A DNA stretch of 64,000 nt from assembly GCA_945861535.1 (NCBI GenBank), contig CAMAUZ010000042.1, forward strand, positions 1 to 64,000. Reading direction: 5' to 3'. Below, one piece after another: positions 1-64,000 of the stretch (positions are counted from its first letter, which is position 1; every line of letters starts with the position of its first letter). The DNA is from Akkermansia muciniphila (lineage in GTDB: Bacteria > Verrucomicrobiota > Verrucomicrobiia > Limisphaerales > BJHT01). The notes below the pieces were generated by a model, which did no database searches, had not been told where the DNA came from, and saw nothing but the letters and a program-made list of their open reading frames with translations. The translations under genes and the position numbers were made by a program.

Positions 1-543
1 GGCAACACCACGACGGGCCAGACCTTCTACGCGGTCAGCCCCGTGGTGCGGATCACCGCGCCGGGCAACTACGCCACGTTCACCGCGCCGGCCACCATCA
101 GCGTCTCCACCGCCCTCGCCGCCGACGTCACCGGAGTGGCACGCGTCCGCCTCCTCAACGGCGGAGCCGTCGTCGGCACGAACAATGCGGCGCCGTACGG
201 CTTCACGGTGCGCGACCTCGCCGCCGGCACGTACCTCCTCACGGCGCAGGCGGTGAGCACCACCGACCTCCTCTCCACCTCGGACGGCGTGATCATTGAC
301 GTGCTCAACGCCGGCGCGGCGATCCGCGGACCGATGATCACCGGCGTGGCGATCACGGCTCGCAGCCTAACGTTCTCCCTGCTGACCGAGCCGGGGGTGA
401 GCTTCCACGTCGAATACAGCGAGACCCTGTCGCCGCCCACCTGGATGCTCTTGCGCGCCATCGGCGGCAACGGCTCGGTCGTGACGGTGACCGATGCGAC
501 CACCAACGCGGCGCGGCGGTTTTACCGCGTGCGACGGCAGTGA
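1..543 (+). CDS. C-terminal part of an exported Ig-like domain protein (5' end outside window)
   Basis: The reading frame is open from the first base, so only the last 180 residues are visible. Residues about 15-100 read as one Ig-like beta-sandwich repeat: an 'ITAPGNYATFTAPATI' opening, a central 'GVARVRLLNGGAVVGTN' and a closing 'GTYLLTAQAVSTT'. This pattern is common in bacterial surface proteins (Big-type or cadherin-like repeats). The last 65 residues form a second beta-rich module ending 'FYRVRRQ', a usual ending for extracellular PVC proteins that describe fit or contrast values. No catalytic residue is seen. The protein is probably extracellular and adhesive or enzyme-associated, but the missing N-terminus hides any catalytic domain. 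Confidence 0.75.
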   Translation, partial: GNTTTGQTFYAVSPVVRITAPGNYATFTAPATISVSTALAADVTGVARVRLLNGGAVVGTNNAAPYGFTVRDLAAGTYLLTAQAVSTTDLLSTSDGVIIDVLNAGAAIRGPMITGVAITARSLTFSLLTEPGVSFHVEYSETLSPPTWMLLRAIGGNGSVVTVTDATTNAARRFYRVRRQ

Positions 544-703
544 TCGCGTGCTTCACCACGTCGCGTGCGGGCGGTGGTGATTGCAAACCGGCTTCGCGAA
601 AAACCATTTCCGGCCCTGGTGGGCCGGGGGCGGGGTGGGTTCTGAAAATTGCTGCGCCAGAACCCGCCTCGCCGTTTTTTATCCAGAACTTTGAGACGGG
701 AAT

Positions 704-855
704 GGGGAGCACACGCGCCCTCGCGTGTTGCGGGATGCGCCCTCGCATCCCGCTTCCGGCTCCGCACCCACGTCTCGGAAACTCCGTACGGTTTCGTGCC
801 ACAAGGGTTTTCCGCGAGGGCGCGGAAAACGGCACCCGGGGCGGGTGCGCTCCCC
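704..855. repeat. Compound palindrome, family A copy 1
   Basis: A 152-bp element lies in the 364-bp gap between the Ig-like gene and dnaJ. The outer arms GGGGAGCACACGCG and GGGTGCGCTCCCC pair imperfectly. Inside are separate hairpins with the shared core GCGCCCTCGC or its complement GCGAGGGCGC: one flanked by GGGAT/ATCCC (about 733-752) and one by GTTTTCC/GGAAAAC (about 808-831). The same layout recurs at 34038, 37794, 41630 and 60837. The remainder of 544-907 shows only a possible GC hairpin near 619-636 and no gene. Confidence 0.8.
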
Positions 856-907
856 GGAGCGCCGAAATCCAGTTCGGCGCGCTGGTTCGCTCCCCGCTCG
901 CTCCGCG

Positions 908-1879
908 TTATTCCCGCGGATTGAAGTGCGATTCTTTCGCCAGTTTTTCCCACAGCTCGCGCTCGGCGTCGGTGAGCTTTTCCGGCACTTGCAGGCGGAT
1001 GACGCAGTAGAGGTCGCCGCGACCGTCGTTGATGAGCGGCATGCCGCGGCCGCGCAGGCGCAGGCGATGGCCGGTCTGCGTGCCGGCGGGGATGCGGATT
1101 TGCACTGGGCCGTCGAGGGTGCGGATGCTGATGGTCGCGCCGAGAACGGCCTCCCACGGGGCAAGGTCCACGTCGCAGTACAGCTCGTCGTGCTCGACGC
1201 GGAAGTCGGGATGCTTGGCGTAGCGGACGCGCAGGAGCAGGTCGCCCGCGGGGCCGCCGCCGCTGCCGGGATGACCGCGGCCGGCGAGGCGGAGCTGCTG
1301 GCCTTCGCGCACGCCAGCGGGGATTTTAACCTGGAGGGTTTCGGGCCGGGCGTCGTGGTTGCCGCGGCGCAGCGTGAGCGAGCGCACGGAGCCACGAAGC
1401 AATTCATCGAGCGTGATCATCAGATCGGCCTCGAGGTCCTGGCCGCGCGCCTGCATTTCGTACTCCTCGGCGCGTTCGCCGAACTGGCTGCCGCCGGCCC
1501 GGAAATCGCGGCTCGCCCCGAACATCTGCTCGAAGAAATCGCTGAAACCCGTGCCGCCGAAATGGAACTCCTCGTCGGCGGCTTGGCCCGCGCCGCGACC
1601 GCGACGGGACCGTCCCTGCGCGCCAGGCGGGGGGCGAAACTCAGCACCCTGTTTCCAGTTCGCACCGAGCTGGTCGTAGCGCTGGCGCTTGGCGGGATCG
1701 CTCAAGACCTCGTTGGCCTCGTTGATTTCTTTGAACTTCTCCTCGGCGGCCTTCTTGTCCTTCGCCACGTCGGGATGGTACTGCCGCGCGAGTTTGCGGA
1801 AGGCCTTGCGGATGTCGTCGGCGGAGGCGCTGCGCGGGACGCCGAGGACTTCGTAGTAATCTTTGTATTGCACCGCCAT
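908..1879 (-). CDS. DnaJ/CbpA-type co-chaperone without zinc fingers
   Basis: A 323-residue protein. Residues 6-70 are a J domain with the HPD motif at 35-37, which stimulates the ATPase of DnaK. A Gly-rich linker (about 75-125) follows, then two beta-rich substrate-binding domains (about 130-320), each carrying an 'IPAGxxxGxxLRLxGRG' segment. The four CxxCxGxG zinc repeats of classical DnaJ are absent, which makes it a type II J protein like CbpA. The start is the ATG at 1879, placed by the family's usual '[10 protein letters not shown]' N-terminus and an AGGA site ten bases upstream. The same frame runs open about 220 bp further up, but that part is not J-protein-like. It acts in the cytoplasm. 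Confidence 0.93.
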
Positions 1880-2104
1880 ATCGTTTTCCTGTTCGGCGAG
1901 ACTGTGGGCTTGGTATGTCGGCCAGCGCAAGTCCGGCGGTATGCGGAGGGGTGTGGCAGGCGCGGCTTCTCCGGGAGACGACCGGTGGAAAAACCGAGCA
2001 CCGAAACGGCGCAGCCTGGGGCCATCGTACTCGACTCGGCAAGCGGCGAGGAAGACGTTGGCAGACTCGGACCTGCTGGCTCCTTGGCGCTTGGTCATTC
2101 CCTT

Positions 2105-2146
2105 GAGCTTTAAGCTTTGAGCTTTGAGCTTTGAGCTTTGAGCTTT
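2105..2146. repeat. Heptamer array, six units of GAGCTTT type
   Basis: Six consecutive 7-bp units: five GAGCTTT and one AAGCTTT. The array lies upstream of the dnaJ gene. Related 7-bp arrays occur at 19006, 28820, 28965, 32482, 38993 and 39144. Confidence 0.9.
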
Positions 2147-2302
2147 TCCCTCGCTACTCTCCGACGCATGTCCATCCCGAATCTGTCCACCATCCTCCGG
2201 AGCCTCGCGCCCGCCGTTTCCGCCCTGCGTGCGCCGTGAGCGGGCGAGGCGTCCCGCCCGGCACCCGGAAATGGAATCGTTACCTCTTCTTGAGCCTGCG
2301 GT

Positions 2303-2671
2303 TCACCGAACCGGGACCACTTTGACCTTTTTGGTTTGCGGGTCGATATGGAAGATATGGCCCGGCGGGGGCGGCGGCAGGGGGCGACCAAAGGAACGGG
2401 TTAACTCGACGATGGTGGGCACCCGCTTGTGCTCGTCGTAGTAGAACTCGACCAACCTGTTCAGATCGGCGTATTCGGGACTGGCAAGGGTCGCCGCCAC
2501 AGCGGCCTTGGTTTCCGCGGTCGAAGCCAGGGGCGGGGCCAGGGCATCGGTGGGCGCCGGGGCTGAAGCATCTGGCACCGGGGAAGGTTCGCCCTTCGGC
2601 GGGGTTTCCGCTTTCTCCGTGCAGCCTGCAAGGAACAGCGCCAGAATTAGCAAATATGAGGAGCGCAACAT
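2303..2671 (-). CDS. Small lipoprotein of unknown function
   Basis: A 122-residue protein. The N-terminus 'MLRSSYLLILALFLAGC' is a lipoprotein signal with lipobox LAGC and Cys17 as the lipidation site. A Pro/Ala-rich linker follows (about 20-50). The C-terminal half contains 'EYADLNRLVEFYYDEHKRVPTI' and ends with 'IFHIDPQTKKVKVVPVR'. Verrucomicrobial genomes often carry short proteins of this form next to pseudopilin-like genes, and here the gene lies directly downstream of one (45 bp, same strand). It is probably anchored in the outer or inner membrane. I do not recognise a function. Confidence 0.75.
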   Translation of the reverse strand: MLRSSYLLILALFLAGCTEKAETPPKGEPSPVPDASAPAPTDALAPPLASTAETKAAVAATLASPEYADLNRLVEFYYDEHKRVPTIVELTRSFGRPLPPPPPGHIFHIDPQTKKVKVVPVR

Positions 2672-2715
2672 GTCAAACCGGTTGGGTGTTCAGGGAAACT
2701 CGGCAGCTACAAACG

Positions 2716-3583
2716 TCACCTTGGTGCCGATGCGTTGTCCGAAAGCCACTGCATATCAACGATTGAGGTGGTCGGGCCGGTAATGCCATTTGGATAGACG
2801 GATGGGGTAAGGAACCGGGTTTCTTGCCATTTGTGAATTTCTCCGTGTCCGTCAGCGAACGAGAACGAACTCGCTTTGTTGTGAAAATTTGCCGGTGTGT
2901 CCCCAACCCGGCCAGCCACCGCCGCATTGGTCTTGATGACCACCGCAAAGCCGTCGTCGTTGATGCTCGTGGGATGTTCATCGACGAAAGTAAAGATGGT
3001 CGCTGGTCCGCCCGGCTTTCCCGCAAAGTCCGATTCCCGCTGATAGATTTGGAACAAAACTGACGGGTAAGCCAGCATCCCGCCGTTGTAGTTCCAATCC
3101 TGCCATTCGGCGTTGCTTCCCTCGCCGACACCCTGGTTCATCGAAACGCTGCGGACGCGGGGCTGTCCGTTGCCCAAGTCGATGCTTTTGTCCGCGGGGC
3201 ATTTGAAGACTGAAGCTGCCCCCTGAAAATACCGGGCAAACGGCGTGCCCATGAGTTGAGTCACGTTGGTATTTCCCACCGTGTTGGCTCCGGTGCCCAT
3301 GCCGTTTGGCCCCCATCCGCCCCGGCGGATCAGCTTCCCGTCGTTGTCTCCGAAATACAGGTTAAAAACCCAAACCAAGCTGCTTCATGTTGTTGGCGCA
3401 GAGGGCCCCCTGCGCCTTCATCTTCGATTGGCTCAAAGCGGGCAGCAGCATGCTGGCGAGGATCCCGATGATCGCGATGACAACGAGCAGTTCGATCAGG
3501 GTGAAGCCCAAGCGGGTCACGCTGCCCGGCTGTTGTTGTGAACGTGGTTGCAAACGAAACGTGATGGTAGTCAGTGATTTCAA
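2716..3583 (-). pseudogene. Type II secretion-like pseudopilin (H-X9-DG type), broken by one frameshift
   Basis: Two overlapping frames together make one pseudopilin of about 285 residues. The N-terminal part (3583 to 3362) has the prepilin signal '[19 protein letters not shown]', cleaved by PilD-type peptidase before Phe, then '[11 protein letters not shown]' and a stop. The C-terminal part (3378 to 2716) continues with '[15 protein letters not shown]', which is where the family continues after the KQLGL segment. It ends with 'FHNKASSFSFADG', an exact H-X9-DG motif. The shift falls near 3361-3378, beside an A5-C3 run on the plus strand, so a sequencing error is as likely as true decay. The intact protein would be a minor pseudopilin or exported structural protein. 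Confidence 0.8.
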
Positions 3584-3783
3584 AGCGGCGCGGAAGCTAG
3601 CTCGCTTCGGCGCTGAGTCAACCTAACGCAGCCACCAAACCGTTTCGGCCTGGCAGTGTTTTGCTCCACTTCATTCGTCGCTGCGGACTGTGTGCGCCGG
3701 CCGTGAGCCGCCGACCAGGACAGCCGCCGCGTATCGCGTCCGCTTCGCTTGCCTCGCCGGTGTCGTTCGTTACTCTCGGCCGC

Positions 3784-6700
3784 ATGCTAATTCCGTATCG
3801 GTTCATCTTCGTGCGTGCAGCCTTATTGCTTGCAGTGTTTGCCGCCGCGTTCCTCAGCCAAGCCGCCGACGCCCCCAAGCCCGTGCCACCCACGCCGCGC
3901 GAAGAGGCCGAGCGGGCGCTGAAAAAATTCACCCACGCCGCCGGCTTCAAGGTCGATCTCGTCGCGCACGAACCGCAGCTAAAGCACCCCGTCGCGTTCA
4001 GCATTGATGAAAAGGGCCGCTTCTTCATCAGCGAGAGCCACCGCTTTCCAAATCACGTCCGCTCCGTGTTTTCGCACCTCGACTGGCTCGACGACGACCT
4101 CGCCTCGACCACGCATTCCTCGCTCACGAACTACGTCATGCGCCGGCTCGGCACCAACGCCCCCACGCCCGCCAGCAAGCGCGTTTCCGAAATCATCCGC
4201 CTCCTCGAGGACCGCGACGGCACCGGCAAACCCACGCACTCCTCGGTCTTCGCCACCGGCTTCGACGAACCCTTCACCGGCACCGCCGAGGGCGTGCTCG
4301 CGTGGAATGGCAACGTTTGGTTCACCGTCGCGCCCGATGTCTGGCGGCTCAAAGACCAGGCCGGCAAAGGCGTCGAGCGCAAATCCCTCCTGCACGGTTT
4401 CGGCGTTCATCTCGGCTACGCGGGCCACGAGCTGCACAGCTTGCGCCTCGGCCCCGACGGCAAACTGTACTTCAGCATGGGCGACCGCGGCTTTCATGTG
4501 GAACGCGACGGTCGCACGCTCGCCCGCGCCGACAGCGGCGGCGTCTTCCGCTGCAATCTCGACGGCTCCGACCCGGAGCTGCTCGCGTGGGGCCTGCGCA
4601 ATCCCATGGCGCTCTCCTTCGATGACCGCGGCAATCTCTTCGTGTGCGACAACAACGCCGACATCGGCGACCGCTCGCGCTGGCTGCAAATCCTCGAGGG
4701 CGCCGACTACGGCTGGCGCATCGGTTTTCAATACATGGAGCGCGTGAAACTCCCGAGTCCCTGGCACGCCGAACGCCTCTGGCACCTGCCCCACCCCGGT
4801 CAGCCCGCGTGGCATCTGCCCCCGCTCGGCCACGCCAGCGCGGGTCCGAGCGGCATGACCTTCAATCCCGGCACCGGCCTCTCGCGCCGTTACGACGACC
4901 ATTTCTTCCTCGCCGACTGGCGCGCCGCGACCACCGGCGGCATCCTCGCCTTCGCCAATCGCCCCAAAGGCGCGACCTACGAAATCACCGAGCCGACGCA
5001 GCTTCTCTGGGAAATGCTCGTCACCGACGTGCAGTTCGGCGTCGAGGGCGGCCTCTATCTCAGCGACTGGGTGCAAGGCTGGGGCGGCACGGGCAAAGGC
5101 CGCCTCTACCGGCTCTTTGAAACCAACGTCGTCGCCAGCGCGCTCGTGCAGGAAACCAAGCGCCTCCTCGGCGAAGGCATGAATCACCGCGCGTCCGCCG
5201 AACTCGCCGGCCTCCTCGCGCACCGCGACCAGCGCGTCCGCCAGAACGCCCAGTTCGCCCTCGCGGAAAAAAATGACGCCGCCTCCCTCGCCGCGCTCAC
5301 GCAATCCGCCACGAAAGGCACCAACCTCGTCGCCCGCCTCCACGGCATCTGGGGCCTCGGCCAGCTTGCCGCTGCCACGCCCGCCGCGAACGCCACTGCC
5401 ACCGCGCCGCTGCTCCCCCTGCTCGCCGATCCCGACGCCGAAATCCGCACGCAAAGCGCCCGCGTCCTCGGCGACGCCCGCGCCGCGCAAGCCTACGACG
5501 GCCTCGTGAAACTCCTCACCGACCCGAGCCAGCGCGTGCAACTCTTCGCCGCGCAAGCCCTCGGCAAACTCGGCCGCAAGGAAGCCGTCGCGCCGCTCGT
5601 CGCCCTGCTCGCCGCCAACACCAATCACGACGCCTACCTGCGCCACGCCGGCGTGTTCGCCCTCACGCGCCTGCAGGACACCAACGCCGTCCTCGCCGCC
5701 GCGACGCACACTTCGCCCGCTGTGCGCATGGCCGCGCTGCTCACGCTGCGCCGCTGGGAAAGCCCCGCCATCGCGCGTTTCCTCAACGACACCGACCCGC
5801 TCGTGATCACCGAGGCCGCCATCGCCATCAACGACCAACCCATCCCCGCTGCGTTCCCCGAACTCGCCGCGCTCCTGCAAAATCCGCAACTCCCCACGCT
5901 CGCCGGCAAGGCCGACGAACCCGCCCGCCAGGCCCTCGTCCGCCGCGTCGTCAACGCCCACTTCCGCCTCGGCCAGCCCGCGAATGCCGCCGCCATCGCG
6001 ACCTTCGCGCGCAACGCCAACGCCACGCCCGAGATGCGCGCCGAGGCCGTCAACGCCCTCGCCGACTGGCACACGCCGCCCAAGACCGACCGCGTCATCG
6101 GCCTCTTCCGCCCGGCCCCCGACCGCAGCGCCGCCGACGGCGCGAACGCCCTGCGCCCCGCGCTCGACGAACTGCTGCTGCGCTCGCCCGACGCCGTCCG
6201 CATCGCCACCGCGAAAGCCGTCGCCAAATTCGCGATCACCAACGCCGCCCCCGCCTTGCATAAAGTCGTCGCCGACCGCGCCCTCGCCGCCGAAGTCCGC
6301 GTCGCCGCGCTCGCCACCCTCGCCGCGCAAAACGACGCCGGCCTCGCCGCCGCCACGCGCCTCCTGCGCACCGATCCCGATGCCGCCGTCCGCATCGAAG
6401 CCACGCGCCTCCTCACCAAACTCAAGCCCGCCGAAGCCCTCCCGCTTCTCCTCGGCATCCTCCGCCGCGGCACGCTGCCCGAGCGCCAGGACGCCCTCAC
6501 GTTGCTCCCCGCCGCCGAGGGTAAACCGCAGCCCGCCCCGCGCCTGCTCATCGATCACCCGCTCTACCGGCTCAACCGCCCGAGCGGCGGCAGCGAAACC
6601 GACCGCGTCGTCACCGGCCTCCTCGACCGCCTCGTCGCCGGTAAACTTGAGAAAGAACTGAACCTCGAACTCCTCGACGTCGCCAACGGCCGCCAGGGCA

Positions 6701-7206
6701 ATCCCGTGATCAAAGCGCAATTGGAAAAATACCGCGCCACCCTCCCCAAGGACGATCACCTCGCATCGTGGCGCGAATCCTTCTACGGCGGCAACGCCGC
6801 AGCCGGCAAACGCACCTACTACGAACGCATCGACGTCGCCTGCCAGCGCTGCCACAAGATCAACGGCCAGGGCGGCGAGGCCGGCCCCGACCTCACCGGC
6901 ATCGGCAACCGCGCCACGCGCGAGTATCTGCTCGAATCCATCCTGTTCCCCAACCGGCAGATCGCCAAAGGCTACGAAAACGCCACCGTCGTCCTGCAAG
7001 ACGGCCGCAACTTCGCCGGCATCGTACAAAGCGAAACCCCGGATGAGTTGGTCCTCAACTCCCCCGAAGACGGCCTCCTCAAGCTGCGCAAGAATGAAAT
7101 CAAATCCCGCGACCGCACCATGTCCGGCATGCCCGAAGAATTCAGCTTCGCCCTCAGCCGCCAGGAAGTCCGCAACCTCGTCGAGTACCTCGCCAGCCTG
7201 AAATAG
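3784..7206 (+). CDS. PVC-type exported dehydrogenase with HEAT repeats and cytochrome c domain
   Basis: A 1140-residue protein. The start is the ATG at 3784, which gives a clean signal peptide ('FVRAALLLAVFAAAFLSQAADA'); the open frame upstream to 3661 is not signal-like. Residues about 35-450 are a sorbosone/glucose-dehydrogenase-like beta-propeller typical of the Planctomycetes/Verrucomicrobia membrane-bound dehydrogenase family. Residues about 460-930 are Ala-rich HEAT-like helical repeats. The C-terminal 120 residues are a class I cytochrome c domain with CQRCH at 1020-1024 and the family ending 'SGMPEEFSFALSRQEVRNLVEYL'. It probably oxidises a sugar or alcohol in the periplasm and passes electrons to the haem. 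The substrate is unknown. A shorter relative lies at 56011-58644. Confidence 0.92.
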   Translation: MLIPYRFIFVRAALLLAVFAAAFLSQAADAPKPVPPTPREEAERALKKFTHAAGFKVDLVAHEPQLKHPVAFSIDEKGRFFISESHRFPNHVRSVFSHLDWLDDDLASTTHSSLTNYVMRRLGTNAPTPASKRVSEIIRLLEDRDGTGKPTHSSVFATGFDEPFTGTAEGVLAWNGNVWFTVAPDVWRLKDQAGKGVERKSLLHGFGVHLGYAGHELHSLRLGPDGKLYFSMGDRGFHVERDGRTLARADSGGVFRCNLDGSDPELLAWGLRNPMALSFDDRGNLFVCDNNADIGDRSRWLQILEGADYGWRIGFQYMERVKLPSPWHAERLWHLPHPGQPAWHLPPLGHASAGPSGMTFNPGTGLSRRYDDHFFLADWRAATTGGILAFANRPKGATYEITEPTQLLWEMLVTDVQFGVEGGLYLSDWVQGWGGTGKGRLYRLFETNVVASALVQETKRLLGEGMNHRASAELAGLLAHRDQRVRQNAQFALAEKNDAASLAALTQSATKGTNLVARLHGIWGLGQLAAATPAANATATAPLLPLLADPDAEIRTQSARVLGDARAAQAYDGLVKLLTDPSQRVQLFAAQALGKLGRKEAVAPLVALLAANTNHDAYLRHAGVFALTRLQDTNAVLAAATHTSPAVRMAALLTLRRWESPAIARFLNDTDPLVITEAAIAINDQPIPAAFPELAALLQNPQLPTLAGKADEPARQALVRRVVNAHFRLGQPANAAAIATFARNANATPEMRAEAVNALADWHTPPKTDRVIGLFRPAPDRSAADGANALRPALDELLLRSPDAVRIATAKAVAKFAITNAAPALHKVVADRALAAEVRVAALATLAAQNDAGLAAATRLLRTDPDAAVRIEATRLLTKLKPAEALPLLLGILRRGTLPERQDALTLLPAAEGKPQPAPRLLIDHPLYRLNRPSGGSETDRVVTGLLDRLVAGKLEKELNLELLDVANGRQGNPVIKAQLEKYRATLPKDDHLASWRESFYGGNAAAGKRTYYERIDVACQRCHKINGQGGEAGPDLTGIGNRATREYLLESILFPNRQIAKGYENATVVLQDGRNFAGIVQSETPDELVLNSPEDGLLKLRKNEIKSRDRTMSGMPEEFSFALSRQEVRNLVEYLASLK

Positions 7207-7232
7207 CCGCGCCGCCGCGCGCCCATCGTCGG

Positions 7233-7398
7233 TAGGAACGCGTTGCGCGCGTCCCTAACATTTTCCCCCACCGCGACGTCCGTCTGCAACCAACGCCCTC
7301 GCCAAACCCCACGCATCCGAACCCGGACAATTGCAGGGCCGCGCGGCAACGCGGCCCTACCACGACGCCGCCACCTCTGTAGGGACGCGTTGCCTCCG
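7233..7398. repeat. Cluster of short palindromes after the PVC cytochrome gene
   Basis: Three related words share an ACGCG/GTTGC theme: TAGGAACGCG...CGCGTCCCTA at 7233-7257, AGGGCCGCG...CGCGGCCCT at 7335-7358, and TGTAGGGACGCGTTGC at 7379. They lie just past the stop codon and could act as a terminator or RNA-processing site, but no T-run follows. Confidence 0.6.
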
Positions 7399-7415
7399 CT
7401 TCGGGTCTCCGTATC

Positions 7416-7631
7416 TGTTCAGCGCCAAAGGCGCGGACTTATCCCAGCCTGGGGCAACGCCCCAGGAAACGAGCCATTTGCCATGTGAGCGCTGAAAGCG
7501 CGGGCCATCGCGGGGAGGAATCATCCTTCAGCAGGAAGATGGAACGGGCTTTCAGCCCTGAATTCATTGGCTGGCATCGGACCTGGGGCGTTGCCCCAGG
7601 CTGGTATGAGCCGCGCCTTTGGCGCTAAACA
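7416..7631. repeat. Long inverted repeat with GCGCCAAAGGCGC and CCTGGGGC words
   Basis: A 216-bp compound palindrome. The left arm contains TGTTCAGCGCC-AAAGGCGC and then CAGCCTGGGGCAACGCC. The right arm contains GGGGCGTTGCCCCAGGCTGG and then CGCGCCTTTGGCGCTAAACA. The words are therefore mirrored in order and each is itself a hairpin. An inner pair (GCTGAAAGCG and CTTTCAGCCC) sits between them. There is no coding potential across 7207-7824 apart from frames opened by the repeats. Confidence 0.8.
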
Positions 7632-7824
7632 CATGCGTACCTCCGGCACAACGCATTTACGCGGCAGGGCGTGCAGGCGGCAGCCGAACGACGTTGTCCA
7701 AACTCCCCTGCGGCCCGACGCCCGCGCGCCGTCGCCGCGTCGGCACCGCGACGATTCGGGCGTGAAACTTTCCGCTGCCAATCTTCTTTGCGCTGCGCGG
7801 GCATTGCTGTTCAACTCTCGCGCC

Positions 7825-8544
7825 ATGGCCACCCTTGTCTTCGATATTGAAACCTCCGGTCTCCCGCCCGAAACCTTCGACGAAGCCCAGCGCGAATACC
7901 TCTTCCGCGACGCCGAGCGTCTGCCCGAAGGCCCCGAGCGTGAGGCCCGCCGCGCCGAGATTCAGCGCCAGTTCAGCCTCTGGCCTTTCACCGCGCAGGT
8001 CGTTTGCATCGCCATGGTCAACGCCGAGACCGGCCGCGGACAGGTGCTGTTTCTCTCCGAGGATTGCGAGGAAGCCACCGACGAACCCGGCCCCGTCAAA
8101 TATGTCCCGTGCGCCGACGAGGTCGAACTCCTCACCGCGTTCTGGGAAGTCGCGCCGCGCTACGACTCGATCGTCACCTTCAACGGCCGCGGCTTCGACG
8201 TGCCCTTCCTCTATCTCCGCTCCGCCCAGCTCAATGTCCCGATCACGCGCAAAGACTGGCTCGGCTACCGCTTCAACGTTGAACCGCACTGCGATCTCGC
8301 CGAGCAGCTCACCTTCTACAGCGTCAGTGGGCGCGACGGCGCGGCGCGCAAGTTCAACCTCGATTTCTACTGCAAGGCGTTCGGCATCCCGTCGCCCAAG
8401 GCCGAGGGCGTCACCGGCAATGACATCGGCCAACTCATGGCCGACGGCCGCCACCGCGACATCGCCGAATACTGCCTGCGCGACGTCAAGGCCACCGTGC
8501 TCCTCTACCAAATCTGGCAGGCGCGCCTGAAGGGTGTGAAATAA
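7825..8544 (+). CDS. 3'-5' exonuclease of the PolB proofreading fold
   Basis: A 239-residue protein. It begins 'MATLVFDIETSGLP', the Exo I motif DIE with the catalytic Asp and Glu of DnaQ-like nucleases. A mid-protein 'SIVTFNGRGFDVPFL' is Exo II, and 'DIAEYCLRDVKAT' near the C-terminus matches Exo III (YxxxD). This is the predicted DNA-polymerase-B-type exonuclease family (PF10108-like), which consists of the exonuclease domain without a polymerase. The start is the ATG at 7825, because the frame upstream runs through the palindrome at 7416-7631. It stands alone with no operon partner. It should remove 3' nucleotides from DNA or RNA; the physiological substrate is not known. Confidence 0.88.
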   Translation: MATLVFDIETSGLPPETFDEAQREYLFRDAERLPEGPEREARRAEIQRQFSLWPFTAQVVCIAMVNAETGRGQVLFLSEDCEEATDEPGPVKYVPCADEVELLTAFWEVAPRYDSIVTFNGRGFDVPFLYLRSAQLNVPITRKDWLGYRFNVEPHCDLAEQLTFYSVSGRDGAARKFNLDFYCKAFGIPSPKAEGVTGNDIGQLMADGRHRDIAEYCLRDVKATVLLYQIWQARLKGVK

Positions 8545-8605
8545 CTGGCGGAGGTTGTGGAACTCGTGCGCGACACGGCGGTTTGCGGTGCGGTGGCGAG
8601 TCAAA

Positions 8606-8734
8606 GGAGCGCGGCTGTGTGCGCGGAGCACCAGCCGCAGCGGGTTGGCCGCAAGGGACGGCTCCGATTCCAACGGGTGCCTCCGCGAATTCGGGGCCGC
8701 TGCGGCCGGTCCTCGGCGGATACAGCCGCGCTCC
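8606..8734. repeat. Compound palindrome, family B copy 1
   Basis: A 129-bp element with terminal inverted repeats GGAGCGCGGCTGT and CAGCCGCGCTCC. Inside are ACCAGCCGCAGC, ATTCCAACGGG and GGGGCCGCTGCGGCCGG. A copy of the same length and order lies at 47297-47425, and a fragment in reverse orientation lies at 21617. Several overlapping frames cross this region but none looks like a real protein. Confidence 0.85.
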
Positions 8735-8825
8735 TTGGGTTGCGGCCCCGCCGCGCTGTACTGCAACCCTGCAAAATCTTTGCGCGCCGCGAGGATTTTT
8801 CATGCCACGCCCGCCCCGTCCCCTT

Positions 8826-8858
8826 CCCATTCCTCTGCCCCAAATTCCCCTGCCAAAC
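8826..8858. repeat. Family D fragment (CATTCCTCTGCCCCAAATTC type)
   Basis: A 33-bp single arm reading CATTCCTCTGCCCC-AAATTCCCCTGCCAA. Full inverted pairs of this word occur at 19958-20109 and 35396-35500. Confidence 0.75.
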
Positions 8859-9078
8859 TCGGCTGTATCCCCCCGAAGACCGCGGCGCGCTCCGGCAGCC
8901 AGATCATCCGTTTCCTGTTGCGCCCGCCGCACGAAAGCGATTCGAGAATTCCGCGCTCCTCTCCCGCTTCCCGCGCTGCGACCGGGGACCGGTCGCGCTC
9001 CTTCGGTTGCGGCCCTGCCGCTCGCAGCGGCTCCGCACCTGCGACAACGCCAGAAATTTTCAGCGCGCCGGCTACGAC

Positions 9079-9143
9079 GCCGCCGCTGCGGCCGGGACGG
9101 CCGCGCTCCTTCGGTTGCAGCTTCGCCGCCCTGTGTTCATCGT
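9079..9143 (-). repeat. Family C element, reverse copy
   Basis: Read on the minus strand it runs ACGATGAACAC, GGCGGCGAAGC, GCAACC, GGAGCGCGGCCGTCCCGG, CCGCAGCGGC. The same words in the same order are at 47144-47210 on the plus strand, where the hairpin stem has changed from GGCC to GACC/GGTC with compensating bases. A related arm is at about 8990-9040. The rest of 8545-9215 has no gene. Confidence 0.75.
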
Positions 9144-9215
9144 ATCTCGGTAGTCCAAAAAATCGTCTGCCCCGCAGAGTGACAACTCAGACTTAACACC
9201 GCCTTACCGCCGCCC

Positions 9216-11288
9216 GTGAAAACTCCCGCGCTCCTGCTCCTCCTCTCCGCCCCGCTGCTCTTCGCCGCGGACCCGTTCGTCCGCTTTTCCGGCAGTGACA
9301 TTGTCGAAGCCGTCTGGGCCACGCGCACCGCCGAGCCGGGCCTCAGCGAATGGGGCGCCAGTCCGCAACTCGGCCACCGTGTCGTCACGCCCGCCGCGAC
9401 GTTGCATCGCGCGCCCGCGCCGCCCGGAATGGTGAAGCTTGATGGCACGCCGCTTTTCCTCCGCGTTGGCACCGACGCCAAACGCGCCCCGCTCCGCATC
9501 GAAAGCGAATTCCATTTTGCGCCCGTCCCGCTGCCCGCCACCGCGCAACCCTTCGGCAAAAACTCCGCTGCCACGACCGCGACCGCTACCGGCGCCGCCA
9601 GCGCCGCCAGCGTCGCCGACCCCGCCGCCCTCGCCGCCAAAATCCTCCTCCAAACCAAAACCCCGCGCGGCTACTGCCTCGTCACCGACTGCGACGACGC
9701 CCGCCTCGCCTGGGAACTCGCGCGGCAGTCGCAGTTGATCGTCGTCGGCATTTCGACCAATGCCAGCGCGGTCCAAACCGCCCGCACCGCGCTTGATCAG
9801 GCAGGCGTTTACGGCCAGCGCATTTCGCTTCAGCACATCGCCGCGGGGGGCGAACTGCCGTTTGGCCCCGGCATTTTTGATCTCGTCGTCTCGCTCTCCG
9901 GCCCCGCGTCGCCGTGGAGCATGGAAATGAAACGCGTCCTCAAACCCGGCGGCACGGCGTGGCTCGGCGAGGGCGGCCCGCTCTTCCTCCAGAAGCCCAC
10001 CGAAAACGCCGGCGCGTGGACGCACGCGTACGGCGACGCGTCGCAGAGCGCCAACAGCGGCGACCGCAATCTCGAGCCCGGCCGCGTCGAGCTGCGCTGG
10101 TTCGGTCTGCCCGGCGCGCGCGGCATGATGGACCGCCAGAGCCGCAACCCGCCGCCGCTCGTCGTCGGCGGACGCCTCTACGTGCAGGGCGACAACCGCA
10201 TCACCGGCCAGGACGCGAGCAACGGCTTCATCCATTGGACCCTCGAATGGCCCGGCCTGCGGCGCGTGAACCTGCCGCGCGACAGCTCCAACATGTGCGC
10301 CGACGAGCAGTCGCTCTTTGTCGCCGCGGGCGAGCATTGCTGGCGCATCGCCGCCCGCGACGGCGCGCCGCTCCGCACCTATCCCGCGCGCCCCGACCGC
10401 GTGTGGCACTGGCTCGCGCGCGACGGCGACGCGCTCTTCGGCAGCGACGGACCTCCCGGAAAAACTTACACGCAGTATCAGGGCAGTTGGGTCTTCTGGT
10501 ACGATGCGATCAAAGCCGCCGAGATCACCAAGGTGTGCAGCGAGCGCCTGTTCCGCCTCGATCCCGAGACCGGCGCGCAACTCTGGGAAAGCCCGCGCGG
10601 CGCGGTGGTGAACTCCACGATCACCCTCGGCGGCAGCCGCATTTACTTCATCGAATCCCGCGCGCCCGAAACCACGAAAGGCAGCGGCACGACCAATTTC
10701 TGGGCCGACGCGTGGCTCGTCGCGCTCGATGCGAAAACGGGCCGCCAGTCGTGGGAGAAAAAATTCACGTTGCCCGAAGCCGCAGATCCCACCGTGCTCT
10801 TCACCTGCTACGGCAGCGACCGCGTGGCCGTGACGCTGGCGGGCAAGCGTTACCACGTTTTCGGGATCGAGGCCGAGACCGGCGCGGGCGTCTGGCAGCA
10901 GAGCCACGACATCAAGCGCTTCAACCACGGCTCGCACATGTATCACCCGCTGCTCTCCGGCGACCGGCTGGTGCTCGAGCCGTTCATCTACGATCTGCGC
11001 TACGGCACGGTGCTGCGCAACGACCTGCCGCTGCGGCCCGGTTGCAGCACGCTCTCCGGCGCGGGCGACACGTTGCACTACACCGGCAGCTCCTACGCCG
11101 CGCGCACCGAAATGCTGAACCTCGCCACCGGCGCGAAGTCCGCGATGTTCGGCACGCGCGCAAGCTGCTGGCTCTCGTTCATCTCGGGTCAGGGAATGCT
11201 TTTCCAACCCACCGCCAACGTCGGCTGCACCTGCCGCTCCCCCCAGCAAACCAGCCTCGCCTACGGCCCGCTGGCCCCGAAGAAATGA
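9216..11288 (+). CDS. Exported PQQ-type beta-propeller protein with an embedded methyltransferase-like domain
   Basis: A 690-residue protein. Residues 1-18 are a signal peptide ('MKTPALLLLLSAPLLFAAD'). Residues about 145-250 look like a Rossmann methyltransferase: 'RGYCLVTDCDDARLAWELA', 'IVVGISTNASAVQTARTALD' as the SAM-binding core, 'FDLVVSL', and 'MKRVLKPGGTAWLGEGG' as the usual post-motif strand. Residues about 285-690 are PQQ-like propeller blades ('LFRLDPETGAQLWESPRGAVV', 'WLVALDAKTGRQSWEKK'). Related PVC proteins are usually annotated as BamB-like. The signal peptide would place a SAM-type fold outside the cytoplasm, where SAM is not expected, so the domain may bind another ligand. It overlaps a possible start of the next gene by ATGA. 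Confidence 0.85.
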   Translation: MKTPALLLLLSAPLLFAADPFVRFSGSDIVEAVWATRTAEPGLSEWGASPQLGHRVVTPAATLHRAPAPPGMVKLDGTPLFLRVGTDAKRAPLRIESEFHFAPVPLPATAQPFGKNSAATTATATGAASAASVADPAALAAKILLQTKTPRGYCLVTDCDDARLAWELARQSQLIVVGISTNASAVQTARTALDQAGVYGQRISLQHIAAGGELPFGPGIFDLVVSLSGPASPWSMEMKRVLKPGGTAWLGEGGPLFLQKPTENAGAWTHAYGDASQSANSGDRNLEPGRVELRWFGLPGARGMMDRQSRNPPPLVVGGRLYVQGDNRITGQDASNGFIHWTLEWPGLRRVNLPRDSSNMCADEQSLFVAAGEHCWRIAARDGAPLRTYPARPDRVWHWLARDGDALFGSDGPPGKTYTQYQGSWVFWYDAIKAAEITKVCSERLFRLDPETGAQLWESPRGAVVNSTITLGGSRIYFIESRAPETTKGSGTTNFWADAWLVALDAKTGRQSWEKKFTLPEAADPTVLFTCYGSDRVAVTLAGKRYHVFGIEAETGAGVWQQSHDIKRFNHGSHMYHPLLSGDRLVLEPFIYDLRYGTVLRNDLPLRPGCSTLSGAGDTLHYTGSSYAARTEMLNLATGAKSAMFGTRASCWLSFISGQGMLFQPTANVGCTCRSPQQTSLAYGPLAPKK

Positions 11289-11310
11289 GGACGAATTCCG
11301 GAGTAGCGCG

Positions 11311-11426
11311 TTATGGAGTGCGCCGGCAGAGCGGAGCGACGACGGCGCTTTCGCGCGCGCGGAGAAAGGGACGATTACCGACGGTCGAAAGCGGCGTCGC
11401 GCTCCGCTTGCCGCCGCACTCCATAA
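11311..11426. repeat. Palindrome between two PQQ-propeller genes
   Basis: Outer arms TTATGGAGTGCGCCGGC and GCCGCCGCACTCCATAA enclose inner words AGCGGAGCG...CGCTCCGCT and GGCGCTTTC...GAAAGCGGC. The right end is the A of the next gene's probable ATG. The frame stays open through the whole element. Confidence 0.8.
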
Positions 11427-12724
11427 TGGTCTCCGGTCGGTCGCACGGCATCGGAATTTCGAGCAAGCTCTTCCCCCTCCTCCCGCTGCTGCTCCTGCTC
11501 CTCGCCTACCCCGCCACCACCACCGCCGCCGACTGGCCCACCGACCGCCACGACTTCCAACGCACCGCCGCGACCACCGAGACCCTCGCCTTCCCGCTCA
11601 CCGAAAGCTGGCGTCACGAGCCGCCCCAAGGTTTTTCCCCCGCCTACCCCGCCGAGGCCCGCGCCGACGAATACGCCGTCACCGGCCCGCTGAAACCCCG
11701 CTACACCTTCGACCACGGCCACGGCGTCGCCGTCGCCGGCGGACGCGTCTTCGTCGGCTCGACCACCGCGCACAGCCTCACCTGCCTCGATGCCGCCACA
11801 GGGAAAACCCTCTGGAAAAACTACGCCGACGCCGCCATCCGCCTCACGCCCACCGTCGCCGCAGGCCGTGTTTATGCGGGTGCGGACGATGGCGCGGTGT
11901 ACTGCTGGACCGCGGCCGACGGCACCTTGCTCTGGAAAATCTCCGCCGCCGAAAAGCCCCGCCGCCTCATCCCCAACGACGGCCGCCTCGTCTCGCCGTG
12001 GCCCGTGCGCACCGGCGTCGTGGTCACCAACGGCATCGCCTATTTCGGCGCGGGACTGTTCCCCTCCGAGGGAGCGTTCCTCTGCGCCGCGGACGCGGCA
12101 ACCGGAAAAATCTCTTCGCCCGCGCACTGGCGAAAGGCGCTGCCCGAGACCGCCATCCCCGTCGGCACGCTCGCCCTCGACGACGACCGACTCATCGTTC
12201 CCGGCGGCCGCGCCAATCCGATCGCGTTCACCCGCGCGACCGGCGCGGTCGCGCAGACCTTCGATGACAACAACGCGATGGGCACCTTCGTCATGGCCAG
12301 CGCGGGCCGCATCTTCTTCGGCCCGGCCTCGCGTCGCAGCATGTGGCAGATCACCGAGGCGCAGCGCGACGTGAAGAAAAACCTCGCCCAGCACAAGGAC
12401 GTCCTCGAGCTGGTCGTGGCCGGCCCGCGTCTCGTGCTCGTGCTCGAAAAAGAACTGCGCTGCCTCGACCTGACGACCCGCGCCGTGCAATGGAAAACCC
12501 CGTCCACCACGGCCCTCTGCTGCATCGCCACCGCCAACGCCGTGATCACCGGCGGCCCCGGCGAAGTGACCGCCCACTCGCTCACCGACGGCGCGCCTCT
12601 GTGGAAAGCCGCGATCTCAGGCCAGGCCACCAGCCTCGCCGTGTCCGACGGCCGCCTCTTCATCAGCACCGACCGCGGCGCGCTGATTGTGTTCGCGAGC
12701 CCGGTGCAACCTCCCGCGCCGTAG
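11426..12724 (+). CDS. Exported PQQ-like beta-propeller protein
   Basis: A 432-residue protein. The signal peptide is 'SKLFPLLPLLLLLLAYPATTTAA', and the mature part begins 'DWPTDRHDFQRT'. It has about seven propeller blades with the PQQ-repeat signature 'LDAATGKTLWKNYADAAI', 'GADDGAVYCWTAADGTLLWK' and 'ALIVFASP'. It forms a pair with the upstream propeller protein and is probably co-transcribed with it. An ATG at 11285 overlaps the upstream stop (ATGA), which is a classical coupled start, but that reading adds 47 residues encoded by the palindrome. The ATG at 11426 gives a normal signal peptide and is preferred. Likely roles are binding or enzyme scaffolding in the periplasm; PQQ binding itself is not shown. 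Confidence 0.82.
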   Translation: MVSGRSHGIGISSKLFPLLPLLLLLLAYPATTTAADWPTDRHDFQRTAATTETLAFPLTESWRHEPPQGFSPAYPAEARADEYAVTGPLKPRYTFDHGHGVAVAGGRVFVGSTTAHSLTCLDAATGKTLWKNYADAAIRLTPTVAAGRVYAGADDGAVYCWTAADGTLLWKISAAEKPRRLIPNDGRLVSPWPVRTGVVVTNGIAYFGAGLFPSEGAFLCAADAATGKISSPAHWRKALPETAIPVGTLALDDDRLIVPGGRANPIAFTRATGAVAQTFDDNNAMGTFVMASAGRIFFGPASRRSMWQITEAQRDVKKNLAQHKDVLELVVAGPRLVLVLEKELRCLDLTTRAVQWKTPSTTALCCIATANAVITGGPGEVTAHSLTDGAPLWKAAISGQATSLAVSDGRLFISTDRGALIVFASPVQPPAP

Positions 12725-12742
12725 CCGGCAGACCGCCCCCCG

Positions 12743-12924
12743 TTGTAGGAGTCGAGGTCACGAGACTCTGACCTTTTCTACGCGAGCAGCGGACTGAGTT
12801 TCGGGGCCTGACTTGGACGAGGCGTGAGGAGAAGGAGCTTGGTCGCAAGACGCTGCTTGCGGAGTTTTTCGGGGCGGGCCGTTCGCGAAAGGAGGTAAGA
12901 GTCTCGTCACCTCGACTCCTACAA
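12743..12924. repeat. Family H element copy 1 (TTGTAGGAGTCGAGG ends)
   Basis: A 182-bp element with terminal inverted repeats of about 26 bp: TTGTAGGAGTCGAGGTCACG at the left and CACCTCGACTCCTACAA at the right, with AGACTCT/AGAGTCT just inside. There is no reading frame inside. A second copy of about 180 bp is at 17740-17919. Its size and ends resemble a non-autonomous mobile element. Confidence 0.8.
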
Positions 12925-12949
12925 GGACCGGGAGCGCGGCCGTCGCAGC

Positions 12950-13363
12950 TCAGCGGATACGGATGATCGCCGAGTTCGGGTGGTCGGGATGCGGCATGAC
13001 CCGTTGCCGGTTGCAATCCACCAGCAGATCAGTGGCTTCCAGCGCCGTCTGACCGATCAAGACCTCATCACCCAGCACTAGAAAAGCCTCGGTGACCAGT
13101 CGTCCGAGGATTTCCATGTCCACCCCTTCGGTCATCTCCACGCTGTTCACTTCGCCGTTCGCCATCTGCGCGTTGATGCGGCGCACGACGCGCAGACCCA
13201 GTTGTTGCATCACATCCACCGGCATGCAGGACCGGACGGCTCCCGTGTCCACCACGGCTTCCACGGTTACGCTCCGCACCTCCGTCGGCTTAATGAGATC
13301 GCGCCGTTGCATCGCGAGATCCATCGCATTGTTGAGTTTCACGCTGACTTTGACTTCACCCAT
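12950..13363 (-). CDS. Single-domain retropepsin-like aspartic protease (clan AA)
   Basis: A 137-residue protein. It begins 'MGEVKVSVKLNNAMDLAM', followed by 'SVTVEAVVDTGAVRSCMP'. The D-T-G triplet (about residues 39-41) is the catalytic motif of clan AA aspartic proteases; the second half has the hydrophobic-Gly flap region ('VLGDEVLIGQTALEATDLLVD'). Such single-domain proteins are active as dimers when they are proteases at all, and many bacterial ones are uncharacterised. The start is the ATG at 13363; the frame runs open to 13543 through a palindrome, which I exclude. No Shine-Dalgarno site is seen. It is probably cytoplasmic. Confidence 0.8.
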   Translation of the reverse strand: MGEVKVSVKLNNAMDLAMQRRDLIKPTEVRSVTVEAVVDTGAVRSCMPVDVMQQLGLRVVRRINAQMANGEVNSVEMTEGVDMEILGRLVTEAFLVLGDEVLIGQTALEATDLLVDCNRQRVMPHPDHPNSAIIRIR

Positions 13364-13481
13364 TTGCGGAGGTTGCCACCGACCGGAAACGGCTGCAAGC
13401 GAGCGGATGGTTTCGGATAAATTCGCCTTGGGTTTACTTCTTGGGGGATCGGGGGGAGCCGTTCGCTTCGCGTTCCGCGCC

Positions 13482-13555
13482 GCAGCCGCCGACGTGAGGA
13501 GGCGGAAGCGGGCATCCCTCGCGCGCGCGGTCCGCCTCCTCACGTCGGCGGCTAC
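13482..13555. repeat. Family G hairpin (GCCGCCGACGTGAGGAGGCGG)
   Basis: Arms GCAGCCGCCGACGTGAGGAG and CTCCTCACGTCGGCGGCTAC form a stem of about 26 bp around a 22-bp loop. It lies between two minus-strand genes. Single arms of the same word are at 17653-17676 and 38910-38935. Confidence 0.85.
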
Positions 13556-13559
13556 AGTT

Positions 13560-15221
13560 TCACTTCACCACCATCCCCGTGAACGGCGGCACGTAGGCCT
13601 GCAGGTACACGAGTACGCCGACCAACGCCGCGAGTGCGAGGCTGTGGAAAAACACGTAGCGCAGGATGCTGCCTTCGTGCCCGTACCAATTGGTCGCCGT
13701 GCTCGCGACGACGATGCTTTGCGCGTCCACCATTTTCCCCATCACGCCGCCGGAACTGTTCGCCGCCGCCATGAGCACGGGGCTGATGCCCGTCTGTTCG
13801 GCGGTGATTTTTTGGAGGCTGCCGAAGAGGACGTTCGACGCCGTGTCGCTGCCCGTGAGTGCGACGCCGAGCCAGCCGAGCATTGTACCGAAAAACGGAT
13901 ACAGCCCGCCCGTCTTGGCCAGCGCGAGGCCGAGCGTGGCGTCGGTGCCGGAATATTTCGTCACGTAGCCGAGCGCGAGCATCGCGGCAATCGTGAGCAG
14001 CGAATGACGCACGCGCACCACCGTGCTCCAGTAGAGCCGCGCCATTTCGCGAACGGTGAACTGCATGAACAAGCCCGCGAGAATTGCGGCGGCGAGAATC
14101 CCCGAGCCGGTGGCCGAGAGCCAGTTGAGCTTAAACACGGCGGCCTCGGGTTTGGTGGGCTGGGCGGGTGTGGGCAGTGGCACGACCGGGTGTGTGCGCA
14201 CGACGACTTGATGCAGGCGCGGCACGGCAAATGACGGTGCCGACACACCGTCGAGTGATTTCTTCATTGCCGGAACGCCCCACACAAACACGAGCACGCT
14301 CAGCAATATCCACGGCACCCAGGCCTGGCGAACCTTCGCGGGCGAAGGCGTCGGCTCGGCTGCCGTCGGAATGCCGGCGGTGTCGTTCGGCGGCAGCTTC
14401 CAGATTTCCTTCGGCTTCCAGAAACGCAGGAGCACGACGAGTCCGCCGAGCGACGCGAGCGACGCCACGATGTCCACCAGCCACGGGCCGTGATAATTCG
14501 AGACGAGGAATTGTGGGATCGCGAAACAAAGTCCTGCCGTGAGCGCCGCCGGCCACACGCCGAGCATCCCGCGCCAGCCGCACATCGCCCACACCACCCA
14601 GAACGGCACCAGCAGCGAGAAGAACGGCAGTTGCCGCCCGACCATTTTCGACAGCTCGAGCTCGCTGAATCCCGTGACGCCCGCGAGCGCGATGATGGGC
14701 GTGCCCAGCGCGCCGAACGCGACCGGCGCGGTGTTCGCGATGAGCGACAGCCCCGCCGCCGCGAGCGGACGAAACCCGAGCTGCATCAGAATCGCCGCCG
14801 TCACCGCCACCGGCGTGCCGAAGCCCGCCGCGCCCTCGAAAAACGCGCCGAAGGAAAACGCGATGAGAATCACCTGCACCCGCGGGTCGGGCGCGATGGC
14901 GGCGAGATTGCCGCGCAGCACGGCGAAGAGCCCGCGCTCCACGGTGAGGTGATAGAGGAAGATCAGGTTGAGAATGATCCAGCCGATGGGGAACAACCCG
15001 AACGCCGCGCCGTAGCCCGCCGTGGCCAGCGCCGCATCCAACGGCATGTGAAAGCCGAACAACGCCACCCCCAGCGCGACGACCAGGCCGAGCAGCGCGG
15101 CGAGATGGATGCGGATTTCCAGCCACGCAATCGCGCCCAGCAGCACGACGACCGGCAGCGCGGCGAGGAGGGTCGAGAGCAGGGCGTTGCCGCAGGGGTC
15201 GTAGTGTTGTTGCCAGTTCAT
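13560..15221 (-). CDS. lctP: L-lactate permease family transporter
   Basis: A 553-residue integral membrane protein with about 12-14 hydrophobic segments along its whole length. Family segments are clear: 'AFSFGAFFEGAAGFGTPVAV', 'NTAPVAFGALGTPI', 'GSDTASNVLFGSLQ' and 'NSSGGVMGKMVDAQSIVVA'. These are the conserved gating loops of LctP/GlcA transporters, which import lactate or glycolate with protons across the inner membrane. The length fits the family (about 550). It has no operon partner: the DUF1499 gene upstream on the same strand is 180 bp away with a repeat fragment between. The substrate could be L-lactate, D-lactate or glycolate. Confidence 0.93.
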   Translation of the reverse strand: MNWQQHYDPCGNALLSTLLAALPVVVLLGAIAWLEIRIHLAALLGLVVALGVALFGFHMPLDAALATAGYGAAFGLFPIGWIILNLIFLYHLTVERGLFAVLRGNLAAIAPDPRVQVILIAFSFGAFFEGAAGFGTPVAVTAAILMQLGFRPLAAAGLSLIANTAPVAFGALGTPIIALAGVTGFSELELSKMVGRQLPFFSLLVPFWVVWAMCGWRGMLGVWPAALTAGLCFAIPQFLVSNYHGPWLVDIVASLASLGGLVVLLRFWKPKEIWKLPPNDTAGIPTAAEPTPSPAKVRQAWVPWILLSVLVFVWGVPAMKKSLDGVSAPSFAVPRLHQVVVRTHPVVPLPTPAQPTKPEAAVFKLNWLSATGSGILAAAILAGLFMQFTVREMARLYWSTVVRVRHSLLTIAAMLALGYVTKYSGTDATLGLALAKTGGLYPFFGTMLGWLGVALTGSDTASNVLFGSLQKITAEQTGISPVLMAAANSSGGVMGKMVDAQSIVVASTATNWYGHEGSILRYVFFHSLALAALVGVLVYLQAYVPPFTGMVVK

Positions 15222-15355
15222 GCGCGAAGTGGCGCGAGGCTATGCGAAGCGAATGCGCGGGCACAAGGGCACGGCGTCAACGCAGCCCTCGGAGCGCCGA
15301 TTTCCAAATCGACAGCGCGTCGCAACTGCGAACCGGTCCGGCCAGTCGGATGGCT

Positions 15356-15402
15356 CGCGGGTTTGGAAACCCGCGACCCAGCAGGTTGGGAGACCGGCGC
15401 TA
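15356..15402. repeat. Family F fragment
   Basis: Contains CGCGGGTTT-GGAAACCCGCG followed by ACCCAGCAGGTT and CGGCGCTACC. This is one side of the family F palindrome seen complete at 23479-23600. Confidence 0.6.
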
Positions 15403-15906
15403 CCGACCGTCGCCACCCGCCGCGTTCGATCGCGGTCCGACCACCGCGGCAAACTCCCGGCGCAGCGCCTCGACACGGCGGCGATTGGTCCCCAGGTCCG
15501 AGTAGCCCACGCGCGACGCCGAGCGGACGTGGATGACGTGTTCCTTTTCCTCGACGTGAAATTCCACGTCATCGACAAACCGGCAGAGCCGCGTGCGAAA
15601 TTCCGCGTGCAGATAATCCGCCGTCGCGGTGATCACCCGCACCCGCGGCTGGCCGGCGAGCACCTGTTTCAACCCGCCCATCGCGTCCGCCGCCGTCCCG
15701 TGAAATGCCAGCGGCGCGATGGCGTGCGCCGGGTCCGCGTCCTGACTGCCCACGCAGTTGGGCGAGCTGGGACAGGCCGCAAGGCGACCATCGTGGAGAC
15801 CGAGGCCGGGACGAGGGGTGGTGGATTGCGCGCACATGACCAGGAGCAATATGGCACCCGCGACCGCGGAGAAACGGAAAGTTTTCACGAATCGAATCAT
15901 CATCAT
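15400..15906 (-). CDS. DUF1499 family lipoprotein
   Basis: A 168-residue protein. The N-terminus 'FRFSAVAGAILLLVMC' ends in a lipobox-like LVMC, so Cys25 may be lipidated. The mature part opens with 'GLHDGRLAACPSSPNCVGSQ', the CPxSPNCV signature of the DUF1499 family (PF07386). The C-terminal half ('FRTRLCRFVDDVEFHVEEKE', 'VHVRSASRVGYSDLGTNRRR') is also conserved in that family. The function of DUF1499 is unknown; members are exported or membrane-anchored. It lies upstream of the lactate permease on the same strand, but a direct link is not shown. Confidence 0.9.
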   Translation of the reverse strand: MMMIRFVKTFRFSAVAGAILLLVMCAQSTTPRPGLGLHDGRLAACPSSPNCVGSQDADPAHAIAPLAFHGTAADAMGGLKQVLAGQPRVRVITATADYLHAEFRTRLCRFVDDVEFHVEEKEHVIHVRSASRVGYSDLGTNRRRVEALRREFAAVVGPRSNAAGGDGR

Positions 15907-16218
15907 GCGGACACCGCTCAGGCTGCCACCCTTCGACGCCGGAAGCTCGCGCTGAAGCTTTGAGCTTCATCCCCGTGCTCGCCGATGGGAAAGCGCCCGA
16001 GGACTCGTCGCCTTGTACCGATACCTGAGAGTTCCGTTCTCCGATGCAGGTCGCACATCCGGTCCATGAACCACCGAGCTGGGACTGTCGAATGAGGGCG
16101 GGCGAACTCCGCCCGTTGCCGGCGTCAGGGCCGACGACACCAGACACGCAGCCGGAGCGGAGTGCCGCCACCGCAGCCACGGCTTGAGTCCGCGCGGATC
16201 CAGACGTACGCTGCGCGC
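15907..16218. other. 312-bp gap without a gene
   Basis: Just upstream of the DUF1499 gene is one and a half units of the heptamer theme (AAGCTTTGAGCTT at 15953-15965). Around 16096-16118 is a GGGCGGGCGAACTCCGCCCG hairpin. The rest shows no reading frame with protein-like composition. The promoter of the Doc-type toxin-antitoxin pair should lie at the right end, but I cannot identify it. Confidence 0.5.
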
Positions 16219-16368
16219 ATGAATGTGAAGACGGAAACGAAAACTCCAAAGCCCGGCGCGGCGACGGTTGAAGCGCCGGTCCGGTATCTCGACAAGGCCG
16301 CGTTTCGCGCGGCGAAGAAACGGGTTTTCGCCCAGCACGCGCCGCTGCTGGCCAAGCTCGCGAAATAG
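16219..16368 (+). CDS. Antitoxin of a Doc-type toxin-antitoxin pair
   Basis: A 49-residue protein, 'MNVKTETKTPKPGAATVEAP' followed by 'VRYLDKAAFRAAKKRVFAQH' and 'APLLAKLAK'. Short antitoxins paired with Doc toxins commonly end in this amphipathic helix, which covers the toxin active site. There is no separate DNA-binding domain, so autoregulation would need the complex or another factor. Its stop codon TAG shares one base with the GTG start of the toxin gene, so the two are translationally coupled. An ATG in frame at 16162 is possible but gives an unlikely N-terminus. Confidence 0.75.
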   Translation: MNVKTETKTPKPGAATVEAPVRYLDKAAFRAAKKRVFAQHAPLLAKLAK

Positions 16369-16751
16369 TGAGTGATCCGTTTTTTCTTTCGGTCGCGGAG
16401 GTGAATGAGATTCACCGGGAGGCCATCGCCCAGTTCGGTGGAACGTTAGGATTGCGTGATGCCGGAACCCTGGAGGCGGCCGTGTTTCAACCGCAGAATG
16501 CCTACTTCTACGGCCGCGCCGACCGGCATGACATCGCCGCAGCGTACGCCTTCCACATCGCTGAGGCGCAGGTGTTCCTCGACGGCAACAAGCGGGCGGC
16601 AGTCGGTGCCGCGCTCGTTTTTCTCGAAGGCAATGGCATTGCAACGGATGCCGATTCGATGCCGGTTTACGATGCGATGATCGGCATCGCCCGGAAGGAG
16701 ATCGGCAAGCCCGAGCTGGCGGCGTTGTTGCGGAAACTTTTCCCCGCATGA
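16368..16751 (+). CDS. Doc-type (Fic fold) toxin with Gln in place of the motif His
   Basis: A 127-residue protein starting at GTG. The Fic/Doc helix reads 'HIAEAQVFLDGNKRAAVG' (63-80). Asp72, Gly73, Asn74, Lys75 and Arg76 of the HxFxDGNKR motif are present. The motif His is replaced by Gln68, and a His lies five residues earlier (His63). 'GTLGLRDAGTLEAAV' and 'AALVFLEGNG' are further Doc hallmarks. Doc of phage P1 phosphorylates EF-Tu and needs that His, so this branch may use another chemistry or be weak. It overlaps the next gene by ATGA and the antitoxin by one base. Confidence 0.88.
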   Translation: MSDPFFLSVAEVNEIHREAIAQFGGTLGLRDAGTLEAAVFQPQNAYFYGRADRHDIAAAYAFHIAEAQVFLDGNKRAAVGAALVFLEGNGIATDADSMPVYDAMIGIARKEIGKPELAALLRKLFPA

Positions 16752-17638
16752 GCCTCCGCCTCCAACTCCTCCAGGTCGCCCGCCTTTCCCCGCGCCTGCT
16801 CGGTGATTCGACCGACCTGGTCCGCGAGTTTTTCCGCAGCCGTTTGTCGGCGGAGGGTGCGGGGCTGGATCGCGACGGGCGGCCCGATCTTTATTACACG
16901 ATCTTCGCGCTCGCAGGCCTGCAGGCGCTCGACGCCGCGGTGCCGCGGGAAAAGGTGGTGGCGTTTCTGCTCAGTCACGGGGACGGCGCGAAGTTGGATT
17001 TCGTGCATGTCTCGTCGCTGGCGCGCTGCTGGGCGGCGGTCGGCCGCGAGCACCTGCCCGCCGGGTGCGCGGAGGCGCTGCTGGCGCGGATCGAGACGTT
17101 CCGCAAACCCGATGGCGGGTACGAAGGCGACGCGAAACTCGCGCATGGCACGGCTTACGGCGCCTTCGTGGCGCTCGGCGCTTACGAAGACCTCGGCCAC
17201 ACGCCGCCGAATATTTTGAAACTGGTGCAGAGCCTCAAGCGCCTCGAAACGCCGGACGGCGCGTGGAGCAACGTCCCCAACGCCCGCTTCGGCGCGACCA
17301 ACGCCACCGCGGGCGCGGTCACGCTCATCCGGCATCTCGGCTTTCCGGTGAACGAACGCGTCGGCGACTGGCTGCTGGCGCAGGTGCATCCGCAGGGCGG
17401 CTTTCTGGCCGTGCCCGGCGCGCCGATGCCGGACCTGCTGTCCACCGCGACGGCGATTCATGCGCTCGCCGCGATCGAGCGCCGGCTGCCGAGCGGCGTG
17501 CATGAGCGCTGCCTGGATTTCATCGACACGCTCTGGACAGCGCAGGGCGGCTTCCATGGCCACTGGGCGGACGATCATCTGGACGCGGAGTACACGTATT
17601 ACGCGCTGCTCGCGCTGGGGCATCTGAGCCTGGGATAG
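16748..17638 (+). CDS. Prenyltransferase/squalene-oxidase-repeat protein (protein prenyltransferase beta-like)
   Basis: A 296-residue soluble alpha-alpha barrel protein. Repeats of the family are visible: 'ETFRKPDGGYEGDAKLAHGT', 'LETPDGAWSNVPNARFGATN', 'WLLAQVHPQGGFLAVPGAPM' and 'LWTAQGGFHGHWADDHLDAE', each a QW-like Gly-rich turn after a helix. This resembles eukaryotic geranylgeranyl transferase beta subunits. The Asp-x-Cys zinc pair of true protein prenyltransferases is not evident: the matching segment reads 'MPDLLSTATA'. Enzymatic activity is therefore uncertain. The ATG overlaps the toxin stop (ATGA), making a coupled three-gene unit. No signal peptide is seen. It may be a terpene or lipid-binding enzyme. 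Confidence 0.82.
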   Translation: MSLRLQLLQVARLSPRLLGDSTDLVREFFRSRLSAEGAGLDRDGRPDLYYTIFALAGLQALDAAVPREKVVAFLLSHGDGAKLDFVHVSSLARCWAAVGREHLPAGCAEALLARIETFRKPDGGYEGDAKLAHGTAYGAFVALGAYEDLGHTPPNILKLVQSLKRLETPDGAWSNVPNARFGATNATAGAVTLIRHLGFPVNERVGDWLLAQVHPQGGFLAVPGAPMPDLLSTATAIHALAAIERRLPSGVHERCLDFIDTLWTAQGGFHGHWADDHLDAEYTYYALLALGHLSLG

Positions 17639-17739
17639 GCGCGAACGCAGTCGTAGCCGCCGACGTGAGGAGGCGGATCAGAAGTTGGGCGAGCACTTCC
17701 GCCGGCCGACGCACCTTCCGCCGCCCACGCTCTCGTCCC

Positions 17740-17919
17740 TTGTAGGAGTCGAGGTAACGAGACGCTAACCCCCTTCTGCGCGAGGCCCGTCCCAAACCGC
17801 CGCCCGCCGCGTCGTGAAACCGCGCTCCGGTTCCAGGCACCCGGATCTGGTATGGTCAGCGAGACTCAGGCGGCGTTTCGCTTGGAAAAAGTCCGTGCCT
17901 CGCACCCTCGACTCCTACA
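17740..17919. repeat. Family H element copy 2
   Basis: A 180-bp element starting TTGTAGGAGTCGAGG-TAACGAGAC and ending CCCTCGACTCCTACA. Its size and ends match copy 1 at 12743-12924, while the interior is quite different. A family G single arm (GTAGCCGCCGACGTGAGGAG) sits at 17653-17672. The rest of 17639-17974 holds no gene. Confidence 0.75.
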
Positions 17920-17974
17920 CGGCGGCGCACAATTCCTTTCCCCTCCGCCCCGTTTTCCACTCTGCTTCGCACCC

Positions 17975-18958
17975 ATGTCCAAAGACGCGCTTCGCATCAA
18001 GGCCACGCAATGGCTCGTGTTCGCCACCACGCTGTGGGGGCTGAGCTTTCCCGCGATGAAGGCGCTCGGGATGGCGCAGGAGCAGTTGCTGCCGGGGCGC
18101 AGCAGCTTCTTCATCGCGGCGCTGTGCGTGTTTTATCGCTTCGGTGCGGCGGCGCTGCTGATGGGACTGTTCGCCGTGCGGACGCTGCCGACGATCACGC
18201 GCGACGAGGTGTTCCACGGCCTGGGCATCGGCCTGTTTGGCGGGGTCGGGATTTTGTTTCAGATGGACGGGCTGGCGCGGACGGAGGCAAGCACGTCGGC
18301 GTTTCTCACGCAGTGCTATTGCCTGATCATTCCGGTGTGGGTCGCGTGCCGCGCGCGGCACTGGCCGCCGTGGAACGTCCTCACCGGCTGCGTCATCGTT
18401 GTGATCGGCATCGGCGTGTTGGCGAAGGTGGACCTGCGGGCGTTCCACCTCGGGCGGGGGGAACTCGAGACCATTCTCGCGTCCGTCGTTTTCACCGGGC
18501 AAATCCTGTGGCTGGAGCATCCGCGCTTTGTGAACTGCCGCGTCAGCCACTCGACCGCGGTACAATTTGCCGCGATGGCCTTGTCCGGTTTGCCGGTCGC
18601 CATCGCTACCACACAGGAACCCGGCGACTGGCTGCGCGCCTACAGCACGGCCCCGACGCTCGGCCTGCTCGCGGTGCTCCTGGTCTTCTGCACGCTCGGC
18701 GGCTACTTGCTGATGAACCAATGGCAGCGGCACGTCGGCGCGACGCTCGCCGGGCTGATCTATTGCGCGGAGCCGGTTTGCGCGAGCGCCTTCGCGCTGT
18801 TCCTGCCGGCGTGGTTCGGCGCGTGGGCGGGCATGGCGTATCCGAATGAAACGCTCACGCGCGACCTCCTCACCGGCGGCGGCCTGATTTTCGTCGCCAA
18901 CGTCCTGGCGCAGTGGCGCACGCCCGCCCCGGTCCCGCCGCCGTCGCGGGGAGAATGA
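17975..18958 (+). CDS. EamA/DMT family transporter
   Basis: A 327-residue membrane protein with about ten transmembrane helices arranged as two EamA repeats. The first begins 'KATQWLVFATTLWGLSFPAM', a typical EamA opening, and helix pairs such as 'TGCVIVVIGIGVLAKVDL' follow. The second half contains 'GATLAGLIYCAEPVCASAFA', the matching helix of repeat two. Such proteins export amino acids, nucleobases or other small metabolites; the substrate cannot be told here. The start is the ATG at 17975. The frame runs open to 17852, but that stretch lies in family H DNA. It stands alone. Confidence 0.9.
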   Translation: MSKDALRIKATQWLVFATTLWGLSFPAMKALGMAQEQLLPGRSSFFIAALCVFYRFGAAALLMGLFAVRTLPTITRDEVFHGLGIGLFGGVGILFQMDGLARTEASTSAFLTQCYCLIIPVWVACRARHWPPWNVLTGCVIVVIGIGVLAKVDLRAFHLGRGELETILASVVFTGQILWLEHPRFVNCRVSHSTAVQFAAMALSGLPVAIATTQEPGDWLRAYSTAPTLGLLAVLLVFCTLGGYLLMNQWQRHVGATLAGLIYCAEPVCASAFALFLPAWFGAWAGMAYPNETLTRDLLTGGGLIFVANVLAQWRTPAPVPPPSRGE

Positions 18959-19005
18959 GCGGGGTTCGCCGCGGTTTTGCGGAGAACGGTTTTTTTGAGA
19001 AAGAA

Positions 19006-19035
19006 GCGCAAAGCGCAAAGCGCAAAGCGCAAAGC
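19006..19035. repeat. Heptamer array, four units of GCGCAAA
   Basis: Four perfect GCGCAAA units plus a partial one, downstream of the DMT transporter. This is the only perfect array in the window. Confidence 0.92.
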
Positions 19036-19106
19036 ATTAAAAGGCGGTGAGGGCGCATCGGAGTTTCTTGTAACGGTCGGTGCAGGTTGGCGCAGTCCCG
19101 CAGGCA

Positions 19107-19180
19107 CGACCGAAGATAGCCCAGCACTTGAGTGCTGGGTGTGCGGTCGGGAAACCGGAAAGTCCCGGCAGGGACGAAAG
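19107..19180. repeat. Pair of perfect small hairpins
   Basis: CCCAGCACTTGAGTGCTGGG (19120-19139) is a perfect 20-bp palindrome, and GTCCCGGCAGGGAC (19162-19175) is another. ACGACCGA and GCGGTCGG flank the first. The rest of 18959-19529 shows no recognisable gene; a weak plus-strand frame from 19273 lacks protein-like features. Confidence 0.7.
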
Positions 19181-19529
19181 AGGCGGGACGGCGCACGGTT
19201 TCTTTCGCCCGCTGGGCTGGGGATGGGAATCAGACCGCGTGCATGAAGCTGGGATGCGCCCGGCCCTGACGAATGGCTCGGTGGCAAGCGGGCGGATTCA
19301 TGGGCGCAGTCATGGCTTTCCGTGTTTTCGCCTGGAGGATGCCCAGCGAACGTGGCGAACGGGCACCGGAACAAACCCTCGTGGCAGCAAGGGTTTCGTC
19401 CCCATTTGACCGTCCCGCAGGAAGGCGCGCACCCGGGGTTGGCGACGCCGCTGTCTTTTTCCGTGACCCGGCGATCAAATTGCGGGTACTTACACGGACA
19501 TTGGCAACCACCGCTGACCCTCTCGCACC

Positions 19530-19952
19530 ATGAACAACCTCCATACGACCCCCTCGATTCTTTTCACTCTCGCGTGGCTCCTCGCCGCTGCGGTCGCTCC
19601 GGCGACCGCCGCGGACAAATCCACTCCGGCCGCCATCCAGCATGTGGATGCCGCGGGCGGCGAGAAGCTGCTCGGCGAGAAAAAGGGCACGGTCGTGCTC
19701 GATATCCGGACGGCCAAGGAATTCGCGGCCGGACATATCGTCGCCGCGCGGAACCTGGATTTTTACGCCACCAATTTTGAGAAGCAGCTCGCCGAACTGG
19801 ACCGCACCAAAACGTATCTGGTGCATTGCGCGTCGGGCGGGCGGAGCGGGCGTTCGCTGGAGATGTTCAAGAAGCTCAAGTTCGAATCGGTGTATCACCT
19901 CGACGGCGGCTTCAACGCCTGGCAGCGCGCGGGCAAACCGGTCGAGAAGTGA
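19530..19952 (+). CDS. Exported single-domain rhodanese
   Basis: A 140-residue protein. Residues 1-27 are a signal peptide ending 'VAPATAAD'. The rhodanese domain begins 'IQHVDAAGGEKLLGEKKGTV' and 'VLDIRTAKEFAAGHI' (the conserved D-R and E-F-x-x-G-H-I signature). The catalytic loop is 'HCASGGRSG' with Cys100, and the C-terminal 'VYHLDGGFNAWQRAGKPVEK' is standard. It transfers sulfur from thiosulfate-like donors to thiols in the periplasm. It follows a long gap with no partner gene. Confidence 0.92.
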   Translation: MNNLHTTPSILFTLAWLLAAAVAPATAADKSTPAAIQHVDAAGGEKLLGEKKGTVVLDIRTAKEFAAGHIVAARNLDFYATNFEKQLAELDRTKTYLVHCASGGRSGRSLEMFKKLKFESVYHLDGGFNAWQRAGKPVEK

Positions 19953-19957
19953 GGGGC

Positions 19958-20109
19958 GGCAGGGGAAACGGGGACAGGGGAATTTTGGCAGGGGAATGGG
20001 GAGGTAGGGAATTAGTTCTTCAGCGCTGCCTGTTTTTTTCCCATTCCATTGCCCCAAATTCCCCTGCCAACTTTTCCCTGCCAAAGCTTCCCCTGCGCTA
20101 ATTCCCCTG
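19958..20109. repeat. Family D inverted repeat overlapping the end of yihY
   Basis: The left part carries GGCAGGGGAAACGGGG and CAGGGGAATTTTGGC-AGGGGAATGGGG. The right part carries CCCATTCCATTGCCCC-AAATTCCCCTGCC and then three more CCCCTG/CCCTGCC words. The arms pair over about 27 bp. Its right end includes the stop codon of the minus-strand YihY gene. Confidence 0.8.
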
Positions 20110-21564
20110 TTTCACATCCCTGTGCCCGGCGATGGCGCGACGCACCAACTCGTCGAGCGTTGTCGCGAGGGCCGCCTGTTTTTCCGCGAGCTGGATGCGC
20201 TCGAATTCCTCGGCGACCAGCGCGCGCTGCGGACCATCGGCGGTCCCTGGCAGCGGGCTGCCGCCGGTGCGCAGCGCCTGGAGGATTTCGTGGCAGGTGA
20301 TCGCCACCAGCGGCCGGGCCGGCGCGTAGGCTTTTTCCACTCCGGCCACTTCGCACAGCAACCGCCCTTGCAGGAGAGCGCCGAGGATCTTGCTCAGGAG
20401 TTGCGAGGGAATCGCGAGGGCCAGAGCGATCTCCGAACTGGTCGGCGATTTTTGGCCCTGCTGAAACCGCAGCGCCACCATGAGCATCAGGCGCAGCGCG
20501 ATGAATTCGCGGCCCGTTTCGGTGACGTTGGCGACCTCGCGTTCCTGCAGATAGGCGTGGCGGTTCTGGAACACATACGCGACCTGCGCGCCGAACAGCA
20601 GGATGGTCCACGAGAGATACAGCCCGACCATCACGACCGGCACCATGCCGAGGCTGCCGTAGATTTTCTCCTGCGTGACCACGCGCGAGACGTAGAAGAC
20701 GCTCAGAAGATTGTTGAGCTGCCAGAGCGTCCCCCCCACCGCCCCGCCGACGAGCGCCGCCCGCCAGTCCACCCGCGTGTTGGGCATCAACTGGTAGAAC
20801 ACCATGAAGGCCGCGCCCATGATGAGAAACGGGAGGAATTTGAAGGCAAACATCAGCGCCCCGCCGGCACCCCACGGCAGCTCGGCGATCGTCGCCTTGG
20901 TGGCCGTGAAAAACGGGCTGCTGGTCAGCGCCAGCGCGGCCATCAGCAGCAGCGGCCCGAGCGTGAGCGCCGCCCAGTATTGCACCACGCGCGCAAACCA
21001 GTTCCGCCCGCGGGTCACGCCCCAGATGTCGTTAAACGTGTCCTCGATCCGCGCCAGCATCGTGATGGCCATGAACAGCAGCGCCACCATGCCGGTGGCC
21101 CCGAGCGCGCCGCTGCGCACTTTGGTGACGTACTCGTTGATGCGCTCGACCACTTCGCGGCGCGTCGCGCGGGTTTTCTCCTCCTCGGCCGTGGTCGGGG
21201 CGCTGCCGGGGCTGTCCGTGCCGACGGTAACGAACGACGATTGCGCGGTCAGGCTGCTGACCAGGGTTTCGATCAATTGTTTGCTGCGTTGCTCACCCTC
21301 ATTTTTCAACAGGCTCACCGCCACGCTCGCGATCACCGCCAGCATCGGCACCAGCGCCAGCAGGCTCGCGTACGCCAGAGCGGACGCGCGTACCGGACAG
21401 CGGTTGCGCACGAAAGCCACGCCGACGGTCACCCAGAAATGGAGGAACTTCTGCCCCGGCGTGAGCGGCGTTCCGCGGTCCGCGAAGTCGAACAACTTGT
21501 CCGTGCGCGAAACCGCCACCTCGGGATCGGTCGGTGGGGGGGTGGGAATCGTCGCGGTGGGCAT
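20098..21564 (-). CDS. YihY/BrkB family inner membrane protein
   Basis: A 488-residue protein with five to six transmembrane helices: 'RASALAYASLLALVPMLAVI' opening the domain, 'GATGMVALLFMAITMLARIE', 'LTLGPLLLMAALALTS', 'LMFAFKFLPFLIMGAAFMVF' and 'SLGMVPVVMVGLYLSWTILLFGAQ' (split here by eye). The family signature 'NDIWGVTRGRNWFARV' follows the second helix. The C-terminal 150 residues are soluble and contain a winged-helix-like segment ('TSSEIALALAIPSQLLSKIL'), as in longer YihY relatives. Its role in other bacteria is unsettled. The last codons (Gln-Gly-Asn, stop) fall inside a family D repeat. Confidence 0.9.
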   Translation of the reverse strand: MPTATIPTPPPTDPEVAVSRTDKLFDFADRGTPLTPGQKFLHFWVTVGVAFVRNRCPVRASALAYASLLALVPMLAVIASVAVSLLKNEGEQRSKQLIETLVSSLTAQSSFVTVGTDSPGSAPTTAEEEKTRATRREVVERINEYVTKVRSGALGATGMVALLFMAITMLARIEDTFNDIWGVTRGRNWFARVVQYWAALTLGPLLLMAALALTSSPFFTATKATIAELPWGAGGALMFAFKFLPFLIMGAAFMVFYQLMPNTRVDWRAALVGGAVGGTLWQLNNLLSVFYVSRVVTQEKIYGSLGMVPVVMVGLYLSWTILLFGAQVAYVFQNRHAYLQEREVANVTETGREFIALRLMLMVALRFQQGQKSPTSSEIALALAIPSQLLSKILGALLQGRLLCEVAGVEKAYAPARPLVAITCHEILQALRTGGSPLPGTADGPQRALVAEEFERIQLAEKQAALATTLDELVRRAIAGHRDVKQGN

Positions 21565-21616
21565 AAGTGCGGCCGCAGGCTAGCAGAGCGCCCCCAAGCG
21601 TCAACGGCCTGCCCCC

Positions 21617-21690
21617 GGAGCGCGGCTGTGTCCTCCGGGGATCCGCCGCAGCGGCCCGAATTCCCGTAGGCACCCGCTTGAATCAGAGGC
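21617..21690 (-). repeat. Family B fragment
   Basis: GGAGCGCGGCTGTGTCC, CCGCCGCAGCGGCCCGAATTC and AGGCACCCG match the reverse complement of the right half of the family B copy at 8606-8734. The left half is missing. Confidence 0.7.
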
Positions 21691-21835
21691 GTCCCATGGC
21701 CAAGCCGATTTCTGGCTGGCCGCTGGTCGCGAAAGCCGGTTGCGCTCCCGTGCTCGCCTCCGCTTCGTGCCGGAGGCACGACGCGGAGGCAAGGCCGGGC
21801 GCACGACGGGGTCCGAAAGAAAATGTCCAAACTCC

Positions 21836-21973
21836 AGGGTCAGGCTTCCAGCCTCACGGTTCGGGCGGCATTCCTGCCGCCCGTGCCCCGCGCCAGCGTG
21901 GCGAAGCGGCAGGGCCGGGAACACGGGGCACGGATGCCCCGCGAACTGGAAGGCAGGGATGCCTGGTCCACAC
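21836..21973. repeat. Family E element copy 1 (divergent)
   Basis: CAGGCTTCCAGCCTCACG, GGGCGGCATTCCTGCCGCCC, then GGGAACACGGGGCACGGATG, CCCCGCGAACTGGAAGGC and AGGGATGCCTGGTCCAC. The word order matches copies at 25577, 29992 and 58678, with more differences. Confidence 0.75.
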
Positions 21974-22025
21974 AAGCGCGAGCCGCGAAGCGATGGGGCT
22001 TTTTCGCGCCTCCATTCTGCCCGCA

Positions 22026-23291
22026 CTAAAACCCCCGGTTCGCGCGCCAGAGGAGGACGCCGCCGATGGTTTGAAAGAGGAAATTCGGAATCCACAGAAT
22101 GAGATGCGGGAAATACTCGGGCCGCGTTTCCATCGCCTGGCCGAGGATGATGAAGCTGTAGTAGATCACGACCAGGATGAGCGCCAGCGCCATGCCGATG
22201 CTCGTCTCGCGGCGATGCGCACGGATGCCCAGCGGGATGCCGATGAGGGTGAAACCCACGCAGGCAAAGGCGAAGGAGATCTGCCGGTGCATCTGCACTT
22301 TGATGGGCGTGGCATCCACGCCGAGCCGCTCGGTCGCGCGCAGCTCGCGCTGGAGCTGGGAGAAGGTCATCTCGCTGATCTTGGGTTTTTGCAGTGTCGG
22401 GGTGACGCGATTGAAATCCACCACCACGGTGATCTGGCCCGCGGACGCGACTTCCCAATCCTCTTCAAACGCGGGCGCGGGCGGGGTTGCGACGGTGTTG
22501 CTTTTGCCGTCCGCGCCCGCGCTGGCGACGGCGTTGGTGCCAGTTCCGACACCGGCCAACACGTTGGTCGCGAACGCCGCGTTGGTGGCCGGGAGCGCGC
22601 CGGGAACGGCGTTCGTGCCGGGCGGTGGCGGCTGACGATGTTTCACCCGCAGCGTGATCTGGGCATCGAAGAGATCGAATAGATACTGCCGTTTTTTTTC
22701 ATCGAATTTGATTTTGCCCTTGGTGGCGCGGGTGCGCTGCACGAGTTCGCCGTCCTCGATGCGGTGGATGACCACATTCTCGACATCGTCGCCCTTGCGT
22801 TTGCCGATGTAGATCACGTAGCCGGGAAAGTCGCTGATGAAGGTCTTCTCCATGAGGAGCGCGTTCGGTTGCTGGAAGCCGAGGCGGAAGAGGAGCCGCT
22901 TGTAAGCGACGCGGCATTGCGGGGCGATTTCCATGTTGATGGCCGCCGCGAGTCCGCTGAGGGCGAGGCTCAAAATGAGGATTGGTGTGATGAGCGCGAG
23001 CAGGCTCACGCCGCCGGCGCGCACGGCGGTCAGCTCGTGATCGGCGCTGAAACGGCCGAAAACGAGCAGCGTGGCGGTGAGCATTCCCATGGGCAGCGCG
23101 AACACGAGGACGAAGGGAATCAGCAGCGCCACGGCCTGCAGCACGCCGCCGAGCGAGGCCTGGCGATTGAGCAGAAGCGTGAGGATTTCCTTCAGCACGT
23201 TGCCCAGCAGCAGGACAAAGATGAACACCGCGACGCTGAGCAACAGCGCCGCCACCACCTGGCGGGTGAGGTAGAGGTGAAGGGTTTTCAT
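22026..23291 (-). CDS. LptF/LptG family permease
   Basis: A 421-residue protein beginning 'MKTLHLYLTRQVVAALLLSV'. Three N-terminal helices (10-125) hold 'VFALPMGMLTATLLVFGRFS' and 'ELTAVRAGGVSLLALITPIL', the conserved coupling region for the LptB ATPase. A periplasmic beta-jellyroll (about 150-330) has an unusual Ala/Asn/Thr-rich insert around 245-285. Three C-terminal helices end 'WIPNFLFQTIGGVLLWRANR'. LptF and LptG move lipopolysaccharide from the inner membrane to the LptC-LptA bridge. Only one permease gene is here, so the partner and LptB must be elsewhere. The start is the ATG at 23291; the open frame up to 23426 is repeat DNA. Confidence 0.9.
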   Translation of the reverse strand: MKTLHLYLTRQVVAALLLSVAVFIFVLLLGNVLKEILTLLLNRQASLGGVLQAVALLIPFVLVFALPMGMLTATLLVFGRFSADHELTAVRAGGVSLLALITPILILSLALSGLAAAINMEIAPQCRVAYKRLLFRLGFQQPNALLMEKTFISDFPGYVIYIGKRKGDDVENVVIHRIEDGELVQRTRATKGKIKFDEKKRQYLFDLFDAQITLRVKHRQPPPPGTNAVPGALPATNAAFATNVLAGVGTGTNAVASAGADGKSNTVATPPAPAFEEDWEVASAGQITVVVDFNRVTPTLQKPKISEMTFSQLQRELRATERLGVDATPIKVQMHRQISFAFACVGFTLIGIPLGIRAHRRETSIGMALALILVVIYYSFIILGQAMETRPEYFPHLILWIPNFLFQTIGGVLLWRANRGF

Positions 23292-23372
23292 CTGCGGGCG
23301 CGCGGATGTTCGGGCGGGCGGTGGGGAGGTGTCACGGGAAATGTTTTTTCGGGGGGAGGGAGAGGTGAAGCG

Positions 23373-23651
23373 TTGAAAAGTTAAAGGGTTGAAGGGGACC
23401 GGGACGAGCGCCGCCCGCCGCTTCAACCGTTAACCCGGAGATTTCACAGTCCCTTCGGATCCCCAGGCCGTCCGCCCTTGTAGCGCAGGTTTCCAAACCT
23501 GCTGTGTCGCCGACTTCCAAGTCGGCAGGGTGTCGGCCTAGCCGGACGCGCGGCGGGTTTAGAAACCCGCGACACAGCAGGCTTGGCAGCCTGCGCTACA
23601 GAATGTGCATGAAATATCGGGGGTAAACCCATTAACCCTTCAACCTTTCAC
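23373..23651. repeat. Nested palindrome: family F inside a GGGTTGAA/TTCAACCC pair
   Basis: Inner family F (23479-23600): TGTAGCGCAGGTTTCC-AAACCTGCTGTGTCGC at the left and GCGACACAGCAGGCTTGGC-AGCCTGCGCTACA at the right, with a CGACTTCCAAGTCGG hairpin between them. Outer arms: GTTGAAAAGTTAAAGGGTTG (about 23374) and TTAACCCTTCAACCTTTCA (about 23632). The gap 23292-23716 has no gene. Confidence 0.8.
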
Positions 23652-23716
23652 CGCCCCCGAAACGCCGTGCCCCCACCTCCGGCCAACCCCACCCCGCCTC
23701 ACCCTCCTGCCCCTCC

Positions 23717-25327
23717 TCACCCCGCCGTCAGCGCTGCACGCGCATCGTCGGCCGCGCCGGTTTTCTCGAGGAAATAATCGTAGCCACCGGGATACGAGGC
23801 GACCTGCCCGGCGTTCACATGCAGCACCTTCGTCGCGAGCCGGCGGATGCAATGCACATCGTGGGAGATGAACACCAGCGTGCCTTCGTACCGTTCGAGC
23901 GCGAGCGTGAGCGACTCGACCGTGAGGATGTCCAGATGCGTGGTCGGTTCGTCCATCAGCAGCAGGTTCGGCGGATCGACGAGGAATTTTACCAGGTTCA
24001 GCCGGCTCTTCTCACCGCCGCTGAGCACCGCGGTTTTTTTGTGAATGTCATCCTTGCGAAACATGAAAGAACCCAGCACGCCACGCACTTCGTCCTCGCG
24101 CATCACCGGCGCGCTGGCGACGACCTCTTCGAGGACCGTGCGCTCGGGATCGAGGGACGCCGCGCGATGCTGGCTGTAATAGCCGAGCACGCCGTTGTGC
24201 CCGAGGTCGCGCTCGCCCTGCTGGAACGGCACCAGGCCGGCGATGATCTTGAGCAGCGTGGATTTGCCCGCGCCGTTCGGCCCGACCAGCACCGTCCGCT
24301 CGCCCCGCTCGACGATGAGATCGAGGCCGCGATAAACGTGGTTGGTGCCGTAGGCCATGTGGATGTTGCGCAACTGCACGGCGCGCTGCGGTCCGCGCGG
24401 CGGCGGCGGAATCTGGAAGCGGAACGGCTTCCGCGGCGCGAGCGGTTTCTCGATCAGCTCGAGGCGCTCGATTTGCTTGAGCTTGCTCTGCGCCTGCGAG
24501 GCCTTGGACGGGATGGCGCGGAAGCGGTCGGCGAACTCCTGCAACGCCTGGATTTCCTTCTGCTGGTTTTTGTGCGCGGCCAGTTGCTGTTCGTAGCGCT
24601 CCTCGCGTTGCCGCAGGTAGTCCGTGTAATTGCCCGTGTAGCCGATGAGCTTCTTCTCCGCGATTTCGTACACCTGCGTGACAATCTCCTCCATGAACTG
24701 CCGGTCGTGGGAAATCAGCAGCACCGCGCCGGAATAATTCTTCAGGTAACTCTGGAGCCACAGCAGCGCGAGCAAATCCAGATGGTTCGTCGGCTCGTCG
24801 AGCAGGAGCAAATCCGGCTCCATCACCAGCAGCCGCGCCAGCCGCGCGCGCATGATCCAGCCGCCGCTCATCTCCTTGGCCTTGCGATGGAAGTCCGTCT
24901 CGCGATAGCCCAGCCCGCGCAACATTTTCTTCGCCTTGGTCTCGACCTGCGCATCGGTGAGCGCGTCGTGCTTGGCGTGCGCCTCGAGATATTCGGGGCC
25001 GGACACTTCGCCCGCGGCCTCGAGTTCATGCAGGCGTTTTTCGAGCTGCGGCAGTTCATCCACGCGGCCCGTGGCGACATCGAGAATCGTTTCGTCCCCG
25101 AGCGCCTCGCCCTCCTGCGGCAGGTAGCCGACCATCGTCCACTCGTCGCGCGCGACCGTGCCCGAGTCGGGAATCTTCTGTTTGAGGATGATGGAAAAGA
25201 GCGTGGTCTTGCCGGCGCCATTCGGCCCGACCAGCGCCACGCGGTCGCCGTAATTGACATTGAATGACGCGTCCTCAAACAGCACGCGACCGCCCAGGGT
25301 CATCTTCAACTCTCGAATTGTAAGCAT
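23717..25327 (-). CDS. ABC-F family ATPase
   Basis: A 536-residue protein with two ABC ATPase domains and no membrane segment. Domain 1: Walker A GPNGAGKT (34-41), signature 'EMSGGWIMRARLARLL', Walker B 'LLLLDEPTNHLDLLAL'. Domain 2: a second GPNGAGKS, 'VLSGGEKSRLNLVK' and 'LLLMDEPTTHLDILTVE'. The charged helical linker between them (about 225-310) is the P-site tRNA interaction motif of ABC-F proteins, which rescue or tune translating ribosomes. It is closest in form to the Uup/YheS/EttA groups; I cannot tell which. Housekeeping or antibiotic-protective roles are both possible. Confidence 0.93.
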   Translation of the reverse strand: MLTIRELKMTLGGRVLFEDASFNVNYGDRVALVGPNGAGKTTLFSIILKQKIPDSGTVARDEWTMVGYLPQEGEALGDETILDVATGRVDELPQLEKRLHELEAAGEVSGPEYLEAHAKHDALTDAQVETKAKKMLRGLGYRETDFHRKAKEMSGGWIMRARLARLLVMEPDLLLLDEPTNHLDLLALLWLQSYLKNYSGAVLLISHDRQFMEEIVTQVYEIAEKKLIGYTGNYTDYLRQREERYEQQLAAHKNQQKEIQALQEFADRFRAIPSKASQAQSKLKQIERLELIEKPLAPRKPFRFQIPPPPRGPQRAVQLRNIHMAYGTNHVYRGLDLIVERGERTVLVGPNGAGKSTLLKIIAGLVPFQQGERDLGHNGVLGYYSQHRAASLDPERTVLEEVVASAPVMREDEVRGVLGSFMFRKDDIHKKTAVLSGGEKSRLNLVKFLVDPPNLLLMDEPTTHLDILTVESLTLALERYEGTLVFISHDVHCIRRLATKVLHVNAGQVASYPGGYDYFLEKTGAADDARAALTAG

Positions 25328-25576
25328 GAGAAAAAATTTGTCTGCGCCGACGACCGGCCGGCCACCAACGGGAAGAACGGGGGAGCCATTCCGCGGGAGA
25401 GCCGGAACTCGGGGTTAGCCGGCCGCGACGAGCGCGACAAAGTAGGGTTGTGCGGAGTGGCGTCAATGGCCCATTTGGAACGGCGGGGGTGCCGGGCGCA
25501 TCGCAGTTTCCTGCAACCGTCGGCAGGCTCGGGTGCCGTGCTCGCGGCAACCTGCGGCGGCACGCGCGCGGGCGCG

Positions 25577-25710
25577 GTGGGTCAGGCATCCTTGCCTGCC
25601 AGTTCGGGCGGCATCCCTGCCGCCCGTTTCCCTGGCCGAGCAACCCCGCAGAACCGGAAACACGGGGCAGGGATGCCCCGCCAACTGGCAGGCAAGGATG
25701 CCTGCCCCAC
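25577..25710. repeat. Family E element copy 2
   Basis: Left arm GTGGGTCAGGCATCCTTGCC and TGCCAGTTCGGGCGGCATCC; right arm GGGGCAGGGATGCCCCGCC and AACTGGCAGGCAAGGATGCC, ending TGCCCCAC. The outer arms pair over about 26 bp; two inner hairpins (GGGCGGCATCCCTGCCGCCC and GGGGCAGGGATGCCCC) sit between them. Confidence 0.85.
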
Positions 25711-25995
25711 CCGGCTGGCGCAGACGCCAAGCCGCGTGCCAGAAACTGAGCTGCGCCCGGGGGTACCAGTGTGACGCGGCTTTGCGAGTGGTTAACTCCA
25801 GCACGTCGGGGGCTTTCGCGAATCTGAGCGTCTGCCGACGCGGGTCACCACCGCGGGCGGACTCGCAGCGCGGGTGGAAACTTTTGTCCGTGGGCCGCCG
25901 CGCGCGCACCCGGTCTCCCGGCGCATTGGCCGGGCGCACGCAGGCTTGAAAACCGGCGCTACCAGCAGGGCCTCGTTGGCCTTCGGGGTTCCGGT
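25711..25995. other. Gap without a gene, upstream side of the ABC-F gene and downstream of ygfZ
   Basis: Nothing gene-like. A family F fragment (GCTTGAAAACCGGCGCTACC) is at about 25945-25965. The flank at 25328-25576 is likewise empty. Confidence 0.5.
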
Positions 25996-27087
25996 TCAAC
26001 CCCGGAACGGCAGCGCCACAATTCGCACCACGCTCTCGCCCGCCGACGCGCGCAGCGTGAGTTCCGTGCCGATTTGATTGGCCTCGCGTCGCACGTAGCC
26101 GAGGGCGAGGTTGGCGTGCAGGGCGGGTGACGCGACGGCGCTGGTGACGTGGCCGACTTCCTTTCCATCTTTGAAAAGTTTGTCGCCGCGCGCGGGCAGG
26201 GCGGGCAGCGACTCCGCCAGTCGCAGACCGCGCAACGCCCTGGCCACGTTGCCGTAGGTGCGCAGGCGCGCGATGACTTCCTGGCCGATGTAGCAGCCTT
26301 TGGTGTAGCTCACGGCGGTGGCCTCGATGCCCGCTTCGGAGGGGAGGTTCGTCTCGTCGAAGTCCGCGCCGAAACGCGGGATGCCGGCTTCGATCCGCGC
26401 GGTCTCGAGCGCCTGCCAGCCGCTGGCGCAGCCACCGACGGCTTTCGTGGCGGCGATGAGTTTGTCAAACACCGCACCCAGCGCCGCGACGGGCACGTAG
26501 AGATCGAAGCCCGGCGCGCCCGCGCGCGGCAGATTCATCAGATACAAAACCCCGAGCGTGGGGTCGGTGATCGTGGCGACGGCACGGAGGATTTTCGGCA
26601 GTTCCATTTCCAAGCCGAGTCGCACCACCACGTCCGCCGCGCGCGGTCCCTGCACGCTTAACAGGCCGTAATGTGGCGCGACGTCCACGAGCTGCGCGTC
26701 ATCGGCGATGACATATTTTTCCAGACGCTCGGTGACGAGGCGCGTGCGGCCCGGCTCGAAATCGAGGAGCAATTCATCGGCGAGCGCGAAGATGTTCAGG
26801 TCGCTCTGCACCTTGCCCTTGGCGGTGACGAGGGTGGCGTAGCAGCCCCCGCCGGTTTTGAGCGCGGCGACGTGATTGGTGACTTGGCCGTTGAGAAACT
26901 TCACGCGGTCGGCCCCGAGCACGCACACGCGGCTGCGGAAACTCAGGTCCAGCGCGGCGGCGGTCGCGTGCAAGGCGATGCCCTCGGCGGGCGGATCGGC
27001 GTAGTGGGCCACCAGTTCCGCGCCGTTCAGTTCGCCGAACACGCCGCCGATCGCCGCGTGCAACTCGTGGAGGGGAAGTGGACTCAT
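25996..27087 (-). CDS. ygfZ: YgfZ/GcvT-like folate-binding protein
   Basis: A 363-residue protein. The diagnostic YgfZ motif K-G-C-Y-I-G-Q-E appears in 'AVSYTKGCYIGQEVIARLRT' (about residue 265), including the essential Cys. The N-terminal half follows the aminomethyltransferase fold: 'VCVLGADRVKFLNGQVTNHV', 'KGKVQSDLNIFALADELLLD' and 'HYGLLSVQGPRAADVVVRLG'. The C-terminus is a beta-barrel ('ALGYVRREANQIGTELTLRA'). YgfZ binds tetrahydrofolate and supports repair or assembly of iron-sulfur enzymes in the cytoplasm. It is not glycine-cleavage GcvT. No operon partner is visible. Confidence 0.92.
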   Translation of the reverse strand: MSPLPLHELHAAIGGVFGELNGAELVAHYADPPAEGIALHATAAALDLSFRSRVCVLGADRVKFLNGQVTNHVAALKTGGGCYATLVTAKGKVQSDLNIFALADELLLDFEPGRTRLVTERLEKYVIADDAQLVDVAPHYGLLSVQGPRAADVVVRLGLEMELPKILRAVATITDPTLGVLYLMNLPRAGAPGFDLYVPVAALGAVFDKLIAATKAVGGCASGWQALETARIEAGIPRFGADFDETNLPSEAGIEATAVSYTKGCYIGQEVIARLRTYGNVARALRGLRLAESLPALPARGDKLFKDGKEVGHVTSAVASPALHANLALGYVRREANQIGTELTLRASAGESVVRIVALPFRG

Positions 27088-27151
27088 GGCGCGAAGTCTA
27101 GCGGCTGTGTCAAATGGGGCGAAAAGGGATGATGGTTTGCGCCGCCGCGTC

Positions 27152-27262
27152 GGAGTGCGGCCGTCCTCGGCCGCAGCGACGTGCGTTCACGCCGGAGCCG
27201 AGGGAATTTACCCACGACTTCCTGCGTTCCACCTTGCTGCGCCCGGGGACGGGCGCACTCCG
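27152..27262. repeat. Family I element copy 1 (GGAGTGCGGCCGTCC)
   Basis: A 111-bp element: GGAGTGCGGCCGTCCTCGGC, CGCAGCGACG at the left; GCGCCCGGGGACGGGCGCAC and TCCG at the right. It lies between the divergent ygfZ and metallopeptidase genes, so it fills most of their shared upstream region. Copy 2 is at 32295. Confidence 0.8.
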
Positions 27263-27307
27263 CCACACTGATTGTCAAACGGCGCCCCCGCCGGGTAGCC
27301 TGCCGCC

Positions 27308-28075
27308 GTGCAACTCGACTTCTCCAGTCTGTTCAACCGCCGGCCCGCGCCGCCACCGCAGCCGCCGCCGGGTCCGCCGCCCACGCCGTCGCCCGCGCGC
27401 GCGGTGCTGTCCGTGGCTGGACGCGAGGTGCCGGTCGAGTTCGTCCGCAAACCCCGCGCCCGCCGCTACATTCTCCGCCTGCGCCCCGACGGCGCGGCGC
27501 GCGTGACGATCCCCCGCGGCGGTTCGCAAGCCGAGGCGCTGGCGTTTGCGACGCGACAACACGAGTGGATTGCCAAACAGCTTCTCAAGCCGCGTCCCGC
27601 CGGCCCGGCAGAATGGGGGCTCGGCACGGAGATTCTCTTTCGCGGCGAACGCTGCGCGCTCGGGACCGGAGCCGGGCCAGACGCCATTTGTTTCGCCGAT
27701 CAGACCGCGCGGGTCGCGCCGGGCTTTACGAATCTGCGCCCCGCCGTCGAGCGGCACCTCCAACGGCTCGCCATTGCCGAACTGGTCCCGCGCGTGCTCG
27801 AACTGGCGCAGTTGCACCAACTCCGCGTGACGCGTGTGAGCGTGCGCAACCAACGTTCGCGGTGGGGTTCGTGCTCGGCGCGCGCGACCATTTCCCTCAA
27901 CTGGCGGCTCATCCAGACGCCGCCGTTCGTCCGCGACTACATCATCCTCCACGAGCTGATGCACCTGCGGGAGATGAACCACTCGGCCCGTTACTGGCGC
28001 TGCGTCGCGGAGGTCTGCCCCGACTACCGCACCGCCGAAGCGTGGCTGAAGGCGAATCACGGCCTGCTCCGGTAA
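27308..28075 (+). CDS. YgjP-like zinc metallopeptidase
   Basis: A 255-residue protein. A Pro-rich N-terminus (10-32) precedes 'VEFVRKPRARRYILRLRPDG', the N-terminal strand region of the YgjP/DUF45 family. The family signature 'RNQRSRWGSCSARATISLNW' is complete. The zinc site is HELMH in 'DYIILHELMHLREMNHSARY', with the third ligand His ten residues downstream in 'NHSARYW', the pattern of gluzincin-like SprT/YgjP proteins. It is cytoplasmic by sequence. The biological substrate of YgjP is unknown; in E. coli it has been linked to UTP metabolism. Confidence 0.92.
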   Translation: MQLDFSSLFNRRPAPPPQPPPGPPPTPSPARAVLSVAGREVPVEFVRKPRARRYILRLRPDGAARVTIPRGGSQAEALAFATRQHEWIAKQLLKPRPAGPAEWGLGTEILFRGERCALGTGAGPDAICFADQTARVAPGFTNLRPAVERHLQRLAIAELVPRVLELAQLHQLRVTRVSVRNQRSRWGSCSARATISLNWRLIQTPPFVRDYIILHELMHLREMNHSARYWRCVAEVCPDYRTAEAWLKANHGLLR

Positions 28076-28210
28076 GTGCGAGCGCGGGCTGATTGCCGGG
28101 TGACGGCGGAGGTTTGGCGTTTTTCCAAGCGGATCACGGGGTGACCCGCTCACCGTACTCCAAGGCCAGCCCGGGCTTGCCGCGCCGGGTTCCATCCTTT
28201 CCGAAAAAAA

Positions 28211-28771
28211 TCAGCGCCCACCGGTGATCCCGCGCCGCCACAGGTCGAAGTGGTACAGCGCCACCACGACAAGCGAATGGCCGATGCGACCCTGCGCCAC
28301 GAGGCTCGGGATCGTTTCGACGGGCACCAGGCGCGTCACGATGTCCTCGCCGCTGTCGAACTCGACGGCGTGTTCGCGGCGGCAGTTCTGGACCAGCACG
28401 GTGTAGCAGGTGTTGGTCATGATCGCCGGGTTGGCATAGACCTGCGCGAGAATTTGCGCCGGGTCGCCGACGTAGCCGGTTTCCTCACGCAGCTCGCGCA
28501 GGCCGCCAGCCAGCGGCGAGGCGTCGGTGCGGTCAATCAGGCCGCCGGGAATCTCCAGTTCCACCGTGTTGGACCCGTGGCGGTATTGCTCGACCATCAC
28601 GAGCTCCTGATCCGGCGTCACGGCGATGACGTTCACCCAGTTGGGACAATCGAGGACGAAGAAGTCGTGCTCGCGTCCGGTGCGCGGCGAGACTTTCACG
28701 TCGCTGCGCAGGTTGAAAATGCGGAAGTCGCCGAGCGGCCGGGTGCGGATTTGCTGCCAGGGTTGGATCAT
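28211..28771 (-). CDS. NUDIX hydrolase, ADP-ribose pyrophosphatase-like
   Basis: A 186-residue protein. The NUDIX helix is 'GGLRELREETGYVG' after 'ELEIPGGLIDRTDASPLA'; the metal-binding R-E-x-x-E-E core is intact, while the first Glu of the box is an Asp and the spacing is one residue longer. The flanking 'NVIAVTPDQELVMVEQYRHG' is typical of ADP-ribose pyrophosphatases and related nucleotide-sugar hydrolases. It would cleave an X-diphosphate in the cytoplasm. The exact substrate cannot be read from sequence. Confidence 0.9.
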   Translation of the reverse strand: MIQPWQQIRTRPLGDFRIFNLRSDVKVSPRTGREHDFFVLDCPNWVNVIAVTPDQELVMVEQYRHGSNTVELEIPGGLIDRTDASPLAGGLRELREETGYVGDPAQILAQVYANPAIMTNTCYTVLVQNCRREHAVEFDSGEDIVTRLVPVETIPSLVAQGRIGHSLVVVALYHFDLWRRGITGGR

Positions 28772-28819
28772 AAAAATTCAGGTTTCTCCGGTGTTTTGCG
28801 TGGACGGGGAGGGGAAGAG

Positions 28820-28994
28820 AAAGCTCAAAGCTCAAAGATCAAAGCTCAAGGGAAGGAACCAAGCACCAAGCTTCAAATTGGAGCCTCGCGAGATTCGATG
28901 AGTGACCAGCATGGAACGCGAGGTCGATGGCGGCGGCGCTTGGAGCTTGGTATTTGGAGCTTTCTTTGAGCTTTAGGCTTTGAGCTTCGAGCTT
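28820..28994. repeat. Facing heptamer arrays (AAAGCTC and GAGCTTT) around a spacer
   Basis: Four AAAGCTC-type units at 28820-28850 and four TTTGAGC-type units at 28965-28994 face each other. Between them, ACCAAGCACCAAGCTTC (28859) and CTTGGAGCTTGGTATTTGG (28941) extend the inverted pairing. The whole could fold into one long hairpin with a spacer of about 45 bp. Confidence 0.8.
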
Positions 28995-29005
28995 CGCCCC
29001 ACTGC

Positions 29006-29221
29006 TCACAGCCCGCGCTCCTTCGCCGCCCAGCCCTGGCGCAGCAGTCCGAGCAGATGCGCGAGCGCCTGCTCGTAGGTGCGGCCTTTCAACGCGCTCA
29101 ACTGTCGCGCCCGCTTGTCGAGCTGCGCGGCCATCTCCGGCGCCTTCTCTGGCGGACAGCCAAGGGCGATTAGCACGGATGCGAGCGACGGGGATGCGGG
29201 TGCGGGTTGGGCAGGGTCCAT
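29006..29221 (-). CDS. Possible small protein of unknown function
   Basis: A 71-residue frame, 'MDPAQPAPASPSLASVLIAL' then 'GCPPEKAPEMAAQLDKRARQ' and 'LSALKGRTYEQALAHLLGLL'. It reads like a small helical protein and fills the space after the cyclophilin terminator. Its ATG follows directly after the terminator T-run, so it would need its own promoter or read-through. I do not recognise a family. It could be a chance frame in GC-rich DNA. Confidence 0.4.
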   Translation of the reverse strand: MDPAQPAPASPSLASVLIALGCPPEKAPEMAAQLDKRARQLSALKGRTYEQALAHLLGLLRQGWAAKERGL

Positions 29222-29259
29222 AAAACAAAAAACGCGGGTGGAGCCAGGCCCCACCCGCG
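29222..29259 (-). terminator. Rho-independent terminator of the cyclophilin gene
   Basis: On the minus strand, CGCGGGTGG pairs with CCACCCGCG (9 bp, loop of 9) and is followed by TTTTTTGTTTT. It begins about 20 bp past the cyclophilin stop codon. Confidence 0.85.
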
Positions 29260-29278
29260 CTGTTGGAACGGCAGGCGA

Positions 29279-29878
29279 TTACTTGATCGAGTCGGCGGCG
29301 ACGATCTTGATACTCTCGACGTTCATGCGCTTGGCAGGCACGTCGCGGGGGCCGACCGGCGTGGTGGCGATCTTCTCGAGGACGTCGTCCCCTTTGATGA
29401 GCTTGCCGAACGCGGTGTACTGCTTGTCGAGGAAGCGCGGGTCGCCGTGGCAGATGAAGAACTGGCTGCCGGCGGAATTCGGGTCCGACGAGCGGGCCAT
29501 CGAGAGGACGCCGCGGGTGTGGGCTTTGTCATTGAACTCAGCCTTGATCTGGTGTCCCGGACCGCCCGTGCCCCAGGCGCCCTTCTTGGCTTCGTCCTTC
29601 GTGTTCGGATCGCCGCCCTGAATCATGAAGCCCTTGATGACGCGGTGGAAACAGGTGCCGTCATAAAAGCCTTTTTTGGCGAGCGTCTTGAAATTCTCGA
29701 CGTGGCCGGGTGCGACATCGGGCCAGAATTCGAGGACAATTTCACCTTCGGAGGTCTTGAGGACGGCAACTTCTTTTGCGTTCACGGGTTTCTTTTCTTC
29801 TTTTTTGGTTTCCTGACTGAAAGCGCCGCCTGCACTCAAGAGCAGGCACAGCGTGCTGGCTATAATAGCGTTTTTCAT
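29279..29878 (-). CDS. Exported cyclophilin-type peptidyl-prolyl isomerase
   Basis: A 199-residue protein. Residues 1-21 are a signal peptide ('MKNAIIASTLCLLLSAGGAF', then SQ). A Lys/Glu-rich spacer leads to the cyclophilin domain: 'LKTSEGEIVLEFWPDVAPGH', 'FYDGTCFHRVIKGFMIQGGD' (catalytic Arg in FHRV), 'RGVLSMARSSDPNSAGSQFF' and 'DKQYTAFGKLIKGDDVLEKI'. It speeds X-Pro isomerisation of proteins folding in the periplasm. The ATG at 29878 is chosen for the signal peptide; the frame is open further upstream only because a family E repeat lies there. It ends in a good terminator. Confidence 0.94.
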   Translation of the reverse strand: MKNAIIASTLCLLLSAGGAFSQETKKEEKKPVNAKEVAVLKTSEGEIVLEFWPDVAPGHVENFKTLAKKGFYDGTCFHRVIKGFMIQGGDPNTKDEAKKGAWGTGGPGHQIKAEFNDKAHTRGVLSMARSSDPNSAGSQFFICHGDPRFLDKQYTAFGKLIKGDDVLEKIATTPVGPRDVPAKRMNVESIKIVAADSIK

Positions 29879-29991
29879 AGGGCGGCAGTCTATGCCACGG
29901 CCAAAAACCGAAGTCACGAAAAGAATCGTGAGGCATGCGGAGGGGCGCAGCTCAGCTTCTTGCCGCCCGTCTGGCTCCCGCGCCGCGCGGG

Positions 29992-30136
29992 GTGGGGCAG
30001 GCATCCTTGCCTGCCAGTTCGCGGGGCATCCCTGCCCCGTGTTCCCACGCGGTGACTGGTGACCTGCCCGCCGCCGGAAATTGGGAACGGGCGGCAAGGT
30101 GGCGCCCGCACTGGCAGGCAAGGATGCCTGCCCCAC
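29992..30136. repeat. Family E element copy 3
   Basis: GTGGGGCAGGCATCCTTGCC, CAGTTCGCGGGGCATCCC at the left; AAGGTGGCGCCCGCACTGGC and AGGCAAGGATGCCTGCCCCA at the right. It lies between the divergent cyclophilin and FG-GAP genes. Compared with copy 2 the inner hairpin words are different (GGGGCATCCCTGCCCC here), while the outer arm is unchanged. Confidence 0.85.
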
Positions 30137-30282
30137 AAGCTCGGAGCATCCGCACCCCGGTCGTTCCCACGGGACCGCGCCAGCACGCACCAGTCGGTGC
30201 AAGTGACTGCGATACGCCCGTTCACCGACCGGCGCCGCCAATCCCCTTGACCCCGACTCCGCCGCTTGCGACAAACACCCGC

Positions 30283-31638
30283 ATGAAACACCGCTCCGTT
30301 TCCCTCACCACCTCTTTCTCCGCCGCTCTCGGCGTCGCGCTCGCCTGCGTCGCCTCCGCCGGCGCCGCCGATTACGCGCTGCACACCTGGCAGAAACTGC
30401 AGCTCAACGACCAGTTCTGGTCCGAGGGCGCGCACTTCGCCGACTTCAATCAGGACGGCAAGCCCGACATCGTCTGCGGCCCTTATTGGTACGCCGGTCC
30501 GGACTTCAAAACGCGCCATGAGTTTTATCCCGCGACCAAGTCCTTCACGAAGAAAGGCGCGGATGGAAAAGAGGAAAAAATCCCCGGCTTCGAAGGCGGC
30601 CTCGGCACCAAAAACGCCTACTCGGACAACTTCTTCACCTTCACCCACGACCTCAATGGCGACGGTTTTCCCGACATCATTGTCTATGGTTTCCCCGGCC
30701 TGGACGCCTCATGGTACGAAAACCCCGGCAAGGACGGCATCAACTCCAACACCCCGTGGAAACGCCACAAAGTCGCCGACTCGGTGGACAATGAATCGCC
30801 AACCTGGGGCGACCTGCTCGGCACGGGCAAGCCGGTGATCGTGTGTTCGTCGGGCGGTTTCCTGGGCTACTTCGCGCCCGATTGGAAGAACCCGACGGCC
30901 AAGTGGAAATTCCATCCCATTTCCCCCAAGGGCGGCTGGCACAAGTTCACCCACGGCCTTGGCTTCGGCGACGTGAACGGCGACGGGCGCGTGGACATTC
31001 TCGACAAGGACGGCTGGTGGGAACAGCCCGCGTCCCTCGGAGGCGATCCCGTGTGGAAACAGCACAAGTCCCCCTTCGGCGCGGGTGGCGCACAGATGCA
31101 CGTCTATGATGTCAATGGCGACGGCCTCCCCGATGTCATCACGAGCCTCGTGGCGCACGGCTACGGCCTCGCGTGGTTTGAGCAGCTCAAGGACCGCAGC
31201 GCCAGCGGCGAAGTGCAGTTCAAACAACACACCATCATCAACGCCAAGCCCGAGGAATCGAAATACGGTGTGAAATTCTCCCAACTCCACGCGGTGGACG
31301 TCGTGGACATGGACGGCGACGGACTCAAGGACATCGTCACCGGCAAACGCTTCTGGGCGCACGGACCCGGCGGAGACGCCGAACCGGCCGCGCCCGCGGT
31401 CGTGTATTGGTTCAAGCTCGTGCGCGGGGCCGACAAGAGCGTTGATTTCATCCCCTACCAAATCGACAACAACTCCGGCGTCGGCACGCAGGTCGTCGTG
31501 GGTGATGTCAATGGCGACGGCCTGCCGGACATCGTCGTCGGCAACAAGAAGGGCGTCTTCGTCCACCTCCACGGCAAGAAAACCGTGAGCGCCGAGGAAT
31601 GGGAAAAAGCCCAGCCGAAGCCGCTGGCGAAGCCGTGA
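30283..31638 (+). CDS. Exported FG-GAP/VCBS-repeat beta-propeller protein
   Basis: A 451-residue protein with a signal peptide ('FSAALGVALACVASAGAAD'). At least six repeats carry the calcium-binding loop DxNxDGxxD: 'DFNQDGKPDIVCG', 'DLNGDGFPDIIVY', 'DVNGDGRVDILDKDG', 'DVNGDGLPDVITS', 'DMDGDGLKDIVTG' and 'DVNGDGLPDIVVGN'. These form a seven-bladed integrin-alpha-like propeller. Aromatic-rich turns ('GPYWYAGPDF', 'KDGWWEQPA') recall PVC VCBS proteins with hydrolase partners. It is secreted or periplasmic and likely binds a ligand or surface glycan. No catalytic motif is seen. Confidence 0.9.
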   Translation: MKHRSVSLTTSFSAALGVALACVASAGAADYALHTWQKLQLNDQFWSEGAHFADFNQDGKPDIVCGPYWYAGPDFKTRHEFYPATKSFTKKGADGKEEKIPGFEGGLGTKNAYSDNFFTFTHDLNGDGFPDIIVYGFPGLDASWYENPGKDGINSNTPWKRHKVADSVDNESPTWGDLLGTGKPVIVCSSGGFLGYFAPDWKNPTAKWKFHPISPKGGWHKFTHGLGFGDVNGDGRVDILDKDGWWEQPASLGGDPVWKQHKSPFGAGGAQMHVYDVNGDGLPDVITSLVAHGYGLAWFEQLKDRSASGEVQFKQHTIINAKPEESKYGVKFSQLHAVDVVDMDGDGLKDIVTGKRFWAHGPGGDAEPAAPAVVYWFKLVRGADKSVDFIPYQIDNNSGVGTQVVVGDVNGDGLPDIVVGNKKGVFVHLHGKKTVSAEEWEKAQPKPLAKP

Positions 31639-31772
31639 CGAAGTGGGCGGCGCGCCGGTTGGGAAGCCGGCGCGGCGTCATCTACCTCCGTGCGGCTGTG
31701 CTGCGCGCTTTTTCTTCGGGCGTTTCCCCGCGGGAGCGCTGAACAAACGCGCGGCGACGGCACGCCCGCAAC

Positions 31773-32237
<465 letters not shown>

Positions 32238-32294
32238 TCACCGTCCGAACATCACATCGCATTCGCACGCGCCTGGAGCTTCCCACGCTGACAC

Positions 32295-32402
32295 GGAGTG
32301 CGGCCGTCCCCGGCCGCTGCGACGCCCGCACGCACGGGGCGGCGGGATCGGCGAGCAGCGGTCGGCGCTCCACCTCGCTGCGCCCGGGGAAGGGCGCACT
32401 CT
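32295..32402. repeat. Family I element copy 2
   Basis: GGAGTGCGGCCGTCCCCGGC, CGCTGCGACG at the left and CTCGCTGCGCCCGGGGAAGG, GCGCACTC at the right; 108 bp. It matches copy 1 at 27152 at both ends, with a different middle. Confidence 0.8.
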
Positions 32403-32481
32403 GGTGGCGACCCCGCCGCGTCGGCCCCTCACTCCCCCGCTCGCGTGCGACCAGGCTGGAGCTTGTGCCTTGAGCCTTCCC

Positions 32482-32509
32482 TTGAGCTTTGAGCTTTGGA
32501 CTTTGAGCT
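32482..32509. repeat. Heptamer array, four units of TTGAGCT type
   Basis: TTGAGCT, TTGAGCT, TTGGACT, TTGAGCT. It lies 86 bp before the start of the MoxR/ABC cluster. The remainder of 32112-32594 has no gene. Confidence 0.85.
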
Positions 32510-32594
32510 TTCTCCCCCACCCACTTCCTCCTTGCCCCACCGGCGCTTCTCTCGTTTCATTACTAATCCTTCATAACCAATTACCCCTCCTCCC

Positions 32595-34001
32595 ATGAAC
32601 TCTCCCGAAACCACCCTCCGCGCCTTCAGTCGCCGCCTGCTGTGGGCTTGCGCGCTGCGCACCGCGTTGCGCTGGATGGCCTGGTGGTGCGTGCTCTGGG
32701 GCGTCGCGACCATGGCCGCGCGCATCAGCATGTTCGCGACGCCGGCCGTGATCGCGTGGGGTTTGCTCGGCTGCGTGCCCGTGGCGCTGGCGGCGCTGGC
32801 GTTTGAATGGCGGCGGCGTCCCGGTGAAACCGCCTTGCGCGCGGTATGCGACCGCCACAATCACGCCGGCGGCCTCGTCATGGCCGGACGCGAAGCCGCT
32901 GCCGCCGGCTGGGACCGCCAGTTACCCGCGCTCGCCGTCCCCGTCATTCGCTGGCAGGGACGCCGCACACTCAGCTTCTTCGCCGCCGCCCTGCTGTTCG
33001 CCGCGCTCACGCTCGCGATTCCCGACCGCTACGCCGCGCTCGGACGTCAGCGCGCGCTCGACATCGGCCAGACCGTCGCGGAATTGGAAACGCAGATTCA
33101 AGCGCTGCAGGACGAGAAGATTCTCAAGGACCAAAAAGCCGCCGAACTGAAACAGGAACTCGCCAAACTCGCCGACACCGCCACTGGCAGCGACCCCGCC
33201 AAAACTTGGGAAGCCCTCGATCATCTCAAGTCCGCCAACACCGACCTCGCCAAACAAGCCGCCGAGGAAGCCATCGCCAAAACCGCCAAGCTCACCCAGG
33301 CCGAGACCCTCGCCGCCGCGACCAGCAAGCTCCCCGACACCGCCGCCGGCCACGAAGCTGCCACCAAGGCCATGCAGGAACTCGCCTCGCTCCTCCAGTC
33401 CGCCAAGCTCGACGCCGGCCTCCTCGGCGTCGAACTCCCGCCCGGCCTCCTCGAAGCCGCCAAGGCCGGCGGCCTCACGCCCGAGCAGCTCAAGGAACTC
33501 GTGAAACAACTCCAAGCCAGCAAAGGCGACCTCTCCAGCTCGTTGAAAAAACTCAGCGAACTCAAACTCATCGATCCCTCGCAACTCGGTAAATGCGACA
33601 AAGCCGGCCAATGCCCAAACCCCGATGGCCTCGCCGCTTTCCTCGCCGAGAACGGCTCGAAAACCGACGGCCTCCTCCTGCTCCTCGAACAATACTGCGC
33701 GGGCAAAGGCGGCGTGAGCGAAGATCCCCCCGGCAACACCCCCATGACCATCGGCGATCCCTCCAGCGAAGAAGGCGCGAAATTCAAACCCCAAGTCCTC
33801 CCACCCTCCTCCCTCGCCAGCCTCGCCAACGCCCAGCGCATCGGCCTCAGCAAATCCGCCCCCGAAGTCACCGGCACCCGCGAGACCGCCCAATCCGGCG
33901 CGCTCGCTGGCGCTTCGGCCGGCGGCGGCGAAGCGCAGGTGCAAGTCATCCTCCCGCGCCACAAAGCCGCCGTACAACGCTTCTTCAAACGCGAAAATTG
34001 A
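32595..34001 (+). CDS. Membrane protein with long coiled coil, first gene of the MoxR/ABC cluster
   Basis: A 468-residue protein. Two to three helices lie near the N-terminus ('RWMAWWCVLWGVATMA', 'PAVIAWGLLGCVPVALAALA' and 'LSFFAAALLFAALTLAIP' at about 128-145). From about 155 to 330 it is Ala/Lys/Glu-rich with heptad-like spacing ('LETQIQALQDEKILKDQKAA', 'ELKQELAKLADTAT'), a likely coiled coil. Then 'KLIDPSQLGKCDKAGQCPNP' has two Cys. The C-terminal tail is Gly/Ala-rich. The form fits proteins found next to MoxR-DUF58-vWA genes in PVC bacteria, where it may act as a structural partner. I cannot assign a family. Low complexity limits certainty about function, not about coding. Confidence 0.78.
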   Translation: MNSPETTLRAFSRRLLWACALRTALRWMAWWCVLWGVATMAARISMFATPAVIAWGLLGCVPVALAALAFEWRRRPGETALRAVCDRHNHAGGLVMAGREAAAAGWDRQLPALAVPVIRWQGRRTLSFFAAALLFAALTLAIPDRYAALGRQRALDIGQTVAELETQIQALQDEKILKDQKAAELKQELAKLADTATGSDPAKTWEALDHLKSANTDLAKQAAEEAIAKTAKLTQAETLAAATSKLPDTAAGHEAATKAMQELASLLQSAKLDAGLLGVELPPGLLEAAKAGGLTPEQLKELVKQLQASKGDLSSSLKKLSELKLIDPSQLGKCDKAGQCPNPDGLAAFLAENGSKTDGLLLLLEQYCAGKGGVSEDPPGNTPMTIGDPSSEEGAKFKPQVLPPSSLASLANAQRIGLSKSAPEVTGTRETAQSGALAGASAGGGEAQVQVILPRHKAAVQRFFKREN

Positions 34002-34037
34002 AGGCGTACCCAAAAATCACCCGCCGCCGCAGGCGAA

Positions 34038-34184
34038 GGGGAGCGCACGCGGCCCGCGTGCCGATTTGGGCGGCCCGCCCAAATCCTCGTTCCCCCGTCG
34101 GCCTCTCCTGCCGCGCCGAAAAGTTTGTGGAACGAAGTTTTCGGCGAGCCGCCGAAAACTGCACGCCAGCGGCGTGCGCTCCCC
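34038..34184. repeat. Family A-like compound palindrome copy 2
   Basis: 147 bp: GGGGAGCGCACGCGGCCCGC, GTGCCGATTTGGGCGGCCCG at the left; GTTTTCGGCGAGCCGCCGAA and CAGCGGCGTGCGCTCCCC at the right. The hairpin words here have a GCGGCCCGC core instead of GCGCCCTCGC. It is nearly the same as the copy at 37794, 3.7 kb downstream in the same cluster. Confidence 0.85.
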
Positions 34185-34281
34185 ATTCCGTCGGGCTGCG
34201 CCCGACACCAACCTCGGCTTTCACCGCGCATCACTCTCGCGCCGTCCCCTTCCATCTTTTCCCCCACCACTCCCTCCACCC

Positions 34282-35331
34282 ATGAGCCACAGCCACCCCC
34301 CGCTTCTCACCCCCGACGAACTGCGCCCCGCCAACGTCCTCACCACGCGCGTCCTCGAGCAGCTCGACACCATCCTCCTCGGTCGCCCCGAGCTGCACCG
34401 GCTCGTCCTCATCGGCATCCTCAGCCGCGGCCACGTCCTCCTCGAGGGCCTGCCCGGACTCGGCAAAACCGCCCTCGTCAAAACCATCGGCCACATCCTC
34501 AAGCTCGATTTCAAACGCATCCAGTTCACGCCCGACCTCATGCCCGGCGACGTTCTCGGCGCGCACATTTTGCAGGAAACCGCCGCCGGCAAACGCGAAC
34601 TCGTCTTCCAACCCGGCCCCGTCTTCACGAACATTTTGCTCGCCGACGAAATCAACCGCGCCTCGCCCAAGACCCAGTCCGCGATGCTCGAGACCATGCA
34701 GGAAGCCTGCGTCACCCTCCTCGGCACCACGCGCAAACTGCCCGATCCCTTCTTCGTCCTCGCCAGCCAAAACCCCATCGAACTCGAAGGCACCTACCCG
34801 CTCCCCGAAGCCCAGCTCGACCGCTTCCTCTTCCGCCTCCTCTTCGAGCAAGTCAGCGTGGACACCCTCGACCAGATCATTTCCGAACGGCGCCGCGGCG
34901 AACTCCCCGCCCCGACCTGGCAGCTCGAACACGCGCAATTGCAGACCCTCTTCGCTGTCATGAGCCGCATCTTTCTCCCGAAGCCCGTCTCGCGCTACAT
35001 CGCCCGCCTCGTCGCCGGCACGCATCCCGGCGCGGCCGAAGCCACCGACGACGTCACGCGCTACGTCTCCTACGGTGCCTCACCGCGCGCCGCCATCGCC
35101 ATCGCCGAAGCCGCCCGCGGCCACGCCCTCATCGCCGGCCGCCCCACCGTCGGCTTCGAAGACGTGCAAGCCGTCGCCCCGCCCGTGCTCAACCACCGCC
35201 TCATCCTCAACTACCAATCCCGCTTCGACCGCGTCACCACCACCACCGTCGTGCAAGGCCTGCTGAAAAAACTCGACCCCACCGGCCTGAACCTCCCCGG
35301 CGACCTGCAGCTCGAACCCGCCGCCGCGTGA
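34282..35331 (+). CDS. MoxR family AAA+ ATPase
   Basis: A 349-residue protein. Walker A is 'EGLPGLGKTALVKT' (Lys62), Walker B 'ILLADEINRASPKTQSAMLE' (121-125), sensor 'FFVLASQNPIELEGTYPLPE' and the arginine-containing 'AQLDRFLFRLLF'. These make an almost perfect MoxR signature. A lid domain (about 250-340) follows. MoxR proteins act as chaperones or disassembly motors for vWA-domain partners, here probably the DUF58 and BatA-like products further down. The start is the ATG at 34282; the frame upstream to 34066 crosses a palindrome. A second MoxR is at 47532-48677. Confidence 0.94.
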   Translation: MSHSHPPLLTPDELRPANVLTTRVLEQLDTILLGRPELHRLVLIGILSRGHVLLEGLPGLGKTALVKTIGHILKLDFKRIQFTPDLMPGDVLGAHILQETAAGKRELVFQPGPVFTNILLADEINRASPKTQSAMLETMQEACVTLLGTTRKLPDPFFVLASQNPIELEGTYPLPEAQLDRFLFRLLFEQVSVDTLDQIISERRRGELPAPTWQLEHAQLQTLFAVMSRIFLPKPVSRYIARLVAGTHPGAAEATDDVTRYVSYGASPRAAIAIAEAARGHALIAGRPTVGFEDVQAVAPPVLNHRLILNYQSRFDRVTTTTVVQGLLKKLDPTGLNLPGDLQLEPAAA

Positions 35332-35395
35332 GACAGAGAACAAAGAAATGTTTGCAGCAATGGATAAAACACGGATGAAACAAGGAACGGAAAAT

Positions 35396-35500
35396 GGCAG
35401 AGGAATTTGGGGCAAAGGAATGAGAACTAAAAATTCCCCTGCCCCAAATTCCCCTGCCAAAACTTTTTCTACCCCCATTCCTTTGCCCCCATTCCTTTGC
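35396..35500. repeat. Family D inverted repeat copy 2
   Basis: GCAGAGGAATTTGGGGCAAA-GGAATG at the left, then AATTCCCCTGCCCCAAATTC and CCATTCCTTTGCCCCCATTC at the right. The arms pair over about 22 bp. Just upstream (35359-35383) is a degenerate piece of the GGATAAAACACGGATGAA type seen at 48749. Confidence 0.8.
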
Positions 35501-35518
35501 CGATTTCCCATCCCCACA

Positions 35519-37747
35519 TTGCTTCAGATCCTCACCCTCGCCTTCCTCTGCGCCGCCGCCCCTGCCGCCGAGCGCTTCGATGACATCGTCGTCTCGCCCC
35601 AATCCTTTGCCGCCGACGAGACCACGCACGGCTATTTCGAGCACCGCTTCACCATCGAAAACCAGTCCGCCGCCCGCACCCACACCGTCGAACTCGTGCT
35701 GCCCGAGCGCGCCGCTTCGGGCTGGGGCGACTCCATCACCTCGATCCGCCGCACCGCCACCATCGGTCCCCGCTCCACCATCACGCTCTCGCTCTGGCAA
35801 CCCGCGCTTCCGATCCACTCCAGCGGCGCAGTCGGCGTCAACATCGGCGGACGCCGTCGCGGCACCGTCACGCTCCCGCACGGCCATCGCCACGCGTCCT
35901 ACGGGACAAGCTCCGGCTCGCCTGCGTCCCCCATCGCCCTCGTCAGCCGCAGCCTCAACACCGACGACCTCGAAGCCGCGCTGCGCGGCACCCCGCCCGC
36001 CGCGGCCCCGCCCGCCGCCGCGCCCTACTCTCCCGAAATGGCCATCGGCGGCCCCAACGTCCCGGGCAATTCCGTCCACGCAAACGCCTGGATGCCCGCG
36101 GCCACCGCCGGCACGCACTGGCTCGAACTGGATTTTCCCGCCGCCACCGGACCCACCTCCATCCAAATTCACCAAACCCTGCAATACGGCGCCGTCTCCG
36201 ACCTGATTCTCTACGGCAGCAAACGCGAGGAACTCGCCGTCGTCACCGCGCCAACCAGTCCCAAAGGTTACGGCCGCAACACCCTCACCGTGAACCTGCC
36301 CGCCGTCACGAACGCCGTGACCACCGTTCGGATCAACCTGAAAACCCAGAGCGGCCGCAACTACGGCATCGACGCCGTGCGCCTGAACAGCGCCACCGGT
36401 GGCGGCTTCGCAACCGCCGCCCGTGCCAACGGCTCCCTCCATCCCAGCACCTTTGGCGCTAGCTCGACGCCCAAACCCACCGCCACCCCGCCACCCCTCA
36501 AACTCCTCCGCGCTGAAACCGAACCCGCCGCCTGGTCCGAACACTGGCTCGCCTACACGCGCTTCGACGCCGTGATCCTGCGCGACTCCGACCTCGCCAC
36601 GCTCACGCCCGCCGCGCGCGACGCCCTCACGCGCTACGCCGAAGCCGGCGGCACCGTCGCCATTTTCGGCCACGCCGAACCGCCAGCGACGTGGCGCGCG
36701 TTCGAAAATTCCCCCGCCACCAAAAGCTTCCGCCGTTTCCACGCCGGCTTCGGACGCTGGCTCAACCTCAGCGCCCCCGACACCCGAAGCCTCACGTCCG
36801 ACCAGCGCCGCGTGCTCATCGACAGCGCCGCGCACTCCCGCGCCCCGTGGGCGACCGAACGCGACGCAGCCACGGCCAACAACGACTGGCCCGTCGTCGA
36901 GGACCACGGCGTGCCCCTGCGCGGACTCGTCGCCATCCTGCTCGTGTTCGTCATCCTCATCGGCCCGGTCAATGTCTATGTCCTCAGCCGCCGCAACCGC
37001 CGCATCTGGCTGCTCTGGACCATCCCCGCCATCTCCGCCGTCACCTGCCTCCTCGTCTTCGGCTACTCGTTCATCAGCGAAGGCTTCACGCCCAGCGTGC
37101 GCCTCGAGGGCATCACGTTGCTCGATCAAAACACCCACCGCGCCACGTCCCTCGGCCGCACCGCCTTCTACGCGCCGCTCACCCCCGGCGACGGCCTGCG
37201 CTTCAGCTACGACACCGAAGTGACCCCCTTCCTCAATAAATCCAGTGGGCAAGGCGGCGGTCGCGACCTCGACTTTTCCCAAATCCAAAACCTCCGCAGC
37301 GGCTGGATCACCGCGCGCGTCCCCACGCACTTCCTCCTCCGCAAATCCGAAACCCGCCGCGAACGCCTCGACGTCGAGTTCGCCCCCGACGGCACGCCCA
37401 CCGTCGTCAACGGCCTCGGGGCGGAAATTGTTTCGCTCACACTGGCCGACCCGAAAGGCCGCATCTGGACTGGCGAAAAACTTGCGGCCGGACAAAAGAC
37501 GCGCCTTGCGTCCGACGGCGCGATGGCGCGTTTCACCGCCTACACTTTCTACGCCTTCTACGATAAGGAGTGGACGGCCAGCAATGATATGGCCACCGCC
37601 TATTCCAACGGTTTCCTTCAACCCGGCACCTACCTCGCCCAACTCCCCACCGCCCCCTTCCTCGAAAACGGCCTCGGCACCAAAGCCCCGACTCGCACCC
37701 GCTCCGTCGTGTACGGCCTCTTCGCCACCCCGCCCGCCGCACCATGA
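35519..37747 (+). CDS. Large exported membrane protein of the MoxR/ABC cluster
   Basis: About 742 residues from a TTG start that gives the signal peptide 'LLQILTLAFLCAAAPAAE'. Upstream in-frame ATGs (35348 and others) would add 57 residues encoded by repeat DNA, so I prefer TTG, though this is not certain. Residues about 20-490 are a large periplasmic beta-rich part with a discoidin-like region ('GNSVHANAWMPAATAGTHWL') and a Rossmann-like piece 'VILRDSDLATLTPAARDALT'. Two helices follow near 505-555 ('GLVAILLVFVILIGPVNVYV', 'LLWTIPAISAVTCLLVFGYS'), then a soluble C-terminal region. This shape is common next to MoxR/DUF58 genes. It probably sits in the inner membrane facing the periplasm. Confidence 0.85.
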   Translation: MLQILTLAFLCAAAPAAERFDDIVVSPQSFAADETTHGYFEHRFTIENQSAARTHTVELVLPERAASGWGDSITSIRRTATIGPRSTITLSLWQPALPIHSSGAVGVNIGGRRRGTVTLPHGHRHASYGTSSGSPASPIALVSRSLNTDDLEAALRGTPPAAAPPAAAPYSPEMAIGGPNVPGNSVHANAWMPAATAGTHWLELDFPAATGPTSIQIHQTLQYGAVSDLILYGSKREELAVVTAPTSPKGYGRNTLTVNLPAVTNAVTTVRINLKTQSGRNYGIDAVRLNSATGGGFATAARANGSLHPSTFGASSTPKPTATPPPLKLLRAETEPAAWSEHWLAYTRFDAVILRDSDLATLTPAARDALTRYAEAGGTVAIFGHAEPPATWRAFENSPATKSFRRFHAGFGRWLNLSAPDTRSLTSDQRRVLIDSAAHSRAPWATERDAATANNDWPVVEDHGVPLRGLVAILLVFVILIGPVNVYVLSRRNRRIWLLWTIPAISAVTCLLVFGYSFISEGFTPSVRLEGITLLDQNTHRATSLGRTAFYAPLTPGDGLRFSYDTEVTPFLNKSSGQGGGRDLDFSQIQNLRSGWITARVPTHFLLRKSETRRERLDVEFAPDGTPTVVNGLGAEIVSLTLADPKGRIWTGEKLAAGQKTRLASDGAMARFTAYTFYAFYDKEWTASNDMATAYSNGFLQPGTYLAQLPTAPFLENGLGTKAPTRTRSVVYGLFATPPAAP

Positions 37748-37793
37748 AGCTGAACTCCAAAACCCGCCGGTGCCCGCACGCGCCCCGCGTGCC

Positions 37794-37939
37794 GGGGAGC
37801 GCACGCGGCCCGCGTGCTGATTTGGGCGGCCCGCCCAAATCCTCGTTCCCCGTTCTAACTTCTTCGCCGCGCGCAAACGTTGGTCCTACGAAGTTTTCGG
37901 CGGGCCGCCGAAAACTGCACGCCAGCGGCGTGCGCTCCC
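37794..37939. repeat. Family A-like compound palindrome copy 3
   Basis: 146 bp, with words GGGGAGCGCACGCGGCCCGC, ATTTGGGCGGCCCGCCCAAA, GTTTTCGGCGGGCCGCCGAA and CCAGCGGCGTGCGCTCCC in the same order as the copy at 34038. The central 50 bp differ. Confidence 0.85.
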
Positions 37940-37973
37940 GGTTGCTCTCCCCCTTCCCCACTCCCACCCCTTC

Positions 37974-38903
37974 ATGAAAGTCCGCGTCGAAAATCTCCAC
38001 AAACTCTTCGGCACCACGCCCGCCGTGGACGGCATTTCCTTCGAGTTCGATTCCGGTCATGTCTTCGGCTTCGTCGGCCCCAACGGCGCGGGCAAGACCA
38101 CGACCATGCGCATCATCGCGACGCTCGACGAACCCACCGCCGGCCACGTCTTCGTCAACGGCGTCTCCGTCGTCGAGGAACCCGAGGAAGTCCGCCGCCT
38201 CGTCGGCTACGTGCCCGATTCCCTCCCCGCGCACACGGACATCACGGTCCACGAATACCTCGATTTCTTCGGCCGCGCCTACGGACTGCGCGGCGCAAAA
38301 CTCCGCCAGGCCGTCGAGAGCGTCGAGGAATTCACCAACCTCACCGGCATCCGCGAGAAGCTCCTCCGCGCCCTCTCCAAGGGCATGAAACAGCGCGTCA
38401 CCCTCGGCCGCGCGCTCATCTACGACCCCGACGTCCTCATCCTCGACGAACCCGCCGCCGGCCTCGACCCGCGCGCCCGCGTCGAACTGCGCGAACTCCT
38501 GAACCTCCTGGCCGAGCGCAAAAAGGCCATCCTCATCAGCTCGCACATCCTCACCGAACTCAGCGAAATGTGTAACGGCGTGGTCATCATCGAGCGCGGC
38601 CGCATCCTCGAAACCGGCACCATCGACGCCCTCGTCAAAAAGCGCTCCGCCCTCCGCACCGTCACCGTCCGCGCCCTCGGCCCCTCCGCAAAACTCGTCG
38701 AAGACCTCATGCTCCTCCCCGGCGTCGAAAACGTCCGCCCCGTCGGCACCGAAGTTTATTTCGAGGTCAGCGGCGAAGACGAACAAGCCAGCGAAGTCCT
38801 CGGCCAGCTCATCGGCAAAGGCCACAAAATCGCCGAGTTCAAACAATCCCGCGCCGACCTCGAAGACATCTTCATGTCCGTCACCAAAGGAGGCGTGCAA
38901 TGA
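37974..38903 (+). CDS. ABC transporter ATP-binding protein
   Basis: A 309-residue protein. Walker A GPNGAGKT (35-42), signature 'ALSKGMKQRVTLGRALIYDP' (LSKGMKQ variant of LSGGQ, common in drug- and polymer-export ATPases), Walker B 'VLILDEPAAGLDPRARVELR', and H-loop 'ILISSHILTELSEMC'. The last 75 residues are a regulatory tail as in ABC-2 exporters ('SALRTVTVRALGPSAKLVED'). It should power the permease encoded 307 bp downstream. The substrate is unknown; the cluster context suggests an envelope component. This is the GldA/NatA/CcmA-like group. Confidence 0.94.
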   Translation: MKVRVENLHKLFGTTPAVDGISFEFDSGHVFGFVGPNGAGKTTTMRIIATLDEPTAGHVFVNGVSVVEEPEEVRRLVGYVPDSLPAHTDITVHEYLDFFGRAYGLRGAKLRQAVESVEEFTNLTGIREKLLRALSKGMKQRVTLGRALIYDPDVLILDEPAAGLDPRARVELRELLNLLAERKKAILISSHILTELSEMCNGVVIIERGRILETGTIDALVKKRSALRTVTVRALGPSAKLVEDLMLLPGVENVRPVGTEVYFEVSGEDEQASEVLGQLIGKGHKIAEFKQSRADLEDIFMSVTKGGVQ

Positions 38904-38992
38904 ATCGCCCCCGTAGCCGCCGACGTAAGGAGGCGGATCGTCCGCCGCGTGCAAACAATCTCCCGGCAACCTCACCCCCGAATTCCGAACGG

Positions 38993-39171
38993 AACGCTCA
39001 ACGTTCAACGTTCAACGCTCAACGCTCAAAGTTGAGCCCTCGGCCTTCCACGTTCCCCTCCCATTTCCCCGCTCCCGCGGCGCCCACCTCCCCGGCCCCG
39101 TATTCGACCGAAAACGTCCACCGCTCAACTTCCCCCTTTGAGAGTTCAACGTTGAACGTTGAACGTTGGAC
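38993..39171. repeat. Facing heptamer arrays (AACGTTC/AACGCTC and GTTGAAC) before the ABC permease
   Basis: Six units at 38993-39034 (AACGCTC, AACGTTC twice, AACGCTC twice, AAAGTTG) and four at 39144-39171 (GTTCAAC, GTTGAAC twice, GTTGGAC). They are complementary and could fold on each other. A family G single arm (GTAGCCGCCGACGTAAGGAG) lies at 38912-38931. No gene in 38904-39210. Confidence 0.82.
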
Positions 39172-39210
39172 GTTCCCCTCCTTTCCCCCACTCCCAACCC
39201 TCCCCCACCC

Positions 39211-40767
39211 ATGACCGGCCCCCGCTCCCCCATCCTCCTCCCGCGCTGGGACCTCAACCCCGTCGTCGTCAAAGAACTCCGCCAGGCCGTGCGCAACTGG
39301 TTCGTCATCGGCGTCCTGCTCCTCCTGCTGCTGATCCTCTTCGTCGCGATGGTCATGTACGTGATCACCGAAAGCATCGGCGCGACCGCCAACCCCACGC
39401 TCGGCCGCAGCGTCTTTCAGCTCTTCTTCGGCATCCTGTCGGTCGGCAGCATGATCTTCATTCCCGGCTACACCGGCACGCGTTTCGCCAAGGAACGCGA
39501 AGATGCCAACGTGGACCTGATGTTCATCACCACGCTCACCCCAGGCCAGATCATCCGCGGCAAAATTCTCTGCGGCGTCATCCTCACCGGCCTGTTCTTC
39601 AGCGTGTTCATGCCGTTCATGGCGTTCACCTACCTCCTGCGCGGCATCGACCTGCCGTCCATCTTTATCGTGCTCGTGATGAACTTCATCACGGTGACCG
39701 CGATGATTCACCTCGCCGTTTTTCTCGCCAGCCTGCCCGTCAGCCGCAACTTCAAGATCGGCATCACCGCCGGCACGTTCTTCCTCGGCGTCAGTTGGAT
39801 CGGTGGCCTGACCTTCGGCGCATTCGAGATGATCAACCGGGGCGTCGGCAGCCGGCTCGGCTCGTGGGATTTCTGGGGACCGGCCCTGACCTTCCTCGTC
39901 GCGGCGGCGCTCGTCATGCGCGTCCTCTACATCGCCGCCGTGGCGTTAATCACCGCGCCCTCCGCAAATCGCGCGCTGCCCGTGCGGGTGAACACGACGA
40001 TTTGTTTTCTGGTCGCGGCGGTCATTCCGCTGTTGTGGGAATACTTCGGCGGCGGCTCCGGCTCGGGAATCACGGAAAAAGTCTCGGCCATCTTCGGCCT
40101 GCCGCTGCTGGCCGTGTGCCTGATCGTCTGCGTCAGCTCGCACGACAAACTCAGCCTCCGCATCCGGCGCACGATTCCCATCACGCCGTTCAAGCGCGCG
40201 GTGGCGTTTGTCTTCTATAGCGGCGCGGCGGGCGGCCTCGTCTGGTGCGCGCTGCTGGCGGTCTGCACGCTTACCCTGGGCTTTCTTTCGTTTGGCGGGG
40301 CGGGCGGCGGCTGGCTGGGCTTCGGGAGAAAAACCAGCTACGCCATGACGTCGGGCGCCAGCGACTGGCTCGTCTTCGCGAGCATCATCGCCTACTTCTT
40401 CGCCTACGCGCTCACCGGCCTGTACCTCCACCGCCGCTTCTGGTCCACCCGCCCGCCCAAGCTCGCGGGCATCGCCGCGATCATCGTGCCGCTGCTGTTC
40501 GGGGTAATACCCACGCTCGTCCTGTTTTTCCTGAACCGCTTCACCAGCACCGCGCTTGATCAGTTCTTGCCGGGAAACATTTTCAACCTGTTCGTCCAAA
40601 ACGGAGCCAACGCGCCGATGCACATCATGGTGGCCGCCGCCTGGCTGATCGTGATGATTATCCTCAACGCCCCCTGGTTCTTCCGCCAATTCGCCGCGTT
40701 CAAAAATTATCTCCCCGCCGGGGAAAAAGCCGCCGATGGATCCACGCTTCCGCCCATCATTGATTGA
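39211..40767 (+). CDS. ABC-2 type permease of the MoxR/ABC cluster
   Basis: A 518-residue membrane protein with about twelve hydrophobic helices. The N-terminus 'RWDLNPVVVKELRQAVRNWF' followed by a helix is the usual opening of ABC-2 permeases ('NPVxxKELRxxxR'). The segment 'RFAKEREDANVDLMFITTLT', then 'PGQIIRGKILCGVILTGLFF', is the cytoplasmic coupling region. It pairs with the ATPase encoded upstream. The gene's last 32 bp overlap the start of the DUF58 gene, which ties transport and the DUF58/vWA proteins together translationally. The start is the ATG at 39211; an ATG at 39166 in frame gives a Pro-rich extension. Confidence 0.88.
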   Translation: MTGPRSPILLPRWDLNPVVVKELRQAVRNWFVIGVLLLLLLILFVAMVMYVITESIGATANPTLGRSVFQLFFGILSVGSMIFIPGYTGTRFAKEREDANVDLMFITTLTPGQIIRGKILCGVILTGLFFSVFMPFMAFTYLLRGIDLPSIFIVLVMNFITVTAMIHLAVFLASLPVSRNFKIGITAGTFFLGVSWIGGLTFGAFEMINRGVGSRLGSWDFWGPALTFLVAAALVMRVLYIAAVALITAPSANRALPVRVNTTICFLVAAVIPLLWEYFGGGSGSGITEKVSAIFGLPLLAVCLIVCVSSHDKLSLRIRRTIPITPFKRAVAFVFYSGAAGGLVWCALLAVCTLTLGFLSFGGAGGGWLGFGRKTSYAMTSGASDWLVFASIIAYFFAYALTGLYLHRRFWSTRPPKLAGIAAIIVPLLFGVIPTLVLFFLNRFTSTALDQFLPGNIFNLFVQNGANAPMHIMVAAAWLIVMIILNAPWFFRQFAAFKNYLPAGEKAADGSTLPPIID

Positions 40768-41608
40768 AGGCGAGCAGCTCGGCGCGCGCCACGCGCTGGC
40801 CATCCCGCCCACCGCGCTCGCGGGCGTCGGCGGCGCGCAGCTCGCGCGCGTGCCCGGCAGCTCGATCGACTTCCAGGACTACCGCGAATACCAGCCTGGC
40901 GACGACCTGCGCCGCATCGACTGGAGCATCTACGCGCGCACCGACCGCCTCACGGTGAAACTGTTTCGCGAAGAGGTGAACCCGCACCTCGACCTCATCC
41001 TCGACGGCTCGCGCTCGATGGACCTCGAGGGCACCGCGAAAATCACCGGCCTCCTGCGCCTCGCCGGCGTCTTCGCCATGGCCGCGCTCAACGCCCGCTG
41101 CACCCACACCCTCTGGCTCGCGCGCGACGGCTTTCGCAAACTCCCCAACGGCTCCGACCGCCCCGCGACTTGGGACGGCCTCACCTTCGATGGCCAGCGC
41201 TCGCTCGACGAAGAGTTCGCCATCGCCCCACCGAAGCTGCGCCGCCAAGGCATCCGCGTCCTCCTCAGCGACCTGCTCTGGCCGGGCAATCCGCAGATCA
41301 CCCTCCGCCGTCTCGCGGAAGGCGCGGCCGCCGTTTACGTCGTGCAAATCCTCGCGCGCGACGACGCCCAGCCGCCCGCCCGCGGCAATCTCCGCCTCCT
41401 CGACAGCGAGAACGAAAGCACCTTCGATGTCTTCATCGACGCCGGCGTCGAGCAGCGCTACCGCGACGCCCTCGGTCGCCACCAACAAAGCTGGCACCTC
41501 GCCTGCCGCCAAGCCGGCGCGCGCCTCGCCACCGTCATCGCCGAAGACCTCGCCACCCCCGCCAGCCTCCGCCCCCTCGAAGAAGCCCAAATGCTCACCC
41601 CCGCATGA
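40736..41608 (+). CDS. DUF58 domain protein
   Basis: A 290-residue soluble protein. The DUF58 signature is 'IDFQDYREYQPGDDLRRIDW' and 'SIYARTDRLTVKLFREEVNP', followed by a vWA-like fold with 'HLDLILDGSRSMDL' (a MIDAS-like D-x-S-x-S reading DGSRS). The rest has 'LRRQGIRVLLSDLLWPGNPQ', another vWA strand. DUF58 proteins occur with MoxR ATPases and are thought to be their partners. The gene overlaps the permease by 32 bp. Confidence 0.92.
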   Translation: MDPRFRPSLIEGEQLGARHALAIPPTALAGVGGAQLARVPGSSIDFQDYREYQPGDDLRRIDWSIYARTDRLTVKLFREEVNPHLDLILDGSRSMDLEGTAKITGLLRLAGVFAMAALNARCTHTLWLARDGFRKLPNGSDRPATWDGLTFDGQRSLDEEFAIAPPKLRRQGIRVLLSDLLWPGNPQITLRRLAEGAAAVYVVQILARDDAQPPARGNLRLLDSENESTFDVFIDAGVEQRYRDALGRHQQSWHLACRQAGARLATVIAEDLATPASLRPLEEAQMLTPA

Positions 41609-41629
41609 AGCCGCACGCCGCAACCCGCC

Positions 41630-41782
41630 GGGGAGCACACGCGCCCTCGCGTGTCGTTTTCCGCGCCCTCGCGGAAAACCGCTTGGCACGAGGTCGCACA
41701 AATGTTCCCACACCGCGGTCCGCAGCCCGAAGCTGGATGCGAGGGCGCATCCAGCCACACGCGAGGGCGCGTGTGCTCCCCC
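41630..41782. repeat. Family A compound palindrome copy 4
   Basis: 153 bp, the cleanest copy. Outer arms GGGGAGCACACGCGCCCTCG-CGTG and CACGCGAGGGCGCGTGTGCT-CCCC are a perfect inverted pair of about 24 bp, and each arm is itself a hairpin. Inner: TTTTCCGCGCCCTCGCGGAA-AAC and CTGGATGCGAGGGCGCATCC-AG. Confidence 0.9.
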
Positions 41783-41803
41783 GCTGAATAAATCCGCTCG
41801 CCC

Positions 41804-43564
41804 ATGATCCCCTTCCTCACCTACCCGCTCGCCCTGCTCGCGCTCGCCGCGCTCCCGGCCCTCGCGGCGATTTATCTCCTCCGCAACCGCTTCAAACGAA
41901 AGCCCGTCTCCACGCTCTTCCTCTGGCAATTCCAACAGGAATCCAAAGCCGGTGGCTCGAAAGTCGAGAAGCTCCGCCTTCCGCCCGTCTTCTTCCTCGA
42001 ACTGCTCATCCTCCTGCTCCTCGGCATCGCCGCCACCGGCCCGCGCTGGCAGCTCGCGCAGACCACCCATCCGCTCGTCGTCGTGCTCGATGACTCCCTC
42101 TCGATGCTCGCCAAATCCGACGCCCATGAAACCCGCGCCCGCGCCACCGACGCCCTCGAACAACTCCTGCGCGACCGCAAATTCCTCTTCATCCGGTTCG
42201 TCCTCGCCGGTCGCGACGCCCGCGCCCTCGGCGATTCCGTCCATTCTTGGAGCGAAGCCGCGCCCCTGCTGGCCGGTTGGAAATGCCAGGCCCCCGCCGC
42301 CGATCTCGCCGCCGCCATCGCGCTCGCCGGCGACCTCACCAGCCGCAAGGCCGACATCCTTGTCCTCACCGACCACCCGCGCCCCGCGGAACTCGACCAG
42401 GCCGCGCGAATGCAATGGTGGTCCTTCGGCACCGCCGCGCCGAACCTCGCCATCGTCAACGCCACCCGCACCGCGCAAGGCCCGCAAGACCGCTGCCTCC
42501 TCGAAGTCGCGAACTTCTCGCGCGAACCCCGCACCACCCGCCTGCAACTCACCGCCGGCACCAACGTCTCCCAACATTCATCCCTCACGCTCGAACCCGG
42601 CGCGCGCCAGCGCATCATCCTGAACCTCCCGCCGAACACCCCCGCCCTCGAAGCCGCGCTCCCCGACGACGCCCTCCTCGGCGACAACCGCGTCACCCTC
42701 CTGCCCGCGCCCCGCAAACGCACCCGCGTGCAAGTCGCCCTCGACAACCCCGAACTGCGCGACCTCTTCACCCGCGGCCTCGAATCCACCGGCCTGCGCT
42801 CCAGCATTTCCGCCGATCCCGAACTCGTGATCCATGAATCCCGCGCCGTGCCAGCTGGCGAACGCACCTGGGGCCTGCGCATTCTCTCCGCCACCAACGC
42901 CACCGCCTACACCGGCCCGTTCGTCGTCAACGCCGCGCATCCGCTCACGCGCGGCCTCGAATTGCAGGGCCTCATCTGGGCCGCCATCGCCGACACCAAC
43001 CTCGCCACTCACCCGCCCGTCATCACCGCCGGCGACGTGCCGCTCCTCACCGCGCGCGAGGACGCCCTCGGCCGCCAGCAGATCACGCTGCAATTCACGC
43101 CCGCCCTCACCACCCTGCCCGCCACGCCCAACTGGCCGATCTTCCTCTGGAATCTCCTGAGCTGGCGCGCCCGCGAAACCCCCGGCCTCGAGGAAAATAA
43201 TTTCCGCCTCGGCAGCGACATCGTCCTCAAAACCACCAACGGCCCCGTGCGCCTCCTCCGCCCCGACCGCACCACGCAGGACTTCACCAAAACCCAGCGC
43301 CTCCTCCTCCTCGAAGCCCCCGGCCCCGGCCTCTACACCGCCATCCACGGCCAGGAAACCAACACCTTCTCCGTCAACTTCCTCGCCGCCGAAGAATCCG
43401 ATCTCACCGCCACCCAAACCGGCCGCTGGGGCGAATGGCAGACCCAGCAGGAAACCCGCTACGAATACGCCGCCGTCCTCTGGATTTTCCTCCTCGCCGC
43501 GCTGATCGGCCTCGCCATGCACCTCGTGATCCTCGCGCGCGGGCAGCGCGAGGCGGGGATTTAA
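41804..43564 (+). CDS. BatA/vWA-domain membrane protein
   Basis: A 586-residue protein. Two N-terminal helices ('LTYPLALLALAALPALAAIY', 'LPPVFFLELLILLLLGIAA') flank 'LRNRFKRKPVSTLFLWQF', the BatA N-terminal signature. The vWA domain begins 'HPLVVVLDDSLSML': Asp96, Ser98 and Ser100 form the MIDAS metal site. Residues about 210-300 are a beta-sandwich; 320-560 look like a glutamine-amidotransferase-like or second beta domain; a last helix ('YAAVLWIFLLAALIGLAMHL') anchors the C-terminus. It completes the cluster. The Bat/MoxR sets are linked to stress tolerance or secretion in other bacteria; the role here is unknown. Confidence 0.92.
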   Translation: MIPFLTYPLALLALAALPALAAIYLLRNRFKRKPVSTLFLWQFQQESKAGGSKVEKLRLPPVFFLELLILLLLGIAATGPRWQLAQTTHPLVVVLDDSLSMLAKSDAHETRARATDALEQLLRDRKFLFIRFVLAGRDARALGDSVHSWSEAAPLLAGWKCQAPAADLAAAIALAGDLTSRKADILVLTDHPRPAELDQAARMQWWSFGTAAPNLAIVNATRTAQGPQDRCLLEVANFSREPRTTRLQLTAGTNVSQHSSLTLEPGARQRIILNLPPNTPALEAALPDDALLGDNRVTLLPAPRKRTRVQVALDNPELRDLFTRGLESTGLRSSISADPELVIHESRAVPAGERTWGLRILSATNATAYTGPFVVNAAHPLTRGLELQGLIWAAIADTNLATHPPVITAGDVPLLTAREDALGRQQITLQFTPALTTLPATPNWPIFLWNLLSWRARETPGLEENNFRLGSDIVLKTTNGPVRLLRPDRTTQDFTKTQRLLLLEAPGPGLYTAIHGQETNTFSVNFLAAEESDLTATQTGRWGEWQTQQETRYEYAAVLWIFLLAALIGLAMHLVILARGQREAGI

Positions 43565-43711
43565 GCGGGAGACGAGGCTGGTAAAATCGGTCGAGCAAAC
43601 GCGCCCCGCTACGCCGGTGAACTTCTGCTTGTCGCATAGAAGCCAACGAACAGGCGCCCCTTCCGCGAGCTATGCCTTGAATCTCCCATTCCTCAAGCGC
43701 ACGCTCTCGCC

Positions 43712-43897
43712 ATGAGCAACAAACAAATCGTTCAAGACCTGCTCGATAAACTCCCCGATAATGTCTCGCTCCACGATGTCGCCCAAGAGATCGAGTTCGT
43801 GGCGGGGGTGCGGCAGGGGTTGGCCGAGCTCGGCCGCGGGGAGCGCATTCCAATTGAGGAAATCGAACGGGAGCTGCCGTCATGGGTTATCAAGTAG
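43712..43897 (+). CDS. Antitoxin of a RelE/ParE-type pair
   Basis: A 61-residue protein, 'MSNKQIVQDLLDKLPDNVSL' then 'HDVAQEIEFVAGVRQGLAEL' and 'GRGERIPIEEIERELPSWVI', then Lys. This helix-rich form, with 'IEFVAGVRQGLAELxxGxxIPxEE', is typical of antitoxins paired with ParE-like toxins. The 16-bp overlap with the next gene confirms the pairing. No DNA-binding motif is obvious by eye. Confidence 0.85.
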   Translation: MSNKQIVQDLLDKLPDNVSLHDVAQEIEFVAGVRQGLAELGRGERIPIEEIERELPSWVIK

Positions 43898-44187
43898 CCG
43901 TTTCACCTTCCGCCCGACGCGACCTCCGCGACATCGTCCGTTACATCTCGTTGGACTCACCGGAGCGCGCCGTCACGTTCGGCCAATTTCTGCTCAGCAG
44001 CACCAAACGCCTCGCTGACTTCCCCGAGCTGGGCCGGGTCGTTCCCGAGTTCGGCGATCCCTCCATTCGCGAGATTGTTGTTCGCTCCTACCGTGTCATC
44101 TACCGCGTCGATCACGCCGATTGCCGCGTGGATGTTGCCCGCTTCTGGCATGGCGCGCGCGGGACTCCCGAAATCGAGGAAGCATGA
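43882..44187 (+). CDS. RelE/ParE-type toxin
   Basis: A 101-residue protein: 'VAVSPSARRDLRDIVRYISL' is the two-helix start, 'STKRLADFPELGRVVPEFGD' the conserved turn (LxxFPxxGRxVPEF), and 'REIVVRSYRVIYRVDHADCR', 'VDVARFWHGARGTPEIEEA' the beta-sheet and C-terminal tail. This matches ParE-type plasmid-stabilisation toxins (gyrase inhibitors) more than RelE mRNA nucleases, but the distinction needs structure or assay. Confidence 0.9.
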   Translation: MGYQVAVSPSARRDLRDIVRYISLDSPERAVTFGQFLLSSTKRLADFPELGRVVPEFGDPSIREIVVRSYRVIYRVDHADCRVDVARFWHGARGTPEIEEA

Positions 44188-44192
44188 CAGGA

Positions 44193-44300
44193 AACCACTG
44201 ACCGGCACTAACCGGCACTAATAAAACCCATCAAACCAGCCCGGCGGAGCGAAGACGGGCCGGGTCTCTGATTAGTACGAGTTAGTGCCGGTTAGTGGTT
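44193..44300. repeat. Inverted repeat of the CACTAACCGGCACTAA word
   Basis: AACCACTGACCGGCACTAAC-CGGCACTAAT at the left and GATTAGTACGAGTTAGTGCC-GGTTAGTGGTT at the right. The middle has GCCCGGCGGAG...ACGGGCCGGG. It follows the toxin gene and may end its transcript. The rest of 44188-44435 has no gene. Confidence 0.8.
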
Positions 44301-44435
44301 TTAATTTCTTCGTGGATCAACAATCGCCGGATAGCGGTTCAATCCCCGCTTTACGGCTTTCCCTTCTGCTCCACCCACGCGGCTCTCGCGGAACGGGTTA
44401 GAGCCTTCTCACGTCGGGTCCTACAAAGCTGCCCT

Positions 44436-45425
44436 TCACCGCTTGGGCGCCTTGAGTTTCTCGATCAGGTATTCCGCCACGGTGGCGTGTTTCACGTCAG
44501 GCGCGCCGGGATAGACGAGTTCACAGGCGATGTCGAATTTCCGGCATTGCTCGTGGAGCTTCACGCCGAAGTTGGAAGTGTGCGTCGGGTCCTTCTGGTC
44601 CTGCCCAAGCGCGGGCGGCGAGTTGTAAATCAGGTAAATCGGCGGGTCATCGGCGGTGACGAGAGCGTAGGGGGAATACTCGGCGATCCACGGCAGGATG
44701 GTGTCGCGCTTGGCCAGAAACTCATCGAACGCCGCGAGCTTCTTCTCCTTGTCACCGGCGAAACCGAACGCGTGCCCGCCGTATTTGCTGTTGGGCGTCC
44801 ACGCCTTCATCTGTTGCGGATCAAGCGTGGTCTGCGCGCCCGTGACGGCAGCGCACCAGAGCCGCGTGGATTCGCGCGCGATGGGATCGGCGCTCTTCGG
44901 GTCGGCGAGGTCGTCGTGGAAAGCGAGCCACAGGCTGGAGCACGCGCCCGCGCTGCCGCCGCTCGCGCCGATGCGGACTTTGTCGAGGTTCCACTCGGCG
45001 GCCTTGCTGCGGACAAACTGCAGCGCGCGCGCGGCGTCGTGCAGCGGGGCCTTCACCGGCGGTTGCACGCCCGCGTCCCGGGCCTGGCTGGTGTAGCGAT
45101 AGTTGATGGACACGACCGAGATCCCAGCGGCGAGATAGCTGGTCAGACTGCCCACGCGCGCCTTGTCGCCCGCCTGCCAGCCACCGCCGTGGATGTAGAA
45201 CAGCAGCGGCGTGGGCGTGTCCGACGTGGCGCGGTAAAAGTCGAGCACCTGGCGCGGATGTGTGCCGTACGCAATGTCGGACAGCGTTGGTTTCGCAGTG
45301 GCCGTCGCCTTGGCGGGGGGCGTTGCGGTGGCGGCAGGCGTTGCTTTCGCGGGCGTTTCCGCCGCAAAAGTGGAGGTCGAAAAAAATGTGAGCAGGGTGA
45401 GAAGAGCCGGGGCGGTGATTTGCAT
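44436..45425 (-). CDS. Exported alpha/beta-hydrolase (HSL-like esterase)
   Basis: A 329-residue protein with a signal peptide ('MQITAPALLTLLTFFSTSTF', then AAE), an Ala/Thr-rich linker to about 45, then the catalytic domain. HGGGW at 79-83 is the oxyanion loop of the hormone-sensitive lipase group. Ser158 sits in 'RIGASGGSAGACSSLWLAFH' (G-x-S-x-G). A late His ('PDVKHATVAEYLIEKL') fits the triad. It would cleave short esters, perhaps acetyl groups on polysaccharides, in the periplasm. The start at 45425 gives the signal peptide; the frame is open to 45548. Confidence 0.92.
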   Translation of the reverse strand: MQITAPALLTLLTFFSTSTFAAETPAKATPAATATPPAKATATAKPTLSDIAYGTHPRQVLDFYRATSDTPTPLLFYIHGGGWQAGDKARVGSLTSYLAAGISVVSINYRYTSQARDAGVQPPVKAPLHDAARALQFVRSKAAEWNLDKVRIGASGGSAGACSSLWLAFHDDLADPKSADPIARESTRLWCAAVTGAQTTLDPQQMKAWTPNSKYGGHAFGFAGDKEKKLAAFDEFLAKRDTILPWIAEYSPYALVTADDPPIYLIYNSPPALGQDQKDPTHTSNFGVKLHEQCRKFDIACELVYPGAPDVKHATVAEYLIEKLKAPKR

Positions 45426-45578
45426 GGGCGGCACGGTAACGAGGGGCAACGGGCGGTGCAATGCCGTCGGCGCTGGCGCGAGCCGTAAACACCCCATCGC
45501 ACCCTCCCGCCGTTCGCAATTTGACGGCGACAAGTCGCCGCAGTCCACAGTTGCGCTCGTTCCGCTGCGGCGGCGCGG

Positions 45579-45686
45579 GGAGCGCGGCGTTTACGCCGCA
45601 GCAGGCCGGGGTGGCGAAGCGGCCGCCGAACTTTTCCGACGCGCCCGTTCCGTGCGGACGCGCCTGCGGCGTGAACGCCGCGCTCC
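45579..45686. repeat. GGAGCGCGGCGTTTACGCCG palindrome
   Basis: 108 bp. Left GGAGCGCGGCGTTTACGCCG-CAG, right CTGCGGCGTGAACGCCGCGC-TCC, with GACGCGCCC...GGACGCGCC inside. It lies between the divergent esterase and DUF4149-like genes. The gap 45426-45747 has no gene. Confidence 0.8.
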
Positions 45687-45747
45687 GGGCGCAGCGCGCG
45701 GAATCGGTGCTTGGCAGCGTCTGGCGCGGCTCGTACGCTGCCGCCCC

Positions 45748-46281
45748 GTGAACACTTGGCTGCGCTTCCTCATCATCGCGAACGCCGCCGTCTGGTTTGG
45801 CTCGGCCATTTTCTTCACGTTCGCGGTCGGTCCCGCCTTTTTTTCCCCCGAGTCGAAGGAGCTGTTTCAAGGCGCGTATCCGTATTACTCGGGGGCCGTC
45901 GCGCAGTTGGTGATCGAGCGTTTTTTCAAGTGCCAGCAGGTGTGTGGTTTCATCGCGCTGGGGTTGCTGGTGGCGGACAAGTTCTACACCAACCGGCCGC
46001 TGGACCGCGCGCTGGGCTGGCTGGTCGCGGTGCTGCTCGGCCTGAGTCTGGCCAGCGGCTACTGGCTGCTGCCCTACATGAAGAAGCTGCACACGACCAA
46101 ATACGCGCAGATGAGCACTCCGGCGCAGCGGGAGTTTGCGGCCACGCGTTTTAGCCGCTGGCACGGCGCATCGCAGGCGGGGAACCTGTTTGTGATGCTT
46201 GGACTGCTGCTCTATCTGCGCCGCGTGACGACGCCTCCGGAGACCCAGCGCTTCCTGGACACGAGCGGGGTGAAAAGCTGA
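45748..46281 (+). CDS. DUF4149-like membrane protein
   Basis: A 177-residue protein from a GTG start. Four helices: 'RFLIIANAAVWFGSAIFFTF' (1), 'CQQVCGFIALGLLVADKFYT' (2), 'ALGWLVAVLLGLSLASGYWL' (3) and 'ASQAGNLFVMLGLLLYLRRV' (4). The Phe-Ala-Val-Gly-Pro segment after helix 1 and 'ATRFSRWHGASQAGNLF' are typical of DUF4149/TMEM205-like proteins. Function unknown. The GTG start is inferred because the ATG-free upstream frame crosses a palindrome. Confidence 0.85.
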   Translation: MNTWLRFLIIANAAVWFGSAIFFTFAVGPAFFSPESKELFQGAYPYYSGAVAQLVIERFFKCQQVCGFIALGLLVADKFYTNRPLDRALGWLVAVLLGLSLASGYWLLPYMKKLHTTKYAQMSTPAQREFAATRFSRWHGASQAGNLFVMLGLLLYLRRVTTPPETQRFLDTSGVKS

Positions 46282-46297
46282 CTGCCGTCCCGCTTGC

Positions 46298-47086
46298 TCA
46301 CCGCACCCCAACCCCCTCCGTCTTCGGCCCGATGATCGTTCCTCCATCGACCACCAGCGTCTGGCCCGTGACCAGATCGGAGCCGGTGATGAAACTCATG
46401 ATCGCAGCGGCGATGTCCTCGGGGCGGCACACTTTCCCCAGCACGGCGACGCGTTCGCGCGCGGCCTTGGAATCTTCGTACGCGTCGCCGAGACCTTTTT
46501 GCAGCCATTCGCCCGCGATGAAACCAGGCGCCACGGCATTGACCCGCACCTTTGGCCCGAGCACGCGAGCCAGCGAGATCGTGAGATTGATCACCGCCGC
46601 CTTCGAGGCGCAGTAGGGAATCGAGCTGCCCGCGCCCGCGATGCCCGCGACGCTGGCGACGTTGACAATCGCGCCCTGCCCCGTGGCTTCGAGATGCGGC
46701 CGGGCGGCGCGCGCGCATTGAAACACGCCTCGCACATTCACGCCGAAGATGTGCTCCCAGTCCGCGTCGGTGACTTCTTCCAACTGACTGTGCGCAATGA
46801 AGCGCGTGGTGCCGGCGTTGTTCACGAGGATGTCGAGCCGGCCGAATTCCCGCACCGCCGCCGCCACGAGCGCGCGGCAATCCGCGTCCCGCGCCACATC
46901 GCCCGCGACCGCGATGGCGCGCACGCCCAGCGCCAGCGCCTCCGCGGCGACCGCCTCGGCCTCCGCCTGCGAGCGGTTGTAATTGATCGCCACATCGCAC
47001 CCGCCCCGCGCCAGCAATAACGCCGTCGCGCGACCCACGCCGCGACTCGCCCCCGTGACCACTGCTGCTTTGCCTTTAATTTCCAT
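46298..47086 (-). CDS. SDR family oxidoreductase, 3-oxoacyl-ACP reductase-like
   Basis: A 262-residue protein. NAD(P)-binding 'VVTGASRGVGRATALLLARG' (TGxxxGxG), 'DILVNNAGTTRF' (NNAG), catalytic Ser ('VNVASVAGIAGAGSSIPYCA') and Tyr-x-x-x-Lys in 'PYCASKAAVINLT'. The end 'TGQTLVVDGGTIIGPK' is the FabG-type C-terminus. The Asn-Tyr-Asn-Arg after strand 2 suggests NADPH. It could be a FabG paralogue or a polyol or sugar dehydrogenase. It ends 16 bp from the convergent DUF4149-like gene. Confidence 0.93.
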   Translation of the reverse strand: MEIKGKAAVVTGASRGVGRATALLLARGGCDVAINYNRSQAEAEAVAAEALALGVRAIAVAGDVARDADCRALVAAAVREFGRLDILVNNAGTTRFIAHSQLEEVTDADWEHIFGVNVRGVFQCARAARPHLEATGQGAIVNVASVAGIAGAGSSIPYCASKAAVINLTISLARVLGPKVRVNAVAPGFIAGEWLQKGLGDAYEDSKAARERVAVLGKVCRPEDIAAAIMSFITGSDLVTGQTLVVDGGTIIGPKTEGVGVR

Positions 47087-47143
47087 AATTTTTTGCCGTG
47101 GCTATCCCGTCGCGAATGCCGCGCGGACCACGGAGACGGAGAC

Positions 47144-47210
47144 ACGATGAACACCGGGGGGCGAAGCCGCAACCAAAGCGGAGCGCGACCGTCCCGGTCG
47201 CAGCGGCTGG
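47144..47210 (+). repeat. Family C element, plus copy
   Basis: ACGATGAACACCGGGGGGCG, AAGCCGCAACC, GGAGCGCGACCGTCCCGG, TCGCAGCGGC. It pairs in word order with the minus-strand copy at 9079-9143; the hairpin stem carries compensating changes. Confidence 0.75.
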
Positions 47211-47296
47211 CGCGGCAAGGGAACGGTGGAATACTCAGACGACCTCTCCGCCGCGCACGCGCTCCCAGTTCCTTGCGCGCCGCGAGGATTTTACCG

Positions 47297-47425
47297 GGAG
47301 CGCGGCTGTGTGCGCGGAGCACCAGCCGCAGCAGGTTGGCCGCAGGGGAGGCCTCGGATTCCAACGGGCACCTGCGAGGTTTCGGGGCCGCTGCGGCTGG
47401 TCCTCGGCGGACAGCGCCGCGCTCC
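47297..47425. repeat. Compound palindrome, family B copy 2
   Basis: 129 bp with the same words as 8606-8734, including GCGCGGAGCACCAGCCGCAG, ATTCCAACGGG and CTGGTCCTCGGCGGACAG. It lies downstream of the second MoxR gene. The rest of 47087-47531 has no gene. Confidence 0.85.
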
Positions 47426-47531
47426 GCTTGGCTTGCGGCTTCGCCGCCGCAGTTGGAGCGCGCATCAAAAGCAATCGCCGCCCGAACGCCCGTCAGGCTG
47501 GGCCAGGAGACTCCTTACCCGGCAAGGAGTT

Positions 47532-48677
<1,146 letters not shown>

Positions 48678-48748
48678 GAGAGGGGCGGGTGAGTGCGAGG
48701 TGGCGGCGTGCGGGAAAACGGCGGGCCGCAGTTCAGAAACAGTGATTC

Positions 48749-48881
48749 AACCACGGATGGACACGGCTAAACACGGAGGGGAACCAGACGTTCGCCGGGC
48801 CGGGATTGGTCCGGTGCGTGCGGTGGCAGGAGTGGCTTTTCATCCGTGTTTATCGGTGTTTATCGGTGTTTATCCGTGGTT
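48749..48881. repeat. Inverted repeat of the CCACGGATGGACACGG type
   Basis: AACCACGGATGGACACGGCT-AAACACGG at the left; CATCCGTGTTTATCGGTGTT-TATCGGTGTTTATCCGTGGTT at the right, with three tandem GTGTTTATCG units. A degenerate single arm is at 60793-60817. It lies between the DUF4159 and MoxR genes. Confidence 0.85.
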
Positions 48882-48907
48882 CCAATGCCCGGTCGCCGCG
48901 TCCGGCT

Positions 48908-49795
48908 TCAGTGCGTCATCGCGTAGGTGATGATGTTGATGCCGAGCGGGAAGGAGATTTTTTCGGAGAAGGTGCGGAAGAAATACCGGTCCTCGCCCTC
49001 GCGCTCCCAGCCGTCGCCGTTGTCGGTGTTGTGGGTGGCGATCGCGATCATGCGGCCCTTGTCATCGAAGAGCGCGCGGACATGCACGTCGCGGCATTCC
49101 TCACCGTCGTGATATTCCCAGGTGATGCCCGAGTACTGGCTCTCCATGCCGGTGCGGATGTTGGGGACCTGGAGCTTGTTCTTCGGCATCTGGAGATCGA
49201 AAACGCAGTGGAAGATCGGATGCTCCATCGGCAGCTCGGTGAACTCGCGGTCGGGGAACGCGCGCTTCAACTGGCTGGCGAAATTGTCCCACTGCACTTC
49301 CCCCCAGAAATCATCCGCCATGAGAAAGCCGCCGTTGAGCAGGTATTTGCGCAGCGCGACGACCTCCTCGTCGGTGAGCACCATGCGCCCCGGCTCGACC
49401 ATGTAAATCCACGGGTAGTCCGCGAGTTCCTTGTCGGTGAGATTCAGCACGCGGCCGTCGGGATTGACCTTGATCGAGGTCATCTGCTGGAGGCGATGCG
49501 AGAGATTCAGGTCGCTGTCGGGGAAGTCGGTGTGCCAGTTGCCGCCGCTGCGCGTGCCGTAGGGCGCGCGGTGAAACCGGATGCGCGCGAAGGTGAAGGT
49601 GTCGCGCTCGAAGCCCACGCTGTTGGTCCACATCGGAGTGCCGGTGCTGTGGGACTCGACCTCGCGCGCGGTCTTGACGGTGTCGGCGTTGGGCAGCCAG
49701 CCCTCGCCGCGGAACTGCGCGACCGACAGGACCACCACGAGCGCGAAGACCCCGAGCAGCGAGAGCTTCTTCGGCGATGGTTGCAGCGAGGGCAT
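48908..49795 (-). CDS. DUF4159 domain protein
   Basis: A 295-residue protein with one N-terminal helix ('KLSLLGVFALVVVLSVAQ'), so either a signal anchor or a signal peptide. The rest matches DUF4159: 'TFARIRFHRAPYGTRSGGNW', 'LSHRLQQMTSIKVNPDGRVL', 'LADYPWIYMVEPGRMVLTDE' and 'ALRKYLLNGGFLMADDFWGE'. It ends 'REGEDRYFFRTFSEKISFPL'. This is a Rossmann-like fold related to ThuA/glutamine-amidotransferase-like proteins and is often encoded with MoxR genes. Function unknown. It would face the periplasm. Confidence 0.92.
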   Translation of the reverse strand: MPSLQPSPKKLSLLGVFALVVVLSVAQFRGEGWLPNADTVKTAREVESHSTGTPMWTNSVGFERDTFTFARIRFHRAPYGTRSGGNWHTDFPDSDLNLSHRLQQMTSIKVNPDGRVLNLTDKELADYPWIYMVEPGRMVLTDEEVVALRKYLLNGGFLMADDFWGEVQWDNFASQLKRAFPDREFTELPMEHPIFHCVFDLQMPKNKLQVPNIRTGMESQYSGITWEYHDGEECRDVHVRALFDDKGRMIAIATHNTDNGDGWEREGEDRYFFRTFSEKISFPLGINIITYAMTH

Positions 49796-49867
49796 CGGGG
49801 CGGGGTGCGGCGGAGGTGGCGGTGACGGGCGGGGCGGGTGCAGCGAGTGCAGGAATGCAAGTCTGCC

Positions 49868-50509
49868 TCAGGGCAGTTGGTCCATCGTAGCGGGCGTCAC
49901 GACCATGTACACGCGGTCGAACCACTCGCGGGGTTTTTCGCTGCCGGCCGGCGCGGGCGCGGGCGGGAAACGATTCACGATGGCCAGGTGGATCGCGCCT
50001 TCCTTCAGCAGCGTCTTGAGCGCCGGCGACTGCCCGCCCACGACGATCACCTTGCTCTTGCTCTCCTTGAACGCCGCAAGGTCATCCTTGGAAAAATTCT
50101 GCGGCAGACCCACGAACAGCACCATCGCGCTCGCATTGTCGCCCATGTTCACAAACACCGCCGCCTGTCCCGGCGGCCAGTTCTGCGGGTCGTCGGACAT
50201 TGAGCGTTTGAACTCCTTGGCCTCCTTGAGCTGCACGCCGCTGCTCTTGGCCAGACCCGCCTTGAAGCCCTTGATTTGCGCTTCGGTGTTCGGACTTTTC
50301 ATCGCCTCGAAGACTTCCGACACGACCAGCACGCGGCCGGAGTTGTTGAGCAGTTTGGCGGTCTCCTCGGCCACCACGAAGCCGAGATTTTCAAACGGCG
50401 TGAGGTTCACCTTGGGCGGGCCGGCAAACTGGGTGAAATACAGATAGGTGAGCGAGGCGACGATAGCGAGGACCGCGACGACCCCGAGAGTTGTGTTTTT
50501 GTTTTCCAT
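49868..50509 (-). CDS. Membrane-anchored protein of unknown function in the second MoxR cluster
   Basis: A 213-residue protein. It starts '[20 protein letters not shown]' and has one helix, then an exported domain. '[20 protein letters not shown]' and '[20 protein letters not shown]' resemble the strand-helix pattern of periplasmic-binding-like folds, with '[20 protein letters not shown]' as a late strand. No family is recognised. It is 72 bp upstream of the DUF4159 gene and on the same strand, so it is probably the first gene of that operon. An ATG ten codons upstream is possible. Confidence 0.75.
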
Positions 50510-50779
50510 TACGTGCAGAGATTGTCCGGGAATTTTCAAGGTCTAGTGCCGTGCCCCCGGGGAATTGTCAAACTCCCTTTCCGGCAACGCATGTTCGACC
50601 GGCGATGCGCCGCTCCAAAACCCCGGTAAGGAAACGCTGCTCCGCGTCCGTGCCTTTTCCCCAAACCGTCCGCCTCCCTTACACCCCCATTCCCGCCGCT
50701 TCGGTATCTCAATGCCCTGCTGCCTCAGCCTCTCAGCGCCGCCGTCTCCCCACAACCTCCTCGCCCAAAAAACCGACGC

Positions 50780-50809
50780 TTGCTTCCCCTTCGCCGCGCT
50801 TTCTATATT
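50780..50809 (+). promoter_or_regulatory. Candidate sigma-70-type promoter of mdh
   Basis: TTGCTT (50780-50785) and TATATT (50804-50809) with an 18-bp spacer, 23 bp before the ATG. The match is by eye only. The rest of 50510-50832 holds no gene. Confidence 0.4.
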
Positions 50810-50832
50810 CGCCCGGTTTTTCTAACAAAAAT

Positions 50833-51828
50833 ATGAGCCAGACACCCATTCGAGTCGCAATCACCGGCGCTGCCGGACAGATTGGTTATTCCCTCCTGTT
50901 CCGCATCGCCTCCGGCGCGATGTTCGGACCCAACCAGCCCGTCATCCTCCACCTCATCGAAGTCCCCGATGAAAAGGCCCTCAAAGCCCTCGGCGGCGTC
51001 GTGATGGAGCTCGAGGACTGCGCCTTCCCGCTCCTCAAAGGCGTGGTCCCTACCGCCGACCTCAACGAAGGCTTCAAGGGCGTCAACTGGGCCATCCTCG
51101 TCGGTGCCGTCCCGCGCAAGCAGGGCATGGAACGCAAGGACCTCCTCGGCATCAACGGCAAGATTTTCACCGGCCAGGGCCAGGCCATCGCGCGCAACGC
51201 CGCCAGCGACGTCCGCACCCTCGTCGTCGGCAACCCCTGCAACACCAACTCCCTCATCGCGATGAACAACGCCAAGGGCGTCCCCAGCGACCGCTTCTTC
51301 GCGATGACCATGCTCGACGAAAACCGCGCCAAAACCCAGCTCGCCAAAAAGGCCGCCACCGACGTCGCCAACGTCAGCAACCTCGCCATCTGGGGCAACC
51401 ACAGCTCCACGATGTACCCCGACTTCTTCAACGCCAAGATCAACGGCCGCCCCGTCACCGACGTCATCGGCCACCACGCCTGGCTCCACGGCGACTTCAT
51501 CACCACCGTGCAAAAACGCGGCGCGGCCATCATCGAAGCCCGCGGCCTCTCCAGCGCCGCCAGCGCCGCCAACGCCGTCGTGGACACCGTCCGCCGCCTC
51601 ACCACCCCCACGCCCGCCGGCGACTGGTTCAGCGTCGCCGTCTGCACCGACGGCGCCTACGGCATCGAGAAGGGCCTCATGTTCAGCTACCCCATGCGCA
51701 CCGACGGCAAGAAATGGGAGATCGTCCAAGGCGTCCCCCTCAACGACTTCAGCCGCGGCAAAATCACCGCCACCGAGACCGAGTTGAAAGAAGAGAAAGC
51801 CCTCGTCAGCGAGCTGCTGCCGAAATAG
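50833..51828 (+). CDS. mdh: Malate dehydrogenase (NAD-dependent)
   Basis: A 331-residue protein. NAD-binding '[20 protein letters not shown]', substrate loop with '[20 protein letters not shown]' (two substrate Arg), '[20 protein letters not shown]', and catalytic His in '[20 protein letters not shown]'. The length and sequence fit the cytosolic-like MDH group (about 328 residues). It interconverts malate and oxaloacetate in the citric acid cycle. The start is the ATG at 50833 without a Shine-Dalgarno site. It is followed by a strong terminator and forms a single-gene unit. Confidence 0.96.
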
Positions 51829-51856
51829 GCGGCGCACCGGACCAGTCTTCAACCGA

Positions 51857-51887
51857 ACGGGGCGAGCCAGTGCTCGCCCCGTTTTTC
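51857..51887 (+). terminator. Rho-independent terminator of mdh
   Basis: ACGGGGCGAGC pairs perfectly with GCTCGCCCCGT (11 bp, CAGT loop), followed by TTTT. It is 28 bp past the mdh stop. Confidence 0.93.
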
Positions 51888-51962
51888 GTCTCCAAGCTGG
51901 CCGCAGAATAGGCGGGGATTTTTTGCTGCCAGGATGTGCCGGCCGAAGTTGCAATGGCGCGA

Positions 51963-52952
51963 CTAACCCTGTCTTCGCTCGACCGGCGCTGCCTTGATCC
52001 CGACCAGCGCAATGAGCCGGTCACGAAAATCGGCAAAAGCGTCCGAGCCAGTCTCGGATAGCTCAATCAAGCTGTAGAAGCGCGTGGTGGTGGGTGATTT
52101 TTCCTTGGACTTCGCGTGATCCAAATCGGGCACATTGTAAATAGTCCAGAACTCAACGAATCCGCGCTGCTTGGCGCTCTGGTGACTCTTCTCGGCTTCG
52201 CCCAGCCGGTTCCAGATGTTGGACTTGTCGGCACCTCCTTTGATCTCGATGGCCACCACGGGCTTGATGGTATTCTCGGAAATCTCCTCGGTGATACTGA
52301 TATCCGGATCCGCATAGAAATCGATGACAACCGGACGCCCAGAGGCGTTGATCAACTCCAACTTGGTTTTGGTGGACCTGGTCAGGGCGTGATGGACGAT
52401 CTGTTCTATGATGTGGAAAACCGCCTCGTTCGCCGCTTTGCCAATCCTGGTATTGCGGCTGCCGCGGAGTTGCGGCCCGAGAGTGAGTAGCGTGAGGTCG
52501 TCCAGCAACTCTTTGGTGATGCGACCAAAGCCGATGGTGTTCGCCATCTCGGAAGCGCGCGAAACGAGAGCACGACAGAGTTCTTCCAATTCGTCCGCAA
52601 CCCGAGTGGGTAATTCGCCCTTGGCTTCCATCACTTCCAGGCGGCCAAGTTTGCTCTTGTTGTAGAACTCTTTCTGACTGAATCCAAGGAGCAGCCGATA
52701 GTAGCCGAGTAGTTTCGGGTTCGCCCGGAGCAGGCTGGGGACCGCGAACAGGACTTCGCCGCGGATACCGCGGCTGGCCAGTTGCGCCAGGTCTTGGGGA
52801 GAAACCAGCTCGTCGAGTTCCGCATTGATGGTCCGCAGGTCAAGTCCCCGCACCGCGTCGGCGAGGGCTTCCTGGAGGAATAGTCTCCGAATCTCTTCGA
52901 GTTCGGACGCGATACTTGCCTGAAGGTTCGAGGAGGGCAGGTTGATGCTCAT
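51963..52952 (-). CDS. XcyI-like type II restriction endonuclease
   Basis: A 329-residue protein. The PD-(D/E)xK nuclease core is Pro216-Asp217 in 'VVIDFYADPDISITEEISEN' and Glu236-x-Lys238 in 'KPVVAIEIKGGADKSNIWNR'. The N-terminal 200 residues are helical ('YYRLLLGFSQKEFYNKSKLG') and match what I recall of the XcyI/Cfr9I group, which cuts CCCGGG. The family assignment and site are from memory and not from a search. It is adjacent to a cytosine-N4-type methyltransferase gene and overlaps it by 113 bp. Base composition is lower in GC than its neighbours, consistent with transfer. Confidence 0.82.
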   Translation of the reverse strand: MSINLPSSNLQASIASELEEIRRLFLQEALADAVRGLDLRTINAELDELVSPQDLAQLASRGIRGEVLFAVPSLLRANPKLLGYYRLLLGFSQKEFYNKSKLGRLEVMEAKGELPTRVADELEELCRALVSRASEMANTIGFGRITKELLDDLTLLTLGPQLRGSRNTRIGKAANEAVFHIIEQIVHHALTRSTKTKLELINASGRPVVIDFYADPDISITEEISENTIKPVVAIEIKGGADKSNIWNRLGEAEKSHQSAKQRGFVEFWTIYNVPDLDHAKSKEKSPTTTRFYSLIELSETGSDAFADFRDRLIALVGIKAAPVERRQG

Positions 52953-53841
52953 GGATTGGTTCCGTATAGCGAATGCCGGGGCGTCGGTAACTTCCGTTGC
53001 TCACCGATGACAGCACCCGCTCGGCTTCGGTCACGTATTCGGGGTTCAATTCAATTCCTACAAACCTTCGACGGAGTTGCTTGGCGACCAATCCCACCGT
53101 TCCGACCCCAAAGAAGGGATCGAGCACGAAGTCATCCGGCTGCGACGAAGCGAGGATACAAGGTTCTACCAACTCCGGTGGAAACGAAGCGACATGCGCG
53201 CCCAGCGACGGAGCGGTGTTGATGCTCCACACGGAACGTCGATTGCGTCGTCCTTGCTCGGCCTCTTCCATCACGGCCTCCGGGTAATAGGCATACCGCT
53301 CACTCTTGGTCAGCATGAACAGATACTCATGGGCGCGGGTCGGGCGGTCTTTGACACTTTCCGGCATGGCATTGGGTTTGTGCCAGATGATGTCACTGCG
53401 CAGGAACCATCCGTCGGCTTGCAGCGCAAAGGCCAGACGCCACGGCACCCCCAGCAAATCCTTGTCTTTCAGACCGGGTGGATTGTCGGGACGGGTTGAC
53501 ATCGCGCGGTTGGGATTCTTCTTATCCGCCGCACGCCAACCCCGGTTCCCGCTGGTGAAACCGTCGCCGATATTAAGCCAGAGAACGCCATCAGCGCGCA
53601 ACACCCGGCGCACTTCGGCAAACAGATTGGTCAGACTGAGCAGATAACCGGCCAGGGTGTCTTCGAGGCCGATCTGTCCGTAAATTCCGTAGTCCCGCAG
53701 TCCCCAGTAAGGAGGGGAAGTTACGACACACTGGATTGACTCATCCGGCAGCAGCGGGAGCACCGCGTGAACATCTCCCTCCAAGAGCAATGACTCCGAG
53801 AGCGGAAGTTTCGCCGGTGAGGCAATCTTGGAGCGTTTCAT
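52840..53841 (-). CDS. Site-specific DNA methyltransferase (cytosine-N4 type)
   Basis: A 333-residue protein. Catalytic motif IV TSPPYWGLRDYG (41-52, N-terminal) and SAM motif I 'DFVLDPFFGVGTVGLVAKQL' in the C-terminal third give the permuted order of the beta class. SPPY rather than DPPY indicates N4-cytosine methylation. 'LWLNIGDGFTSGNRG' and 'DIIWHKPNAMPESVKDRPTR' are typical of enzymes of the CCCGGG-type group. It protects host DNA from the nuclease encoded downstream. The start is 7 bp after the stub of hicA, so it may be coupled to the hicB promoter. Confidence 0.93.
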   Translation of the reverse strand: MKRSKIASPAKLPLSESLLLEGDVHAVLPLLPDESIQCVVTSPPYWGLRDYGIYGQIGLEDTLAGYLLSLTNLFAEVRRVLRADGVLWLNIGDGFTSGNRGWRAADKKNPNRAMSTRPDNPPGLKDKDLLGVPWRLAFALQADGWFLRSDIIWHKPNAMPESVKDRPTRAHEYLFMLTKSERYAYYPEAVMEEAEQGRRNRRSVWSINTAPSLGAHVASFPPELVEPCILASSQPDDFVLDPFFGVGTVGLVAKQLRRRFVGIELNPEYVTEAERVLSSVSNGSYRRPGIRYTEPIHEHQPALLEPSGKYRVRTRRDSETIPPGSPRRRGAGT

Positions 53842-53848
53842 GGGCGGT

Positions 53849-53902
53849 TCAGTTTAATGCCCTCTCCGCCACCTCACCGGACACATCGGAATATTTGGGC
53901 AT
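53849..53902 (-). pseudogene. Stub of a HicA-like toxin gene
   Basis: The 17-codon frame 'MPKYSDVSGEVAERALN' starts one base after the hicB stop, as hicA genes do in hicBA pairs. It resembles the HicA N-terminus (MPKxxxVSGxEVxRAL). It stops there, before the catalytic His of HicA, and the methyltransferase ATG follows 7 bp later. It looks like the remains of hicA after the restriction-modification genes were inserted. The short match makes this tentative. Confidence 0.5.
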
Positions 53903-53903
53903 G

Positions 53904-54116
53904 TCACCTAGGGGCTTCCGCCACCTCAAACGTGGCAACGATGGTCCTGTCTCTGGATTTGGCAGAAAATTCCGAGAAATAGAGATCAGTCGCTTCCCGC
54001 AGGTTGGCGAGCGCCTCGTCGAAGGTCTTCCCCTGGGTGGTGGTGCCGGTCTCGGGATTGTGCGCAACCAACCAATCGCTCTTGCTGTCAGGATAGATGA
54101 TGGCCGTGAGATTCAT
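53904..54116 (-). CDS. hicB: HicB-like antitoxin
   Basis: A 70-residue protein, 'MNLTAIIYPDSKSDWLVAHN' then 'PETGTTTQGKTFDEALANLR' and 'EATDLYFSEFSAKSRDRTIV'. This is the HicB RNase-H-like fold ('GxxTQGxTxxEALxNLxEA'). HicB normally blocks HicA, an mRNA-binding toxin. No intact hicA follows, so this may be an orphan that acts as a regulator. Short HicB forms without a DNA-binding tail are known. Confidence 0.85.
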   Translation of the reverse strand: MNLTAIIYPDSKSDWLVAHNPETGTTTQGKTFDEALANLREATDLYFSEFSAKSRDRTIVATFEVAEAPR

Positions 54117-54247
54117 GCGTTGCTGAGGCCGACAATCTCCGATGCCCGCCCGGGCGTCAATCAGCCCGACGGCCGGATCGCGGTGCCCGCCGATCAGCAC
54201 GCGGACGCGTAGCCGGGTGTTCGGACGCAGTCGCCGACAGCAGCAAC

Positions 54248-54287
54248 AAAAAAAAGGCCTGAAACAGTCACCGACTGCTTCAGGCCC
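54248..54287 (-). terminator. Rho-independent terminator of tig
   Basis: On the minus strand, GGCCTGAAGC-like and TTTCAGGCC arms (GGGCCTGAA/TTTCAGGCC) with an inner GCAGTCGG/GACTG are followed by eight T. It begins about 20 bp past the trigger factor stop. Confidence 0.85.
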
Positions 54288-54306
54288 ATGACCGAACTGG
54301 AGTAGC

Positions 54307-55641
54307 TCAGGAAGCCGCCGGCGCCAGCGCGGGGACGCTGCCGTGGATTTCCTCGATCTTCGCGTTGAGCTGGAGGAAATCGAGGACCTTGCTGTAGAGG
54401 ATTTGCTCCCGGATTTCGCCGACCGCATTCCGTTTCTTGATGTCCTCGATAAACTTGTCCATCGGCACCTGGTTCTGCTCGGAGAGTTGGTAGATGCGCT
54501 GCATCAACTCCGATTCACCCACCTGAATTTTCTCCGCCGCGGCAATGCGGACGAGGATGATCTGCAACCTCACGCGATCCTTGGCGCTCGCGTTGGCCAT
54601 GCCGAAAATCTGCTCCTTCTGGGCCTCGATGGTCGCCTGGGGCACGCCGCGTTTCTGGTTTTCCTGAACGATGTCATAGACAATGCGACGAGTCTCTTCG
54701 AGGACGATGCTATCCGGCAGCTCGCAGGTGACGCGGGTGAGCAATTCCCGGATGATCTGATCGCGCAGCACGCGGCCTTCCTTGAACTTCAGCTCGGTCT
54801 CGAGGTCCGCGCGCACGCCGGCCAGGAGCTTTTCCATCGAGTCCGCACCGAAGGATTTGGCGAAAGCTTCGTTGACCTCGGGCAGCGCCTTTTCCTTGAG
54901 GCCCACGATCTCGACTTCATACACGCCCGGTTTGCCGGACAGCTCCGGCACCACGAAGTCCGCCGGAAAGGTGATGGTGACCGTGCGCTTCTCGCCGGTT
55001 TTGGCCCCGATGAGCTGTTCGCTGAATCCGGGAATGAAGGACGTGGGCTTGATCTCCACCCAGAAATTCTTCTGCTCGGTCAGGCCGCGCGCCGTCGGGG
55101 AAATCTCCGTGATCACCCGGCCCTCGCTGGTGCCGTGATAATTCACGACGGCCATGTCGCCGGTCTGCAACGGCCGGTCGATGTCGTTGTATTTCACCTG
55201 CTGCTCGCGCAGCGCGGTGATCGCGCGGGTGACATCCTCGTCGGTGACCGCACCCTTCGCCAGCTTCAGCGGCAGCTCTTTGTAAACCGGCAGCTCGAAC
55301 TCCGGTTCGATCTCGAGCGTGGCCGCAAACTGCAGCGGCATCCCGCGGCCAAACTGGATTTCCTCGATGTCCGGATACGTGGCCGCGCGCAGCTTCTCCT
55401 GCTCGATCGCCTTGGGATAATGCGTCGAGATCAGCTTGCGTTTGACCTCCTCGTCGATCTTGGCCGAGTAGCTTTTCACGACCTGCTCGCGCGGGGCCTT
55501 GCCCGGGCGGAACCCCGGCAACTGGGCGGATTTTTGAAACTCGCGCGTCACCTCTTGGAACGCGGCATCCACGACGGTGGCGTCCACTTCCACGCGGACG
55601 AGTTTTTTGCAGGGAGCCAAATTTTCGACGGTTACATTCAC
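54307..55641 (-). CDS. tig: Trigger factor (ribosome-associated chaperone)
   Basis: A 444-residue protein from a GTG start (MNVTVENLAPCKKLVRVEVD). The ribosome-binding loop is 'QLPGFRPGKAPREQVVKSYS' (GFRxGKxP signature, about 43-52). The FKBP-type domain (about 155-240) has 'DMAVVNYHGTSEGRVI' and 'FSEQLIGAKTGEKRTVTITF'. The C-terminal helical arm is 'MEKLLAGVRADLETELKFKE' onward. It binds nascent chains at the ribosome exit. The frame is open to 55917, but only the GTG at 55641 gives the family N-terminus. No clpP or clpX is next to it, unlike in many bacteria. Confidence 0.94.
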   Translation of the reverse strand: MNVTVENLAPCKKLVRVEVDATVVDAAFQEVTREFQKSAQLPGFRPGKAPREQVVKSYSAKIDEEVKRKLISTHYPKAIEQEKLRAATYPDIEEIQFGRGMPLQFAATLEIEPEFELPVYKELPLKLAKGAVTDEDVTRAITALREQQVKYNDIDRPLQTGDMAVVNYHGTSEGRVITEISPTARGLTEQKNFWVEIKPTSFIPGFSEQLIGAKTGEKRTVTITFPADFVVPELSGKPGVYEVEIVGLKEKALPEVNEAFAKSFGADSMEKLLAGVRADLETELKFKEGRVLRDQIIRELLTRVTCELPDSIVLEETRRIVYDIVQENQKRGVPQATIEAQKEQIFGMANASAKDRVRLQIILVRIAAAEKIQVGESELMQRIYQLSEQNQVPMDKFIEDIKKRNAVGEIREQILYSKVLDFLQLNAKIEEIHGSVPALAPAAS

Positions 55642-56010
55642 AGGCAAATCTTTTGTAAAATACTGAAACAATGCGCCGGCCGACGATGAGTTTGGTCCCC
55701 GCGCGGAAACGAGCGCGCGACAGTAGGACGCACCCTCCCATGCGTCAAGCACCTGCTCGGAACCGCGAAAAACAAGGAGCCGTCTCCGTTTCAGGCACGT
55801 CCTCGGGCCCCAAAGCCAGCCCGGAGCACCGCACCCGAGTTCGACGCGCCCCGTCCACCCCGCCCCCGCCTCGATTGGGAAATCGGCGCTCCGCTCCGGC
55901 GGTGGCGGCGCAACCAAATCCGGCGTTGCCGCCCGTCACCGGCCTGTGAAACTCCCGCCGTCACCGCCACCGCACGCGCCGTCATCCACCACCAACAACA
56001 ACAACTCGCC
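55642..56010. other. 369-bp divergent gap between tig and a PVC cytochrome gene
   Basis: I see no gene or palindrome of the families found elsewhere. AT-rich sequence near the tig start (TTTTGTAAAATACTG at 55651-55665) may contain its promoter. The right part is C-rich and purine-poor. Confidence 0.4.
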
Positions 56011-58644
56011 ATGTCACCCGTGCCACGCCCCCTGCTCACCGCCGCGTGCGCCGTGCTTGCGCTGCTGTTTCTGCTCCAACTTCAGCCCGCCAAGTCCGCC
56101 CCGCCGCCCCCGCCCGCCAGCAAACGCCCCGCCGCGCCGCTGCCGCCGGGCATCACGCTCACGGACGCGCAGGGCCGCGACAACGGCGTGCGTTTCGTGG
56201 ACCTCAACGGCGACGGCTTCGATGACCTCGTGTTCTCCAACGCCGAGCGCTACGCCATCTACCTGTTCAACGACATCGAGCGCAAGAACCTCGGCTGGAC
56301 CCTCGGCTGGCCGCATCTCATCCGCGAAGGCCGGGCCGGCGATGCCAACGCGCTGCCGCCCTTCGTCACCGCCGACGGTCGCGACGCGGGCGTGACGTTC
56401 AAGGACGGCGCGCTGTGGGTGCAGGGCGTGCGCCGCTTTTCGTTTGCGGAACTTTGTCGCCCGCCGCTGCCACCAGCGCGCCCGCCGCAGGAATCGTTGC
56501 GCGCGCTGCGCTTGAAGCCCGGCTTCAAGGCCGAACTCGTCGCCAGCGAACCGCTCGTGCAAGACCCCATCTTCGTGGACTGGGACGCGCGCGGCCGCAT
56601 GTGGGTCGTCGAAATGGCCGACTATCCGTTCCACGAGCGCAACGGCCAGACCCACCACGGCCGCGTGAAAATTCTCGAGGACACCGACGGCGACGGCCTC
56701 TACGACAAGGCCGCGATCTTCCTCGACGACCTGCTTTATCCCACCGGCCTCGCGTGCTGGAAAAACGGCGTCTTCATCGCGAGCGTGCCCGACGTGTTTT
56801 TCGCCGAAGACACCGATGGCGACGGCCAGGCCGACCAACGCACGCCCATTTTGCAGGGCTTCACCAAGGGCAATCCGCAGCATCTCGTGAACGGTTTCGC
56901 GTGGGGCCTCGACGGCTGGCTCTACGGCGGCAACGGCGACAGCGGCGGGCGCATCACCGAAGTGAAGAGCGGAAAAACCTACACCCTCAGCGGTCGCGAC
57001 TTCCGTTTTCATCCCGCGACCGGCGAGTTCCAACTGCAACCCGGCCAGGCGCAATACGGCCGCTGGCGGGACGATTTCGGGAACTGGTTCGCCAACAACA
57101 ACAGCAACCTCGGCTGGCATTACCTCTTTGATGACCGCTACCTCGCGCGCAATCCGCAACTCGCCGTGCCCACGATGAAGCGCGACCTCAATCGCGGCGG
57201 CAACCGGCTCTACCCCGTGAGCGCGCCCATCCGCCGCCTGAACCAGCCCGACTCGGTGAACCTGCTCACGTCCGGTTGCAGCCTCATCCCCTATCGCGAC
57301 ACGCTCTTCGGCGCGGACTACGCCAGCAGCGTGTTCATCTGCGAACCGGCGAACAACCTCGTGCATCGCGAAGTGCTCGAACCCGACGGCATCAGCTTCA
57401 AGAGCCAGCGCGCCGCGGACGAGACCGACCGCGAATTTCTCGCCAGCGAGGACAACTGGAGCCGCTTCACCCAGGCGCGCACGGGACCGGACGGCTGCCT
57501 CTACGTCGTGGATTTTTACCGCCTCATCCTCGAACACCCCGAGTGGATTGCCCGGCAAATGATCGAGCATCTCGATCTCCGCGCCGGCAGCGACAAGGGC
57601 CGCATCTACCGCATCAGCCCGACGAACACGCCGCGCCGCCCGGTGCCCAAACTCGCCGCGCTCAGCGACGCCGAACTCGGCCAGCAACTCCCGTCGCCCA
57701 ACGGCTGGGTGCGCGACACGGCACAGCGTCTCCTCCTCGAACGCGGCGCAAAATGGAGCACCGCCACGCTTGCCGGCAACGCCGCCGCGCAAGTGCAGCA
57801 GCTCTGGACGATGCACACACTCGGCACGCTGACGCCCGTCCTGCTTCAGCCCGCCCTCCGCAGTCCCGAGCCGCGCCTGCGCGAACACGCCGTGCGCATC
57901 GCCGAAAATTATCTCCGCGATTCCGCCGTGCTCGCCGCCGTGTGCGACCTCCTCCACGACGACGATGTGCGCGTGCGCGTGCAGGTCGCCTTCTCGCTCG
58001 GCGAGAGCAGTGATGCCCGCGTGTCCGCCGTGCTCAGCGCCCTCGCCCAGCGCGACGCCGCCACGCCGGGAATGCTCGTCGCCCTGCTCAGCTCCGCACC
58101 GCGGCACGCCGACGCGCCGCACTGGCAGGCCATGCTGAAAGGCACCGTGCGCCCGACCAACCTCGTGCCGCCCAAGCTCATCACCAACGCCGATCCCGAC
58201 CGCGAGAAAGTGGTCAAAGCTTATGCGGGCGTGGACAAACTCGTCGGCGACCCCGCGCGCGGGCATCCGCTCTACACCGCGCTCTGCGCCGCCTGCCATC
58301 GCCTGAAAAACGAGGGCCACGAGATTGGCCCCGACCTCGGCACCGTCGCCGGCAAACCCACCGAGCAACTGCTCGAGGCCATCCTCGATCCCAGCCGCGC
58401 CGTCGAGCAGCGCTACCTCGCGCAAAACATCACCCTGAAAAACGGGGAGGAAATGACAGCCATGGTCGCCGAGGAAACCGCCAACAGCCTCACGCTCAAA
58501 CTGGTCACGGGCACCGTCGTCGTGCTGCGGAGCAATATCGTCAAGCGCGTCACCAGCACGAAATCCCTCATGCCCGACGGCCTCGAAAGCGCGCTCCCGC
58601 CGCAGCAACTCGCCGACCTGCTCGGGTGGCTGCGCGCGAAATAA
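56011..58644 (+). CDS. PVC-type exported dehydrogenase with cytochrome c domain
   Basis: An 877-residue protein with a signal peptide ('RPLLTAACAVLALLFLLQLQ', then PAKSA). An EF-hand-like FG-GAP segment follows ('RFVDLNGDGFDDLVFSN', about 65-81). Residues about 170-540 are the PVC dehydrogenase propeller ('LKPGFKAELVASEPLVQDPI', 'ILEDTDGDGLYDKAAIF', 'EDTDGDGQADQRTPI'). A short HEAT-like region is at about 580-700. The cytochrome domain has CAACH at 759-763 and ends 'PQQLADLLGWLRAK'. It should oxidise a sugar-like substrate in the periplasm. It has the same plan as the 1140-residue protein at 3784, but an FG-GAP part replaces most HEAT repeats. Confidence 0.92.
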   Translation: MSPVPRPLLTAACAVLALLFLLQLQPAKSAPPPPPASKRPAAPLPPGITLTDAQGRDNGVRFVDLNGDGFDDLVFSNAERYAIYLFNDIERKNLGWTLGWPHLIREGRAGDANALPPFVTADGRDAGVTFKDGALWVQGVRRFSFAELCRPPLPPARPPQESLRALRLKPGFKAELVASEPLVQDPIFVDWDARGRMWVVEMADYPFHERNGQTHHGRVKILEDTDGDGLYDKAAIFLDDLLYPTGLACWKNGVFIASVPDVFFAEDTDGDGQADQRTPILQGFTKGNPQHLVNGFAWGLDGWLYGGNGDSGGRITEVKSGKTYTLSGRDFRFHPATGEFQLQPGQAQYGRWRDDFGNWFANNNSNLGWHYLFDDRYLARNPQLAVPTMKRDLNRGGNRLYPVSAPIRRLNQPDSVNLLTSGCSLIPYRDTLFGADYASSVFICEPANNLVHREVLEPDGISFKSQRAADETDREFLASEDNWSRFTQARTGPDGCLYVVDFYRLILEHPEWIARQMIEHLDLRAGSDKGRIYRISPTNTPRRPVPKLAALSDAELGQQLPSPNGWVRDTAQRLLLERGAKWSTATLAGNAAAQVQQLWTMHTLGTLTPVLLQPALRSPEPRLREHAVRIAENYLRDSAVLAAVCDLLHDDDVRVRVQVAFSLGESSDARVSAVLSALAQRDAATPGMLVALLSSAPRHADAPHWQAMLKGTVRPTNLVPPKLITNADPDREKVVKAYAGVDKLVGDPARGHPLYTALCAACHRLKNEGHEIGPDLGTVAGKPTEQLLEAILDPSRAVEQRYLAQNITLKNGEEMTAMVAEETANSLTLKLVTGTVVVLRSNIVKRVTSTKSLMPDGLESALPPQQLADLLGWLRAK

Positions 58645-58677
58645 TCAGCGCCCAAAACCGGGGAATGCGGCGGTGCT

Positions 58678-58813
58678 GTGGGGCAGGCTTCCAGCCTGCC
58701 AGTTCGGGCGGCATCCATGCCGCCCGTTCCCACGGTGGCCGTGCGGCGTGGCGGCCCCGGAAACACGGTGCAGGGATGCCCCGCGAACTGGCAGGCAAGG
58801 ATGCCTGCCCCAC
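58678..58813. repeat. Family E element copy 4
   Basis: GTGGGGCAGGCTTCCAGCCT-GCCAG, GGGCGGCATCCATGCCGCCC, GCAGGGATGCCCCGC, AACTGGCAGGCAAGGATGCC, TGCCCCAC. It lies between the convergent cytochrome and alr genes, filling most of the gap. Confidence 0.85.
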
Positions 58814-58828
58814 CGGCACGCTCCGGGG

Positions 58829-59968
58829 TCAAGCCGCGCTGCCGCCGCGGTAGATGCGCGGGACGCGGTAGGTGATGGCGGTGAGCACTTCCCACGGGAT
58901 TGTTCCGAACCACGTCGCCACCTCCGTTGCCGAAATTTCCTCGGTGCCCTGGCGGCCGATCAGCGTCGCGATGTCACCGGGTTGGGTGGCGTGGACGCGG
59001 CTCACATCGACGAGCATCTGATCCATCGTCACGCGGCCGAGCACGGCGCAGCGGTGGCCGTGAATCAGCACGGCGCTGCGGTCGCTGCCAGCGCGGAGAT
59101 AGCCGTCGCCGTAGCCCGCCGTCACCGTCGCCACCCGCATCCGGCGCGCGGCGGTGAAAGTGTGGCCGTAGCTGAGCGGCGTGCCTTTGGAAATTTCCTT
59201 CACGAGCGCCACGCGGCAGTACCACGACAACGCGGGCCGCAACTCCGGCAGCGGCGGCGTGAGACGGCGGCGGCCGGTGGGGAGGATTCCGTACACGAGC
59301 AGGCCGGGGCGCACCAGGTCGAACGTGGTCGCCGGTTCGTGAAGAATGGCCCCGCTGTTGTTGGCGTGAATCATCGGCGGCAAGAAGCCGGCGGCGGTGA
59401 GTTGAGCGATGACGGAGTCAAACTGCGCGGCCTGTTGTGCGGAGAATTCAGCGTCGTCCTCGGCGCTGGCGAAATGGGTGAAGAGACCTTGCAGCTCCAA
59501 CTCTTCCGAACCGGCGATCGCCTGCGCCAGCGCGAGCGCATCGCCAGGCGCGACGCCGAGCCGGCCCATGCCGGTGTCCACCTTGAGATGCACCTCGACG
59601 GTGCGGCGAAGCTTGTGTGCGGCGGCGGCGAAGGCGTGCGCCTCGGCCAGCGTGGAGATCGTCGGCATGACGTGATCTTTCACGCAGGTCTCGATTTCGT
59701 CGGGCAGGCACGCGCCGAGCATCAGGATCGGCCAGCCGCGGCCGACGCTGCGGATGGCACGGGCCTCGGCAAGATTCGCGACGCCGAAAATGTCCGTGCC
59801 GCTCTGCATGAGGAGCGCGGCGATTTGCTTGAGGCCGTGGCCGTAGGCGTCGGCCTTCACGACGGTCATGATCTTCACCCGCGGGCCGACGCGGTGGCGC
59901 AACCACGCGAGATTGGCGCGCAAGGCATCAAGGTCCACCTCGGCCCAGCAGCGATACGAGGTCGTCAT
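58829..59968 (-). CDS. alr: Alanine racemase
   Basis: A 379-residue protein. PLP Lys in 'KIMTVVKADAYGHGLKQIAA' (AVxKADAYGHG signature), 'VHLKVDTGMGRLG', 'GLFTHFASAEDDAEFSAQQA', and the catalytic Tyr of the partner subunit in 'VTAGYGDGYLR'. It makes D-alanine for peptidoglycan in the cytoplasm. It is the last gene of a run of minus-strand genes (CPBP protease, thiL, tsaE, tsaB, alr), as seen in several bacteria where alr and tsaE are close. Confidence 0.96.
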   Translation of the reverse strand: MTTSYRCWAEVDLDALRANLAWLRHRVGPRVKIMTVVKADAYGHGLKQIAALLMQSGTDIFGVANLAEARAIRSVGRGWPILMLGACLPDEIETCVKDHVMPTISTLAEAHAFAAAAHKLRRTVEVHLKVDTGMGRLGVAPGDALALAQAIAGSEELELQGLFTHFASAEDDAEFSAQQAAQFDSVIAQLTAAGFLPPMIHANNSGAILHEPATTFDLVRPGLLVYGILPTGRRRLTPPLPELRPALSWYCRVALVKEISKGTPLSYGHTFTAARRMRVATVTAGYGDGYLRAGSDRSAVLIHGHRCAVLGRVTMDQMLVDVSRVHATQPGDIATLIGRQGTEEISATEVATWFGTIPWEVLTAITYRVPRIYRGGSAA

Positions 59969-60030
59969 GGGCGGCGCTCTGATTCACAGGTGCGAGTTTT
60001 GGGGGTTGCCGCATCAGGCGGATCGATGCT

Positions 60031-60072
60031 GGCGGCGAGACGCCGCCAGAACTCGCAGGCGGGGACGCCTGC
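60031..60072. repeat. Two hairpins of the family E type between tsaB and alr
   Basis: GGCGGCGAGACGCCGCC and GCAGGCGGGGACGCCTGC, with AGAACTC between them; the AACTCGCAGGC piece recalls the family E arm AACTGGCAGGC. Confidence 0.6.
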
Positions 60073-60104
60073 GGTGCCGGGGCACGGCCGGGATGCGCTC
60101 GTAG

Positions 60105-60776
60105 TCATGGTTCGGTCGGCAGGACGCGCGGCGGCGGGGCTTTCACAAATTCGACCGCACGCAGATAGACCGGCTCCAACTGGGCGGCGGGGATGAAATC
60201 GGTGCGGCCCGCCGCGAGCATTGCAACGGTGGGGGCGTCGGCGTGCAGCACGCGCCCGCGGGGAAACCAGCGCGTCGCCTCGGGGCCAATCCAATGATCG
60301 ACGCGGCTGTCGAGCGCGGCGGCCTCGGCGACGGGCACGATGCGCAGCGGCTCGGCGACGCGCCAGTCCGCGGCGGTGATCTCGTACAGGCCGAGATAAA
60401 TTTCATGGCGCTGGGCATCGACCACCACCGCCACGCGACCAAGCCAGCCCGCGCGATGCGCCTGCGCCGCGAGACAATCGGCGCTGCTCACGCCGAGCAC
60501 GGGCGTGCCGAGGGCGAGCTGCCAGCCCTGCGCGAGCGAGATCGAAATGCGGACGCCCATGTTCGACCCGGGACCGAGCGCGACGGCAAGGCCATCGATT
60601 CCCTCACGCTCAATCTGCGCGACTCGCAACGCACGCTCGACCATTCCCAGCGCGCTGATCGCGCGGCCGCCCGATTCGCTTTCGGTCGCGAGCACGCGCG
60701 CAATGCCCGCCGCGTCGGTCGTCGCGACGGCGACGCTGCGGTGGGTGGAGGAGAACTCGAAGGCGAGGAGGTTCAC
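60105..60776 (-). CDS. tsaB: TsaB, tRNA threonylcarbamoyladenosine pathway
   Basis: A 223-residue protein from a GTG start. 'LLAFEFSSTHRSVAVATTDA' is the ASKHA phosphate-1 strand, and 'GIDGLAVALGPGSNMGVRIS' the conserved GPGSxTGxR segment (here Asn-Met in place of Ser/Phe-Thr). 'AVVVDAQRHEIYLGLYE' matches the D-A-R motif region of TsaB. TsaB forms a complex with TsaD and TsaE to place t6A on tRNAs reading ANN codons. tsaE is the next gene upstream, 231 bp away, with a family A palindrome between them. Confidence 0.93.
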   Translation of the reverse strand: MNLLAFEFSSTHRSVAVATTDAAGIARVLATESESGGRAISALGMVERALRVAQIEREGIDGLAVALGPGSNMGVRISISLAQGWQLALGTPVLGVSSADCLAAQAHRAGWLGRVAVVVDAQRHEIYLGLYEITAADWRVAEPLRIVPVAEAAALDSRVDHWIGPEATRWFPRGRVLHADAPTVAMLAAGRTDFIPAAQLEPVYLRAVEFVKAPPPRVLPTEP

Positions 60777-60836
60777 GCGGAGAAGGTTTTTTTAACCACA
60801 CGGATGGACACCGATGGGAAGGGCGCAGCCCAGACT

Positions 60837-60989
60837 GGGGAGCGCACGCGCCCTCGCGTGCAGTTTTCCGCGCCCTCGCGGAAAACCCGTGTGGCACGAG
60901 CGCGTGCGGAATCGCCACGACGGGTTTGCGGAGCCGGAAGCGGGATGCGAGGGCGCATCCCGTAACACGCGAGGGCGCGTGTGCTCCCC
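60837..60989. repeat. Family A compound palindrome copy 5
   Basis: 153 bp: GGGGAGCGCACGCGCCCTCG-CGTG, GTTTTCCGCGCCCTCGCGGA-AAAC, GCGGGATGCGAGGGCGCATC-CCG and CACGCGAGGGCGCGTGTGCT-CCCC. It lies between tsaE and tsaB. A degenerate CCACACGGATGGACACCGAT arm flanks it at 60795-60815. Confidence 0.9.
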
Positions 60990-61007
60990 GGGCTGCGGAG
61001 TTGCAAT

Positions 61008-61457
61008 TCAGAAATCCTCATACGTGATGCGGCGCTCGGCTTCGCTGATTGTTTCGAGGCGGACGTGGCGGAGGCGCAGGTCCGCAGCGGGCGCGCCGGC
61101 GTTGCCTGCGAGAGCCGGCCGCCAGCGCTCAATCCATTCCACCACGGCGACGCCGGCGGGCGCGTAAAGGTATTCGTCCAGCCCCGCGCCGGTGATCTGC
61201 GCGGGCGTATCGAGGCGGTAGAGGTCGAGGTGGAAGAGCGGCAGGCGTCCGCCGCGATACTGATTCACGAGCGCAAACGTCGGCGAGTGGACGCGCCCGA
61301 GAAAGCCCAGGCCACGCGCGAGGCCCTTCACGAGCTGCGTCTTGCCCGCGCCGAGATCGCCTTGCAGGCCGAGCACCCAGCCGCTTTGCGCCGCGCGTCC
61401 CCAGGCCTCGCCGAGGGCCTCGGTTTCGGCGGGGCTATGCGAAATGAACGTACCCAT
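61008..61457 (-). CDS. tsaE: TsaE, ATPase of the tRNA t6A pathway
   Basis: A 149-residue protein. Walker A 'LGLQGDLGAGKTQLVKGLAR', switch 'RVHSPTFALVNQYRGGRLPL', and 'FHLDLYRLDTPAQI' (HxDxYR) followed by 'GVAVVEWIERWRPAL' (the EWxER motif). All TsaE hallmarks are intact. It drives the TsaBD complex cycle. Its first 23 bp overlap the 3' end of thiL on the same strand. Confidence 0.95.
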   Translation of the reverse strand: MGTFISHSPAETEALGEAWGRAAQSGWVLGLQGDLGAGKTQLVKGLARGLGFLGRVHSPTFALVNQYRGGRLPLFHLDLYRLDTPAQITGAGLDEYLYAPAGVAVVEWIERWRPALAGNAGAPAADLRLRHVRLETISEAERRITYEDF

Positions 61458-62409
61458 GGGCTTCGAGTTCGTGAACGCCGTGCTCGGTTTTGATCTTCAA
61501 GCCCGAGCCGGCGGTGATGCGCCCGATGCAGGTGAGCGGCACGTCGGGGAATTGCGTGCGCCACGTGTCGAGCAGTGGGACGGCGTCGCGGCTGGCGACG
61601 GTGAGGAGCAGTTCAAAATCTTCGCCGTCGGTCAGCGCGGCGAGCAGGCGGGATTTGCGCGGGCCGGGGGCCAGCGGCGCCGAGGGCTGACCTTCCGCGG
61701 CGGCGCTGAGATCGCGGGTGCGCTCCTTGGCGGCGCGGCTGATGGGAATGGATTTGCCGAGCAACACCGCGCCGACGCGGCTGGCATTGAGAATATGGCG
61801 CACGTCGCCCGCAAGGCCGTCGCTGACATCCATCATCGCGTGAATCGGAAACTGCGCCGCGAGCCAGCGGGCCTCGGCGAGGCGCGGCTCGAAGTCGAGA
61901 TGGCGACCGGCGAGCGACCCGCCGAGCTGGCCGGTGACGAAGATGGCGTCGCCGACTTTTGCACCGGAGCGGAGGGTGGCTTTTCCACGCGGCGCCCAGC
62001 CGACGAGCGCGATGGAGATGAGCAGGCGCTCGGGATTGGTCGTGGTCTCGCCACCGCTGATGGCGACGTCGTGCCGGCGGGCGAGCGCACTCATTCCGCG
62101 GTAGATGCCCTCAAGGACTTCGACTTTGAAATCGCGCGGCAGGGCGATGGTGACGAGCGCGCACGTCGGCGTGCCGGCCATCGCGGCGATGTCGCTGAGG
62201 CAGCGGGCGAGGGCTTTGTGGCCGATTTTTTCCGGCGGCGTGTCGGCGGTGAAGTGAATGCCCTCGACGACCGCGTCGGTTTTGAAAAGGAGCACGCGAT
62301 CTTTCATCCCGAGGTCGAGCACCGCGCAGTCGTCGCCGGGGCCGACGAGGACGGAGTCGTTCGTCGGGAGCGCGCGGGTGAGATGGGCGATGAGTTCGAA
62401 CTCGTTCAT
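61435..62409 (-). CDS. thiL: Thiamine-monophosphate kinase
   Basis: A 324-residue protein. 'SVLVGPGDDCAVLDLG' is the metal/ATP Asp cluster, 'VLLFKTDAVVEGIHFTADTP' the conserved D-x-x-V-E-G-x-H-F motif, 'ALARCLSDIAAMAGTP' (LSDIAAMG-like), 'MMDVSDGLAGDVRHIL' and 'TDGEDFELLLTV' (GEDYELL-like). It converts TMP to TPP with ATP. The ATG at 62409 has GGAGG five bases upstream; the GTG two codons before it lacks this. The gene is coupled to tsaE. Confidence 0.95.
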   Translation of the reverse strand: MNEFELIAHLTRALPTNDSVLVGPGDDCAVLDLGMKDRVLLFKTDAVVEGIHFTADTPPEKIGHKALARCLSDIAAMAGTPTCALVTIALPRDFKVEVLEGIYRGMSALARRHDVAISGGETTTNPERLLISIALVGWAPRGKATLRSGAKVGDAIFVTGQLGGSLAGRHLDFEPRLAEARWLAAQFPIHAMMDVSDGLAGDVRHILNASRVGAVLLGKSIPISRAAKERTRDLSAAAEGQPSAPLAPGPRKSRLLAALTDGEDFELLLTVASRDAVPLLDTWRTQFPDVPLTCIGRITAGSGLKIKTEHGVHELEAHGYVHFA

Positions 62410-62443
62410 GGGCACCTCCGCGGTGCGGCGTGCGCACGGCCAA

Positions 62444-62542
62444 GGAGCGCGGCCTTCCGGCCGCTTTCGCGTGCGATGGCGACGGGGTGTTCGGATGTAC
62501 TGTTACCGCCCCACGCGGAAGCAGCGTAAACGCCGCGCTCCA
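62444..62542. repeat. GGAGCGCGGCCTTCCGGCCG palindrome
   Basis: 99 bp: left GGAGCGCGGCCTTCCGGCCG-C, right GCAGCGTAAACGCCGCGCTC-C. Its right end matches that of the element at 45579; its left hairpin differs. It lies between the CPBP gene and thiL. Confidence 0.75.
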
Positions 62543-62587
62543 AGCGGGCGGCGTGCGGAAGCTTCTCGGTGTCTGGGAAAATTCGGT

Positions 62588-63310
62588 TCATGACGGCCAG
62601 AAGAAGGGCAGGCGGATGCGCTGCTCCAGAATGAGCCAGAGGAAGTTGGTCAGATTGAACGCGGCGTGGGTGAGGATGGGCGTGAGCAGATTGCCAGTGC
62701 GTTCGTAAAGCCAGGTGAGCAGGAGCGCGAGCAGCACGAGCGGCAGGAAGGTCATGGTGTTCGCGTGGCTCAGCGCGAAGAGAATGGCCGTGAACCACAG
62801 CGCGAGCTGCGGGAAACCGAGGCGTTTGATCGCGGGATAAAGGATGCCGCGGAAGAGGATTTCCTCGACCACCGGCGCGCAGACGACGGCGATGATCCCG
62901 AACACGGCGCGCTCGAAAGTCGAGACCGAGGTTTGCAGCGCCTGCACCGTCGCCTGCTGGACCGGCTCGGTTTTGAGACTGGTCATCATCTGCGCGGACA
63001 CGCCCGCGAGCATCCAGGAAAGCGGCAGTATGCCCGCGGTCGCGAGCAGCGCCGGGACAAACACGCGGCGGGGACTCCAATCGCGCCAGCCGAAGGCCTC
63101 GTGCCAGGTCTGGCCGTGTTCGCGCAGGAAGACGCCGGTGATGAGCAGCACGCCGAGATGGAAGGTGAGCGTGTTGACGACCAGCGTCGGCAGGCGCGCG
63201 CCGGGATCGGGCAGGAACCGGAGCGCCAGAGAACCGATCATCATGAAGGCAACCACGCCCAGCAGGAAGCGCATGAGGGCTTCGAGTTTCCAGGGCTTTT
63301 CCAGCAACAT
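62588..63310 (-). CDS. CPBP family intramembrane protease
   Basis: A 240-residue membrane protein with six to seven helices. The catalytic EEILFRG ('VCAPVVEEILFRGILYPAIK'), 'WFTAILFALSHANTMTFLPL' (FxxxH) and 'LTPILTHAAFNLTNFL' (HxxxN) motifs are all present, so it should be an active Abi/Rce1-like glutamate protease. It lies in the membrane near thiL on the same strand. A frame upstream to 63634 is open, but the region from 63311 to 63510 does not look like protein; start at 63310 or, less likely, 63448. Confidence 0.9.
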   Translation of the reverse strand: MLLEKPWKLEALMRFLLGVVAFMMIGSLALRFLPDPGARLPTLVVNTLTFHLGVLLITGVFLREHGQTWHEAFGWRDWSPRRVFVPALLATAGILPLSWMLAGVSAQMMTSLKTEPVQQATVQALQTSVSTFERAVFGIIAVVCAPVVEEILFRGILYPAIKRLGFPQLALWFTAILFALSHANTMTFLPLVLLALLLTWLYERTGNLLTPILTHAAFNLTNFLWLILEQRIRLPFFWPS

Positions 63311-63510
63311 CGCCGCGGAGCGTAATGCAGCGGGCGGCGAGGTGACGACGGAAAAAGCCGCGAGACGGCGGGCCTCGGCCGGAGCGCGAGGTTCACACCG
63401 CAGCAGCGTGGAGCACCAACGGAGCGCCGGACCCGCCCTTAGTTTCATCGCCGGGCGGACGGCTCGGCGGCGACTCCCACGCCTTCGCCGTCGGACCCGA
63501 CGGCAGGCCC

Positions 63511-64000
63511 CTACTCCGGCACGAAACGCACCTCGTCGAGATAAACCACCGCGCCTGTCGGCGCCGTCACCGTCAGCGCGAGGCTCCCCGTCAGCGTCGC
63601 GGGCGGCGTGAAAGGAATGGCGATTTCCACCCACGCCGGGCCGGCTTTCACGAGGGTCTCGCGCGCCAACGGTTTGCCATCGAACGTCCCGGCGAGCGTG
63701 ATCTTCACCTCGGTTTCAATCGCGGCTTTCACCCACGCGGTCAGCCGATGCGGCACGCCGGCGGTGAACTGGACGGGGTGGAATTTGCCCTTGGTTTTGA
63801 TGAGCGCGGACTGCTGCCCGGCCTTCACGTACGCGGCGTCGGTGTTCACCGTCACGGCGTTGTCCCAGAACGCGACGGCTTTCAAATGCTCCACGCCCGC
63901 CGGCTCGAATCCGCCCCAGACACTGCAGCCGTCGTAGGCAAGTTTCGCCCCTGGTTGCAGCAGTCCGGCGGCGGCCGGGTCCACGCGCAGCAGCGGCGTG
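63511..64000 (-). CDS. C-terminal part of a carbohydrate-binding-like protein (5' end outside window)
   Basis: The frame is open to the window edge, so the N-terminus is missing. About 163 residues are visible. The last 120 form a CBM4/9-like jelly roll: 'VTVNTDAAYVKAGQQSALIK', 'FTAGVPHRLTAWVKAAIETE', 'VKITLAGTFDGKPLARETLV', 'WVEIAIPFTPP' and the end 'VVYLDEVRFVPE'. Such modules usually finish secreted glycoside hydrolases or surface proteins. A catalytic part may lie outside. Confidence 0.75.
   Translation of the reverse strand, partial: TPLLRVDPAAAGLLQPGAKLAYDGCSVWGGFEPAGVEHLKAVAFWDNAVTVNTDAAYVKAGQQSALIKTKGKFHPVQFTAGVPHRLTAWVKAAIETEVKITLAGTFDGKPLARETLVKAGPAWVEIAIPFTPPATLTGSLALTVTAPTGAVVYLDEVRFVPE

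Follow-up and report, generated by a model that had tools for sequence, protein, structure and literature searches.

Do the two heptamer arrays that face each other at 28820 to 28994 of the window belong to a long hairpin that spreads as a unit, or do the arms matter in their own right? The window is the whole stretch of 64,000 nucleotides that was analyzed, a part of contig 42 of a 7.94-Mb genome in 169 contigs (G000). An earlier note on this DNA had described an AAAGCTC array at 28820 opposed to a TTTGAGC array at 28965, with complementary sequence between them, and an AACGTTC array at 38993 opposed to a GTTGAAC array at 39144; both pairs are real and lie at those positions. The left array of the first element (28820 to 28849, plus strand) reads AAAGCTC, AAAGCTC, AAAGATC, AAAGCTC, and AA, and is followed on the same strand by a GGGAAG core (28850 to 28855, found in the sequence and by matrix scan) and by inner heptads of the CAAGNNC type (28860 to 28875, read from the sequence). 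The middle of the loop (28876 to 28937) is assigned no strand. On the minus strand follow the inner part of the right arm (28938 to 28963), whose degenerate core has CTTTC where TTCCC is usual, and the right array (28964 to 28994, array scan). The opposed arrays form 35-nt ungapped arms with 83% complementarity, and inside them CAAGCACCAAGCTT (28860 to 28873) is complementary to GCTTGGAGCTTGGTATTT (28938 to 28955), with CAAG/CTTGG stretches. A NUDIX-domain gene (28211 to 28771, minus strand) has its predicted start about 48 bp from the element.

The second element consists of AACGYTC heptads at 38993 to 39033 (plus strand) and an opposed array at 39143 to 39175 (minus strand), both located by array scan, and its ungapped arms of 41 nt are 88% complementary. 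An ABC transporter ATP-binding gene (37974 to 38903, plus strand) lies upstream, and the following predicted gene begins at 39211. Folding of both stretches as DNA, which the note had proposed, shows them to be far more stable than their dinucleotide shuffles: 28810 to 29000 gave −50.3 kcal/mol, where its shuffles averaged −29.0 (z = −6.95), and 38985 to 39180 gave −44.0 kcal/mol against −21.2 (z = −7.50), values equalled by none of 200 shuffles in either case. The window also contains two lone AAAGCTC arms, both on the minus strand. One (2090 to 2147) carries an array of about six heptads (2103 to 2146) for which no partner was found within 400 bp; the other (32469 to 32512) corresponds to two facing arms in the sister species, homology stopping where the arm ends on its inner side. 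Elsewhere in the window are an AAGCGCA heptamer array of 4.6 perfect units (19004 to 19035), with no opposed array found nearby, and decamer arrays of the AACCGGCACT type placed as inverted arms (44192 to 44301).

Facing pairs were counted in 1.264 Mb of G000 (the window together with 1.2 Mb from contigs 1 to 8, or 16% of the genome) and in 1.164 Mb of a sister species of the same genus (G001). A plain heptamer scan of G000 retrieved 79 AAAGCTC-like arrays, of which at least 6 are other heptamers picked up as cross-hits. Among the 79 are 23 pairs that face each other within 250 bp; one of these pairs (C8 10838/10863) is an AACGTTC cross-hit that was kept in these counts and omitted from one listing of pair anatomy. 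The same scan of the sister species gave 86 arrays and 25 facing pairs. Because random intergenic placement of 79 arrays yielded a mean of only 1.04 facing pairs and a maximum of 5 in 1,000 trials, arrays face each other within 250 bp well beyond the chance level, the opposite of the outcome that the note had named as refuting its proposal. Close neighbors are opposed in 23 of 25 cases in G000 and 25 of 28 in G001 and diverge in none (P = 2.5e-12 and 1.3e-12 against one quarter). A matrix scan for the arm found 78 matches in the G000 sample, a register shift causing two loci to be matched twice; one simulated sequence gave no match. Within 450 bp, 23 neighbors were facing, 4 and 1 stood in the two tandem orders, and none diverged. 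The facing-pair rule holds for AAAGCTC, with facing pairs making up 23 of its 48 clusters.

The arm presents, from outside to inside, a purine-rich flank, AAGCTC, a variable NAAGNNY heptad, two AAAGCTC heptads, AAGGGAAG, and CAAGNNC heptads. A complete element is composed of about four heptads, an AAGGGAA core, CAAGNNC heptads, a loop of approximately 130 nt, and then the mirror image of these parts. The purine-rich outer flank was left out of the element, since stretches ahead of starts are C-rich in this genome even without arrays. Sixty arms were aligned by anchoring on GGGAA, so the invariance of GGGAA among them is by construction. Four heptads are present in 58 of 73 AAAGCTC arrays in G000 (79%) and in 69 of 78 in G001 (88%). 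Measured from array to array, pairs span 106 to 366 bp, with 21 of 23 falling between 152 and 221 bp, and the loop is 96 to 167 nt long in 38 of 50 elements. Other repeats share this layout to different degrees. AACGYTC arrays have 4 to 6 units in 18 of 23 cases (the nine in G000 range from 5 to 16) and are opposed in 3 of 6 G000 clusters, ATTAGTR arrays are opposed in only 3 of 15, and the decamer AACCGGCACT with its variants accounts for 9 of 10 inverted neighbor pairs of period 10 in G000 and 4 of 4 in G001, a count from which GC-rich units were omitted. With multiples of three set aside, 7 is the commonest array period between 4 and 13 (69 arrays); periods 4, 5, 8, 10, 11, and 13 are represented by 5, 2, 13, 40, 0, and 4 arrays.

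The elements are intergenic. Relative to genes predicted with our own gene caller, which is not an annotation, overlap was found in 2 of the 50 pairs or single arms that have predicted genes on both sides. Of 22 pairs, 11 lie between co-directional, 7 between convergent, and 4 between divergent genes, and convergent spacers make up 112 of 722 intergenic regions overall. The outer ends stand a median of 19 to 24 nt past stops and 87 to 89 nt ahead of starts, the longer distance to starts being expected if insertion into promoters is badly tolerated. Single AAAGCTC arms are oriented with respect to genes: in 23 of 27, the end closer to a gene is the outer one. ATTAGTR single arrays (e.g., C3 52403), which read ACTAATY towards the gene, lie a median of 17.5 nt upstream of predicted starts (n = 10).

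The proposal that a long hairpin is the unit of spread stands only in part. Pairing is common (23 of 48 clusters) and pair size is tight, and some lone arms may be the remains of pairs; copying of the hairpin in its present form finds no support in the loops or in the match between arms. Arms average 82% identity between elements, whereas the loops of 50 elements are unrelated, with 7 of 1,225 loop pairs alike. Four of these seven are orthologous, and the other three join C1 670, whose loop contains a nested palindrome, g1C18 10018, and g1C9 50509. ERIC-like palindromes have a conserved central sequence, unlike the AAAGCTC elements. A stem kept as a structure should have arms that match better within elements than between them, and this is not seen in 51 elements, orthologues included: in nine of ten segments, the left and right arms of one element are just as alike as arms taken from different elements. 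The exception is heptad 2, which is identical in 11 of 51 elements against 4.8 expected (its segment identity was reached in 36 of 2,000 permutations), and the gapped left-right score of the inner 60 nt is marginal (z = 2.0). Apart from these two signals, no compensatory pairing between arms was found over the 51 elements. Chimeras with swapped arms, made from 22 elements, fold as RNA with −96.8 to −98.8 kcal/mol, compared with −97.8 for the real elements. Maintenance of the hairpin by selection was thus rejected on the covariation and chimera tests, bar heptad 2 and the marginal inner score. Given the arm matching, the chimera folds, and the unrelated loops, it is the arms, and not the loops or the hairpin, that carry the conservation.

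Comparison with the sister species shows that elements persist at orthologous sites. Five loci are paired in both genomes (W 28819, C7 82051, C8 51134, C6 22731, and C2 109553); at the first element, the 106 nt that separate its two 36-nt arm blocks share 82% identity with the sister species, and its loop is unrelated to those of non-orthologous elements. Over four orthologous pairs, arms are identical at 264 of 288 positions and loops at 389 of 462 aligned positions (503 columns), while the outer 40-nt flanks are worst, with 214 of 389 columns identical; C1 670 versus g1C18 was excluded from these sums because the flanks do not align. Loop and outer flank therefore diverge faster than the arms. 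Other pairs differ between the two genomes: the C4 7210 pair has one arm only in G001, the C3 107404 and C5 95767 pairs lie at synteny breaks and have no arm there, the flanks of the C3 155415 and C1 116076 pairs are rearranged, one side bearing an arm or pair, and the C3 153796 pair is absent, a different inverted repeat occupying the same convergent spacer (alignment read by eye).

The view that lone arrays can be what remains of hairpins is supported by 4 of the 11 single-arm loci whose flank was found in G001, where they are pairs (C1 104701, C2 68296, C2 142824, and the window arm at 32469; at C2 68296 the partner is 414 bp off, with a dispersed repeat in between). One locus is single in both genomes (C7 88384), and six have no arm at the matching site in G001 (C1 101805, C2 187322, C3 19127, C5 59697, C8 28891, and C8 52301). 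A position-specific scan of approximately 400 bp on the inner side of single arms retrieved no second arm even at score 0, with the exception of one tandem cluster on C4. Arms are also associated with synteny breaks, since 12 of 66 block ends (39 blocks, 201 kb) fall within 150 bp of an arm against 3.0 expected, a number reached in none of 2,000 draws. G001 also has an arm at 5 of these 12 ends and none at 7, so not every break is a recombination of element on element, and breaks at repeats in draft assemblies may in part be assembly errors. No target-site duplication was found in 49 elements, since words shared by the two flanks did not exceed in length those of permuted flanks; in old insertions such a duplication could have disappeared.

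An IS3-like element, identified by Pfam rve and HTH_Tnp_1 matches, is joined to the arms. All three of its left ends found in G000 (C3, C112, and C167) join different AAAGCTC arms at one identical position, a few nucleotides inside the arm core. To the right of the element comes an opposed arm, no more than about 75 nt away in C3 and C64 and about 440 nt away in C156. The chance of three of three being joined to arms is approximately 1.6e-9 by simple area, with copies treated as independent. The search scored 40 of 443 candidates, so further copies may exist; no copy was seen in the sampled G001. Because the arms differ while the IS letters shown agree, the arm is most likely the target of this element, although the left arm could have been carried along with it despite the differences between arms. 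No autonomous partner sharing the arm ends was seen in the sampled DNA, and the IS3-like element has its own ends. One wide facing pair (C3 110252/111880) was inspected as a candidate longer, autonomous version and proved to be a single element interrupted by an IS3-like insertion. At locus L049 (10254 to 11921) the IS3-like element lies within an AAAGCTC element, and two further left ends, at L378 and L379, meet different arms at that same point.

In the genomes searched, the arm sequence is confined to a narrow group. The exact 21-mer AAAGCTCAAAGCTCAAGGGAA occurs in 211 copies in G000 and 209 in G001, and 4 of 97 relatives searched, G000 included, are positive, the other two with 3 copies and 1; it is absent from 93 of the 95 relatives other than G000 and G001. 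Across the phylum it was found in 1 of 387 genomes, which is G000 itself. Genome G097 has 138 copies of a core-bearing 15-mer, many in same-direction clusters among the matches listed, and a nested facing cluster with three forward and then three reverse core-bearing arrays is present on its contig C7 (119307 to 119858). Bare AAAGCTC, as 2.5 units, is found in many phyla, in at least 115 stretches. Of 115 such loci from other contigs, at least 5 come from the sister assembly. After those near a locus end were split off, 76 of the remaining 97 have no partner within 300 bp, and the neighbors of the rest are 7 facing, 6 diverging, and 8 in the same direction; within 400 bp, neighbors on other contigs are 11 facing, 10 diverging, and 15 in the same direction. 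Since AAAGCTC elsewhere is mostly alone and without orientation preference, the facing layout is a property of this genus and not of AAAGCTC everywhere.

The AAAGCTC pairs are probably an old, dispersed, noncoding, MITE-like intergenic family of about 150 to 220 bp, with ends formed by approximately four heptads and AAGGGAA. They share with MITEs their short length, terminal inverted repeats, and lack of a gene inside, and they lack an internal sequence common to copies. The arms would be double-stranded recognition ends, a transposase or another DNA-binding protein reading the heptad ladder. The element would have spread in the ancestor of the genus, its loop drifting afterwards; the hairpin potential would be a by-product of having the same end sequence twice, and single arms would be halves left after deletion or rearrangement. 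Loops that are unrelated between copies are unlike a recent MITE and would also fit arms placed around pre-existing spacers. Some of the same features could be expected of putative sites for a chromosome-organizing or regulatory protein, of the sort proposed for paired heptanucleotides in Geobacter metallireducens, selected at gene edges and not spreading, an explanation that we regard as rather unlikely. It agrees with the fixed four-heptad arms, conserved above loop and outer flank in the four orthologous pairs, with the gene-facing outer ends of single arms, and with the ATTAGTR arrays close to predicted starts, but not with the turnover between sister species, the flanking of starts and stops alike, or the limitation of exact AAAGCTCAAAGCTCAAGGGAA to this genus and a few others among the genomes searched. 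Selection on a transcribed stem that terminates transcription or protects mRNA ends appears still less likely. The folds are very stable, outer ends lie close behind stops, convergent genes surround 7 of 22 pairs, and the sister species has a different inverted repeat in the C3 153796 spacer; yet divergent genes flank 4 of 22 pairs, single arms occur intact, arms match no better within than between elements in nine of ten segments, and chimeras fold equally well.

Growth of simple-sequence repeats by replication slippage, with inverted copies made by template switching, is improbable. Seven is indeed the commonest array period, and the AACGYTC arrays of G000 vary widely in unit number, but slippage is disfavored by AAAGCTC arrays that are mostly of four units next to a nonrepeat core, by their fixed polarity, and by the recurrence of one arm sequence in dozens of places. 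REP or BIME elements mobilized by a Y1 (RAYT) transposase would likewise be inverted, intergenic, and present in hundreds of copies, and the genome has nine Y1 matches; this is nevertheless the least credible reading, because no array of AAAGCTC, AACGYTC, or ATTAGTR lies within approximately 1.5 kb of any of the nine and other palindromes flank several of them. A RAYT partner for the heptad arms was rejected on this count; L192 has one 12-nt CAAGCAC match. Nor did the suggestion that arrays and palindrome families share an origin find support, as their sequences differ and no array is near the nine Y1 loci.

Y1 matches at L192, L193, L194, L198, and L200 have several palindromes alongside, as in REP/RAYT pairs. 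A palindrome family of 150 to 180 bp (window 34022 to 34200 and 37795 to 37939) has dozens of matches in the sister genome at 84 to 90% identity and is far less diverged than the heptad elements. An RNA family for the arrays was not found: Rfam retrieved only two Acido-Lenti-1 matches in the window, at 7582 to 7626 (plus strand) and 19094 to 19139 (minus strand), both off the arrays, and nothing at gathering score in seven other 20-kb stretches. As these two stretches recur at 13 and 15 places in 1.26 Mb (BLAST), the candidate RNA Acido-Lenti-1 here looks like part of a dispersed repeat.

IS1397 is an IS3-family case of insertion into REP. REP sequences are targets of insertion sequences (PMC1525189). 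REPs are palindromes of 20 to 40 bp, many with GTAG or CGTC tags (PMC3733652), and the AAAGCTC elements resemble them as palindromic intergenic repeats that probably serve as an insertion point, with arms built from heptads instead. The closest likeness is to the GGGAATC heptamers of Xanthomonas, which are mostly of four units, mostly intergenic, and on average 28 nt from the nearer open reading frame (ORF), with 70 and 75 cases of two close convergent arrays (Rehm et al. 2015, PMC4692102). In most cases two sister species carry them between the same genes, and they have no known function. Their units contain G-tracts and form quadruplexes in vitro, a property that the authors link to the predominance of four units (PMC4692102). 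AAAGCTC arrays are likewise mostly of four units, in convergent pairs, and intergenic near an ORF. They differ in having one G per unit and no G-tracts, and also in their nonrepeat core and inner CAAGNNC heptads. Since AAAGCTC has no G-tracts, quadruplex formation is not the general reason for the four-unit layout.

Paired heptanucleotides are also known from Geobacter metallireducens, where fifteen class 3 sites have five tandem copies (MTYCTGA), and the site classes are mostly paired and were proposed as possible IHF/HU sites (PMC2700814); sequence and phylum differ from those of AAAGCTC. The TAACTGA arrays of Beggiatoaceae are intergenic direct repeats of two to six units, many just 5′ of start codons, with one inverted case in the genome described (PMC4679880), and these resemble the ACTAATY (ATTAGTR) arrays found here ahead of starts. 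In the tRNALeu intron of Nostoc, heptad repeats of the P6b stem pair with each other as the present arms do, at one RNA locus and not as a dispersed DNA family (PMC4476775). No mention of the AAAGCTC repeat letters or the derived peptide was found in print in open-licence PubMed Central. AAAGCTC is a new sequence family of a kind already known, from Xanthomonas, and unexplained.

The genus thus provides a second, unrelated lineage with the four-unit convergent layout, for which G-tracts are not needed. Short tandem arrays as inverted ends might be a general, sequence-independent architecture in which a protein would read a ladder of approximately four repeats at each end, a suggestion made tentatively. 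It would take in AAAGCTC, AACGYTC, sometimes ATTAGTR, and the AACCGGCACT decamer in this genus, and GGGAATC in Xanthomonas. Heptamer arrays are over-represented in many bacteria, with no known cause (PMC4692102). If the architecture is general, the facing layout of few units would reflect a mobile or recombining unit instead of quadruplexes or hairpins, and heptad arrays in many phyla would be the ends or half-ends of such units. The pair of sister species with arms at synteny breaks makes the origin and turnover of these elements directly testable.
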